Of a stretch of 47,548 bases of DNA, positions 1-47,548 are shown piece by piece. The stretch covers positions 506,911 to 554,458 of the forward strand of contig NZ_AOIQ01000006.1 of assembly GCF_000337515.1 (NCBI RefSeq), in the 5' to 3' direction. Made by a program: the position numbers and the translations under genes. The notes under the pieces are model-generated. The model had not been told where the DNA came from and did no database searches. It saw only the letters and a program-made list of their open reading frames with translations. Numbering within the stretch: position 1 is the first letter of the stretch; the number at the start of each line of letters is the position of its first letter. This DNA comes from Halovivax asiaticus JCM 14624 (GTDB lineage Archaea > Halobacteriota > Halobacteria > Halobacteriales > Natrialbaceae).

Positions 1-358
1 GTATGGAAGCGCGTCTCGGGTGGTACCAGCACCCGGGGCATTTCTCTCTGCCCCCGAGATAGCGTGGAGACGTGCGCTTCCAGTCTGATGAACGGTGCAC
101 ACCCACTTATATCTATAGATTATTGACTGGTTTAATCAGAAGGAGTGGTGTGGTTTTACGACGAAAGTGGATGGCACGATTAGTTTCAACATTCGGGTGA
201 ACGGCGGCTAGTATCCCAAAACCGCTGAAATCGTGCTGCCGAACAGGACAGGGAACCACACTAGACAGACGGAATCGGCATCGAACACTCGGCAACAATC
301 ACACCGCGCGAAACAGCATGCTTATTGAGCGGGAACGGAAAGCGACGGCAACTCGATC
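1..358. other. Intergenic stretch with structured left edge and promoter of the ABC transporter
   Basis: No convincing protein gene is seen. The first 82 bases are strongly self-complementary and are listed separately. The middle, about 100-200, is relatively AT-rich. A TATA-like box CTTATTG at 321-327, preceded by GC-rich bases, lies 32-38 nt before the ATG at 359, which suits a transcript with a leader of only a few bases. The same string GCTTATTGA occurs before aglB. Confidence 0.6.
4..82. other. Highly self-complementary element, possible structured RNA or element end
   Basis: Bases 4-12 pair perfectly with 74-82 (TGGAAGCGC with GCGCTTCCA), and 13-17 (GTCTC) pair with 67-71 (GAGAC) across a two-base bulge. 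Inside, CGGGTG 17-22 can pair with CACCCG 30-35, and GGGGCA 35-40 with TGCCCC 49-54. Alternatively CTCGGG 15-20 pairs with CCCGAG 53-58. This is a closing stem with one or two inner hairpins, far more pairing than expected by chance. I do not recognise it as tRNA, 5S, SRP or RNase P RNA, and the strand cannot be decided. Confidence 0.5.
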
Positions 359-2152
359 ATGGCAGACTCCGCCGATATCACCTGGCGTGAAAAGGTCGAC
401 GCCCTCCTCCGCGTCGCCAGGTATCGTCCGATGTTTACCGCCGCCCTGACGGTCCTCGGTGCCTTCGTCGCCTTCCTCGAAGGGATCGGACTGAGTTTCA
501 TCTACCCGATCATGACCGTCGCGCAGAGCGATGGCGAACCGGAAGCCCAGGACGCCATCATGGAGGCGTTCCTGACGGCCTACGACGTCCTCAACATTCC
601 GTTCGAACTCGGGCCGCTGATCATCGGGATCAGTATCATCATGACGGTCCGGTTCACCTCCTCGTTCGTCGTCGCCTGGCTCAAGGCGATCCTGGGCAAG
701 CAGTACGAACAGGAGCTTCGAGCTGACGCGTTCGACGCAGCGCTCGACGCCGAAGTCAGCTACTTCGACGAAGAGGGATCTGACGACGTGCTGAACGCGA
801 TCATCACCGAGACCCGCTACTCCGGGAAGGTGATCGACAGCGGGGTTCTCACGATGCAGACGTTCGCGCTCGTCGGGATGTACCTCTCCATCATGGCGTA
901 CATCGCCCCGCGAATGACCGTCTTCGCGCTCGCGTTGCTTGGTGGAATTACGGTGTTGCTTCGGAAGATTCTCGAACCAGCGTTCACCGTCGGGTCTCGG
1001 GTGGCGGAGGCAAACCAAGAGGTTCAGCAGTCGGTGCAGGCGGGAACGCAGGGGATCCGCGATGTCAAGCTATTCGGCCTGGCCGACGAGGTGTACGAGC
1101 GGTTCCACAAGTCGATTCGACAGTATACCACGTCCTCGATCGATCTTGCACGGAACGAAGCCGCACTGATGAACTTCTACGATCTGGCCGCAGCCCTCTC
1201 ACTCTTCGTACTCATCTACGTCGGCTTTACGTACTCCGGCCTCTCGCTCGGTGCGCTCGGTATCTTCCTCTTCGCGATGTTCCGCCTCTCCCCGCTCGTC
1301 AGCCGATTGAACAGCCAGGTGTACAAGGTCGAGGGCTTTTTGGGTCACCTCGTTCGGACCTTCGACTTTCTAGATGACCTAGAGGAGGAACGGGAAGAGG
1401 ACGGTTCCACGTCCGTCGACGAGATTCCCGACGTGACGTTCGACAACGTGGAATTCGCGTACAACGAGGACGAACAGGTGCTACGAGACATCTCGTTCGA
1501 CGTCGAGAAGGGCGAGTTCATTGCGTTCGTCGGTCAATCGGGAGCGGGGAAATCGACCATCGTTTCGCTCGTTGCCCGAATGTACGACGCCGATTCGGGC
1601 GAGATTCGATCCGACGGAACGCCGATCGGAGAGTTCGATCTGGACGAGTGGCGCTCGCGAATCGCCTACGTACGCCAAAAGCCCTACATCTTCAACGATA
1701 CGCTGGAGCGGAACGTGACGATCGGGAACCGAGACGCGACGCGCGAGGACGTAAAGCGGGTTTGCAAGATTGCGAAGGTCGATCAGTTCGCCGACGAACT
1801 GCCGAACGGATACGACTCACAGCTCGGTGACGACGGCGTTCGACTGTCAGGTGGACAGCGCCAGCGCGTCGCGTTGGCTCGGGCGTTGTTGAAGGATGCT
1901 GACTTCCTAATCTTAGACGAGGCGACGAGCGACCTCGACTCGAACCTCGAACGGGAAGTGCAGGACGAAATCGAAGCGATGGATCGAGATTACGGGATGA
2001 TTGCGATCGCCCATCGACTCTCGACCGTGGAGAACGCCGACCGGATCTACACGGTTGATCGGGGAGAGATCATCGAGCGAGGGACCCACGACGAACTATT
2101 AGAGGATGATGGAGAGTACGCAGATCTCTACGCAATCCAATCTGCCGGCTGA
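359..2152 (+). CDS. ABC transporter with fused membrane and ATPase domains, candidate glycolipid flippase/exporter
   Basis: This 597-residue half-transporter has an N-terminal membrane domain (about residues 20-320, several hydrophobic helices) followed by a nucleotide-binding domain. Visible ATPase motifs are Walker A GQSGAGKST near residue 391, the signature LSGGQRQR near 495, Walker B FLILDEATSDLD near 520, and the switch histidine in IAHRLST near 549. The architecture is that of MsbA/PglK-type exporters, which work as dimers and move lipids or lipid-linked glycans out of the cytoplasm. It stands alone at the left edge of a glycosylation island, so flipping of a lipid-linked sugar is an inference from context; multidrug or lipid export remains possible. 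The ATG is supported by the TATA-like box about 35 nt upstream. Confidence 0.85.
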   Translation: MADSADITWREKVDALLRVARYRPMFTAALTVLGAFVAFLEGIGLSFIYPIMTVAQSDGEPEAQDAIMEAFLTAYDVLNIPFELGPLIIGISIIMTVRFTSSFVVAWLKAILGKQYEQELRADAFDAALDAEVSYFDEEGSDDVLNAIITETRYSGKVIDSGVLTMQTFALVGMYLSIMAYIAPRMTVFALALLGGITVLLRKILEPAFTVGSRVAEANQEVQQSVQAGTQGIRDVKLFGLADEVYERFHKSIRQYTTSSIDLARNEAALMNFYDLAAALSLFVLIYVGFTYSGLSLGALGIFLFAMFRLSPLVSRLNSQVYKVEGFLGHLVRTFDFLDDLEEEREEDGSTSVDEIPDVTFDNVEFAYNEDEQVLRDISFDVEKGEFIAFVGQSGAGKSTIVSLVARMYDADSGEIRSDGTPIGEFDLDEWRSRIAYVRQKPYIFNDTLERNVTIGNRDATREDVKRVCKIAKVDQFADELPNGYDSQLGDDGVRLSGGQRQRVALARALLKDADFLILDEATSDLDSNLEREVQDEIEAMDRDYGMIAIAHRLSTVENADRIYTVDRGEIIERGTHDELLEDDGEYADLYAIQSAG

Positions 2153-2383
2153 GTTCGAGCACTGCGACACACAACGTCGATGATTGACAGTACTACCCAG
2201 TCGCAACAACTCGATTAAGCGGGTGCCGGAAGACGAGGGTGACCTCACTCCATTTTTTGGCCGTCTTCATTTCGTTGCTCCGAAAGATGCTCCCACACCT
2301 CCGCACAACCGCACCCATCTGCCACGTCCGAAAGGTGGTCGTCCTGCCGATCCGTATCGTTCGACCGATCGTCGCTGGGCATG

Positions 2384-2404
2384 TTTACTCAGTTTCTGAG
2401 TAAA
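2384..2404. promoter_or_regulatory. TrmB-type operator 1
   Basis: A perfect 9-bp inverted repeat, TTTACTCAG and CTGAGTAAA, separated by TTT. It contains TACT-N8-GAGTA, matching the motif TACT-N7/8-GAGTA known for Halobacterium TrmB. It lies 8 nt upstream of the TATA-like box at 2413-2422. For that regulator an upstream site goes with activation. Confidence 0.7.
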
Positions 2405-2489
2405 GTCCAGGACTATATATAACCCACGCATAGGTATCTGTCATTTCTGGGGACATACTACACGTCCTGACCCCAACCCATGGCGAAGG

Positions 2490-2496
2490 TATTTAA
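2490..2496 (+). promoter_or_regulatory. TATA box of the SDR operon
   Basis: TATTTAA lies 28-34 nt before the ATG at 2524, the usual spacing for a leaderless haloarchaeal transcript. Operator 2 sits between this box and the start codon. Confidence 0.6.
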
Positions 2497-2502
2497 CCCA
2501 CC

Positions 2503-2521
2503 TTACTCAAAACCTGAGTAA
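2503..2521. promoter_or_regulatory. TrmB-type operator 2, over the transcription start
   Basis: A 7-bp inverted repeat TTACTCA and TGAGTAA with a 5-nt spacer, again TACT-N8-GAGTA with exactly the geometry of operator 1. It lies downstream of the TATA box and ends 2 nt before the start codon, where a bound protein should block transcription initiation. Confidence 0.75.
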
Positions 2522-2523
2522 CT

Positions 2524-3699
2524 ATGTCCATCCTCGTAACGGGTGCGGACGGGTACATCGGCTGGCCGACGGCACTTCGAATCGCAGATCGTACCGAGCA
2601 GCGCGTCGTCCTCGTCGACAACGGAGCTCGGCGTGAGTGGGTCGACTCCATCGGCTCGACCAGCGCATTACCGGTCGCCGATCCGACCGAACGAATCGAC
2701 ACGGCTGAGGACGTCCACGGTCTTCACAACCTCTCCTATGTCGAGGGGGATCTCACTGAGAAGTCGTTCGTCGACCGACTCCTCGAGGTCCACGAACCGG
2801 CGACGATCGTCCACACGGCGGCCCAGCCCTCCGCGCCGTACTCCCAGATCAACGGCGAACGGGCGAACTACACCCAGCACAACAATATGCAGGCTACGCG
2901 CAACCTGCTCTGGGGCCTCGAAGAACACGACCTGACCGACACGCACTTCGTCGAGACGACGACCACGGGCGTCTACGGCGCGCCGGAGTTTCCCATCCCG
3001 GAGGGCGGCGCAGTCATGGAGAACGACGGCGAGCGTGACGAGGTACCGTTCCCGGCCATGGCGGGCAGCTGGTACCACCTCACCAAGAGTCACGACGCGG
3101 CCAACATGCGTCTCGCACACAAGCAGTTCGACATCCCCATCTCGGACGTCCGCACGGCGATCACGTACGGTACCGAGACCGCCGAGACGGCCGCCGACCC
3201 GCGACTCGCGACCAGGTTCGACTTCGACTACTACTTCGGCGTCGTCGCCCACCGCTTCGCCGCGCAGGCGGTCGCGGAGTATCCAATGACCGTCTACGGG
3301 AAGGGCGAACAGCGCAAACCCTTCATCGCGCTCGAAGACGCCGTCGAAGGCCTCGCTCGCCTCGCGCTGATCGACCCGGACGACAGACCCGACGACCTGA
3401 CCGTGTACAACCAGGTCACGCGCGCGATCAGTATCGTCGAGATGGCCGAGACGATCGCCGACGTCAGCGCGGAGTACGATCTCGACGTCGCCGTCGAACA
3501 CTTCGAGAACCCGCGCGACGAGGACGAGACGCACAAGATGGAGATCGAGAACGAGAAGTACGCCGAACTGATCGACGGCCAGTCGACCACCTTCGAGGAA
3601 GGCGCCCGGGAGATCCTCGGCACGCTCGTCGAGTACGAGGAGACGATCACCGCCCACGAGGATCGGTTCCTCCCCGGGGTTCTCACCGACGGTGAGTAA
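2524..3699 (+). CDS. SDR sugar-nucleotide enzyme, UDP-sulfoquinovose synthase (SqdB/Agl3)-like
   Basis: This is an extended short-chain dehydrogenase of 391 residues. The NAD-binding loop TGADGYIG is at residues 6-13 and the catalytic pair Y184/K188 lies in WYHLTK. Several features resemble the SqdB/SQD1 branch rather than ordinary GalE: GYIGWPT at the N-terminus, YHLTKSHD around the active site, and a C-terminal part with TVYGKG, a phenylalanine-rich stretch and NQVT. SqdB-type enzymes convert UDP-glucose and sulfite to UDP-sulfoquinovose; the archaeal homologue Agl3 feeds N-glycans in Sulfolobus. Specificity here is inferred. It heads an operon with two more SDR genes, and its TAA at 3697-3699 is directly followed by the next ATG. 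Confidence 0.75.
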   Translation: MSILVTGADGYIGWPTALRIADRTEQRVVLVDNGARREWVDSIGSTSALPVADPTERIDTAEDVHGLHNLSYVEGDLTEKSFVDRLLEVHEPATIVHTAAQPSAPYSQINGERANYTQHNNMQATRNLLWGLEEHDLTDTHFVETTTTGVYGAPEFPIPEGGAVMENDGERDEVPFPAMAGSWYHLTKSHDAANMRLAHKQFDIPISDVRTAITYGTETAETAADPRLATRFDFDYYFGVVAHRFAAQAVAEYPMTVYGKGEQRKPFIALEDAVEGLARLALIDPDDRPDDLTVYNQVTRAISIVEMAETIADVSAEYDLDVAVEHFENPRDEDETHKMEIENEKYAELIDGQSTTFEEGAREILGTLVEYEETITAHEDRFLPGVLTDGE

Positions 3700-3700
3700 A

Positions 3701-4654
3701 ATGCGCATCCTGGTCACCGGCGGCTGCGGCTACATCGGGAGCGCGTTGATACCTCACCTGCTCGCCGACGCGCGTGTCGATGAGGTAGTCGTCCTCGATT
3801 CGCTCGCGACGGGGTCGCCGGCGAATCTCGCCGGAGCTATCGACGACGGCCTCGAATTTCGACGCGGCGACGTCCGCGAGTACGGCGACGTCGAAAGCGC
3901 CACGCGTGACGTCGATGTCGTTATTCACCTGGCCGCGATCACCGGCGCGGCGAGTACGCACGACCGACGTGAAGAGACCTTCGCCGTCAATCGAGACGGG
4001 ACGGAAAACATCCTCACTGCAGCTGGGAAGTTCGATATCGATACCGTCGTGCTCGCCTCGTCGTGCAACAACTACGGCCGAGCGGCGACGACGAACATCG
4101 ACGAGGAGACGGACCAGAACCCGCTCAACCCGTACGCCGAGTCGAAGGTTGCCAGTGAGCGGCTACTCGAAGACGCTATTGAACGGTACGAGATCAGCGG
4201 AACCGCCCTCCGGATGAGTACGAACTACGGCTGGTCGCCCGGCGTCCGATTCAATCTCGTCGTCAATCACTTCGTCTTCCGTGCGCTAACCGACCGGCCC
4301 TTGACCGTCTACGGCGACGGGAGTAACTGGCGTCCGTTCATTCACGTGGCGGATGCGGCCCGCGCGTACGCCCACGCAGCACTAAACCCCGACGCCTGGC
4401 CCAGCCAGGTGTACAATGTCGGAGCGGGCGACGGAAATTACAGAATCGAGGAAATCGCCGAACTCGTCAGGGACGAACTGGATCGATCACTGGACATCAC
4501 GTATCTCGAGGATGAACATCCTGGCCCATCGTACCACGTGAACTTCGATCGGCTCGCCGAGACAGGGTTCGAACCGGAATGGACGCTCCGTGAAGGAGTT
4601 CGCGATCTCGCCGATCGGCTTCGACAACCATCCACCGAGGAGGCTACCGCATGA
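3701..4654 (+). CDS. NAD-dependent epimerase/dehydratase (extended SDR)
   Basis: A 317-residue protein with the Rossmann loop TGGCGYIG at residues 6-13 and the active-site pair Y145/K149 in YAESK. Length and motifs fit UDP-hexose 4-epimerases and related nucleotide-sugar epimerases or dehydratases acting in the cytoplasm; the exact substrate cannot be read from the sequence. A GTG at 3692 is in frame, but the ATG at 3701, one base after the stop of the preceding gene, puts the first strand at the usual distance from the glycine loop and is preferred. Its end overlaps the next gene by 4 nt (ATGA at 4651-4654), so the three SDR genes are translationally coupled. Confidence 0.85.
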   Translation: MRILVTGGCGYIGSALIPHLLADARVDEVVVLDSLATGSPANLAGAIDDGLEFRRGDVREYGDVESATRDVDVVIHLAAITGAASTHDRREETFAVNRDGTENILTAAGKFDIDTVVLASSCNNYGRAATTNIDEETDQNPLNPYAESKVASERLLEDAIERYEISGTALRMSTNYGWSPGVRFNLVVNHFVFRALTDRPLTVYGDGSNWRPFIHVADAARAYAHAALNPDAWPSQVYNVGAGDGNYRIEEIAELVRDELDRSLDITYLEDEHPGPSYHVNFDRLAETGFEPEWTLREGVRDLADRLRQPSTEEATA

Positions 4655-5652
4655 CACAACGACGCACATCAGGCCACGAAATCGGAAACGCACCGACGAT
4701 CGCAGTGACGGGGGCTGCAGGCTACATCGGTAGTCGTGTCCTCAAGATCCTTCAAACCGAACGGCCCAACTGGGACCTCGTCGCGATCGACAATCAGTAC
4801 CGAGGCCAAGTGTCGCGCGTCGGCGACGTCGAGGTTGATCACGTCGACGTCCGAAACCGATCGCGACTCGAGTCCGCACTGGACGGGGCCGACGTCGTCA
4901 TTCACCTTGCAGCCGTAAGCGGTGTCGATGACTGTGAGGAGAACGCTGATCTCGCCTACGAGGTCAACGTTACCGGCACAAACAACGTGGCATGGTTTTG
5001 CCGAAAGACGGGCGCCGCAATGGCGTTTCCGTTCAGTATGGCCGTCCTCGGAGATCCGGAAACGTTTCCGATAACGGCAGCTCTCCCACGCGATCCGCTG
5101 AACTGGTACGGTCGGACGAAGTACATCAACGAACGGGCGGTCGAGTCGTTCGCCGATGGTGCGTTTCCCGCCCACCAATTCATCAAGTCGAACCTCTACG
5201 GCGATCACATCGTCGATGAGGCCGTCGTGAGCAAACCGACCGTGATCAACTTCTTCGTCAATCGGGCGACTGAAGGGAACCCATTGACGGTGTACGAACC
5301 GGGCACGCAATCACGGAACTTCATCCACGTCAAAGACGTCGCCAGGGTGTATTTACACAGCGTAGAGCGGCTTTTGGAACAGCTTGCTGCCGGTGAAACG
5401 GGATCGACGACGTACGAAGTCGGAAGCGACGAAGATCCATCAGTGATGTCGGTTGCCGAAACCGTCGCGCAACTCGCCGACGAAGAACTCGGCATCCGGC
5501 CCGATATCGAACTGATCGAGAATCCACGAGCCGCGGAAACGACCGTCGAGGACTTCGCCGTCGACACTTCGCGAATTAGCTCGGAACTCGGATGGGAACC
5601 CACCCATTCCGTCGAAGAGTCGATCGAAGATCTCCTTCGGCGACGCGAGTGA
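4651..5652 (+). CDS. NAD-dependent epimerase/dehydratase (extended SDR)
   Basis: A 333-residue extended SDR with a short polar N-terminal extension before the loop TGAAGYIG and the active-site pair Y153/K157 in WYGRTK. Late in the protein the pattern SRNFIHVKDVARVY is typical of nucleotide-sugar epimerases such as GalE-like and dTDP-glucose dehydratase-like members. It is the third gene of the operon, starting on an ATGA overlap. Together the three enzymes probably produce one or more unusual activated sugars for the glycan made by the neighbouring transferases. The precise reaction is not known. The TrmB-family gene follows 57 nt downstream. Confidence 0.83.
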   Translation: MTQRRTSGHEIGNAPTIAVTGAAGYIGSRVLKILQTERPNWDLVAIDNQYRGQVSRVGDVEVDHVDVRNRSRLESALDGADVVIHLAAVSGVDDCEENADLAYEVNVTGTNNVAWFCRKTGAAMAFPFSMAVLGDPETFPITAALPRDPLNWYGRTKYINERAVESFADGAFPAHQFIKSNLYGDHIVDEAVVSKPTVINFFVNRATEGNPLTVYEPGTQSRNFIHVKDVARVYLHSVERLLEQLAAGETGSTTYEVGSDEDPSVMSVAETVAQLADEELGIRPDIELIENPRAAETTVEDFAVDTSRISSELGWEPTHSVEESIEDLLRRRE

Positions 5653-5709
5653 GAGCGACACCGCGTTCGGACGAATGACTTTACATCGTGTAGCAAACAG
5701 TGAGAGACG

Positions 5710-6564
5710 ATGGATAGGTCTACAGATCCCATCGAGTTGCTCCAGCGGTTCGATCTGAAGGAATACGAGGCGACGGCGCTGGCATTTCTCCTCGAAGCGG
5801 GACGGAGTACCGCACCTGACGTGTCAGACGCAACTGGCATTCCGAAGGCGCGCGTATACGGCGTGCTGGATTCGCTGGCCGCAGAGGGGTTCATCAGGGT
5901 CATCCCAGGCCGGCCGAAAGAATATCAACCGAAGTCGCCGGAAGAGATCTTAGAACGGACGAAGGAGAATCGACGCCAGGCCTTCGAAGATTACCGGCGA
6001 AGCGTCGAATCGCTTCGTGGGGACTTCCTCGACGTATTCGGACCGCTGTACGAGCAGGCGCCCGAAGACGTTTCGCCCACGGCCGAGCTCTTTCACGTCG
6101 TCGATGTGGGTGAACCCAGCGAGGTCGAAACCAGACGGCTATACCACGATGCGGCGGAATCAATATACGTCATCACCAACAGTTTTGCGTACTTCGACTC
6201 GGTCAAACCAGCGGTGGAGAACGCTCTCGACTCCGGGAAGACGATCTCCGTCCTCTTCCTCGATCCGCACCATCTCCCGGACGAAAAGGCCGACGTGCAA
6301 GAGGAAATCGTCACGGAGATTGCAGACACGTACCCGGAAATCGGGTATCGGTTCAGTAGCGAAGTATCCCCGTGGCGGGGAACGTTCATCGACCCCAGCA
6401 TGGAATACGACTCAGGTGAGGCGATATTCCTCGTCGAGGAACCAAATGTGCCAGACCACAAGCGACAGGCGGCAATCACGGAGAACGGGTCGTTTGTCGC
6501 CGGAATGAAGCGGTACTTCGATCTCATCTGGAACCATCAAAGTACCCGTAATCAGCATAAATAG
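5710..6564 (+). CDS. TrmB-family transcriptional regulator, short form
   Basis: A 284-residue protein. Residues about 5-75 form the TrmB winged helix-turn-helix (a DLKEYEA opening, then VSDATGIPKARVYGVLDSL as recognition region), followed by a helical stretch and a C-terminal domain like the phospholipase-D-like dimer/effector domain of TrmB proteins. It is shorter than the sugar-sensing TrmB of Halobacterium (about 350 residues) and appears to lack the terminal sugar-binding domain. It lies directly behind the three SDR genes, whose promoter carries two TrmB-type palindromes, so it is the obvious candidate to bind them (inference). No such palindrome is seen before its own ATG; TACA-TCG-TGTA at about 5684 is only a weak dyad. 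Confidence 0.85.
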   Translation: MDRSTDPIELLQRFDLKEYEATALAFLLEAGRSTAPDVSDATGIPKARVYGVLDSLAAEGFIRVIPGRPKEYQPKSPEEILERTKENRRQAFEDYRRSVESLRGDFLDVFGPLYEQAPEDVSPTAELFHVVDVGEPSEVETRRLYHDAAESIYVITNSFAYFDSVKPAVENALDSGKTISVLFLDPHHLPDEKADVQEEIVTEIADTYPEIGYRFSSEVSPWRGTFIDPSMEYDSGEAIFLVEEPNVPDHKRQAAITENGSFVAGMKRYFDLIWNHQSTRNQHK

Positions 6565-6824
6565 AGTCCCCCATATTTGGTCGTGTTCGGATGACTGTTC
6601 CTACACAAATGCGAGGAATCTAGCCACTTACCAGCCCATTCCAATTTAGTGGATTATCCAAACGGCAATTGATCACCGCATCGTCTTATAGGGGACGAGA
6701 CGTTTCTTTTAACCCCACTGAATTAACTACAATTATTAGATTATTGTCGATGATCGAAGAATGGACCGACACCATATATTGCTATAACACCCACCAAATG
6801 TTCGGTAGTTGAGAGGTTGTATAC

Positions 6825-7625
6825 TTATGCCAATCCACTCACCTCAAACCACGGAACAATAGTCAGGTGGTCGTGTTTATCATGATGACGGCCGTGGTAC
6901 AATTGATCACAGGTCAGACATGTCCCATGATCAGCAGTTAGTATGATGTTTCCTTCAAGGTCGCCCACGATTTCCTTAGCGTACTCAAATCCCGTCCGAT
7001 ACGTCTCTCGGTAGGCCTGAACCAGCTCCGCATAGGTAAGCCGATCACTATCAAGTGCCTGCTCGGTCTTCTTGGTTTTCGTCGACTCGCTTGTTAGATC
7101 CTCCAAACCATCGAACGGAGGGTGGGGTTTAATATATCGAATAATACCTCCTTGCAGTTGCTCACAGCGGTCTCGAACGGTGCGATTGACACGTCCTGGG
7201 GCTTCGCTGAACCCTTCGTCAATGTCACCGTCGGTATACCCAAGCGCAGCGAGACGACTCCCAACGCCCATCTCACGATCGATTTCGGGAGCGATTTCGA
7301 AGTGATCTCGACCATCATACTCTCCTTGCTGATCACGGAGTGGAAGCCATGAAAACAGCCCACGGTCGGGATAGGAACCATTTGCGTTCCGGGCAAACCA
7401 GTCGCCAGTGTACCCAACTCCACCGTTCCAAACCCGTCGCAGTTTCCCGTTGAAGTACTGGCCAACGAGTTGGTCAAACATATCGAAACGACCGGCATCA
7501 AGCAATATTACCCACGTTGGTTCGTCAAGCGCGTTAGAGAGGAGTTCTCGCTGGTCTGGAATATGGACTGGGGGCCTCCGTTCCTCACCATTCTCACGAT
7601 TGGTGATGAATTTCAGCGGATTCAT
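6825..7625 (-). CDS. Alkaline-phosphatase-superfamily (sulfatase-like) protein, copy A
   Basis: A 266-residue protein with the core pattern of the alkaline phosphatase/sulfatase fold. It shows an early metal-binding aspartate in VILLDAGRFD, a likely nucleophile threonine in VGYTGDW, and late metal ligands in LTADHG and HDHLTIVPW. A CxxC sits just before the final histidines. No membrane segment or signal peptide is seen, so it should be cytoplasmic. The start at 7625 (ATGA overlap with the upstream methyltransferase) is better than the longer frame beginning at 7652. It is strongly similar to the protein at 9587-10471. The substrate is unknown; a role in adding or removing phosphate, sulfate or phosphodiester groups on glycan precursors is inferred from family and neighbourhood. 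Confidence 0.7.
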   Translation of the reverse strand: MNPLKFITNRENGEERRPPVHIPDQRELLSNALDEPTWVILLDAGRFDMFDQLVGQYFNGKLRRVWNGGVGYTGDWFARNANGSYPDRGLFSWLPLRDQQGEYDGRDHFEIAPEIDREMGVGSRLAALGYTDGDIDEGFSEAPGRVNRTVRDRCEQLQGGIIRYIKPHPPFDGLEDLTSESTKTKKTEQALDSDRLTYAELVQAYRETYRTGFEYAKEIVGDLEGNIILTADHGTCLTCDQLYHGRHHDKHDHLTIVPWFEVSGLA

Positions 7626-8215
7626 TCTGGCCTCCGGGCGACGCAAACCCAAGTAGTGCCGCCAAAAATATCGTTGTTGAAATACTGAGCGATACGCATC
7701 AAGCCACCATGGTTTCGGCGTGTAGTTTCCATACGTTCCACATCAAATCCATACCGATTGAGCAATTGTTTAAGAACAATGGGCCCGTACCAGGCGACAT
7801 GATTATCATTGATTTGGGGATCGTCGCTCCACCAGCGTCGAAGATGAACAATTGCCCACGGATTTGGCGTTGTTAAGATAAACAGCCCACCAGGCTTCAG
7901 GTGGTTGAAGGCTGTCTCAACGAGTGCACCAGGGTTGGTAAGATGCTCAATTAATTCACCTGCAACGACAGTATCGGCCATTATACCGAGATCCATGTCA
8001 GTTACGTCTCCGAACTGCATATCGTAACCACGCTTTCGGAGGGCGTCGATTTCGTCTTCAAGAACGTCGACACCGACAACGTTGTCGAATTCTTCGACTA
8101 GGTAGGCATGGAGCCACTCCTCAGTAGTATTTTCGAGTTCGTGCTGGACGGCACCGAGGTCAAGGATGGTTGGCCCTTCGGCATATTTACAGATTTTTTG
8201 CATTCGGTCATCCAT
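7622..8215 (-). CDS. Class I SAM-dependent methyltransferase
   Basis: A 197-residue methyltransferase. The SAM-binding first motif is TILDLGAV near residue 15, an acidic motif II lies in VVGVDVLEDE, and the post-motif AGELIEHLTNPG and GGLFILTTPNP match the Methyltransf_11/23 type. A TATA-like GCTTAAAG at 8243-8250 is about 30 nt before the ATG. It overlaps the AP-superfamily gene by 4 nt and is likely co-transcribed with it. O-methylation of a glycan sugar is the likely role, by context. The DNA is clearly less GC-rich than genes outside 6.6-10.8 kb. Confidence 0.8.
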   Translation of the reverse strand: MDDRMQKICKYAEGPTILDLGAVQHELENTTEEWLHAYLVEEFDNVVGVDVLEDEIDALRKRGYDMQFGDVTDMDLGIMADTVVAGELIEHLTNPGALVETAFNHLKPGGLFILTTPNPWAIVHLRRWWSDDPQINDNHVAWYGPIVLKQLLNRYGFDVERMETTRRNHGGLMRIAQYFNNDIFGGTTWVCVARRPE

Positions 8216-8434
8216 ACCAAATCACGTTCATCAGCATTTCTTTAAGCTTCACCCCCAAAACTGTCCCGGATAACTCATGCACTGAGTTCTCTTCGGAATT
8301 ATTGCCAGTCTGTAATTTATTATACAACCATTTCTTCCACTAATAAGAGACGAACCCTCACATCAAACCATACCGCCAGGCAAAATGAGTCTATGACATC
8401 AAATTCATTCGTGTCACCAAGGGCCGTAATCCCA

Positions 8435-9400
8435 TCAAGCTAATACATTTTGACAGAATAGCTCGTATTGCTCTGCAATAGCCTCTGGAGAATGACTAGT
8501 TTGAATATATTCTCGACAGTCTCTCCCTTTATTCTGGCGTTCGTTCGGGTCAGTGAAGGTACGGAGGTAGTCCTTTAATTCGACGGCTGAAGAGGCAACG
8601 CAGAGCGGGCCAGGGAACTCAGTAAACGCTTCAAAGTCGTTCGTAACGACCGGGAGATTGGAGGCCATTCCCTCGAGGACGGAGTTCGGTTGACCATCCA
8701 GCAGGGATGGGTGAAGCATCAGATTCGATTCTTGGAGGACATCGTCCGCGTTGACCCATCCCTCGTAGGAAACGTGAGAATAGCTAGCGAGCTCGTCAGC
8801 CAATCGGTCGTCGTGATTTCCTTCACCACACACCCGCCAGTGACCGCCCACCTCAGAGAGAACGGCGTTGACGGGTTCAGCCCACGAGACGATTGGTCTG
8901 ATCTTCTCCCAATAGTTCATGTTCGTCAGCGTGACGATATTCAATTCTTCACCCTCGTGAGAAACGGCCGGCCATTCGTCTACCCGCTTGCACAGACCGG
9001 CGCTCCCAACCGCCTGCAGACCCGTTTCGTGCCGGTATTTGTCGGCCAATCGGTCGCTGACAGCCACCACACCGTCTACATTGGGGAGGATGATATTCTC
9101 TGCAATCCACTGCTTGCTCCAATGAATTGGCCACAGATCCAGTTCGTGAAACACATCTCCGCGCATCCGGTAGACGAGAGCAGCGTTATGGAACGGTTTC
9201 TTCAATACCTCTTTCGCGAGATCTCGATCGGCATTATCACAGATGACGATGTCTCTCTCGTACGCGTCGTCGGGTTCGACGGAGACATCCATAACTGTGT
9301 GTTGTAACGGTTCGAGCATTTTGTCAACTCGGTTACCAGGATAGAGAACGGCAACGCTAATGTTCTCCGGGTCCGGTAGCTGATTAGCTGTTTTACTCAT
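8435..9400 (-). CDS. GT4-type glycosyltransferase
   Basis: A 321-residue glycosyltransferase of the GT-B fold. The C-terminal half carries the typical donor-binding region HPSLLDGQPNSVLEGMASNLPVV, corresponding to the E-x7-E region of GT4 enzymes although the first glutamate is replaced (DGQPNSVLE). The N-terminal half is short and divergent. The start MSKTANQ at 9400 is preferred over the in-frame ATG at 9466, whose extension is cysteine-rich and unlike a mature N-terminus; a TATA-like TTTTATG near 9467-9473 leaves some doubt. It lies between the two AP-superfamily paralogues in the AT-richer segment. Donor and acceptor are unknown. Confidence 0.75.
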   Translation of the reverse strand: MSKTANQLPDPENISVAVLYPGNRVDKMLEPLQHTVMDVSVEPDDAYERDIVICDNADRDLAKEVLKKPFHNAALVYRMRGDVFHELDLWPIHWSKQWIAENIILPNVDGVVAVSDRLADKYRHETGLQAVGSAGLCKRVDEWPAVSHEGEELNIVTLTNMNYWEKIRPIVSWAEPVNAVLSEVGGHWRVCGEGNHDDRLADELASYSHVSYEGWVNADDVLQESNLMLHPSLLDGQPNSVLEGMASNLPVVTNDFEAFTEFPGPLCVASSAVELKDYLRTFTDPNERQNKGRDCREYIQTSHSPEAIAEQYELFCQNVLA

Positions 9401-9586
9401 AAGAGTGGATAGTAGCTGGAGGTCACCTGGGCACCCACAGATACTGCTCGTCGCCGCGCAGAGCACATAAAACTACTGGAATCACCAACTAAGGAAGCAT
9501 AGCCATTCCGAAATAGGAGATAATCGGTCATTTGATGATTTATCTATCATTCGTAAACTGGCGAAGCAGTACTCTACCGGACAAAA

Positions 9587-10471
9587 CTAGTCCTTCACAC
9601 TCTCTACCTCAAACCATGGAACATGAGTAAGGTGGTCGTGAGGGCGGTGATATCGATCGTGGAACAGCTGCCCACAGTCTAGACACTCGCCGTGGTCAGC
9701 AGTCACGATGACCGTTCCATCGAGTTTTGGGATGATTTGACTTGCGAGTTCGAACCCCGTTCTGTACGTGCTCCTATATGCCTCGTGTAGTTCCGGTTCC
9801 GTCAATTCACCGGAGATCAGCGCCTCTCGCGTCTCCCGCGTTTTGCTTGCTCCGCTCGTTATATGTTCCAGCCCGTCGAAAGGAGGATGTGGTTTAGGAT
9901 ACCGAATGACACCCCCAGAAATATCAGACTTGTGATTTAACACAGCTTCGTTGACTGCTTCTTCCCCTGTATCAGCTAATTCGCCGGATTGTTCTAAATA
10001 TCCAAGCGTCGCGAGCTTCTCCTTCATCGAGGAGTTATCCTCAGTCTCGATTCGCGGAGCGACATCGAAGTGGTCCCGGCCATCGTAATCCACATCCCGA
10101 GCAGATCGAAGCGTAACACTGGAGAAAAGGCCATAGCCGCTGAAATCCTGTTCGAGATGTCGAACAGCCCAATCACCCGTATATCCAATGTCACCGTTCC
10201 ACGCCTTGCTCAATTCACCGGTGAAATACTCATCATATAACTCTTCAAAGTAGTCATATCGACCGCCATCGAACCAAATGAGCCAGGCTTCGGTATTCGT
10301 CTCGAAAAGATCAGTTATCAATTCACGTTGAGATGGGAGTCCGTCTCGATTATTCACGGGAAGAGCGGTGAGATACTTTTGGAAAACTTTCCACGGTGTG
10401 GCAATTGCTGCCACCTTCAAACCGTGCGCTTTGTAGATCTGGAATGGAGTTCTGAACTTTGACCGTCGCAT
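9587..10471 (-). CDS. Alkaline-phosphatase-superfamily (sulfatase-like) protein, copy B
   Basis: 294 residues, a close paralogue of copy A. It shares WxxxFDGGRxD, WNGDIGYTGDW, YDGRDHF, GGVIRYPKPHPPFDGLE, YRTGFE, VTADHGECLDC and HDHLTHVPWFEV in the same order. An N-terminal extension of about 30 residues is not shared. The putative nucleophile threonine and the Asp/His metal ligands are all present, so activity is likely retained. A TATA-like CTATTTACT (reverse strand, about 10497-10505) lies some 30 nt upstream. The two copies flank a glycosyltransferase, as expected of a local duplication or serial acquisition in a glycan locus. The reaction is not known. Confidence 0.7.
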   Translation of the reverse strand: MRRSKFRTPFQIYKAHGLKVAAIATPWKVFQKYLTALPVNNRDGLPSQRELITDLFETNTEAWLIWFDGGRYDYFEELYDEYFTGELSKAWNGDIGYTGDWAVRHLEQDFSGYGLFSSVTLRSARDVDYDGRDHFDVAPRIETEDNSSMKEKLATLGYLEQSGELADTGEEAVNEAVLNHKSDISGGVIRYPKPHPPFDGLEHITSGASKTRETREALISGELTEPELHEAYRSTYRTGFELASQIIPKLDGTVIVTADHGECLDCGQLFHDRYHRPHDHLTHVPWFEVESVKD

Positions 10472-10775
10472 TCACAGGAGAAAATCACGGGAGCAGTAAA
10501 TAGATTTGGCCCGGTCCACAGGACCTGTGCAGAGTAGCGTTTGAGGGAGTGAAGCAGAAACGATTTTGGGAACAGCGTAGGACGGTGTTTAACCTGTTAT
10601 CTGTGAAGTTTCCAACCCAATCAAGCGGATCAACCAGGAGAGAAAGGCAGCGCTTCCAGCTCAGCAACTGCACCGATACCCCGCATCAAAATAACCACCG
10701 GAATATGGCCCCAGAGACGTCTTTCGGCCCAAACATCTGGATGTGACCGCCTCTGAAAACGTCCTCGTTCCGCGA
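10472..10775. other. Gene-free stretch at the right edge of the AT-richer segment
   Basis: This 304-nt gap contains the promoter of the gene at 9587-10471 at its left edge and short frames on both strands that look like noise or decayed coding sequence. A small dyad GGTCC-ACA-GGACC lies near 10513-10525. Nothing else is recognisable. Confidence 0.5.
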
Positions 10776-11696
10776 TTACCGCCAGTGAATCAACCCGTAA
10801 AGATAGCCGAGGCCAACAACGACAGTAAACACGAGCAGGGAAATCAGTTGCAATCCATGGCGCCGTCTCTCCCCCCAAACCATCCCTCGAAGTCTGGACG
10901 GGACCGATTCCACGAGTAAATACCGGAGAAAGTCGCCCTCTTCGTCTCCCGTTTTGGGGAGGAGCACTGACATCGCCCGCTTCGAATATCCCTGCCAGAA
11001 CGCTCGATCGAGGAGCCACCGAAAGTCGGTTCGGTAGTCGAAGACTTTGTGCCCAACTTCGGCCGAAGGGACATACCAGACGCCACTTCCATACTGACGA
11101 TTCATTCGAGCACAGAGTTCCGTTTCACCGCCCTGGAGGTTGGCATCCCCCTTACGACCGCCAATATCTGGATCGAAGCCCCCCAGCTCAGTGAACACGT
11201 CATGCCGGAACGAGATGTTTGAACCGAACGTGTTTCTGACCTCGCATGCTCCGTCGGCAAAGCCAGCGTGCGTGACGCCGACAAGCCAGTAGAATTCCGC
11301 CGGCAAAAACGTCGGGTTGCCTGCAACCCATATTGGCGTCATCTTCCCGCCCACGGCGGTAGCGTCTTCTTCCTCGTACGCCGCGACTAGATTCCCAACC
11401 CACTCGGAATCGGCGACTGCATCGTCATCGAGAAACGCAACGACGTCGCCGGTCGCGAGTTCGGCACCGCGATTTCGGCTCCGTAATAATCCTTGATTTT
11501 CCTCGTTGCAATGAATAACAGTGTCATCACGGTCGGCATAGTCGTCCTGGACTCGGTCAAAAACAGCCTCCGTCCCATCGACGACGATAACCAGTTCGAT
11601 ATCGTCGTACGATTGTGTAAGAACGCTATCGGCTGCGTCACAAAAGTGGTCGTACATATCGAGCGAGTACGTACAGACGACGACCGAGACTTCCAT
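10776..11696 (-). CDS. GT2 glycosyltransferase, AglG/AglI-like
   Basis: A 306-residue family 2 (GT-A) transferase. It begins with the strand SVVVCTYSLDMY, carries the metal-binding acidic cluster in AFLDDDAV near residue 94, and has the acceptor-side ED-like region in QGGETELCARM. A single hydrophobic segment near the C-terminus (LISLLVFTVVVGLGYLYGL) should anchor it with the catalytic domain in the cytoplasm. This arrangement is that of haloarchaeal AglG/AglI, which add hexuronic acids to dolichyl-phosphate-linked glycans. ATG 11696 is chosen over an upstream TTG. It is a close paralogue of the first 310 residues of the fusion at 20840-23152, but stops where that protein continues. Confidence 0.85.
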   Translation of the reverse strand: MEVSVVVCTYSLDMYDHFCDAADSVLTQSYDDIELVIVVDGTEAVFDRVQDDYADRDDTVIHCNEENQGLLRSRNRGAELATGDVVAFLDDDAVADSEWVGNLVAAYEEEDATAVGGKMTPIWVAGNPTFLPAEFYWLVGVTHAGFADGACEVRNTFGSNISFRHDVFTELGGFDPDIGGRKGDANLQGGETELCARMNRQYGSGVWYVPSAEVGHKVFDYRTDFRWLLDRAFWQGYSKRAMSVLLPKTGDEEGDFLRYLLVESVPSRLRGMVWGERRRHGLQLISLLVFTVVVGLGYLYGLIHWR

Positions 11697-11980
11697 CGAG
11701 CGGAGCAACGCAAGGCGGCAGGAAAAGCGTTCACATTCGGCCGAATTCCCTCAACGACAACTCACGTCGACGCGGATGCACTACCGTATGGCCTGGCGAA
11801 ACGAGCGAGGCGACCAACGGCGGCGAGGATCGCCTCGCCCAGCTCGGATACAAATAACGGAACAACAACCACAGATCACGATGGCCGACTACCCACCACG
11901 AACCCCATCTCACGCGTAAGCGCCCCTTACTCCGAAACGCGCCAGTACGCTTTTGAGCGCCGTCGTGGACGGCCCCGAGA

Positions 11981-12706
11981 ATGAGCGAGACCGAGAACGG
12001 CGACAACCACGCAGTCGTCCTCGCCGCGGGAATGGGCCGGCGGTTGCAGCCGCTGACCGACGACACGCCCAAGGCCCTCCTCGAGGTCGGCGGGCAGGCG
12101 ATTCTGGGCCACGTTCTCGATCGATTCGCGGCCGCGAACTACGAGCGAGTCACGGTCGTCACCGGCCACGAGGCCACGCAGATCCGATCGTATTGCAAGG
12201 AGACGAACGGCCTCGACGTCGAGTGCGTCCACAGCGACGCCTATCGCGTGACCAACAACAGCTACTCGCTGTGGCTGGCTCGCGACCGCATTCGAGACGG
12301 GTTCACGCTCGTCAACGGCGACACGCTGTTCCCCGCAGACTGCCTCGAGCGACTGCGCGACGTGGACGACTCGGTACTGGTCGTCGATACGGACAATTCA
12401 CTGGGCGACGAAGAGATGAAGGTCACGATCGAGGACGGGCGCGTCACCGCCGTCGGGAAGGACCTCCCCGACGCGGATGGCGAGTACATCGGCCTCTGTA
12501 AGTTCGGGCCCGAAGACGCCGACGCGCTGGTTCGCCAGCTGGACGAGCTCGTCGAAACCGGCCGGACCGACGAGTGGTACGAGGCCGCCTTCGATCGCCT
12601 GGCCGCCGACCGACCGCTCGGCGTCGTCACCGTTCGGGACCGCTGGATCGAGATCGACGACCGAGAGGACCTACGTGCCGGCCGCCGGCTCTGGGGGGAG
12701 GCCTGA
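11981..12706 (+). CDS. LicC-like nucleotidyltransferase (phospho-alcohol or sugar cytidylyltransferase)
   Basis: A 241-residue nucleotidyltransferase with the N-terminal signature LAAGMGRRLQPLTDDTPKALLEVGG at residues 11-35 and the substrate region VTNNSYSLWLAR characteristic of the LicC/phosphocholine cytidylyltransferase branch (NNxYSL). Members activate phosphocholine, phosphosugars or other phospho-alcohols as CDP- or NDP-derivatives. The next gene, starting immediately after its TGA, encodes a CDP-glycerol glycerophosphotransferase-like protein, so a CDP-alcohol is the most likely product; this is inference. A TATA-like CTTTTG lies about 30 nt before the ATG. Confidence 0.8.
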   Translation: MSETENGDNHAVVLAAGMGRRLQPLTDDTPKALLEVGGQAILGHVLDRFAAANYERVTVVTGHEATQIRSYCKETNGLDVECVHSDAYRVTNNSYSLWLARDRIRDGFTLVNGDTLFPADCLERLRDVDDSVLVVDTDNSLGDEEMKVTIEDGRVTAVGKDLPDADGEYIGLCKFGPEDADALVRQLDELVETGRTDEWYEAAFDRLAADRPLGVVTVRDRWIEIDDREDLRAGRRLWGEA

Positions 12707-13912
12707 GTGGTCCTCCAGCGACTCGCCCGGAGTGTGCTATCGCTGGCGGCCCACCGGCTCGCACACGCCGTCCCGCGTGACGACTCGCTGTGGGCGTTCG
12801 GCTGCCGCGGGGGTGAGGGGTTCGAGGGCAACGCCAAGTATCTCTTCTTGCACGTCGCGACCCGGAGAGACGTTCGGGCGGTCTGGCTCTCGAAGAACGA
12901 GGAAACCGTCCGCGAGCTGCGCCGGTACGGGTTCGAGGCTCATCAGACCGACACCCACAGCGGGAAGCGCACTCTCCTTCGCGCGGGGACCGTCTTCGTC
13001 ACCGGGAGCGTGACGGGCGTTCCCCTGTGGCCGACCGGCGGCGCACGAGTGATCCAGCTCTGGCACGGCGTGCCGTTGAAGCGGATCGGCGCCGACGCAC
13101 CGAGATTCGACGGTCGCTCGCTCGTCGACCGGCTCGCGACGCTGTACACGTACCGACAGTTCGACGTCATTACCGTTACGGCCGCCCAACTGCAATCGTA
13201 TTTTGCTGACGCCTTTCGGACCGACGCCGACCGCCCCGTGACAGGCTACCCGCGAAACGACGCACTCTTCCGCCAAATTCCGGGCGAGCGAATCTGCCAG
13301 CCCGCCGACGTTCACGACGAGGTCGCCGAACTGAACGTCGCGTGGACGTACGCCTACGTCCCCACGTACCGCGAGGACGGGCGATCGCCCGCCGACCACA
13401 TCGACGTCGCGGCCCTGGACGCGTTCCTCGCCGAACGCGATGCGGCAATGCTGGTGAAGTTCCACCCGTTCGACGAGCCAGCCCTCGATCCGGACGAACT
13501 CGACCGCATCCACGTCCTCCCGTCCGAATTCGACCTCTATCCCGCGCTTCGACACGTCGACACACTGGTGACGGACTACTCGTCGATTTACGTCGACTAC
13601 CTGCTTACTGATCGCCCGGTCGCCTTCTACGCCGTCGATCGCGACAGGTATGCCGACGAGAGTGGCTTCTATCTCGAGTACGACGACGTCACGCCCGGCC
13701 CCGTGGCGACGACGTTCGACGAGTTACTCGACGCGCTCGACTCACTCCGAACGAACCCGGACGCGTACGCTGACGAGCGCGAGCGGGTCCGCGATCTCGT
13801 GTTCGACCACGCCGACGGTCACGCCGCCGAACGCGTCCGAAGGTACGCCGCAGAACCCGGCCAAACACACGTCGAACGCATCGAGACGGCGGTGGGTCAC
13901 TCGCCGAGGTAA
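12707..13912 (+). CDS. CDP-glycerol glycerophosphotransferase-like protein (TagB/TagF family)
   Basis: 401 residues, start GTG abutting the stop of the cytidylyltransferase gene. The C-terminal two-thirds match the Glyphos_transf (TagF/TagB) family: IQLWHGVPLKRIG near residue 120 corresponds to the catalytic HGTPxK motif, and VTDYSSIYVDYLLTDRPVAFY near 290 to the second conserved block with its SS and RP. In bacteria these enzymes transfer glycerol- or ribitol-phosphate from CDP-alcohols to lipid-linked acceptors when building teichoic acids. An N-terminal hydrophobic/amphipathic stretch could bind the membrane. In this island it probably decorates a glycan with a phosphodiester-linked unit. 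Its end overlaps the convergent gene by 16 nt. Confidence 0.82.
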   Translation: MVLQRLARSVLSLAAHRLAHAVPRDDSLWAFGCRGGEGFEGNAKYLFLHVATRRDVRAVWLSKNEETVRELRRYGFEAHQTDTHSGKRTLLRAGTVFVTGSVTGVPLWPTGGARVIQLWHGVPLKRIGADAPRFDGRSLVDRLATLYTYRQFDVITVTAAQLQSYFADAFRTDADRPVTGYPRNDALFRQIPGERICQPADVHDEVAELNVAWTYAYVPTYREDGRSPADHIDVAALDAFLAERDAAMLVKFHPFDEPALDPDELDRIHVLPSEFDLYPALRHVDTLVTDYSSIYVDYLLTDRPVAFYAVDRDRYADESGFYLEYDDVTPGPVATTFDELLDALDSLRTNPDAYADERERVRDLVFDHADGHAAERVRRYAAEPGQTHVERIETAVGHSPR

Positions 13913-14823
13913 CCCAGATCACGGAGTTTCTCGGTCACCGCGATATCCGTCTCACCCTCGTCGTACTGGTCGGGTTCGTGTGTCCCTCGATCGATCGCCA
14001 TCGTCTCGTACCAAGGGACGAGGTGCAGACTCGGCAGCGGCATCCGCGGTGGGTGCCCGTGGACGCCCCACTCCCCGAAAGCGTTGCCGTGGTCCGCCGT
14101 GATCGCGACGCGCGTTCCGTCCACGTTTTTGAGCAGGAGGGCAACCTCGTCAAGGACGTACTGGAGGTTCTCGCGGTACGCCCGCCACACGCGCTCTCGA
14201 GTAACCTCACCCGCTTCGAGTTGACTCCAGACGTGGCCGGGTTGCCACCCCGGATCACCACGACGATACGGCGACTCGATCGCGGGATCGGGAACGGACG
14301 GAAAGTGCGGTTGCATGTAGTGAACGAGCAATCGGTCGGGGTCTTCCGTCCGCGCCGCGTCGATCGCCCGATCGGTCACCGGACGGGCGGGAACGGTGCC
14401 CAGCTCGTCGTCCCAGACGGAGCGCCAGACCTCGTCGAGCAACAGGAAATCCGCCGGCGAGAGCGCGTCGGTGTAGGGGTTGGCCGCGACGTACGCCGTC
14501 CCGGCCATCGCATCCCGGCGGTCGGCCGTGAACGTCTGTGCGATCCACTCGCGCGATTGACTCGCCGGCGAGGCGATTCGACCGGGCGCATCCAGAAACG
14601 CGTACTCGTCCGCGACCTCGGCGATGAGGTCGCACCGACAGCCGTCGAGTACGATCAGGACGTCCCAGTCCCGCTCGTACACTGTCGGCGCCACGCTCCA
14701 GAGCCGATCGAGCCGCCGAAGACCACCCCAATACAGCTCGGCCGCCGCCTCGCGGAGGGCCGGTCGGACGCCGTCCGTCCGCGCGCGACGGCGGGTACTC
14801 CCGACCCAGTCGTCGAACGTCAT
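13897..14823 (-). CDS. Alkaline-phosphatase-superfamily (sulfatase-like) protein, copy C
   Basis: A 308-residue protein with the superfamily landmarks: VLIVLDGCRCD with the first metal-binding aspartate, a probable nucleophile serine in SPASQSREW, and ITADHGNAFG and HGHPPRMP followed by LVPWYE late in the protein. It is related to copies A and B but more distant, with serine in place of threonine at the nucleophile position. No signal peptide is seen. The ATG at 14823 is preferred to an in-frame TTG at 14877. It is the last gene of a minus-strand operon (GT2, methyltransferase, phosphodiesterase-like, this gene) and may act on the same phosphodiester- or sulfo-modified glycan (inference). Confidence 0.72.
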   Translation of the reverse strand: MTFDDWVGSTRRRARTDGVRPALREAAAELYWGGLRRLDRLWSVAPTVYERDWDVLIVLDGCRCDLIAEVADEYAFLDAPGRIASPASQSREWIAQTFTADRRDAMAGTAYVAANPYTDALSPADFLLLDEVWRSVWDDELGTVPARPVTDRAIDAARTEDPDRLLVHYMQPHFPSVPDPAIESPYRRGDPGWQPGHVWSQLEAGEVTRERVWRAYRENLQYVLDEVALLLKNVDGTRVAITADHGNAFGEWGVHGHPPRMPLPSLHLVPWYETMAIDRGTHEPDQYDEGETDIAVTEKLRDLGYLGE

Positions 14824-14887
14824 ACGACCGCTCCACCGACCGAACTCGAATAGTTTTGGGACCGCGCAGTGGACCAACCATTTCGAT

Positions 14888-15904
14888 TCACAGGTATCCT
14901 AGATCTTCCAGTCGATCCCGAATCGCCGCGGCCGACTCCGCGTCCTCATCTCCCTCGACCCGCCACCGATCCGCCACCGGCGGCGACTCCATTGACTCTC
15001 GTCGCGGCGTCACACGATCGATCGCGTCGGCGACGTCCAGCACCGAATCGGTCCCCTCCAGGACCCGTTCGTCGGTGGCTCCGAGGAACGCGTCGTGGGT
15101 GTGCTGGCCGGACCGCAACCCGTGATCCGAGACGCACACGAGGATGTCGTCCGCCCCCAGCTGTTCACGAATCCCGCTCGTCCACCGGGCGGCCTGCCGA
15201 TACCAGCGATGCTGCCAGCCCGCTTCGTCGACGGCAGGCGCGAGGTGGCCGACCGTGTCGAGAAAACCGAGCCAGGCGAAGACGAGATCGTACTCACGCT
15301 GCATCGCGGCCTCGATCGCCCCGAGTTTCTTCGTCGTCTCCGCCGCGAGGCGGTCTTCGAGCGACGTCACCGGAATCTTGGGCCGGTGCCGACTCGCACC
15401 GTCTGCACCCTCTTCGATGTGAAGGAACTCGCCTAACTGCGCGCCGCGATCGAAGACGACGTCGAGGCGGTCGTCCGCCCTCGTACGGTAGTTCGGCACC
15501 GCGAACGCCAGCGAGCGCCGCCCGTCGAAAATCGTCTCGATCCCGCGATCGCGGTAGTACGACGCCGGTTTGAAATCGAGCGTCGCGCCGCGATTGCGAA
15601 GTCGGCGCCCGACCTCGGTCCGGATCCGTTCGGGAACGAGGCCGGTCGAGAGACGAGCCGCGAGCGAGACCCAGTCGCTCTCCCAGTCAGTGCCCCCCTC
15701 GGCGGTCGCGGCGTAGATCCCGTGTTCGTTTGGCCCGACGCCGGTGACGATCGACGGCCACAGCTCGTAGGTGTGGGGTTTCTCGAGCACGGGATTGTCG
15801 AACGTCTCGATCGACCGGTGGTGTGGCCCGAAGGCCTCGACCAGTTCCCACGCCATCGCGAGTTGGTGGTCCAGTCCGTCCCACCCGAGGACGACGGTCG
15901 TCAT
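14888..15904 (-). CDS. Type I phosphodiesterase/nucleotide pyrophosphatase-like enzyme
   Basis: 338 residues, of the phosphodiesterase branch of the alkaline phosphatase superfamily. The start VVLGWDGLDHQL supplies the first metal aspartate, ELWPSIVTGVGPNEHGIY near residue 45 holds the nucleophile (serine) and the conserved GxNPxxHGI-like motif, and VCVSDHGLRSGQHTHDAF near 275 provides the second-site ligands. Members hydrolyse phosphodiester or pyrophosphate bonds of nucleotides and nucleotide sugars, and some transfer phospho-alcohols. It lies 64 nt before copy C and is likely co-transcribed. It is the fourth member of this superfamily within 9 kb. Confidence 0.8.
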   Translation of the reverse strand: MTTVVLGWDGLDHQLAMAWELVEAFGPHHRSIETFDNPVLEKPHTYELWPSIVTGVGPNEHGIYAATAEGGTDWESDWVSLAARLSTGLVPERIRTEVGRRLRNRGATLDFKPASYYRDRGIETIFDGRRSLAFAVPNYRTRADDRLDVVFDRGAQLGEFLHIEEGADGASRHRPKIPVTSLEDRLAAETTKKLGAIEAAMQREYDLVFAWLGFLDTVGHLAPAVDEAGWQHRWYRQAARWTSGIREQLGADDILVCVSDHGLRSGQHTHDAFLGATDERVLEGTDSVLDVADAIDRVTPRRESMESPPVADRWRVEGDEDAESAAAIRDRLEDLGYL

Positions 15905-15962
15905 CGTTGCCTCACCTCACCACACCAGGTCAGCGTCTCGTTCCACATCATCACTGTGACGG

Positions 15963-16439
15963 TCACTTCACCACCTCGAGTTCGAACGCGATCGGCCGGG
16001 ACTTCCAGAACTGGACCCGACGGATTCGTTGGGCGCGACGCACGCGAAACTCGACGTCGAAGTACCCCATCGCCCCGTGTTCCGTCGTCGGATCCCAGAA
16101 GTCGAACGTTCGTTCGTCGAACAGCTGTTCGTGCGTCGGGTCGACGTAGGCGTTCCGGTCGCGCCAGTGGGGGACCTTCCCCCGAATCGTCCCGCCCGGG
16201 GTCGCGATTCGGTGTAACTCTGCCATCGTCTGTGGCAAGTCGCGAACGTGTTCGAGCACCGAGTAGGCCAGTACCTCGTCGAATCGGTTCGACTCAAACG
16301 GCAATCCGGCCGCAGAATCGAGGTCGGCTACCACGTCCACGTCCGCGTACGCCCGCAAGTCGAGACCGATCGCGCCCGGATTGCGTTTGTTCGCCCCACA
16401 ACCCACGTCGAGCACCGTCGGCGCGGTCTCAGCAGCCAC
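15963..16439 (-). CDS. Class I SAM-dependent methyltransferase (type 11)
   Basis: A compact 158-residue methyltransferase beginning with GTG. Motif I is VLDVGCGANK near residue 9, motif II VVADLD, and SVLEHVRDLPQTMAELHRIATPGG forms the post-I and motif III region. It matches Methyltransf_11 proteins common in polysaccharide clusters, where they methylate sugar hydroxyls. It is 58 nt upstream of the phosphodiesterase-like gene and about 100 nt downstream of the GT2 gene in the same direction. It is shorter than the usual 200-250 residues, but the SAM-binding fold seems complete. Confidence 0.8.
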   Translation of the reverse strand: MAAETAPTVLDVGCGANKRNPGAIGLDLRAYADVDVVADLDSAAGLPFESNRFDEVLAYSVLEHVRDLPQTMAELHRIATPGGTIRGKVPHWRDRNAYVDPTHEQLFDERTFDFWDPTTEHGAMGYFDVEFRVRRAQRIRRVQFWKSRPIAFELEVVK

Positions 16440-16540
16440 GGTGGATCACCGCCTGATCGACGCGTCGCTCATCATCGATAGCCGTCACGCACGACTCCAC
16501 AGCCCACCGAACACTGTCCACGGCGGCCGCCACACCATCG

Positions 16541-17362
16541 CTACTTCTCATGCGTCACCTCGGTCGACGTCGGTTCGGTCGTCGATCGATCGGTCGGCCT
16601 GCGAGGCTCACCGCCAGCACGCAGTCGCCCCGCGATCCAGCCGGCCGCTCGCTTCGCGTGTGGAATCGGATCGCGTCCAGAGACGGCCGCGAAGGGAACG
16701 TTCAGCGCACACTCGTGGAACGGTTTGAGTCCGTACTTGCCGGCGAGTACACCCTCTCGCCACCCGATCGGGTGGCGATCCTGTGAGGCGTGGTCGAATC
16801 GTGCCTGGTGGTTGAACACCCAGAGATAGCCGCCGTCTTCCACGTGCCGACGGAGGTACTCGTCTTCGAGGACTACGAGATCCGGCGGGAACGAGACATC
16901 CGCGACGGCGGCGTGGCGACACAGCGTGGCGTGGGTCCCCCCGCGGCGGGCCCGCCGTCTGACCCAGTCGGAATTACGTTCGTCGCGTGACAACTTCCGC
17001 CCCTGAACGGCGCCGACGGCCGGACTGACCGCGTCCCGAAGCCGGGCGAGATACGTCGTCGACAGCCGGACGTCGTCGTCGAGAAACAGGAACCACTCGG
17101 ATTCGACGGTGGCGATCGCGAATTCGCGTGCCTCGGGGAGCGTGGTCGGTCGCGCGATGAATCGAAGTTCCCAGCCGTACTCGTCAGCCCTGGCGGTGGC
17201 GAGCTCCTCCGTATCGTCGTCGCTTTCGTCGTCGACGATCACGAGCCGCGTTATCGGGACGTTCGAGGTGTCGCTGCTCGTCGCGAGTGCGCGAAGCGTC
17301 CCGCCGAGGACGCCGGCCGACTCGGCCGTCGGCATCGCGACCTCGATCCCGTCGGAGAGCAT
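16541..17362 (-). CDS. GT2 family glycosyltransferase
   Basis: 273 residues with a GT-A fold. The N-terminal nucleotide-binding part contains LVIVDDESDDDT, the metal-binding aspartates are in WFLFLDDDVRLS near residue 97, and a downstream acidic VVLEDEYLRR takes the place of the catalytic ED motif. No transmembrane segment is evident; the arginine-rich, low-complexity C-terminus (residues about 250-273) has no predicted function. It is the first gene of the minus-strand operon continuing to 13897. Donor and acceptor are unknown. Confidence 0.8.
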   Translation of the reverse strand: MLSDGIEVAMPTAESAGVLGGTLRALATSSDTSNVPITRLVIVDDESDDDTEELATARADEYGWELRFIARPTTLPEAREFAIATVESEWFLFLDDDVRLSTTYLARLRDAVSPAVGAVQGRKLSRDERNSDWVRRRARRGGTHATLCRHAAVADVSFPPDLVVLEDEYLRRHVEDGGYLWVFNHQARFDHASQDRHPIGWREGVLAGKYGLKPFHECALNVPFAAVSGRDPIPHAKRAAGWIAGRLRAGGEPRRPTDRSTTEPTSTEVTHEK

Positions 17363-17540
17363 CCCTCAGATCCAGGGGACCGAGCCGCATAATTAGGGAT
17401 CTCGTACCGGGTTCGTCGTCCCGAACGAGATCGGTAACGACCGCTTTCGGCGATGGGGCAAGCGATGCGCCCAGTCGCGATGGGGCGTGGCTGCAGAACG
17501 GACGCCGTACTTTTTCCGCCGATCCGTGGAGTGTCGTCGT

Positions 17541-18617
17541 ATGCGAGTGGGGTACTTCTGCTATCACCTCTCCGGGACCGGCCCGGCGACGCGTGCCCGC
17601 GACGTGATCAACGCGATCGCCGCCGAGACGCCGGTCGACGTCGTCGTTCTCACAGGCGAACCGGAAAAGGTCGAGAGCGCCGCCACGGTCGTCCCCGTCG
17701 ACGCTCGCGACCCGCTCGACGCCGCGCGGAAGGTTCGGCGCCACTTCGCCGACGCGGATCTCGTTCACGTGCCGATCAACGTCTACCAGGCCGCGTTCGT
17801 CCGACTCGGCTACCGCGGGCCGCTGGTCGGGGGTGTCGGACCGGGGATCCAGTCGACGCTCAGACACGGCCTGCTCGGCCGAGCGATCGGAATCGACCTG
17901 AAGATCAAGACCCACGAATCCATGCGCCGCTGGGACCGATACGGGTACGAGACCGCGGTGTGCACAGCGACGATCGATCGCGACGACTTCCATCCGTACG
18001 ATGACGACAGAGTTCGAACCGTCAGGCAGCAGCTCGGGCTCGATCCGGAGACGAACGTCCTCCTCTACGTCGGTGCACTGAGCGAACCCCAGGGCGCCCA
18101 CCTCGTGTCCGAACTGGCTCGCCAATATGGAAGCGATGCTGACACCGAGACGACGGTCGTCGTCGCGGGCGATGGCCCGCTTCGATCCACGTTCGAGGAG
18201 CGTGATGACCTCCGGTACGAGGGCTTCGTTGCGAACGACGCGCTCCCTGACTACTACAACGCCGCAGACATGACGGTCATCCCCCGAGCGGAGGACGTGA
18301 CCTCTAACGTCGGCCTCGAATCGATCGCCTGTGGAACGCCCGTCGTGACGACCGCCGACGGGATCGTCCGCGATATCTTCCAGGCCCGCGGGACGTACGT
18401 CTGGGCGGACAGGAACGTCGCCGCCGTCCGCGAGACCGTCGACGCCCTCCTCGCCGACGACGACCGATACCGGGCGCAGGTCACGCGTGGCCTCGAGACG
18501 TTCGACGACATGGCGCTGTCACTCGACGATGCGGTGGAAACACACCGCAGGATCTACGAACGCCTCGCTAGAGGGGATTCGGCCAAAGCGCGCTTCAACT
18601 CACCCGCGACGCCATGA
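17541..18617 (+). CDS. GT4-type glycosyltransferase
   Basis: A 358-residue GT-B transferase. It opens with MRVGYFCYHLSGTGPATRAR, a typical GT4 acceptor-domain start with a glycine-rich loop, and carries the donor-domain signature IPRAEDVTSNVGLESIACGTPVV, with the two glutamates of the E-x7-E motif at E (RAED) and E (GLES). ATG 17541 is preferred because the longer frame adds an unrelated basic extension. It is convergent with the FkbM methyltransferase; the two stop codons are only 3 nt apart. It probably adds one hexose to the lipid-linked glycan, with specificity unknown. Confidence 0.83.
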   Translation: MRVGYFCYHLSGTGPATRARDVINAIAAETPVDVVVLTGEPEKVESAATVVPVDARDPLDAARKVRRHFADADLVHVPINVYQAAFVRLGYRGPLVGGVGPGIQSTLRHGLLGRAIGIDLKIKTHESMRRWDRYGYETAVCTATIDRDDFHPYDDDRVRTVRQQLGLDPETNVLLYVGALSEPQGAHLVSELARQYGSDADTETTVVVAGDGPLRSTFEERDDLRYEGFVANDALPDYYNAADMTVIPRAEDVTSNVGLESIACGTPVVTTADGIVRDIFQARGTYVWADRNVAAVRETVDALLADDDRYRAQVTRGLETFDDMALSLDDAVETHRRIYERLARGDSAKARFNSPATP

Positions 18618-18620
18618 CGA

Positions 18621-19349
18621 CTACATGATTTCGCGTGTCGCCGTGACGATGTCCTTCGGCCCGTCGGCGGTCACCGTGACGCGGGTCGTCTCGATGGCGT
18701 ATCCGCGTTCGGAGAGCGTCTGTGTGAGGACGTCCGTCGAGGAGCCCTGCTGGGGGTGTGATTCGACTACGACGGCCCGGGGGTCGATCTCCATATCGCG
18801 GACGACAGCTCGCTCCGCTCCTTCACAGTCCATCACGAGGACGTCGCAGGCGGGCAGGTCGGACGCGTCGATCCGGGACGCGCCGGCCATCGATCCGTAG
18901 ATCTTCACGTCAGACCCTACGACGGCCTGGCGAACGTCAACCCGATCGCCCGGTCGATCCCCACGGACCTCGCCAGTCAGTTCGAGCGCCTCCTCGATGG
19001 CGGACACCTGTGCGGCGTTCGCCTCGTAACTCACGACGCGGCCCTCGTCGCCGACCGCGATCGCCGCCCTGGCGGTACAGACGCCGTAGCCGCCGCCGAT
19101 CTCGACGACGGTATCGCCGGGTGCAATCGCCGACATCATGCTGTCGACGAGCGTCGCCTTGTAGTCGGGTTCGTGCAGTCGAGCCTGCAGGTCGAGCAGG
19201 TAGTACCGTCGCGTAACGACGCCGTTGTACACACCCGGTATTCGCGGGAGCCGTCGACGGAGGGTCGCGTCGTAGAGGCGTCGCACCTGGGCCGTGGCGC
19301 CCTCGATCATCGGGGGTATCCTCTCACTTCCGCCGCGTTGGTCGGGCAT
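18621..19349 (-). CDS. FkbM family methyltransferase
   Basis: 242 residues. The SAM site is VVEIGGGYGVCTARAA near residue 80, followed by VVSYEANAAQ (motif II) and the FkbM-typical block DVLVMDCEGAE with an aspartate-cysteine-glutamate core near residue 165. FkbM proteins are O-methyltransferases found in many glycan and antibiotic clusters. The first ATG leaves only 33 nt to the divergent flippase gene, so the true start may be the ATG 13 codons later (19310). Likely role: terminal O-methylation of a glycan sugar. Confidence 0.82.
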   Translation of the reverse strand: MPDQRGGSERIPPMIEGATAQVRRLYDATLRRRLPRIPGVYNGVVTRRYYLLDLQARLHEPDYKATLVDSMMSAIAPGDTVVEIGGGYGVCTARAAIAVGDEGRVVSYEANAAQVSAIEEALELTGEVRGDRPGDRVDVRQAVVGSDVKIYGSMAGASRIDASDLPACDVLVMDCEGAERAVVRDMEIDPRAVVVESHPQQGSSTDVLTQTLSERGYAIETTRVTVTADGPKDIVTATREIM

Positions 19350-19382
19350 GCTTTAGGTACCAGCGTCAATAACTGGTGGTAA

Positions 19383-20807
19383 ATGCGTTTCGGGCGCACG
19401 GCAGCGGCGTACTTCGCCTCGCAGGTCGCCCTCTCGCTCGCGGGCTTTCTGGCGACGTTCTTCATCGCTCGCCTGCTCGGTGCCGCGGCGCTCGGCACCT
19501 ACACGGTCGCCGTTGCCGTCCTCTTCTGGCTGAAGGTGCCGACGAACGGTATCACGGCCGCGATCAACAAACGGGTGAGCGAGGGGGTCGATCGCGGCGC
19601 CTACGTCGGAGGTGGCCTCGGGCTGTCGATAGCCGTCGCCGGAGCGATTTCAGTTCTCGTGCTCGCGTTCGGCGGGTACGTCGATCGATACGTGGGAGCC
19701 GGGGTGAGCGGGTTGATCGTCGTTCTCTATATTGCGAACGTCCTCTTCGACGGCGTCAGCGCCAGCCTGAAGGGACAGAAGAAGGTCGCCCACGCGGGCG
19801 GGGTGAGCGTCGTCGAACGGGTCGGCCGGCTGCTCGCGCAGGTCGGCGTGATCCTGCTCGGCTACGAGGTCGCCGGGCTGGTCGTCGGGCACGCCATCTC
19901 GCTGTTCGTCGCCGCGATGCTCGGCCTCGCCCTCTTCGATGTCCGGCCGCGGCTACCGACACGAGACCAGCTGGCCAGCCTGTTCGACTACGGCCGCTAC
20001 TCGTGGCTCGGCAGCTTACAATCCCAGATGTTCGGCTGGATGGACACGACGGTGCTGGCCTTCTTCGTCGCCACGTCGCTGATCGGTATCTACGAGGTCG
20101 CCTGGACGCTGGCGTCGACGCTCACCCTGATCAGTACCGCCGTCCAGCAGACGCTCTTTCCTGAACTGAGCGATCTGGGGACCGACGACCGACACGAGCG
20201 GATCCATCACTTCCTGAACGAGGGGCTGGTGTTTACCGGTATCTTCGTGATTCCTGGCCTCGTCGGCGCACTCATCCTCGGACCACGACTATTGCGCATC
20301 TACCGCCCCGAGTTCAGCCAGGGAGCGACGATTCTGGTGATCTTGATCGCCGCTCGCGGCGTCGCCGCGTTCGGCTCACAGTTCGTCTCCGGCATCAACG
20401 CGCTCGATCGACCGGACGTCGCCTTCACGATCAATGGCGCCTTCGTCCTGACGAACCTCTCGCTCAACGTCGTGCTGATCCGGGCCTTCGGCTGGTACGG
20501 CGCCGCGGTTGCGACCGCTCTCTCGGCCTGCCTGTTGACCGTTCTCGCGTACTACGGCCTGTCGGGACTGATCGGTCGCCCGTCGATTCCAGCCCGCGAA
20601 ATCGGTCTCCAGTTCGTCGCCGCACTGGCGATGGCACTCGTCATTTACGGCCTGCAGACGATCACACCGTCCACTCACTACACCACGGTCGGGCTCGTCG
20701 TCGCCGGTGCCGTCACGTACGTCGCGCTCCTCGTCGGGCTGTCTCCGCGGGTGAGAAAAAAGGCAGTCGCGTTGGTCCCGCTCTCGGATCGATTCGCACT
20801 GACGTGA
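19383..20807 (+). CDS. Wzx/AglR-like polysaccharide flippase (MATE/MOP superfamily)
   Basis: A 474-residue, very hydrophobic protein with about 12-14 membrane helices, starting with AAYFASQVALSLAGFLATFF as the first helix and having the polysaccharide-biosynthesis (PF01943/PF13440) pattern: paired N- and C-terminal helix bundles and a cytoplasmic loop with NALDRPDVAF. Such proteins flip lipid-linked sugars across the membrane; in Haloferax AglR has been linked to flipping dolichol-linked mannose. It is the second flippase candidate of this island, besides the ABC protein at the left edge. It is convergent with the fusion glycosyltransferase, 32 nt apart. Confidence 0.85.
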   Translation: MRFGRTAAAYFASQVALSLAGFLATFFIARLLGAAALGTYTVAVAVLFWLKVPTNGITAAINKRVSEGVDRGAYVGGGLGLSIAVAGAISVLVLAFGGYVDRYVGAGVSGLIVVLYIANVLFDGVSASLKGQKKVAHAGGVSVVERVGRLLAQVGVILLGYEVAGLVVGHAISLFVAAMLGLALFDVRPRLPTRDQLASLFDYGRYSWLGSLQSQMFGWMDTTVLAFFVATSLIGIYEVAWTLASTLTLISTAVQQTLFPELSDLGTDDRHERIHHFLNEGLVFTGIFVIPGLVGALILGPRLLRIYRPEFSQGATILVILIAARGVAAFGSQFVSGINALDRPDVAFTINGAFVLTNLSLNVVLIRAFGWYGAAVATALSACLLTVLAYYGLSGLIGRPSIPAREIGLQFVAALAMALVIYGLQTITPSTHYTTVGLVVAGAVTYVALLVGLSPRVRKKAVALVPLSDRFALT

Positions 20808-20839
20808 GTGGCTCGCGTTCGTCGCAGTGTGTCCCAGCG

Positions 20840-23152
20840 TCACTGCCGATCGACGAGGGACCGTTCGTCCCCATCAGCACGCTTCTTCACAGCCCCCTCG
20901 CCGAGTGCATGCAGGATCTGCCCATACCGATCGACGGCTGCGTCGAAATCGTATTCTCGCACGATCAACGACCGCCCGTCCTGGCTCATTCGGGGGAGCC
21001 GCCCACCGTCGAGCGCACTGACGATCGTGTCCGCGATCACGTCGCCCTCACGGTCGTCCATGTGCAATCCAGTCTCGCCATCGCGGACGACGTCAGGAAC
21101 GCCGGAGACCGGCGACGCGTACACGGGCGTCCCACACGCGAGTGACTCGAGGATCGTCGTCGGCAACCCCTCGGTCGGTTCCGACGGCATCACGAGCAAT
21201 CGGAGGGCGTTCAGCTCGCGCGGAACTTCGTCGTGGTCGACCCACCCGGTGACGACGACCGAACCGCGCTCGATCTCGTCGGCCAGCGCCGTCTCGACCT
21301 GCTCGCGCAGTGCCCCGTCGCCGACGAACCGAAACGTCACGTCGTCAGGGAGTTCCCTGGCGACCTGAATCAGCGTGTGAATCCCTTTCTCCTGATCGAG
21401 CCGGCCGACGAACCCGACGGTTCGATCACGCTCGTCGAACGGAGTCGTCGGACGGAACCGGTCGGTGTCGACGTATCGAGCACCGTTCGTGAACAGCGTG
21501 TCGCTGTCTCGCTCGAGTCCTAACTCCCGCGCCATACCGGGCGTGTAGGCGATGACAGCGTCGGCGGCGGAGTAACCGATCCGTTCCAGTACACGTACCG
21601 GCAGTGCGAGCGCGCGGGCCAAGGGGGCGGGAAACTGCCGTTCCCAGTTCAGTCTGAGTGAGCGCGGAACGTCGCCCCGTGGTTCCAGGGCGACGGTTTT
21701 CCCGATCGCACGGGCAAAGAGGATCGGCAGGAGGTACGACGTCGCGCCGAAGAACAGGACGATGTCCTCGTCGGTCCGGGCGAGTTCACGACACATGCGA
21801 AGTTGATTGGCCACGAATCGAACGGCGGCGACGGCAGCATTCGACTGACCGGCTCCTTTTTCGGTGAGTTCGACGACGTCGTATCGGTCGCGCATCGCCG
21901 ACTCGGTCGGCAGATCCGCAGTGATCAACGACACGGTCGCGTGGACCGAGAGCACGTCGAGTAACGTACGCGTCGCGGTTTCGCCCGGATCGCTCAATGG
22001 GTGGGTTACGACACACACACCCAGTCGCTCCCCGGTATCATCGTGAGCCGTGTTCGCCGTTTGTCGCCGATCGGGAGCCGCTGACTGTCGCCGGCCCGAT
22101 ACCGCTGACCGCTGCCGATCAGATGTCGACGACTGGCCTCGATCGGACGTCGACGGCCGTCGTCGATCGGGCACCGATGACAGTCGCTGCTCGGGCGTCG
22201 AAGGTTGCCGTCGATCAGAAGCCGACAACTGTGGCCGCCAGCGCGTGACCCCGTAGAGGTAGCCGAGACCGACGGCGACCGTGAGCACGAAGAGTGAGAG
22301 TAACTGCAGTGCGTTTTGCCGAACGGGTCCACCCACCATTCCCCGGATTCGGTCGGGGATCGATTCGACGACGAGGCTCCGGAGGAATTCACTCTCTTCG
22401 TCGGTCGAGTCCACCACCAGGACGGCCATCGCACGTTTCGAGTATCCTTGCCAAAATGCACGGCCGAGCAGCCAGCGAGGATCGGTTCGGTACTCGAACA
22501 CCTTGTGTTCGACGACGGCGTCGGGATCGTACCAGATGCCACGGCCGTATCGTCGGCGCATGCGCACACAGAGTTCCGCCTCTTCGCCCTGTAGGTTCGA
22601 ATCGCCCTTCCGCCCGCCGATAGCCGGATCGAATCCCCCGAGTTCGAGAAAGACGTCCCGGCGAAAGGAGATAGTAGAGCCGAACGTATTCCGAACCTCG
22701 TCAGGGCCGTCGGCGAAGCCGTCGTGAGTCTCCCCGACGAGCCAGTAGAACTCGGGCGGGAGAGCGGTTGGCTCCCCGGCCTCCCAGCGCGGTGCCATCC
22801 GTCCGCCAACGGCGATCGCGTCGTGGTCCTCGTAGGCCGCAACTAACCGCTCGACCCAGCGGCGGTCGGCCACGGCGTCGTCATCGATGAACGCGACGAC
22901 GTCACCCGTTGCGAGTTCAGCCCCCAAATTCCGGCTCCGGGTCAGGCCTCGGTTTTCGTCCGTGCAGTGGACGACGGCGTCGTTCAAGTCACCGGACTCC
23001 TCGATAATTCGGTCGTAGACGGCCGGTGCATTGTCGACGACGATGACGAGCTCGACGTCGTCGTACGTCTGGTCGAAGACGCTATCGACCGCCTCCCGAA
23101 AGTGCTCGTAGCTATCGAGCGCGTACGTACAGACGACGACCGAGACCTGCAT
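20840..23152 (-). CDS. Fusion glycosyltransferase: GT2 (AglG-like) - membrane anchor - repeat linker - GT4
   Basis: 770 residues in one intact frame. Residues 1 to about 308 are a GT2 transferase strongly similar to the separate gene at 10776-11696, with the acidic cluster in AFIDDDAV and the hydrophobic anchor LFVLTVAVGLGYLYGV at about 285-305. Residues about 312-368 are a repetitive Arg/Ser/Pro/Asp linker of seven octapeptides. From about 375 to the end lies a GT4 transferase with GFVGRLDQEKG and the donor motif EPTEGLPTTILESLACGTP. The GT4 part probably acts on the product of the GT2 part or a neighbouring step. With one anchor helix the two catalytic domains would lie on opposite membrane faces, which is unlikely, so the real topology needs two passes or a re-entrant segment. 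Confidence 0.85.
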   Translation of the reverse strand: MQVSVVVCTYALDSYEHFREAVDSVFDQTYDDVELVIVVDNAPAVYDRIIEESGDLNDAVVHCTDENRGLTRSRNLGAELATGDVVAFIDDDAVADRRWVERLVAAYEDHDAIAVGGRMAPRWEAGEPTALPPEFYWLVGETHDGFADGPDEVRNTFGSTISFRRDVFLELGGFDPAIGGRKGDSNLQGEEAELCVRMRRRYGRGIWYDPDAVVEHKVFEYRTDPRWLLGRAFWQGYSKRAMAVLVVDSTDEESEFLRSLVVESIPDRIRGMVGGPVRQNALQLLSLFVLTVAVGLGYLYGVTRWRPQLSASDRRQPSTPEQRLSSVPDRRRPSTSDRGQSSTSDRQRSAVSGRRQSAAPDRRQTANTAHDDTGERLGVCVVTHPLSDPGETATRTLLDVLSVHATVSLITADLPTESAMRDRYDVVELTEKGAGQSNAAVAAVRFVANQLRMCRELARTDEDIVLFFGATSYLLPILFARAIGKTVALEPRGDVPRSLRLNWERQFPAPLARALALPVRVLERIGYSAADAVIAYTPGMARELGLERDSDTLFTNGARYVDTDRFRPTTPFDERDRTVGFVGRLDQEKGIHTLIQVARELPDDVTFRFVGDGALREQVETALADEIERGSVVVTGWVDHDEVPRELNALRLLVMPSEPTEGLPTTILESLACGTPVYASPVSGVPDVVRDGETGLHMDDREGDVIADTIVSALDGGRLPRMSQDGRSLIVREYDFDAAVDRYGQILHALGEGAVKKRADGDERSLVDRQ
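22068..22235 (-). repeat. Seven imperfect 24-bp tandem repeats coding for the octapeptide linker
   Basis: Seven contiguous 24-bp units (22068, 22092, 22116, 22140, 22164, 22188, 22212) share a pattern beginning CGATCGG/CGATCAG on the plus strand. On the coding strand each gives an octapeptide close to DRRxSSxx (for example DRRRPSTS, DRGQSSTS, DRRQSAAP). The period is a multiple of 3, so unit number can change without breaking the frame. Confidence 0.85.
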
Positions 23153-23255
23153 CGCCGCCGACGACGGTGGCGTTCCCCGTAGTTAGTGACTCCCTCAGAC
23201 GGTCATCGAGACCGGACCGGGCCAGCCTGCGTCTGTTCGCCTCCGTATGAGAAGG

Positions 23256-23262
23256 CTTATTG
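23256..23262 (+). promoter_or_regulatory. TATA box of aglB
   Basis: CTTATTG, 25-31 nt before the aglB ATG, with the same core GCTTATTGA as the ABC transporter promoter at the left edge. It implies a leaderless transcript. Confidence 0.5.
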
Positions 23263-23286
23263 ACCCGATAGCGAATCGTAACGCCA

Positions 23287-26166
23287 ATGAGTAGCGAGAC
23301 TGCAGACGCCCGAGCCCTCCAGGCCGAGGACGTCGTCGCGTTCGTCGAACGCTACGGTCACCTCGCCGCAGTTGGCCTCCTCATGGTCTTCATGCTGTGG
23401 ACGCGCCTGCTCAACTTCGGCGTGTTCAGAAACCGAGACGAGGTCGCGTTTTCGGGTATCGACTCCTGGTACCACTGGCGAACGACAGAATGGACGGCGG
23501 AGAACTTCCCGTGGACGATGCCGTACGAGGTGTACACGGGCTTCCCCGAGGGGAACTACGTCGGACAGTTCGGGACGCTGTTCGACCAGCTCGTTGCAAC
23601 CGTGGCGATGCTCATCGGGCTGGGCAGTCCGACACAGTCGGACGTCTACCTCGCCGCCCTGCTCGTCGTCCCGATCCTCGCCGCGCTCGTTGCAATCCCG
23701 GTCTACCTGATCACGACGAAGGTGAGCGACGGGAATCGCCTCGCTGGAATCATCGCCGTCGCTATTCTGGCGCTCTCGCCGGGGTCGTTCATGGGTCGGA
23801 CGACGACTGGCTCCTTCGACCACACCGTCGCCGAGGTGCTGTTCATGGCGGTCGCCGTCCTCGCATTGGTCGTCGCCCTGCGGACGGCCGAACGTGACAA
23901 GCCGATCTGGGAGCTCATCAAAGCGACGGAGTACGACCCGCTCAAACCGAGTGCGACGTACGCGGCGCTCGCCGGGGTCGCGATCAGCCTCTATCTGTGG
24001 ACCTGGCCACCGGGCGTCGTCTTCGTCGGCATCCTCGGCGTCTTCTTCGCCGTCCAGCTCACCCTCGACTTCGTCCGCGGCGTCTCGCCAGATCACGTCG
24101 CGTTCGTCGGTGTGATCAGCATGGCGGTTCCGACGATATTCAGTCTCCTGATGGCCGACGTCTATACGTTCAGTAACGTTACGGATTTTGCACTTCTCCA
24201 GCCGGCGGCCGCCGCACTTGTCGCGGTCGGCTGTGTCTTCATGGCCTGGCTCGCCCGTGAATGGGACGCACGCGATATCGACCGCGCGTTCTACCCGGTC
24301 GCGATCATCGGACTGCTGGTCGCCGGACTGGCCGTCCTCTCGGTCGTTCTGCCGGAACTCTACAACACGCTCATCACCAACCTCACCTCCCGGCTGCTGC
24401 CCCTCAATCCCTCCACTACCGGACTCACGGTGGGGGAGGTCAAGCCACCGGACTCGTTCGTCGATCAGGCCTGGGCCGAGTTCCGGATGGGGCTGTACCT
24501 CTTCATCCTGGGCCTCATCATGATCGTAGCCCGTTCGCTCACGGGGAAGCGCTACCGCGCCGAGCACACCCTCGTGATCGTGTGGGGGCTGTTCCTGGCG
24601 AGTATGGCCGCCACCCAGCTTCGCTTCTGGTACTACTTCATCCTACCAGTCGCGATCCTCTCGGGGTACACCATCGGACAGCTAATCGACCTGATCGATC
24701 TGCGGCCGGTCGACTCGATCCACGACATAAAGGGCTATCAGGTGCTGTCGATCCTGCTCGTCCTGATGATCGTGCTCGTGCCGTTCGCTCCCGCGCTCTC
24801 GAGCGCGACGGCCGTCGACGTCGGGAAGGGCGCCGATCAGGACTACAACTCGGAGATTTGGGAGGAGCCGAACGCGTACATGCAGGAGAACACCCCCGAG
24901 CCAGGGAACCTCTACGGTGCCGGTAACGCCTCCGAACTCGATTACTTCGGCAGCTACGAGATCCCACCGAATCAGAACTACGACTACCCCGACGGCGCCT
25001 ACGGCGTGATGTCGTGGTGGGACTACGGCCACCTGATAACCACGCAGGGTGAACGTATCCCGCACGCAAATCCGTTCCAGCAGCACGCCCAGAGCGCTTC
25101 CGCGTACCTGCAGGCGCCGAGCGAAGAGAAGGCGAACGAGATACTGGACGCCATCAACGCGGGAATGGACCCACGACTCGACGCGAACGGTAACGTCACC
25201 GTCGACGCACCGGACGACGTCGACAACGACATGCCGTACGTGATGATCGACTACCAGATGGCCTCGACGAAGTTCCATGCCATCAGTCAGTGGACCGGTC
25301 CCGACTTCCGGGAGTACGTCGGTCAGTCGGAACTGAACCTGGGGCAAAATCAGTCCCAGCAGGCACTCGTGCCGAGCGAAGATTACGAGGACACGCAGCT
25401 GGCGAGGCTATATCTTCAGGACACCAACGGTCTGGAACACTACCGACTGATTCACGAAGCCGATCGCTACGCCTACGTGGGCGGTGCCATAGAGGGCCGA
25501 CAGTTCAACCCATTCACCGGCTTCGATCAGGGGACCACTTGGAACGAATCACGGAGCACGGCCGCACAGGTCCAGCAGGCGAACATACAGAACTCGTTGC
25601 TCCAAGGAACCTTCTACGAGGGCCAGGTGGAGTCGACGGTCAAGAGCTTCGAACGAGTCGAGGGCGCCACGCTCTCGGGCACGGCCGAGCAGGTCGACAC
25701 CGCGAACGCGACCGCCATCGTCGCGCTGGACCTCGAGACGAACACGGGCCGAACGTTCACCTACAGCCAGACCGCCGAAGTCGCCGACGACGGCAGCTTC
25801 GAGGTCACCGTCCCGTATGCGACCGAGGAATCGCTCGGTCCGGACGACGGCTACACCGACAGCGCGGTGGAGGCGAACGGCTCCTACGAGGTCTACGTCG
25901 GCTCCGATGAGGACTTCTATCAGGCGAACGCGACCGTCGACGAACCGTCAATCTACGACGGCGAGACGGTCTCCGTCAGCGGGTTCGAGGAGACCGATCT
26001 CGGCGGCGGGAACGAGAGCGACGGAGGAAACGAGAGCGACGACGGAGGAAGCGACGCAAACGACGACACCGCCCCCGCGAACGACGGCGGTAGCGACGAC
26101 GATAGCACGTCGACGAGCGACGACACGACCACACACGTCGGCGGCGCACGCGTCGCCGGCGCCTGA
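23287..26166 (+). CDS. aglB: Oligosaccharyltransferase AglB (STT3 family)
   Basis: A 959-residue archaeal oligosaccharyltransferase, which transfers the finished glycan from dolichyl phosphate to Asn in Asn-X-Ser/Thr on the outer face of the membrane. The first half has about a dozen membrane helices. The first external loop holds the metal-binding FSGIDSWYHWR (Asp at about residue 58). The catalytic signature SWWDYG lies at residues 576-581, starting the soluble C-terminal domain. The last 55 or so residues are a Gly/Asn/Asp/Ser/Thr-rich acidic tail, a likely disordered surface extension. It is divergent from the fusion GT gene, sharing a 134-nt promoter region, and is followed by DUF368 in the same direction. 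Confidence 0.96.
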   Translation: MSSETADARALQAEDVVAFVERYGHLAAVGLLMVFMLWTRLLNFGVFRNRDEVAFSGIDSWYHWRTTEWTAENFPWTMPYEVYTGFPEGNYVGQFGTLFDQLVATVAMLIGLGSPTQSDVYLAALLVVPILAALVAIPVYLITTKVSDGNRLAGIIAVAILALSPGSFMGRTTTGSFDHTVAEVLFMAVAVLALVVALRTAERDKPIWELIKATEYDPLKPSATYAALAGVAISLYLWTWPPGVVFVGILGVFFAVQLTLDFVRGVSPDHVAFVGVISMAVPTIFSLLMADVYTFSNVTDFALLQPAAAALVAVGCVFMAWLAREWDARDIDRAFYPVAIIGLLVAGLAVLSVVLPELYNTLITNLTSRLLPLNPSTTGLTVGEVKPPDSFVDQAWAEFRMGLYLFILGLIMIVARSLTGKRYRAEHTLVIVWGLFLASMAATQLRFWYYFILPVAILSGYTIGQLIDLIDLRPVDSIHDIKGYQVLSILLVLMIVLVPFAPALSSATAVDVGKGADQDYNSEIWEEPNAYMQENTPEPGNLYGAGNASELDYFGSYEIPPNQNYDYPDGAYGVMSWWDYGHLITTQGERIPHANPFQQHAQSASAYLQAPSEEKANEILDAINAGMDPRLDANGNVTVDAPDDVDNDMPYVMIDYQMASTKFHAISQWTGPDFREYVGQSELNLGQNQSQQALVPSEDYEDTQLARLYLQDTNGLEHYRLIHEADRYAYVGGAIEGRQFNPFTGFDQGTTWNESRSTAAQVQQANIQNSLLQGTFYEGQVESTVKSFERVEGATLSGTAEQVDTANATAIVALDLETNTGRTFTYSQTAEVADDGSFEVTVPYATEESLGPDDGYTDSAVEANGSYEVYVGSDEDFYQANATVDEPSIYDGETVSVSGFEETDLGGGNESDGGNESDDGGSDANDDTAPANDGGSDDDSTSTSDDTTTHVGGARVAGA

Positions 26167-26229
26167 TCGACCGCAGCCGGCGCGGTCGAAGCGAACGCTT
26201 TTCCGGCCATCACCTGTACCATCTCGGCA

Positions 26230-27162
26230 ATGGCGACACGACTGCGGACGTTTCTCACCGGGTTCGCGATGGGGATGGCCGACGCCGTCCCGGGCGTCTC
26301 GGGTGGGACGATCGCCCTGATTGCAGGCGTCTACGACCGGATGATCGCCGCCATTACGGCGATCGACCCACGGGTGCTCCACCGGGTGCGAACGATCCAT
26401 CGCGCGGAGACGCGACACAAACTACGGATCGAACTGTTCGCAATGGATCTGCCCTTCCTCCTCACGCTCGGGAGTGGCGCGATCCTGGCCGTCTTGCTCC
26501 TCGCGAACGCGATGCACTTTCTGACAGCGACCTATCCGGTCCCAACGTACGGCTTCTTCACGGGGTTGATCGCCGCGAGCGCGATCGTCCTCTACGGAGA
26601 AGTCGACGTCCGAACGGCGAGGCGGCTCGCCGTCGCGGGACTCGGAATCGGACTGGCGGTGGCAATTACGGCGCTCTCCGGGGCGGGCATGCCCCACACG
26701 CTGCCGATCGTCTTCGTGACGGGCGCGATCGCCATCTGTGCGATGGTACTTCCGGGGGTTTCCGGTTCCTTCCTCTTGCTCTTGCTGGGCCAGTACGAAT
26801 TCATGACCGGAACGTTGAGCGATGCGATCGACGCCCTCACCGGCGCCGGGAGCGGCGTGAGCCTGGCGGAGACGCTGACGGTCGTCGCCGTGTTCGTGAC
26901 TGGAGCGGTCGTCGGACTGTTCTCGATGGCCCACCTCGTCGAACGAGCGCTAACCCACTACCGCGAGGCGACGATGACGTTTCTGGTGAGTTTGATGGTC
27001 GGGTCGCTCGGAATGCCCCTCGGCCGCATCGGGACGAATCTCGGTGGCTCACCGACGAACGCACCGGTCGCGGCAGGACTGACGCTCGTCGGAGGCGCCG
27101 CGATCGTCCTTCTCGTGGATCGGTACGCCGTCCCCCAGAATGGGACGACGACAGCGGCGTGA
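26230..27162 (+). CDS. DUF368 membrane protein, PopT-type polyprenyl-phosphate transporter candidate
   Basis: 310 residues with about eight membrane helices. The motif PGVSGGT at residues 21-27 and a second PGVSGSF near residue 175 form the internal repeat typical of DUF368 (PF04018). Bacterial DUF368 proteins (PopT) were identified, with DedA proteins, as undecaprenyl-phosphate translocases that return the carrier lipid to the cytoplasmic face. Sitting 63 nt behind aglB, whose reaction releases dolichyl (pyro)phosphate outside, this one is a good candidate for the archaeal equivalent (inference). A T-rich box ACGCTTTTCC about 35 nt before the ATG may be its own promoter. Confidence 0.85.
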   Translation: MATRLRTFLTGFAMGMADAVPGVSGGTIALIAGVYDRMIAAITAIDPRVLHRVRTIHRAETRHKLRIELFAMDLPFLLTLGSGAILAVLLLANAMHFLTATYPVPTYGFFTGLIAASAIVLYGEVDVRTARRLAVAGLGIGLAVAITALSGAGMPHTLPIVFVTGAIAICAMVLPGVSGSFLLLLLGQYEFMTGTLSDAIDALTGAGSGVSLAETLTVVAVFVTGAVVGLFSMAHLVERALTHYREATMTFLVSLMVGSLGMPLGRIGTNLGGSPTNAPVAAGLTLVGGAAIVLLVDRYAVPQNGTTTAA

Positions 27163-27319
27163 CGATCAGTGCCACTCCTTCGGGTCTCAAACGCCATTTT
27201 TCACCCACAGTTCCGACCTAACATCCAACACACACGGTTTCGTAAATTGTATTCATGTAGAGACCTATTTGTAACTTTACGCAAGTGTTATTACCAATGG
27301 TGGCATCCTTTCGGGTGTA

Positions 27320-27457
27320 ATGTCCGCAACCGATTCGGTGAAAGAACTCGTCGAAGCGCACCCACGACTGCTCGGATTCCTGTTTGCCGGAGCACTCCTG
27401 CTTAGTCAGGTCGGTTCGGTTGCAGCCACGGCTTCGGAAGTAGGCGTCGGTCCCTGA
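27320..27457 (+). CDS. Small hydrophobic protein, DUF7503-like
   Basis: A 45-residue frame starting ATG 27320 and ending TGA 27455-27457. The N-terminus is polar (MSATDSVKELVEAHPR), followed by a hydrophobic segment LLGFLFAGALLLSQVGSVAA and a short tail. This layout matches the many small haloarchaeal proteins annotated DUF7503 (polar start, HPR/NPR, one helix ending in an Ala-rich motif that could be a signal-peptidase site). The recognition is from memory of the family, not a search. AT-rich DNA upstream (27230-27310) suits a promoter. It is convergent with the CHAT gene, 57 nt apart. The function is unknown. Confidence 0.65.
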   Translation: MSATDSVKELVEAHPRLLGFLFAGALLLSQVGSVAATASEVGVGP

Positions 27458-27514
27458 TATCGGAGTGGTTCACTAAAAATTATTCGTCAAAATAGTAGCG
27501 GTTGGTTCATACCC

Positions 27515-29671
27515 TCAGTTCTTCAAAAATCGAGGATAGCCGAGATCCATATTCCACTCCAAACCGGACTCGGTCAAAACTGGTGTTTCCGTCCAGGTGA
27601 CGTATTTCTGAAGTTGGTCGGTCGTCACCTCCATTCGATAGTCGGTCATTGGGAGGAGGAATACTTCGTCGATCGACTCGATTGTCGGCGACGTAACCGA
27701 CCCGATTTGGAATTCTTTGGCCGGATAGTGACGGAATGAAATGTCAAAAAGATCGGTTGAATTATCAGATTCGACCGTTACGACCGTTGGCGCTCCCCCG
27801 TCAGATTGAGCAATGTCTGTCGACCCGTCACCGACGATGAGATACTGGTCGCCGAGAACAGTCCACTCGCTCACCATTTCCAGCGCGCCACGCAGCGGGA
27901 AACCAAGGTTTAGTAGGCGAGCAATCGACGCTCCTGACTCTACCGCGTGCTCGTTGATGATGTCTCCCAGCGTCGCAACGCCCCCGAACGCACCCCGCCG
28001 AGAGAGCGCAAGTCCCTGTTCGTAGGAGTGACAGGCATTCAGGAAGAACACACCCAGGTCGACGGAATCGAGTGACCGAACGTCGAGATCTCCGTCGGAG
28101 CACTCGAGTCCATCGTCCGTCGCGTGGCCGATATAATGGAGAAAATCGTATCCACCAGTCTCGAGAAGGTCGGCGAACTCGTCCGTCGTCACGCCAAACT
28201 CGGATGTTACGTCGAATGGCAGAAGGTCGCGTGTTCCGTAGGTCTCGTCGAGCAAGTCGTGTTCGTCCAGCATTCGTGCATCGTTACAAACCACGAGAAT
28301 GTCGATATGCTGCGTGCGTGATTCCCTGTCGAGTTGGTTTCGGTACGCTTCGATCGTCGCTTTCGAACCCGATTTCGGTGCGAGGTCACCGAACCACGCG
28401 TGTTCGATCGACTCGTCCGTCACGTCCGGTTCGACGACTGGGAACTTCGACGAGGTGCCGGATCGAGACACCTGTGATCGAGTCGTCGCTCTCGTGAACG
28501 CCGACGTTGTGGCTGGCGAGTGTGACGCGGACCGAACGTCGGCTCCGTCCACGGAGAGAGGGGTTCTGGCGGAAGCCGGTTCCGAAAGCGAGGTTTCGAT
28601 CGACGTCCGTGTCCCCCCTGTCGTCCGCACGATGCCAAGTTCGTTCACGATGTAAGGGAGTAATTCGATACTCTCGGGTTCGGGCGGAACGTGGGCGGTC
28701 AGTGGCCACCGTGGGAGATACGGCTCGATGAGTTCGTGTGGGGTCGAGAGATACGTTTGAATCCGCCGAGAAAGCGAGCGGTCGTACAACTCTGCGAGGT
28801 CCCACGAGAGTGCTGATTCCACCTGTTCGCGCTCGTGTAGCTTGTAGCGGTAGATGCCTTCGGTCCTGACGAGACAGTCGAGGAAGAAGACATGTTGGAG
28901 AATCCGAGAGAGATCATCCTCGAACGAACGGGAACCACCCAGTTCGAACGACTGATCGCCGGCCAGGAGCATCGGCTTTTCCCCTTCGACAACTGTGGCC
29001 CCGAGGTAAAACGAGAGCGGTGCGACCGGGAACAGGTACTCGAGTTCGGCGGGAATCTCGATGGTGACGTCGGTGTCAATCGGCTCGTTCTCAGTATCGA
29101 TCGAAAGGTTCGTTCCGAGTTCGATTCGGGGTGGGTGACCCCGAAGTGTCGGCCACGACCGCTCAGGGCTATCGGTTTTCAGTGCGGATGTGGCCGCCGA
29201 AATTGCGCGCATCATTGCCGTCGGTTCGGCCGGAGTTTCGATCCGGCCGGTCGGTCGTTCGTGGAGCGATCGGGCACCGACGTCGATCTCGACAGACTGG
29301 TCGAACTCGAACCGAACGGACTTCATGCCGAGTTCGATGCGGCCCGACGAAGGAATCCGACAGTAGAGCTTCATCGGCCCGTCTAGCCCGACAAACTGAA
29401 GATCATCCGTGAGTTCGTACGTTTCGTTGTCGTTTAACTTGGTAACCGATCGGCCGGTGTGATCGTGAACGTTGACGAGATACCGCTGGTCGAAGAGGAG
29501 CGATGACGTCTCGATCCGAGTGGCCGTGTCAACTGGGAAACAAAAGTTATCCGTCGAGACCGCACGCGGGGACAGGTCTCGATCGGTCCGTATCGATAGC
29601 TGGCGCTGCTCGTTCGAGTCGAACAGCCGCAACCCGTGGGGATCTGTAAGGGGAGATATCTCGATCGCCAT
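27515..29671 (-). CDS. CHAT-domain (caspase/separase-like) protein
   Basis: 718 residues. The C-terminal third has the CHAT protease pattern: a hydrophobic strand and histidine in FLHYIGHATDDG (H516) and, 31 residues later, the cysteine in VFFLNACHSYEQG (C547), followed by a conserved glycine-rich FGGVATLGDI. Both residues of the His/Cys dyad are intact. The first 400 or so residues form an unnamed haloarchaeal region with APLSFYLGATV; residues about 345-425 are Ser/Thr-rich and may be a flexible linker. No signal peptide is seen, so it is probably cytoplasmic. CHAT proteases are cysteine endopeptidases used in signalling, cell death and defence; the target here is unknown. The nearby 45-residue protein is the only obvious partner. 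Confidence 0.78.
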   Translation of the reverse strand: MAIEISPLTDPHGLRLFDSNEQRQLSIRTDRDLSPRAVSTDNFCFPVDTATRIETSSLLFDQRYLVNVHDHTGRSVTKLNDNETYELTDDLQFVGLDGPMKLYCRIPSSGRIELGMKSVRFEFDQSVEIDVGARSLHERPTGRIETPAEPTAMMRAISAATSALKTDSPERSWPTLRGHPPRIELGTNLSIDTENEPIDTDVTIEIPAELEYLFPVAPLSFYLGATVVEGEKPMLLAGDQSFELGGSRSFEDDLSRILQHVFFLDCLVRTEGIYRYKLHEREQVESALSWDLAELYDRSLSRRIQTYLSTPHELIEPYLPRWPLTAHVPPEPESIELLPYIVNELGIVRTTGGTRTSIETSLSEPASARTPLSVDGADVRSASHSPATTSAFTRATTRSQVSRSGTSSKFPVVEPDVTDESIEHAWFGDLAPKSGSKATIEAYRNQLDRESRTQHIDILVVCNDARMLDEHDLLDETYGTRDLLPFDVTSEFGVTTDEFADLLETGGYDFLHYIGHATDDGLECSDGDLDVRSLDSVDLGVFFLNACHSYEQGLALSRRGAFGGVATLGDIINEHAVESGASIARLLNLGFPLRGALEMVSEWTVLGDQYLIVGDGSTDIAQSDGGAPTVVTVESDNSTDLFDISFRHYPAKEFQIGSVTSPTIESIDEVFLLPMTDYRMEVTTDQLQKYVTWTETPVLTESGLEWNMDLGYPRFLKN

Positions 29672-29854
29672 TCGTCAGTACCTCTTCCAAATGCACGAAC
29701 ACGCAAAAAACTAGCAGTTTCTTTTGAATGACAATAGCCAATGGATACCCCCCTCGTCTAGACGGAGGAGACGGCGATCGGTCATGAGCTGCCGTCGGCA
29801 ATGAACCACCGTCACCGTCGGTACGCTTTTGCCTACCCTAACGAAGTCACGACT

Positions 29855-30523
29855 GTGACGCCGCCACTGGTCCTGGACATCGACGGAACGCTGACACGGC
29901 CGCAAGGACGGGGGCTGGACCCCCGGGTGTTCGATCCACTACAGGAGTGGGACGCACCGATCGTTCTCGCCACTGGAAAGGCGACGCCATTTCCCGTCGC
30001 ACTCTGTCACTTCATCGGTCTTCCCGAACGAGTGATCGCCGAAAACGGCGGCGTGACGGTCACGGAAGACCAGCTTACCATCTCGGGAAGCCGAGATGGA
30101 GCCGAAGCGGTCGCTCGGGTGTACGAAGACGCCGGATACGATCTCGGATGGGACGGTCTCGACACGATCAATCGGTGGCGCGAGACGGAACTCGCAGTTG
30201 CGCCCGAACAACCACTCGATCCGCTCGAAGCCATCGCCACCGAGCACGACCTGCAGGTCGTCGACACCGGCTACGCCTACCACGTGACCGACACCGAGCG
30301 GTCGAAGGGCAGAGCACTCGAGGCGATTGCGATGGACCTCGAGATCGATCTCGAGTCGTGCGTCGCCGTCGGTGACTCGGAGAACGACGTCTCGACCTTC
30401 GAACGCGTCGGTCGAAGTTTCGCCGTCGCGAACGCAGACGACGCGGCACGCGCTGCCGCGGACGAAGTGCTCGACGGCGCACACGCCGACGGGACACTCG
30501 CTGTGCTCGCGCGAGTTGGATGA
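29855..30523 (+). CDS. Phosphoglycolate phosphatase (archaeal HAD family)
   Basis: 222 residues, HAD-superfamily hydrolase of the archaeal TA0175 type that dephosphorylates 2-phosphoglycolate. Motif I is LVLDIDGTLT at the N-terminus (two catalytic aspartates), motif II the threonine in VLATGK, motif III the lysine in ERSKGRALE, and motif IV VGDSENDVSTF. The GTG at 29855 is chosen because haloarchaeal homologues begin directly with MxPPLxxDIDGT; the longer frame from 29801 adds 18 residues with no match. The gene stands alone between the CHAT gene and a small membrane protein. Confidence 0.88.
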   Translation: MTPPLVLDIDGTLTRPQGRGLDPRVFDPLQEWDAPIVLATGKATPFPVALCHFIGLPERVIAENGGVTVTEDQLTISGSRDGAEAVARVYEDAGYDLGWDGLDTINRWRETELAVAPEQPLDPLEAIATEHDLQVVDTGYAYHVTDTERSKGRALEAIAMDLEIDLESCVAVGDSENDVSTFERVGRSFAVANADDAARAAADEVLDGAHADGTLAVLARVG

Positions 30524-30615
30524 GCGAGTCACCTTCTCTCGACGAACAGATTTGAGCCCACGATGGTGCCATCGCCAGTCGCAAGATACGTATCCGTCTC
30601 GACCTGAGAAGCACC

Positions 30616-31047
30616 ATGGCTCCGTACGCGCTGCCCGTCGGGATCGTCGGCACGCTCGTGTCCGTCGTCCTGTTCGCCTACACGCGCTACGACGCCGACC
30701 GCGTCGGTGTCTCCCGCCCACTCCTGTGGGCGCTCGCGACGTCGGGAACGCTCGTCGCCGGCGTCGTCATGTACCTGTTCACCTCGGCACCGCTGCCCGG
30801 CGTGATCATGACGGCAAACACTGGTACCGTCCTGTACGGCTTCGAACGGGAACTCACTCGTCGCGACGATCAGCCGGCCGAGCCCGGCCAGCTCCCGTTC
30901 AGTCCAGGCGAGACCGAATCGGCGGACGACAAGCAGACCTCGGGCGACGCTGAGCCGGCCTCGGGAGATGAACCAGCAGGGACACAATTCCCTAGCCAGC
31001 GGCCAGCCGAATCGACCGACGGCGAGGACGTCGCTGACCCACGATGA
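30616..31047 (+). CDS. Small two-helix membrane protein
   Basis: 143 residues, not recognised. Two hydrophobic segments at about residues 4-22 and 36-56 (with WALATSGTLVAGVVMYLF) are followed by a long acidic, Pro/Gly/Glu-rich tail that is probably disordered. It looks like a haloarchaeal hypothetical membrane protein with an N-terminal hairpin and a cytoplasmic tail. It precedes taw1 by 90 nt in the same direction; no functional link is evident. Confidence 0.7.
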   Translation: MAPYALPVGIVGTLVSVVLFAYTRYDADRVGVSRPLLWALATSGTLVAGVVMYLFTSAPLPGVIMTANTGTVLYGFERELTRRDDQPAEPGQLPFSPGETESADDKQTSGDAEPASGDEPAGTQFPSQRPAESTDGEDVADPR

Positions 31048-31137
31048 CGGATTCGAACCCAATAGCGGGACCGGGTGACACCACCGTCCGGGTGCCACAC
31101 CGCACGGCTTTTGGAGAGTGCCGTCGAACGACGCGCT

Positions 31138-32160
31138 ATGAGTAACGCGGATGCGGCCGGATCCGGGGGCGAAGCGGACCCTGATACGGGTGACGGCGGA
31201 CCGAAGCAGGTGTCGAGTCCGGACTACCACAGCGAGAACCACACGGCGGCCCAGACCTGCGGCTGGACGGCAAACGCCCTTCGTGGCGAGGGGAAGTGTT
31301 ACAAGAACATCTTCTACGGCATCGAATCGCACCGCTGCATCCAGATGACGCCCGTCGTCCGGTGTAACGAGCGCTGTGTCTTCTGCTGGCGCGACCACCA
31401 GGGCCACGCCTACGAACTCGACGACGTCGAGTGGGACGACCCCGAGGCCGTCGTCGACGCCTCACTCACCCTTCAGCGGAAACTCCTCTCGGGCTTCGGC
31501 GGCAACGACGAGGTCCCACGCGAGGCGTTCGACGAGGCCATGGAGCCGCGCCACGTCGCCATCTCGCTGGACGGCGAACCCAGCCTCTACCCGTACTTGC
31601 CAGAACTGATCGACGCGTTCCACGACCGCGACATCACGACGTTCCTCGTCTCGAACGGCACGCGCCCGGAGGTACTTGCCGAGTGTGATCCGACACAACT
31701 CTACGTCAGCGTCGACGCACCGGAGCGCCACACGTTCGATCAGGTCGTCCGCGCGATGGAGGACGACGCCTGGGAGACGCTCGTAGAGACGCTCGACGTG
31801 CTGGCCGAGAAGGACGAGACCCGCACCGTCTTGCGGACGACGCTCCTCCAGGGTGAGAACATGCACAGTCCCGACTGGTACGCCGGCCTCTTCCAGCGCG
31901 CAGACCCCGACTTCGTCGAACTCAAAGCCTACATGCACGTCGGCCACTCGCAGGGCCGACTCGACCGCTCGACGATGCCCGACCACGAGGACGTCGTCGA
32001 CTTCGCGGAGCGTATCGGTGAACACATGCCCGAGCATCCGGTTTTGAAGGAGGTGCCGGCCTCCCGGGTAGCGCTACTGGCTCGTAGCGAGGACACCTGG
32101 GTACCGAAACTGCAGAAGGACAGCGCGTTCTGGGAACGCGACCCGATCGTCGGGGAGTGA
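31138..32160 (+). CDS. taw1: tRNA 4-demethylwyosine synthase Taw1 (TYW1 family)
   Basis: 340 residues. This radical-SAM enzyme condenses N1-methylguanosine-37 of tRNA-Phe with pyruvate to form 4-demethylwyosine. The cluster motif CxxxCxxC is seen as CNERCVFC near residue 78, following the TYW1-typical RCIQMTPVVRC with a second cluster region upstream (CGWTANALRGEGKCYKN). Later blocks HVAISLDGEPSLYPYLPELI and FLVSNGTRPEVL are conserved in the family. ATG 31138 is chosen over the longer frame beginning at 31075 because homologues start with a short polar region before the first cysteines. Confidence 0.92.
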   Translation: MSNADAAGSGGEADPDTGDGGPKQVSSPDYHSENHTAAQTCGWTANALRGEGKCYKNIFYGIESHRCIQMTPVVRCNERCVFCWRDHQGHAYELDDVEWDDPEAVVDASLTLQRKLLSGFGGNDEVPREAFDEAMEPRHVAISLDGEPSLYPYLPELIDAFHDRDITTFLVSNGTRPEVLAECDPTQLYVSVDAPERHTFDQVVRAMEDDAWETLVETLDVLAEKDETRTVLRTTLLQGENMHSPDWYAGLFQRADPDFVELKAYMHVGHSQGRLDRSTMPDHEDVVDFAERIGEHMPEHPVLKEVPASRVALLARSEDTWVPKLQKDSAFWERDPIVGE

Positions 32161-32288
32161 GGCGCCACGTCGGGGGGAACCAGACGCCGGAACTGTCGTG
32201 TCCCTGCGCAAGTGATGGCTATGGCACTAACTGAAAGACGGGTTTGACCCTGGGGGAGAGGTTTATCACCCGGGGCGAATGTCAGAGT

Positions 32289-33212
32289 ATGAAGCGTCGA
32301 CAGCTACTCGCGGCGACCGGCCTGGGAGTGACCTCGATGACGGCAGGCTGCCTCCAGGAATTCGGATCCGCCCGCGACGAAGACGATCGAGGTAACACGC
32401 AGGAGCGAGGATCGACTCCCGGCGACGACTCGCCCACACCCGTCCCGGCCGGCGAGACAGTCGAGCGCGATCCGACGGACGGACAGCTCGGTGGGCGTCG
32501 CTCCCCACACGCCGTCTTCCTGACGAACCCCACGAAGACCGAGCGAACGGTCGCGCTCGCGATCGAGCAGGGTGGGGAGACGATACTCGAGGAGTCGTTC
32601 ACCATCCGACCCGAAGGGACCGCCAAGGTCGCGATCGGCCGACTCGCCGCCTACACCGTCGAAGCGACCGTCGACGGCTCGGACCAGACCGAGACGACGA
32701 CCGTCGAGCGTGCGCAGTTCGATTGTAACGCGACGAGCGTCCAACTGGAACTGCAAGCCGACGGCACACTTTCGTCGGCCACACTGTCGACGATGATGGC
32801 CTGCGGGAACGTCGTCACCGAACGCGTCGTGTCGGGCGAGACCGTCGAGCACACCGTCGGAACGATCGAGGAGTCCGACGAAATGCAGGGAGAGCACACG
32901 ATCAGCGTCTCCAACCCAACTGATCAGACGTGGACGGCCCGCATACTGCTCGAAGACGGAGAGATCACGCGGTTCGACGGGCTCTTCACGGTCGAACCGG
33001 CGGCGACGGCCGACGTTCACTTCGATCGGAACGGCTCGGAATCCATCGCGACGCGCGTGCTCGACGCTGACGCGAGCGCGACAGTTGATCTCGAGAAAGC
33101 GGACATCGGAGCGTGTAACGCCGCGACGACCACAGTCTCGCTCACCGACGAAGAGGCGCTCGAAACGTCGACGATTGCGACGGACCTCGGCTGTCACTCA
33201 GATCCAGCGTAA
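32289..33212 (+). CDS. Tat-exported lipoprotein, function unknown
   Basis: 307 residues. The N-terminus MKRRQLLAATGLGV has a twin arginine and a hydrophobic stretch ending in the lipobox TAGC (Cys21), so the protein should be exported folded by Tat and anchored by a lipid. A low-complexity Asp/Glu/Ser/Thr/Pro linker (residues about 25-65) leads to two repeated beta-rich units, each opening with a phrase like VSNPTDQTWTARI or LTNPTKTERTVAL; these look like immunoglobulin-like repeats. The ligand is unknown. The ATG at 32289 fits the signal sequence; the longer frame from 32244 does not. Confidence 0.8.
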   Translation: MKRRQLLAATGLGVTSMTAGCLQEFGSARDEDDRGNTQERGSTPGDDSPTPVPAGETVERDPTDGQLGGRRSPHAVFLTNPTKTERTVALAIEQGGETILEESFTIRPEGTAKVAIGRLAAYTVEATVDGSDQTETTTVERAQFDCNATSVQLELQADGTLSSATLSTMMACGNVVTERVVSGETVEHTVGTIEESDEMQGEHTISVSNPTDQTWTARILLEDGEITRFDGLFTVEPAATADVHFDRNGSESIATRVLDADASATVDLEKADIGACNAATTTVSLTDEEALETSTIATDLGCHSDPA

Positions 33213-33234
33213 CAGGACTCAACGCCTCTATCTC

Positions 33235-33450
33235 ATGATTCGGCCCCTCCACCACGCCACGGCTACCCTTCGCGCGATCGCCTTCTGGCTCGCCGTGGCC
33301 CTCCCACTCGCGTACGTGCCACCGCTACTGGGTGTGGCGTCGACGACAACCCTTTTCGTCGTTCTTGCCGTCCACGCAGGCTGTCTCGTGGTCGGTCACG
33401 AGTACCATCCCCGATCCCGAACCGATAGATCCCGACCGTCGGTCCCATAG
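33235..33450 (+). CDS. Small membrane protein
   Basis: 71 residues with two adjacent hydrophobic segments (AIAFWLAVALPLAYVPPLL and TTTLFVVLAVHAGCLVV) and a short basic tail HEYHPRSRTDRS. Not recognised. It starts 22 nt after the lipoprotein gene, so the two may be co-transcribed. A sequence resembling its last 20 codons recurs after the toxin-antitoxin pair at 34299-34364. Confidence 0.6.
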   Translation: MIRPLHHATATLRAIAFWLAVALPLAYVPPLLGVASTTTLFVVLAVHAGCLVVGHEYHPRSRTDRSRPSVP

Positions 33451-33600
33451 CCGGGTAGTGTGACTACACACAGGCAAAACCGTTCTCGGCTAACTCCACT
33501 CACGGGTTCCGACCGACCATCTCACGATGGTTCAAATCCCCCGAAACAAACAGGCCAAACATACCAAATGGCTAAGGCCCACCGGCACCAACAACCGTGT

Positions 33601-33960
33601 ATGTCGAGCGGCGCCATCGATATCGATGAGTTCGAGGACGCCGAAGACGGCGAATTCGAGGGGAGAAACGACACCGAACGGATCGTTCGGTTCCTCGACG
33701 AGAACGACGATCAGGCGTGGAAGGCAGCCACGATTGCAGCGCAACTCGAACTACAGACAGACGCAGTCAGTGCGATCCTCTCACGGCTAAAAGAGCGAGG
33801 ACTCGTGAGACACAAGCGCCCCTACTGGGCGATCACAGACGACCAGGACCGGCTCAGATCAGCCTATCGGCTTCATCGACACTACGAGACCGCTGATGAG
33901 CAGTACGGGGAGGAACGGCTCGAAGCACTCCGAACCGACGAAATGGAGCACGTGCAGTGA
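33601..33960 (+). CDS. MarR-like winged-helix protein, probable antitoxin
   Basis: 119 residues. An acidic N-terminus (residues 1-25) is followed by a winged helix-turn-helix: ERIVRFLDENDDQAWKAATIAAQL, LQTDAVSAILSRLKERGLVRHKRPYWAI, ending in a charged helical tail. It overlaps the downstream MazF-like gene by 4 nt (GTGA), the usual antitoxin-then-toxin order. It probably represses its own operon and binds the toxin; both are inferences from organisation. An alternative in-frame ATG at 33568 exists. The dyad ACCATC-TCAC-GATGGT at 33517-33532 upstream could be its operator. Confidence 0.75.
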   Translation: MSSGAIDIDEFEDAEDGEFEGRNDTERIVRFLDENDDQAWKAATIAAQLELQTDAVSAILSRLKERGLVRHKRPYWAITDDQDRLRSAYRLHRHYETADEQYGEERLEALRTDEMEHVQ

Positions 33961-34298
33961 CCTCGTTCGAGGAACTAGCGCGCGGAGACATCGTCTGGGG
34001 GACCGATCCGCTCTCAAAGAAAGGGCGTCCGCTGCTCGTACTCGGGACACCACAGTTCCCCACCCACGGTGTCCAGCTCATCACCGCACTAATTACGACG
34101 AAGAGCTACCACGAAGAATCACTGACACTACGAGCCGATGACTACGAGGGCGATCCGCTCGGAACCCGAAGCCACGTCCTACCGTGGTCACTTGCAACCC
34201 TCAACAACGCTGCGGAAGTAGAATACCGTCTCACTTCTTTTGTCGATTCGCGCACCGAAGACGTCCTATCACAGTTGATTGGCTACCTTAGGCCCTAA
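33957..34298 (+). CDS. PemK/MazF-like toxin
   Basis: 113 residues, start GTG overlapping the antitoxin stop. The N-terminal RGDIVWGTDPLSKKGRPLLVLG matches the first beta-strands of PemK/MazF endoribonucleases (the usual GDI...P..GSEQ..RPVLVL), although the GSEQ element is replaced by LSKKG. A block resembling SHVLPWSLATL follows, near the position of the second conserved motif. Expected activity is ribosome-independent mRNA cleavage at short motifs; retention of activity cannot be judged. It is a typical haloarchaeal type II module. Confidence 0.72.
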   Translation: MTSFEELARGDIVWGTDPLSKKGRPLLVLGTPQFPTHGVQLITALITTKSYHEESLTLRADDYEGDPLGTRSHVLPWSLATLNNAAEVEYRLTSFVDSRTEDVLSQLIGYLRP

Positions 34299-34364
34299 AC
34301 TGTCGGCGTCCTAGTTATCCGCCACGAGCACCACCCACAGTCGCACGCCTCCGCTCGATATTGA
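34299..34364 (+). pseudogene. Possible remnant of a small membrane protein C-terminus
   Basis: Directly after the toxin stop, the open stretch TVGVLVIRHEHHPQSHASAR then TGA resembles the end of the small membrane protein at 33235-33450 (HAGCLVVGHEYHPRSRTDRS), with matches at G, L-V, HE, HP and S and similar DNA. It is probably a decayed partial duplicate, so the toxin-antitoxin pair sits between a gene and a fragment of its like. Confidence 0.35.
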
Positions 34365-34414
34365 CGGCGATGCGTCGACAAAAAACGATCGGTAAACGGC
34401 CGGTCAGTCAGCCC

Positions 34415-36907
<2,493 letters not shown>

Positions 36908-37750
36908 TCAACTGATATCGGCCCGTTCGAAGCGGAGGGACCCGAGCACGAGCGGGATGAGGATCCAGGCCAGTAGCACGGGAAAGCCGATCCAGTCTTG
37001 AAGGTAGACGGCACTCGATTCCGGGGTTCGCGTGAGTTCGGAGAACGCGGGGACGACGGCTTGCCTCGCGTACTGAAAGGCCGTCACTGGATTCAAAACG
37101 TTGATGACCTGCATCCAGTTCGGAAGTTGGCTACCGGCGGGGAGCGACGGGCCGATGAAGAGCAGTTGAAGGGCGAGCAGAACCGTGTCCCAGAGGGCGA
37201 GAAACAGCAGGGAAAGGAATGCGGTACCCACCAGTGCTCGGAGACGCGAGCGCATCCAGGCGGAAAAGCCAACCGAGATGGCGACGAACACGCCGCCGTG
37301 AATCGCCGTCAGAACCGCGGTCAGAAGGAACGCCGTCGTGTCGAAATCCGCGTACGTCGATACCGCGACGAGCCAAACCGCGACACTAGCCGTCAGTGTC
37401 GCCGTTGCGACGACCGAGAAGCGGCCGACGAATTTGCCGAACACGACCTCGCGGCGCGTATTGGGGAGACTCAGCGCCATTTTGATGCTCCCCCGTTCTC
37501 GCGGCCCCGCGATCGCCTGATACCCAGCCAAGAGCCCGAGAATCGGGATGAACACCGTTCCAGGCTGCGTGAGGCTGTTCAATAGCGCGAGGGTGCTCGT
37601 CGGCGTTCCCTCTCGCAGGCCGAGCTTCGGGACCCATCGAATGCTGGCGAAGAAAACGGCCGTGAGGGTAAAGAGTAGGCCCGTCGCGAGCAGCGTATAC
37701 GAGCGACGTAATTCTCGATACTCCTTCCGTACGATTGCAGTGACGCTCAT
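36908..37750 (-). CDS. ABC-2 type transporter permease
   Basis: 280 residues with six hydrophobic segments in the ABC-2/NosY pattern: an N-terminal cytoplasmic start VRKEYRELRRSYTLLATGLL, a cytoplasmic motif PRERGSIKMALSLPNTRREVVFGKFVGR after the second helix, which couples to the ATPase, and four further helices. These proteins need a separate ATP-binding subunit, and none is encoded next to it here, so it is an orphan or works with an ATPase elsewhere. The Xre-type regulator upstream is 91 nt away in the same direction. Confidence 0.85.
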   Translation of the reverse strand: MSVTAIVRKEYRELRRSYTLLATGLLFTLTAVFFASIRWVPKLGLREGTPTSTLALLNSLTQPGTVFIPILGLLAGYQAIAGPRERGSIKMALSLPNTRREVVFGKFVGRFSVVATATLTASVAVWLVAVSTYADFDTTAFLLTAVLTAIHGGVFVAISVGFSAWMRSRLRALVGTAFLSLLFLALWDTVLLALQLLFIGPSLPAGSQLPNWMQVINVLNPVTAFQYARQAVVPAFSELTRTPESSAVYLQDWIGFPVLLAWILIPLVLGSLRFERADIS

Positions 37751-37841
37751 TCTGCCCTCGCGGAGACGTTCGATCGGGTGCTGCCGCGCCCGTCACGAGG
37801 AGGGGACGAAATTCGGTGCACAGTTGCTATTTGGTGGGGTC

Positions 37842-38033
37842 TTACTCAGGTTCGAATATGTCTTCGATGTTGCAGTCGAAGTGATGGGCCAACGCAAACG
37901 CCAGTTCCAGTGATGGATCGTATCGATTTCGTTCGATCGCATTGATGGTTTGTCGGGTAACGTCTACCACCTCGGCGAGTTCGCCTTGACTGAGCACTTC
38001 GTCCTCACGCCGAGCGGTGAGATCGGTCTGCAT
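37842..38033 (-). CDS. Xre-family helix-turn-helix regulator
   Basis: 63 residues, consisting of little more than one HTH_3 domain: LSQGELAEVVDVTRQTINAIERNRYDPSLELAFALAHHFDCNIEDIF. This is the widespread short regulator found beside small membrane proteins or ABC transporters in archaea and Firmicutes. Its ATG follows the stop of a 30-codon frame by 3 nt, suggesting translational coupling. It may control the ABC-2 permease gene downstream. Confidence 0.85.
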   Translation of the reverse strand: MQTDLTARREDEVLSQGELAEVVDVTRQTINAIERNRYDPSLELAFALAHHFDCNIEDIFEPE

Positions 38034-38036
38034 GGA

Positions 38037-38129
38037 TCATCCACGCCGTTTCGCGATACCGATGCACACCCCGTACAGGACAAAGGGCGCTGACAGAGTG
38101 AGGAACGAGTCTGTGTTCGTGGCCGTCAT
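38037..38129 (-). CDS. Possible 30-codon coupled leader or truncated membrane protein
   Basis: An ATG at 38129 opens a 30-residue frame with a hydrophobic stretch (FLTLSAPFVLYGVCIGIAKRRG) ending 3 nt before the regulator gene. A T/A-rich box (reverse strand, about 38168-38175) lies upstream. It may be a genuine microprotein or the remnant of the small membrane protein that normally precedes such regulators. Confidence 0.35.
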   Translation of the reverse strand: MTATNTDSFLTLSAPFVLYGVCIGIAKRRG

Positions 38130-38464
38130 TGCGGACCCCTCGTCATTCAGTAAAGAGTGTTTTACATCAGGTGATAAAACTGACGACCACTCCCGATTGG
38201 AAGCGACGGTGGCGGACGTAGTACCCCCAACGTCGACGTCGGGTCCGATGGGACCGGAGACAGCCACGAATCCGTTCGGCTGAGACGTGGGACCGACCGA
38301 CGATCGGTTAACGGGACGTCTCACCGCCGAGTTCGCTGCAACTGGCGACGGTTCGGGTGTCGGAGTCGCGTCCGACGGCATCAGTCCCCCGACGGCCACA
38401 CCAGCCCTCCCCGGCGTCGATTGCTGAGCGTAACTGTTACCCACGTCGACACCAACAGCACGAC
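38130..38464. other. Intergenic region between divergent regulator and M48 protease genes
   Basis: 335 nt with no convincing gene. The part next to 38130 carries AT-rich promoter-like DNA for the minus-strand regulator. The remainder is GC-rich, with open frames on both strands that I regard as background. Confidence 0.5.
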
Positions 38465-39775
38465 ATGATCGATCTCGTGCCGATTGGCGAGTATCCCCTC
38501 GCCCACGCAGCCTTTCTGCTACTGGTCGTCGGATCTTCCGCATTCTTCAGTTATCTCGCCATATTGAACGTCCGACACGGCCGGGCGACGCTCGAACGCG
38601 AACGCGAGTGGGTCCAGTCGATGTTCGACGTGGACGACCCAGATCAGGTCAGCGCCTACCACCGAGCGAAGACGACGATCGGCCAGGTTCAGTCGTGGTT
38701 CACGCTCGCCGTCGTACTTCTCGCCCTCTACACCGGCGTTGCCGGGGGCGTCGTCACGTGGTTACAGGGCCTCGACTACGGACCAGTCCTCACGGGAAGT
38801 GCGTTCTTCGTCGCAGTGCTGATCGGCACGCAAGCGCTCTCGCTCCCGGGCGACCTCTACGACACGTTCGTCGTGGAGGAACGCTTCGGGTTCAACAATC
38901 AGACGCCGAGCCTCTTCGTTCGGGATCTCCTGATCCAGTTGCTCATCAGTGCGGTTCTCGTCGGCGCACTATCCGCCGCCATCCTCGCTACCGTCGAAAC
39001 ACTCCCGACCCTGTGGCCGGTCGCCGCGCTCGCCATCTTCGCCGGGTTCTCCCTCGCGATGCTCGTCGTCTACCCACGGGTGATCGCCCCGCTGTTCAAC
39101 GACTTCGAACCCGTCGAGTCGGGCGAACTTCGCGACGGTGTCGAGCGCGTGTTCGACCGCGCCGGCTTCACCTGCGATGACGTCTACGTCATGGACGCGA
39201 GCCGACGATCCGGCCACTCGAACGCGTACTTCGTCGGCTTCGGACGGACGAAGCGGGTCGTCCTCTACGACACGCTCGTCGAGCAGATGGAGCTGCGGCA
39301 GTTAGAGAGCGTCCTCGCTCACGAACTCGCCCACTGGAAGCGCGCACACATCTGGAAGCAGTTCGTCGCCAGTCTGGCACGCATCGGGGTCGCGCTGGCC
39401 GTCCTCTGGGTGCTCCTGGACGCGACCTGGCTCTACGCCATGTTCGACCTGCCACAGACGCCGTACGTCGGGCTGGCGCTCGGGGCGCTCTGGGTCTCGC
39501 CACTGCTCGACCTGACGAGTCCGCTCGTCAATCGTCTCTCGCTCGCCCACGAGCGGGAAGCCGACGCGTTCGCCACCGATGTCATGGGTGACGGCGAGCC
39601 GCTCGTCGGTGCGCTCGCCAGTCTGACCGGTGAGAACCTCTCCAACCCGTTCCCGCACCCCCTGTACGCCACGTTCCACTACGACCACCCGCCGATCCCC
39701 GAGAGAATCCGCTACATCCGGGGACTCACCTCCGAAGAAGTGGACGAGACGGCCTCGATCGTTGATGGAAGCTGA
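38465..39775 (+). CDS. M48 family metalloprotease, Ste24/CAAX protease 1-like
   Basis: 436 residues. It has several membrane helices and the zinc-protease motif HELAH (in LAHELAHWKRAH) near residue 288, with the third zinc ligand in HEREADAFATD near residue 363. The order and length match Ste24-type proteases: N-terminal helices, the VVEERFGFNNQTP block, then the catalytic core between helices. In archaea these probably degrade or process membrane proteins; CAAX prenylation is not expected. ATG 38465 is used because the longer frame from 38357 has no membrane-like start. A GGGTG-AA-CACCC dyad followed by ATTTTT at 39871-39888 may end the transcript. Confidence 0.88.
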   Translation: MIDLVPIGEYPLAHAAFLLLVVGSSAFFSYLAILNVRHGRATLEREREWVQSMFDVDDPDQVSAYHRAKTTIGQVQSWFTLAVVLLALYTGVAGGVVTWLQGLDYGPVLTGSAFFVAVLIGTQALSLPGDLYDTFVVEERFGFNNQTPSLFVRDLLIQLLISAVLVGALSAAILATVETLPTLWPVAALAIFAGFSLAMLVVYPRVIAPLFNDFEPVESGELRDGVERVFDRAGFTCDDVYVMDASRRSGHSNAYFVGFGRTKRVVLYDTLVEQMELRQLESVLAHELAHWKRAHIWKQFVASLARIGVALAVLWVLLDATWLYAMFDLPQTPYVGLALGALWVSPLLDLTSPLVNRLSLAHEREADAFATDVMGDGEPLVGALASLTGENLSNPFPHPLYATFHYDHPPIPERIRYIRGLTSEEVDETASIVDGS

Positions 39776-39994
39776 CCACAGTACTGGATCAGAATACTGA
39801 GATACAGATCGATAGCAACGACATGTGAAACATCGGCCCCAGAAGGTGGTGTATTCTGAAGCAGCATCGGGGGTGAACACCCATTTTTCGAGGACCACTG
39901 CCGAACGAAATACGTACCATTTTGCACAGTTTATGTGTTCAGAACCAAGGTTCATAATATCGAATGCTGGTTACATGTGCACCAAGCCACAATA

Positions 39995-40582
39995 ATGAGG
40001 CGAAGAAACTACTTAGGAACGATTGGTGCAGGCACAGTCTATCCGCTCACCAGCGGTTGTCTGAGTGCCGCTAACGCGTCTTACAGCATCTCCGATGGGT
40101 GCAGTTCCGATACCTGTCCAGATGCGATCACACACGACGCCGAAATCGTCGACGGTGGCTACGCCGACGAGGAGACGCCGCTCACGATCTCGACACGAAT
40201 AACGAATTCAACGAGCGAGTCGATCACGTACGCGGACCGACGACTCGTGCATATGGATTGCGTTCGGAGCACGGACGACCAGTTCGCGCTGTACGCGGTT
40301 GATCGGCTCGACGGCGGGGATACCGAGAACAACGAGTTCACAGGGGACTGCTGGCGGGCCACCGTTGGTTGCATCTCCGATCTGCTCGTCCGGAGTCGTG
40401 AACTCGCACCCGAGGAATCGGCTGAACGGGCGCTCTACGTACTCGTTCCCGAAGAGCAACCGTGCCCGGAAGACTCGCCCGGCCAAATACGGTTCAGGAC
40501 GGCTGGGACGGTCCGGCGAACTGACGACGAAGACGGAACCGAAACGTCGTTCGAGTGGACCGTCACGCTGGAGCAGTCGTGA
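39995..40582 (+). CDS. Tat-type lipoprotein, function unknown
   Basis: 195 residues. The start MRRRNYLGTIGAGTV with consecutive arginines and the lipobox TSGC (Cys22) indicate export and lipid anchoring. The mature part contains about ten cysteines, unusual for haloarchaeal extracellular proteins, and a beta-rich pattern (ISTRITNSTSESITY, ALYVLVP). The ligand is unknown. The DNA around its start is more AT-rich than the neighbourhood. Confidence 0.72.
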   Translation: MRRRNYLGTIGAGTVYPLTSGCLSAANASYSISDGCSSDTCPDAITHDAEIVDGGYADEETPLTISTRITNSTSESITYADRRLVHMDCVRSTDDQFALYAVDRLDGGDTENNEFTGDCWRATVGCISDLLVRSRELAPEESAERALYVLVPEEQPCPEDSPGQIRFRTAGTVRRTDDEDGTETSFEWTVTLEQS

Positions 40583-40639
40583 CCAGTACTGGGGCCCGCC
40601 GCCGATGGGCTCTGGGACTGGAGACGACCCAAATCCGAC

Positions 40640-41767
40640 TCAGTCGATGAGTCGACGATACCGCTCGCCAGCATCGTTGTCTTCCCCCAGAGCCGCCCGA
40701 ATTCGTGGGGAAACCCACTCGCGATCCGCGGCCGAGTTCGCCGCCGCCCCGTTGCCGCGTAGTTCCGCCGACAGGAATCGCTCGTAGACCGGCAATCGCT
40801 CGGTGAGCGCCAATCCGACGTCGTCGGCGATCGAGCGTAGTTCGTCCAGCGCCGGCCAGGCGTACTCGGGATTGACGTGGTCGTCGGTCACCGGAGAGAC
40901 GCCACCCAGATCGTCGACGCCGCAATCGATCAGTTCCCTGACGGGGGCCAGATTCGGCGGCGCCTGGACGGACACGTCGTCGGGGAGCGCGACGCGAGCC
41001 ATCGCCGTCACCCGCCGCATGGTCGCGAGATCCGGCGTCCCACCGTTCCAGCGCTCGTTGTTCCGGACCGGCTGGATGATGACCTCCTGGACGTGGCCGT
41101 AGCGGCCGTGTAAGTCGCGAATGGCGAGCAAACTCTCCGCACGGTCTCGCCACCCGTCACCGATACCGACGAGAATGCCTGTCGTGAACGGGACGGCGAG
41201 TTCGCCGGCCGTCCGGATGGTCGCCAGACGCTGACCGGGTTCCTTTCGCCGCGGTCCAGCGTGAGCGTCGACGTCCGCCGTCGTCTCGAGCATCACGCCC
41301 ATGCTCGCGTTGACGTCTGCGACGCGTCCCATCTGTTCGCGCGTCTGGTCGCCGGGGTTCGAATGTGGGAGGAGCCCTTCTTCCAGCGCAACCTCGCAGG
41401 CGGCCCGGAGGTAGTCGTGGATCGAGTCGTACCCCCACTCCTCGAGCTGGGCGTGGATCTCGGTGTAGCGCTCGTCCGGGTCGTCACCGAAGGTGAACAA
41501 CGCTTCTGTGCAGCCCGCGTCGGCGCCACGTCGACAGATGTCGCGGACCTCGGCGAGCGAGAGGAGCGATGCCGCACCCGGCGGGTCGAAGTAGGTGCAG
41601 TACGTGCACGTGTATCGACAGGCCGTCGTCAGCGGAACGAACACGTTCCGGGCGTAGGTGAGCTCCGTCGGGGCCGCGACGTCCTCGGGCATCACCTCCA
41701 GCAGTCGCTCGACGTCGGTCTCGTCGATCGACACGTCGACGTCGTAACGGGCCGCTCCCGGAATCAT
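40640..41767 (-). CDS. cofG: FO synthase subunit CofG (7,8-didemethyl-8-hydroxy-5-deazariboflavin synthase)
   Basis: 375 residues, a radical-SAM protein with the cluster motif CxxxCxxC (CRYTCTYC) near residue 53. It is followed by GCTEALFTFGDDPDERY, a GVMLETTADVD block and the NNERWNG region near residue 238, characteristic of CofG. With CofH (not in this window) it makes the FO chromophore of coenzyme F420 from tyrosine and 5-amino-6-ribitylaminouracil. The cofC gene lies upstream, 66 nt away, in the same direction, so the two are probably co-transcribed. Confidence 0.93.
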   Translation of the reverse strand: MIPGAARYDVDVSIDETDVERLLEVMPEDVAAPTELTYARNVFVPLTTACRYTCTYCTYFDPPGAASLLSLAEVRDICRRGADAGCTEALFTFGDDPDERYTEIHAQLEEWGYDSIHDYLRAACEVALEEGLLPHSNPGDQTREQMGRVADVNASMGVMLETTADVDAHAGPRRKEPGQRLATIRTAGELAVPFTTGILVGIGDGWRDRAESLLAIRDLHGRYGHVQEVIIQPVRNNERWNGGTPDLATMRRVTAMARVALPDDVSVQAPPNLAPVRELIDCGVDDLGGVSPVTDDHVNPEYAWPALDELRSIADDVGLALTERLPVYERFLSAELRGNGAAANSAADREWVSPRIRAALGEDNDAGERYRRLID

Positions 41768-41833
41768 TCACCGAAGTGTTCGAGCCTGACGGGATAAATC
41801 GTCTCGTTCCGGCCGACTATGACGGGGCCTGCG

Positions 41834-42478
41834 TCACCCTACTCGACCGGTCCGAGAGACCGTCACCCGCCCCTCGTCGGCCGTGACCAGTTCGAACCCC
41901 GCCTCGACGAGGAATTCGCGAGTTCGACCGTCGCCGTGACAAAGGACCTCGACGAGGTCGGCCGGTTCGTCGACGTCCGTCGCGAGCCGGAACGAATCGA
42001 CGACGCCGAGCGTCGCATCGACCGACGACGCGATCGCCCGATGATCGAGGTACGACGTCCCGTGGTAGTCGACCCGGAAGTCGGGGTGACGAGTGACGAA
42101 CGCGTTCGTGCCACCGCCGCGCCCCGGTGCGAAGACGACGTCGCCGTTCGCCTCGAACAGTCGGTCGAGCGCCGTCACCGTCGCCAGGGCCAGGTCGGCC
42201 ATCACGACCGCGATCGGGTCGTCGTCCCCAGATGCGTCGAAGTGACTCTCGAGTAGATCGTTGACGGCAGCGTCGAGCGACCGCTCGTCGACCGTCACCG
42301 GCACGTCGACCGACACCGGCCCCGTCGCGAGGACCCTTGGGTCGTGCCCTGTCTCGGCGACGGCATCGACGACGTCTCGCAGCATCGTCCGGGCGAAGTG
42401 GCGACGCTCGTCCGCAGCGAGCGCCGACGAGAGACGCGTCTTGGGAGCGTCGGCCGCGAACGGGACGAACACCTGCAT
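41834..42478 (-). CDS. cofC: CofC, 2-phospho-L-lactate (or phosphoenolpyruvate) guanylyltransferase
   Basis: 214 residues. The nucleotidyltransferase start [22 protein letters not shown] replaces the usual PxK..KTRL motif of this family, and the donor loop [11 protein letters not shown] near residue 139 is diagnostic for CofC. It activates 2-phospholactate or phosphoenolpyruvate with GTP for transfer to FO by CofD in coenzyme F420 synthesis. It is directly upstream of cofG on the same strand. Confidence 0.93.
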
Positions 42479-42592
42479 GTGACACAGCGTCGTCGGTCGG
42501 CACCCAAAAACACGTCGCCACAGCGGTCACTCACGGCTGGAGTCCGCAAGAAATCACGCAAAACGATGATCGCTCGAACGAGCCGCCCCCAG

Positions 42593-43780
42593 TTAGAACA
42601 GCGGCTCCAGATCTTCGGTGTCGTCCTGGACGAGATCCTCCAGGTTGTCTTCACTTTCCGCCTGAATGTCCTCCATATTGTCCTGCGCCTCGATGGCGAC
42701 CTGCTGGAGGCGCTTGATCCGCGGGACGTTCGTCACGCCCGAAAGGAGGATCGAAGCGGAGACTTCCGGAATCTCTCGCGGGTAGTCGCCCCCGCGGACT
42801 TCCATACTGCCGGTTTCCTCTTCGAGCCACTTGCGACCGCGCTCGATGCCCTTCCGATTCAGGTGATCCGAGGGCCCCGAGAGAACGAGCAGCGCGCGCT
42901 CGGCGCCGTCGATCTCACAGGGGAGCGTGAGGCGACCGAGGGCGGCTTTGCGGACGAGACTCGTGATGCGGTTGGTCGTGTTGGCCGCGTCGAGGCCGTC
43001 GTCGCCGCCACCGCCGCTCCCGCCGGTGAATTTCGAGAGGAGCCCGCCGGACGAGGCGGTCAGATCGACCTCTTCGGATGCGTACCCGACGGTCGAGACG
43101 CCGCCGCCGGAGAGCGTGTTGATGATCTCCGAAGAGTCGACGACGCTCTCTGCGACCTCCTGGCCGGCCTGCACTTCGCCGGCACCGAAGAGGACGCCGA
43201 AACGACGGACGATCTCCTCGTTGATCTGGCTGTATCCACCCTCGACGGACTCGCCGGCCGAGCGCCAGGAGTCGTTGTCGAAGACGAGCAGGTTGTCGAC
43301 CTCACGAACGAACGTCTGGAACGAGCGGGCGGCATTCAAGGTGTAGATGCCGCCTTCGTCGGTGCCGGGTAAGATCCCGAGTCCGTAGACGGGGATCGTG
43401 TAAATTCGCTTCAGGTGTTTCGCGAGAACCGGTGCGCCACCGGATCCCGTCCCGCCACCCATGCCGGCCACGACGAGGAAGGCGTCGACCTCGTGGGTCG
43501 GGATCGAGTCGACCGCGTTCTGGACCTCGTCGATGTCCTCCTCGGCGACTTCCGCGCCGAGCTCGTTGTCCGCACCTACGCCGTGGCCTTTCACCCGTGC
43601 CTGTCCGATGAGGACACGGTTTTCCTGTGGAATTCGGTCGAGGCCCATGAGGTCCGCCTTCGCCGTGTTCACGGCGATCGCAGAGCGGACGATACCGCTG
43701 TTCGTTCGATCGTCGTAATCGAGGAATCGATCGACGACCTTCCCTCCGGCCTGCCCGAATCCGATCATCGCCAGTTTCAT
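42593..43780 (-). CDS. cetZ1: Tubulin/FtsZ-like cytoskeletal GTPase CetZ1
   Basis: 395 residues, the size of Haloferax CetZ1, which controls rod-cell shape and motility. The start MKLAMIGFGQAGGK gives the first nucleotide-binding loop and GMGGGTGSGGAPV near residue 110 the tubulin signature. NTLSGGGVSTVG and LDAANTTNRITSLVRKAALGRLTLPC are near-identical to other CetZ1 proteins, and the protein ends in an acidic tail with DLEPLF. The ATG at 43780 is the family start; the longer frame from 43915 is not. A TATA box (reverse-strand TTTATATC, 43822-43829) lies 42-49 nt upstream. Confidence 0.95.
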   Translation of the reverse strand: MKLAMIGFGQAGGKVVDRFLDYDDRTNSGIVRSAIAVNTAKADLMGLDRIPQENRVLIGQARVKGHGVGADNELGAEVAEEDIDEVQNAVDSIPTHEVDAFLVVAGMGGGTGSGGAPVLAKHLKRIYTIPVYGLGILPGTDEGGIYTLNAARSFQTFVREVDNLLVFDNDSWRSAGESVEGGYSQINEEIVRRFGVLFGAGEVQAGQEVAESVVDSSEIINTLSGGGVSTVGYASEEVDLTASSGGLLSKFTGGSGGGGDDGLDAANTTNRITSLVRKAALGRLTLPCEIDGAERALLVLSGPSDHLNRKGIERGRKWLEEETGSMEVRGGDYPREIPEVSASILLSGVTNVPRIKRLQQVAIEAQDNMEDIQAESEDNLEDLVQDDTEDLEPLF

Positions 43781-44068
43781 TGATTCTGGGGGCTCCGTTG
43801 GCAGTGAACAGTAGCAAGAAGGATATAAACCTTGTGTCTGGCTGACTTTCACGTTCGCTACAGTATCTTCCCAAATCGCAAGCAGTCGCGGAGTTTTTGA
43901 GTAATACTCACCCATCGTTCCCAGAATATATCTCCGGATCGAGGCGCAGTATTATCGTGTTCTGGCCCACCAGTTCACGCTTGAAATGAGGGGCAGCTAT
44001 TCGTCTCGGCAACTTAGTGGCAGAAGGGATATGGAAACGGTGGGTCAGCCGCCACCATCGGCCGACTG

Positions 44069-44968
44069 TTAGTTGCGGGCCGCGGGAGTATCGACGCCGA
44101 GATAGTCCGCGAGTGACCTGAGATCACTCGCCTCGACGCCGAATGCATCGATCGCGTTCCGGTCGACGGTGTTGTCCACCGAGAGCCCCTGCGCCTGTTC
44201 GGGCCCAAATGGAACGAACGGGACGGGACCCGCAAGCGTCAATCCGAGTTTCGAGAGCGCCATCGGAATCGGAACGATCCGGACCGATTGGTCACGGGAG
44301 GCGTAGAACAGCCGCGTCACGTCGGCCAATGTGAGGCGATCGGGGCCACCCAGCTCATACGTTTCGCCGGCGTGCGGGCCGTCGACACAATCGGCGAGCA
44401 TCGGCGCCAGATCCCCGATCCAGATCGGCTGAAAGCGCATTCGGCCACCGGCCGGCAAGGGCGTGACGTACGCCGTCGTCGTCGCGTCGACGAACGAGAG
44501 GAACTCGCTATTCTCGCCGAAGACCACCGATGGCCTGACGATCACCGTCTCGAGCGGGGCCGCCTCGACGGCGACCTCGGCCCGGTGTTTGACTCGCAGG
44601 TGTTCTGTCGGCGCGTCGGGCCCCGATCCGAGGCCGCTCAGCTGACAGAAGCGATCGACACTCGCAGACTCGGCTGCTGCGAGCAGGTTTTCGGTTCCGC
44701 CGAGGTGGATGGCCTCGTGCGACAACCCGCTCGGCGTCTGGAACAGCGGCGACAGCGCGACGAGGTTGTACACCGCGTCCCGGCCCGCCACGACAGCCTC
44801 GACCGATTCTCGGTCCGTGACGTCACCGGCGACCCCCTCCACGCCGGCCGGTAGCGACGACGACTCCGGCGATCGAGCCATCGCCGTCACGTCGTGACCG
44901 CGTTCGGCGAGCCGCTCACACAACGCCGTTCCGATGAACCCGGTACCGCCGGCGACGAGGACATCCAT
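44069..44968 (-). CDS. NDUFA9-like atypical SDR (NAD(P)-binding epimerase family)
   Basis: 299 residues with the Rossmann loop GGTGFIGTALCERL at the N-terminus and the atypical-SDR pattern seen in the complex I NDUFA9-like group: GRDAVYNLVALSPLFQT, then VDRFCQLSGLG, HLRVKHRAEVAV (the active-site Tyr is replaced by HLRVK) and IVRPSVVFGE. Members bind NAD(P) tightly, and their role in haloarchaea is unclear; quinone or nucleotide-sugar chemistry has been suggested. The gene is monocistronic, divergent from tmk with 129 nt between them. Confidence 0.82.
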   Translation of the reverse strand: MDVLVAGGTGFIGTALCERLAERGHDVTAMARSPESSSLPAGVEGVAGDVTDRESVEAVVAGRDAVYNLVALSPLFQTPSGLSHEAIHLGGTENLLAAAESASVDRFCQLSGLGSGPDAPTEHLRVKHRAEVAVEAAPLETVIVRPSVVFGENSEFLSFVDATTTAYVTPLPAGGRMRFQPIWIGDLAPMLADCVDGPHAGETYELGGPDRLTLADVTRLFYASRDQSVRIVPIPMALSKLGLTLAGPVPFVPFGPEQAQGLSVDNTVDRNAIDAFGVEASDLRSLADYLGVDTPAARN

Positions 44969-45097
44969 ACCGACCAGAGGCGGGCCAGCCGGATATATTT
45001 CACTGCAGACACGTCGAGTCTGGAGACGGGGACCACCGGTTCGGGCACCGCCCGCCTACTCGACAGAATCTTGTAGCCGCCGCCGTGAGTCGCGGAC

Positions 45098-45715
45098 ATG
45101 CTGGTCACGCTGGAGGGGATCGACGGAAGCGGAAAGACGACGGTGTGGGAGGCGCTGCAAGCGGAGTATCCCGACGCGACGTTTACCCGGGAGCCGACGG
45201 ACTCGTGGTACGGCGAGGCCGTTTCCCGCTCGATCGGCGACGACGACGCTGACCCGCTCGCCGAACTCTTCCTCTACACCGCCGACCACGCCGATCACCT
45301 CTCGCGCGTGATCGAGCCGGCGCTCGAACGCGACGAACTCGTCATCTCCGATCGGTACGCCGATTCACGCTACGCCTACCAAGGAGCGACCCTCGATGGC
45401 GTCCTCGATCGCCCGATGGAGTACGTTCGAGGGATCCACGCCCCGTTCACGATCGAGCCCGATCTGACGTTATACTTCGATCTCGATCCGGAGACCGGCG
45501 CCGGTCGGGCCGGGGCGACTAACAAGTTCGAGCGCGCACAATTGCTCGGGGACGTCCGAGCGAATTACGAGCGACTCCTCGAGAGGGAACCGTACCGATT
45601 TATCAGACTCGACGCGACGCGTCCACCCGAAACCGTCATCGAAAGCGCAATCGACGTCCTGAACGAGCAGATCGACGCTCGCGGACCGGGCGATGAACGG
45701 CCGCCGACCGAGTAG
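45098..45715 (+). CDS. tmk: Thymidylate kinase
   Basis: 205 residues. The P-loop [10 protein letters not shown] is at residues 6-15, the substrate motif [13 protein letters not shown] near residue 86, and a LID-like basic region lies near residue 145 ([10 protein letters not shown]). It phosphorylates dTMP to dTDP for DNA synthesis. The length is normal. It is convergent with the small Lrp-domain gene, 46 nt apart. Confidence 0.93.
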
Positions 45716-45761
45716 TCGACGACGTCACAGTCGATCCGACCGATCGAGCGTCACGTCACCC

Positions 45762-45992
45762 CTAGTCCATCGCGACGTAGGACTTCGTATCGAGAATCCC
45801 ATCGAGCGACTGCAACTCCGACGAGACGGTCTCGAGTACGTCGTGTACCGCTTCCGCCTCGACTTCGGCGATCACGTCGTAGTTTCCGGCGACGATGTGG
45901 GCGTCGGAGATCAGTTCGATCGAACGGATCGTCGCGAGCAGTCCCTCCGACTTGCCCGCAGAGGTCTTCACAAGCACGTACGCATGGACCAT
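45762..45992 (-). CDS. Stand-alone Lrp/AsnC ligand-binding (RAM) domain protein, copy 1
   Basis: 76 residues, with no helix-turn-helix: only the RAM fold that in Lrp/AsnC regulators binds amino acids and forms dimers or octamers. The pattern AYVLVKT, HIVAGNYDVIAEVEA and SYVAMD matches such single-domain proteins. ATG 45992 is chosen over an in-frame ATG at 46016 because the conserved MVxAYVxVK begins there. It is a clear paralogue of copy 2 beyond the adjacent TrkA-type gene, from which it is transcribed divergently, so the two may respond to one ligand. Its function is inferred. Confidence 0.82.
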   Translation of the reverse strand: MVHAYVLVKTSAGKSEGLLATIRSIELISDAHIVAGNYDVIAEVEAEAVHDVLETVSSELQSLDGILDTKSYVAMD

Positions 45993-46132
45993 CAGACCCG
46001 TGGTACCATTTGGCACGACTAAAGCGTTTGGGACAACTCAGGAGCTGAACTACCGGTATTACCATCGGGGTTTTCCGAATCAGGTGTATTTGAGGGCAAC
46101 ATTATTCACGGGTGCACGCGTACCCCATATCC

Positions 46133-46828
46133 ATGCGGTTTGTTATCGTTGGTGCCGGTCGGGTCGGCTTACGCACCGCGCGGGTCCTCCGCGAAGAGGG
46201 TCACGACGTCACGGTCATCGAGCGCGACGAGTCGACAGTCAGGCGCGCCGAGGACGCCGGACTCGACGTGATCGCCGGTGACGGCTCCCGGACGGAGGTC
46301 TTGGAGAGAGCCGGCCTCGACGACGCCGACGCCATCGGGGCCCTCACTCGCGATCTCAACGCGAACTTCGCCGCCTGCATGATCGCCTCACACGCGGGTT
46401 GTCGGACGGTGATGCGGATCGACGACGACTATCGCGAAGAGATCTACCGGAAGTACGCAGACGAGGTCGACGAGGTGATCTATCCCGAACGCCTTGGCGC
46501 GATCGGCGCGAAGAACGCCCTGCTCGGCGGGACGATCCGTGCGATCGCCGACATCGCACAGAACCTCCAGCTCGTCGAACTCACCGTCACGCCCGAGTCC
46601 CCGGTCGCGGGGTACCTCGTCAGCGAACTCGAACTCCCCGCCGACGCACGGGTACTCGCACACGGGTCCGAGGACGGACCGTTCGAGATCCCGCACCCGG
46701 ACGAGTCGCTCGCCGCCGGTGACCGACTCGTCGTGCTCGCTGACTTCACGGTCCTGAGCGACGTCCGCCAGATCGTCGTCGGCGAGGCGGACGGCGAACA
46801 GACGGTCGACCTCGGAGGTGTCCAGTGA
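46133..46828 (+). CDS. TrkA-family NAD-binding potassium uptake regulator
   Basis: 231 residues. The N-terminal RCK/TrkA_N domain has the NAD loop VGAGRVGLRTARVL and the acidic end of strand 2 in VTVIERDE; the C-terminal TrkA_C domain (from about residue 140, VELTVTPESPVAG) follows. Such proteins sit on the cytoplasmic face of K+ channels or TrkH and gate them by nucleotide binding; no channel gene is present in this window. ATG 46133 places the Rossmann fold at the start. Its stop overlaps the next start (GTGATG). Confidence 0.88.
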   Translation: MRFVIVGAGRVGLRTARVLREEGHDVTVIERDESTVRRAEDAGLDVIAGDGSRTEVLERAGLDDADAIGALTRDLNANFAACMIASHAGCRTVMRIDDDYREEIYRKYADEVDEVIYPERLGAIGAKNALLGGTIRAIADIAQNLQLVELTVTPESPVAGYLVSELELPADARVLAHGSEDGPFEIPHPDESLAAGDRLVVLADFTVLSDVRQIVVGEADGEQTVDLGGVQ

Positions 46829-47058
46829 TGGTAACCGCCTACGTGATGGTCAAAGCCAACACCGGCGACGCCGACCGACTCCGCCGAGAGATCGACGCCG
46901 TCGACGGCGTCACGGACGTCCACATCGTCGCTGGCGACGTCGATCTCATCGCGAAGGCGTCGGTCGACTCCCCGGCCGCCATCAAGGACGTCGCGGCGAC
47001 CGCGATCCAAGCGATCGACGGCGTCGAGGGCACGCAAACCTACATCGCCATGGACTGA
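46828..47058 (+). CDS. Stand-alone Lrp/AsnC ligand-binding (RAM) domain protein, copy 2
   Basis: 76 residues, the same length as copy 1 and alike over its whole length (MVTAYVMVKAN, HIVAGDVDLIAKA, TYIAMD). It starts at ATG 46828, overlapping the stop of the TrkA-type gene, so the two are translationally coupled and probably work together. It may sense an amino acid or nucleotide and adjust potassium uptake (inference). Confidence 0.83.
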   Translation: MVTAYVMVKANTGDADRLRREIDAVDGVTDVHIVAGDVDLIAKASVDSPAAIKDVAATAIQAIDGVEGTQTYIAMD

Positions 47059-47128
47059 TCGACGGTCGGTTCACCGCTCGCAACGTCCCTCCCTACTCCG
47101 TCGAGGTCACGGAGACCTCTAAGCCGCC

Positions 47129-47530
47129 CTACAACGACGATCCACCGTCGTCGACCGCCTCCTGACCTCGTTGCTGTGCATTCGCACGGAGCGTCGCCGC
47201 CTCGCCGCGATACTCGTAGCCGGGTATGAGCCCCTGCGCGTACGTACCCTCGACGAACTCGACCATCGCCTTCGCGTCCGCGACGCCCTCACCGGCGTCC
47301 CACGTGACGTAGTCGAGGGTCACGGTCACCTCGCCAGCCGGAACGTCACGCTCGACGATCGGCTCGTCGTGCGTGCCGGTGGTCGCGACGTCGAAGACGT
47401 CCGCAAGACGGCGATCGAACGTCTCGAACCAGTCGTCCTCGACCACGCGAGCGACCTCGTCGACGGTCGCCGCCGAGAGCGTCGGGACCGTGGCGACAAC
47501 GGAAAACTCGCCGTCGCGATCACCCTCGAC
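47129..47530 (-). CDS. DUF5813 family protein, 5' end missing
   Basis: The last 133 or so residues of a minus-strand gene, cut by the end of the genomic sequence at 47530. The pattern VPTLSAATVDEVARVVEDDWFETFDRRL, then AKAMVEFVEGTYAQGLIPGYEYRGE, fits the haloarchaeal DUF5813 family as I remember it. The function is unknown. The apparent N-terminal residues encoded by 47531-47548 come from adapter sequence, not the gene. Confidence 0.7.
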   Translation of the reverse strand, partial: VEGDRDGEFSVVATVPTLSAATVDEVARVVEDDWFETFDRRLADVFDVATTGTHDEPIVERDVPAGEVTVTLDYVTWDAGEGVADAKAMVEFVEGTYAQGLIPGYEYRGEAATLRANAQQRGQEAVDDGGSSL

Positions 47531-47548
47531 CTGTCTCTTATACACATC
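47531..47548. other. Tn5/Nextera transposon-end adapter sequence (artefact)
   Basis: The final 18 bases, ctgtctcttatacacatc, are identical to the Tn5 mosaic end used in transposon-based sequencing libraries. They are not genomic; the window end is therefore the end of an assembled contig with untrimmed adapter. Confidence 0.95.

Follow-up and report, generated by a model that had tools for sequence, protein, structure and literature searches.

Besides the DUF368 proteins, members of the DedA/VTT family are the other known polyprenyl-phosphate translocases. In archaeal N-glycosylation, AglB moves lipid-linked glycan onto Asn at the outer face. DUF368 proteins recycle the lipid carrier C55-P in V. 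cholerae and S. aureus, and bacterial DUF368 mutants accumulate bare C55-P at the surface (Sit et al., 2022; PMC9876793). The same study mentions dolichol phosphate, describes bacterial DedA and DUF368 proteins as active in different pH ranges, and reports that, in a V. cholerae vca0040 mutant, HVO_RS12060 of Haloferax volcanii gives back growth under alkaline conditions at least in part (PMC9876793). Haloarchaea assemble their N-glycans on dolichol phosphate (PMC8674786, PMC4476749), and two membrane proteins of Haloferax volcanii, AglR and Agl15, have been proposed as lipid flippases (PMC3871713). No paper was found that assigns a protein to the inward return of used lipid carrier in archaeal N-glycosylation, and the literature yielded no dolichyl-phosphate transport measurement for a DUF368 member. 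Nor did the literature searched include a paper treating aglB and DUF368 together, an earlier mention by Roney and Rudner (PopT/UptA) being possible.

The window analyzed here is a stretch of 47,548 nt from the genome of Halovivax asiaticus JCM 14624, in which a DUF368 gene stands 63 nt behind aglB on the same strand. Each gene is present in one copy in the H. asiaticus genome. The features of the pair are as follows.

23287-26166, forward strand: AglB, archaeal oligosaccharyltransferase (STT3 family), 959 aa; TIGR04154 at 790 bits (cut-off 450 bits), PF02516, PF22627, PF18079.
26192-26202, forward strand: promoter-like element CGAACGCTTTT (BRE/TATA-like), 31 nt upstream of the DUF368 start codon.
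26230-27162, forward strand: DUF368/PF04018 membrane protein, candidate dolichyl-phosphate (polyprenyl-phosphate) translocase, 310 aa; PF04018 at 219.5 bits.
26290-26304, forward strand: first PGVSG motif, residues 21-25 of DUF368, at a helix break between helices 2-19 and 25-31 of the model.
26752-26766, forward strand: second PGVSG motif, residues 175-179 of DUF368, at a helix break between helices 158-173 and 179-185 of the model.

The first-pass annotation, made from the DNA letters, had placed DUF368 next to aglB with both PGVSG motifs intact, and both the coordinates and the motifs proved correct. The match to PF04018, the family formerly called DUF368 and now named 'VCA0040-like', spans residues 14-261 and covers most of the domain (profile positions 1-226 of 246), its score of 219.5 bits standing against a gathering score of 26. 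Scores against the NCBIfam equivalog models for the V. cholerae type (NF052564, 193.6 bits) and the S. aureus type (NF052563, 102.3 bits) both fall below the cut-off of 400, and the DUF368 protein of Haloferax elongans likewise stays under both cut-offs (187.4 and 88.9 bits, respectively). By profile matching, the window protein is a family member according to Pfam that lies outside the stricter NCBIfam equivalogs. When 55 archaeal and bacterial relatives are aligned, 32 columns are invariant across both domains, the window protein included, and among the invariant residues are P21, G22, S24 and G25 of the first motif and P175, G176, S178 and G179 of the second. An AlphaFold2 model built from this alignment is helical and confident (pLDDT 91.3, pTM 0.86), and alignment and model together place two PGVSG-type motifs at helix breaks of a helical membrane protein. 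A search of PDB sequences gave no match at E<=1, and Foldseek with the model reached a best E of 0.3. VIA-align gave best Z scores of 7.8 for BbZIP and 4.8 for the C55-PP phosphatase BacA, values within the range of common arrangements; no kinship to any solved structure is claimed.

Across the class Halobacteria, profile searches found DUF368 in 289 of 292 genomes and AglB in 289 of 292. The pair was counted as linked when DUF368 lay on the aglB strand no more than 3 kb downstream, and by this definition the genes are linked in 119 of the 155 halobacterial genomes examined, or about 70% after weighting for sampling. The first set consisted of 76 genomes with both genes among the matches listed, 68 of them linked; as high-scoring matches are over-represented in this set, 80 genomes drawn at random from the remaining 216 were added, of which 51 were linked, 28 were unlinked and one was without a strong AglB. 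Some unlinked pairs may be split by contig ends (e.g., G161, G261), so that 70% could be slightly low. Linked pairs occur in 8 of 11 family codes (by hand tally over both sets: f1, 16; f2, 13; f3, 9; f4, 60; f6, 5; f7, 3; f8, 9; f9, 4). Two single-copy genes in a genome of about 3.5 Mb would be expected by our own arithmetic to be linked by chance in about 0.04% of genomes, and the observed frequency is so far above this that the adjacency is not due to chance. DUF368 is therefore conserved next to aglB across Halobacteria, a strong linkage that is apparently ancestral. The first-pass annotation had named lack of conserved linkage as evidence that would count against its proposal, and the survey, once run, found the opposite. 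Few genomes carry only one of the genes: AglB is present and DUF368 absent in G021, and DUF368 is present without a full AglB match in G225 and G117. Two fragmented genomes of the same order (G186 and G205, f4) are without both AglB and DUF368, which reflects either the loss of both linked genes together or a gap in the assembly.

The junction between the genes takes different forms. The aglB stop and DUF368 start codons share 1 nt (TAATG or TGATG) in L028, L029, L031 and L035, the genes overlap by 4 nt (ATGA) in L036 and L039, and the gap is zero in L003. Gaps of 38-157 nt are found in the window's family, f7 and f9, and in Haloferax elongans (L004) the two genes are separated by an aglM of opposite orientation. 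At all 12 loci with an intergenic gap in the window's family, f7 and f9, a TTTT box occurs at -29 to -31 from the start codon, an arrangement for which shuffled sequence gives a chance of about 0.5% per locus; the 12 loci are related and hence not independent. The box suggests that DUF368 in the window may have a leaderless transcript of its own, and with such an element at -31 the window pair need not be one transcript. Same-direction adjacency, as first annotated, holds as to strand, but the shared operon that it might imply in the window is weakened by this conserved promoter-like box. A fusion of AglB and DUF368, considered on account of long open frames in G133 and G223, was not seen, the G133 matches lying in different reading frames. 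Where the genes overlap by 1-4 bases, deletion of aglB could disturb DUF368, and some published aglB-deletion phenotypes in species with the overlap might be mixed.

In a tree of 58 proteins, most unlinked DUF368 copies form one nested clade of 16 (support 100/99), and linked copies occupy basal and scattered positions; the linked label requires seven changes on the tree, versus 18.4 in shuffles. One genome (G202) has two DUF368 copies, one of the linked kind and one of the unlinked kind. At L060, L061 and L071, the opposite-strand gene that comes after DUF368 in linked relatives stands immediately behind aglB, and these three genomes still encode DUF368 elsewhere. A search by tblastn for a decayed DUF368 behind aglB in the unlinked genomes found no such remnant. 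We infer, direction included, that the linked DUF368 was probably displaced by the unlinked copy rather than lost.

In a phylum-wide sample of 295 genomes, DUF368 is absent from 205, including most of those outside Halobacteria, and present in 90, of which 38 are non-halobacterial. All 38 of these methanogen-side genomes also have AglB-type matches, and DUF368 was adjacent to AglB in none of them, although in f30 the two genes are 12-15 kb apart in four of five genomes. DUF368 is thus not linked to aglB throughout the archaea, and the first-pass wording, which spoke of 'the archaeal protein' returning the carrier, was too broad. In methanogens, a recurrent neighbor of DUF368 is a gene homologous to methanogenesis marker 12 (TIGR03281); at L072, L079, L080, L081, L085 and L089 it follows 4-118 nt after DUF368 on the same strand, a conserved pairing. 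Separately, a DUF368 gene from a Nanohaloarchaeota MAG (L014:7511-8488), whose genome has an STT3 homologue elsewhere, groups with halobacterial f9 sequences (99/93), for which gene transfer from a host or contamination is possible.

In the window, aglB and DUF368 close a surface-glycan cluster that comprises an ABC exporter at its far end, sugar epimerase-type genes, several glycosyltransferases, a flippase and an AglG-like protein. The members that bear most directly on the lipid carrier are as follows.

359-2152, forward strand: ABC exporter whose membrane and ATPase domains are fused, an alternative outward lipid-glycan flippase; PF00005 at 111 bits, PF00664 at 64.5 bits.
19383-20807, forward strand: Wzx/MurJ-like polysaccharide flippase that may flip glycan-charged lipid outward; PF13440 at 57.8 bits, PF03023, PF01943.
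20840-23152, reverse strand: GT2-GT4 fusion protein with an AglG-like glucuronosyltransferase part (GT2), divergent from aglB; NF041394 at 486 bits (residues 1-305), PF00534 (residues 563-720).

An AglG-like neighbor is present at 18 of 23 linked loci. The GT2 and GT4 parts of the window protein are joined via a low-complexity linker, and a 770-aa homologue of the joined protein occurs at a locus of the same genus (L020); AglG-like proteins at other linked loci are about 310-390 aa long. At 11981-13912 (forward strand), a nucleotidyltransferase is followed immediately by a protein resembling CDP-glycerol:poly(glycerophosphate) glycerophosphotransferase (PF04464, 215 bits), a teichoic-acid-type enzyme within a haloarchaeal glycan cluster. 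Beyond DUF368, at 27515-29671 (reverse strand), lies a gene for a 718-aa protein that matches no Pfam or NCBIfam model; judged by eye, its C-terminal part (HYIGHA...FLNACHS) is similar to CHAT-type proteases. Homologues of this protein stand behind DUF368 at nine of nine linked loci of the window's family and come directly after aglB where DUF368 is gone.

Read from family names, the stretch would hold charging, outward flipping, transfer and the proposed return of the carrier together. Glycosyltransferases would charge dolichyl phosphate inside the cell, the Wzx-like or ABC flippase would carry the charged lipid out, AglB would pass the glycan to Asn and leave bare dolichyl phosphate outside, and DUF368 would return it from the outer to the inner leaflet. 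Since haloarchaea use dolichol monophosphate-linked glycans, no pyrophosphatase step is needed after AglB, whose product could serve DUF368 directly as substrate. On the best reading, the window DUF368 is a haloarchaeal PopT-type polyprenyl-phosphate translocase that probably returns the dolichyl phosphate released by AglB, a reading to which we assign a probability of about 0.7. We infer its substrate, direction of transport, energy source and status as a main route. With DUF368 directly behind aglB in about 70% of sampled species, it is the leading candidate for dolichyl phosphate recycling in salt-loving archaea. We are much less sure of a role as main or sole recycler, because DedA/VTT proteins were found in 97 of 97 halobacteria and most non-halobacterial genomes of the sample are without DUF368. 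A reading in which DUF368 serves AglB as the dedicated and principal translocase for the return of dolichyl phosphate, coproduced with it through coupled frames in several lineages, is doubtful; if true, an adjacent gene pair would close the carrier cycle of archaeal N-glycosylation. The conserved pair supplies a named candidate in genetically tractable halophiles.

A rival reading makes DUF368 a general polyprenyl-phosphate translocase that would serve all dolichyl-phosphate pathways (N-glycans, Dol-P-mannose-type donors and exopolysaccharide); its adjacency to aglB would be an ancient arrangement and no sign of dedication to AglB. We rate it a little short of an even chance. The unlinked clade of 16 is found in f1 and f3 genomes that have kept AglB, the unlinked copy adjoins another GT2 glycosyltransferase in all seven f1 loci of this clade where the context is shared, and methanogen DUF368 genes adjoin other genes; the overlapping stop and start codons with aglB and the linkage in eight families, however, suggest selection for the pair. 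More tentative, though possible, is a reading in which dolichyl phosphate is recycled mainly by DedA/VTT proteins and DUF368 is a conditional backup, for instance at alkaline pH or high sodium as in bacteria. The universal presence of PF09335 in the halobacteria checked, with three matches in the H. asiaticus genome, fits such a division of labor, as do the different pH ranges of the bacterial families (PMC9876793) and the many archaea that have AglB without DUF368, but against it stand the near-universal presence of DUF368 in Halobacteria and its linkage to aglB. The first-pass annotation had called DUF368 a strong recycler candidate; linkage and family role support this in part, and the DedA/VTT proteins temper it. 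The probabilities given to these readings overlap because a general translocase and a DedA backup relationship are both compatible with the best explanation.

An outward flippase for glycan-charged dolichyl phosphate, in place of a return route, would also explain why DUF368 shares a locus with charging and transfer enzymes. This is most improbable, given that the Wzx/MurJ-like protein and the ABC exporter are already in the cluster and that it is bare C55-P that builds up at the surface of bacterial DUF368 mutants (PMC9876793). It is also very unlikely that halobacterial DUF368 transports something unrelated, its adjacency being inherited clustering without function: the scores below the cut-offs for characterized equivalogs would allow it, and no transport assay of the window protein was found in the literature, but the H. 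volcanii member gives partial cross-domain complementation (PMC9876793) and linkage with aglB is far above chance.

Compared with known systems, the function of the family, which the first-pass annotation had described correctly as the return of polyprenyl phosphate in bacteria, is already known, and its archaeal link had already been raised in print through the partial replacement of VCA0040 by the H. volcanii homologue (PMC9876793), but within the literature searched the linkage to aglB is mentioned neither there nor elsewhere and is the new part. AglR and Agl15 are, like the DUF368 candidate, membrane proteins of the N-glycosylation system, but are proposed as outward carriers of sugar-charged dolichyl phosphate rather than inward carriers of the bare lipid. 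DedA/UptA proteins (PF09335, VTT domain) have the same proposed job, return of polyprenyl phosphate, and belong to a different family; the H. asiaticus matches lie on contigs other than that of the window. VCA0040/PopT and the window DUF368 share the Pfam family over almost the whole length and both PGVSG motifs, the window protein leaning towards the V. cholerae type, with 194 bits against 102 for the S. aureus type. They differ in that the window protein belongs to a host without peptidoglycan, in which the carrier would be dolichyl phosphate, is encoded by a gene linked to an oligosaccharyltransferase and falls under both NCBIfam equivalog cut-offs. HVO_RS12060 is a haloarchaeal DUF368 like that of the window and may be an aglB-linked copy. 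In the congener H. elongans, a DUF368 gene stands behind aglB and aglM (L004); the window DUF368, with 46% identity to the H. elongans protein, follows directly after aglB.
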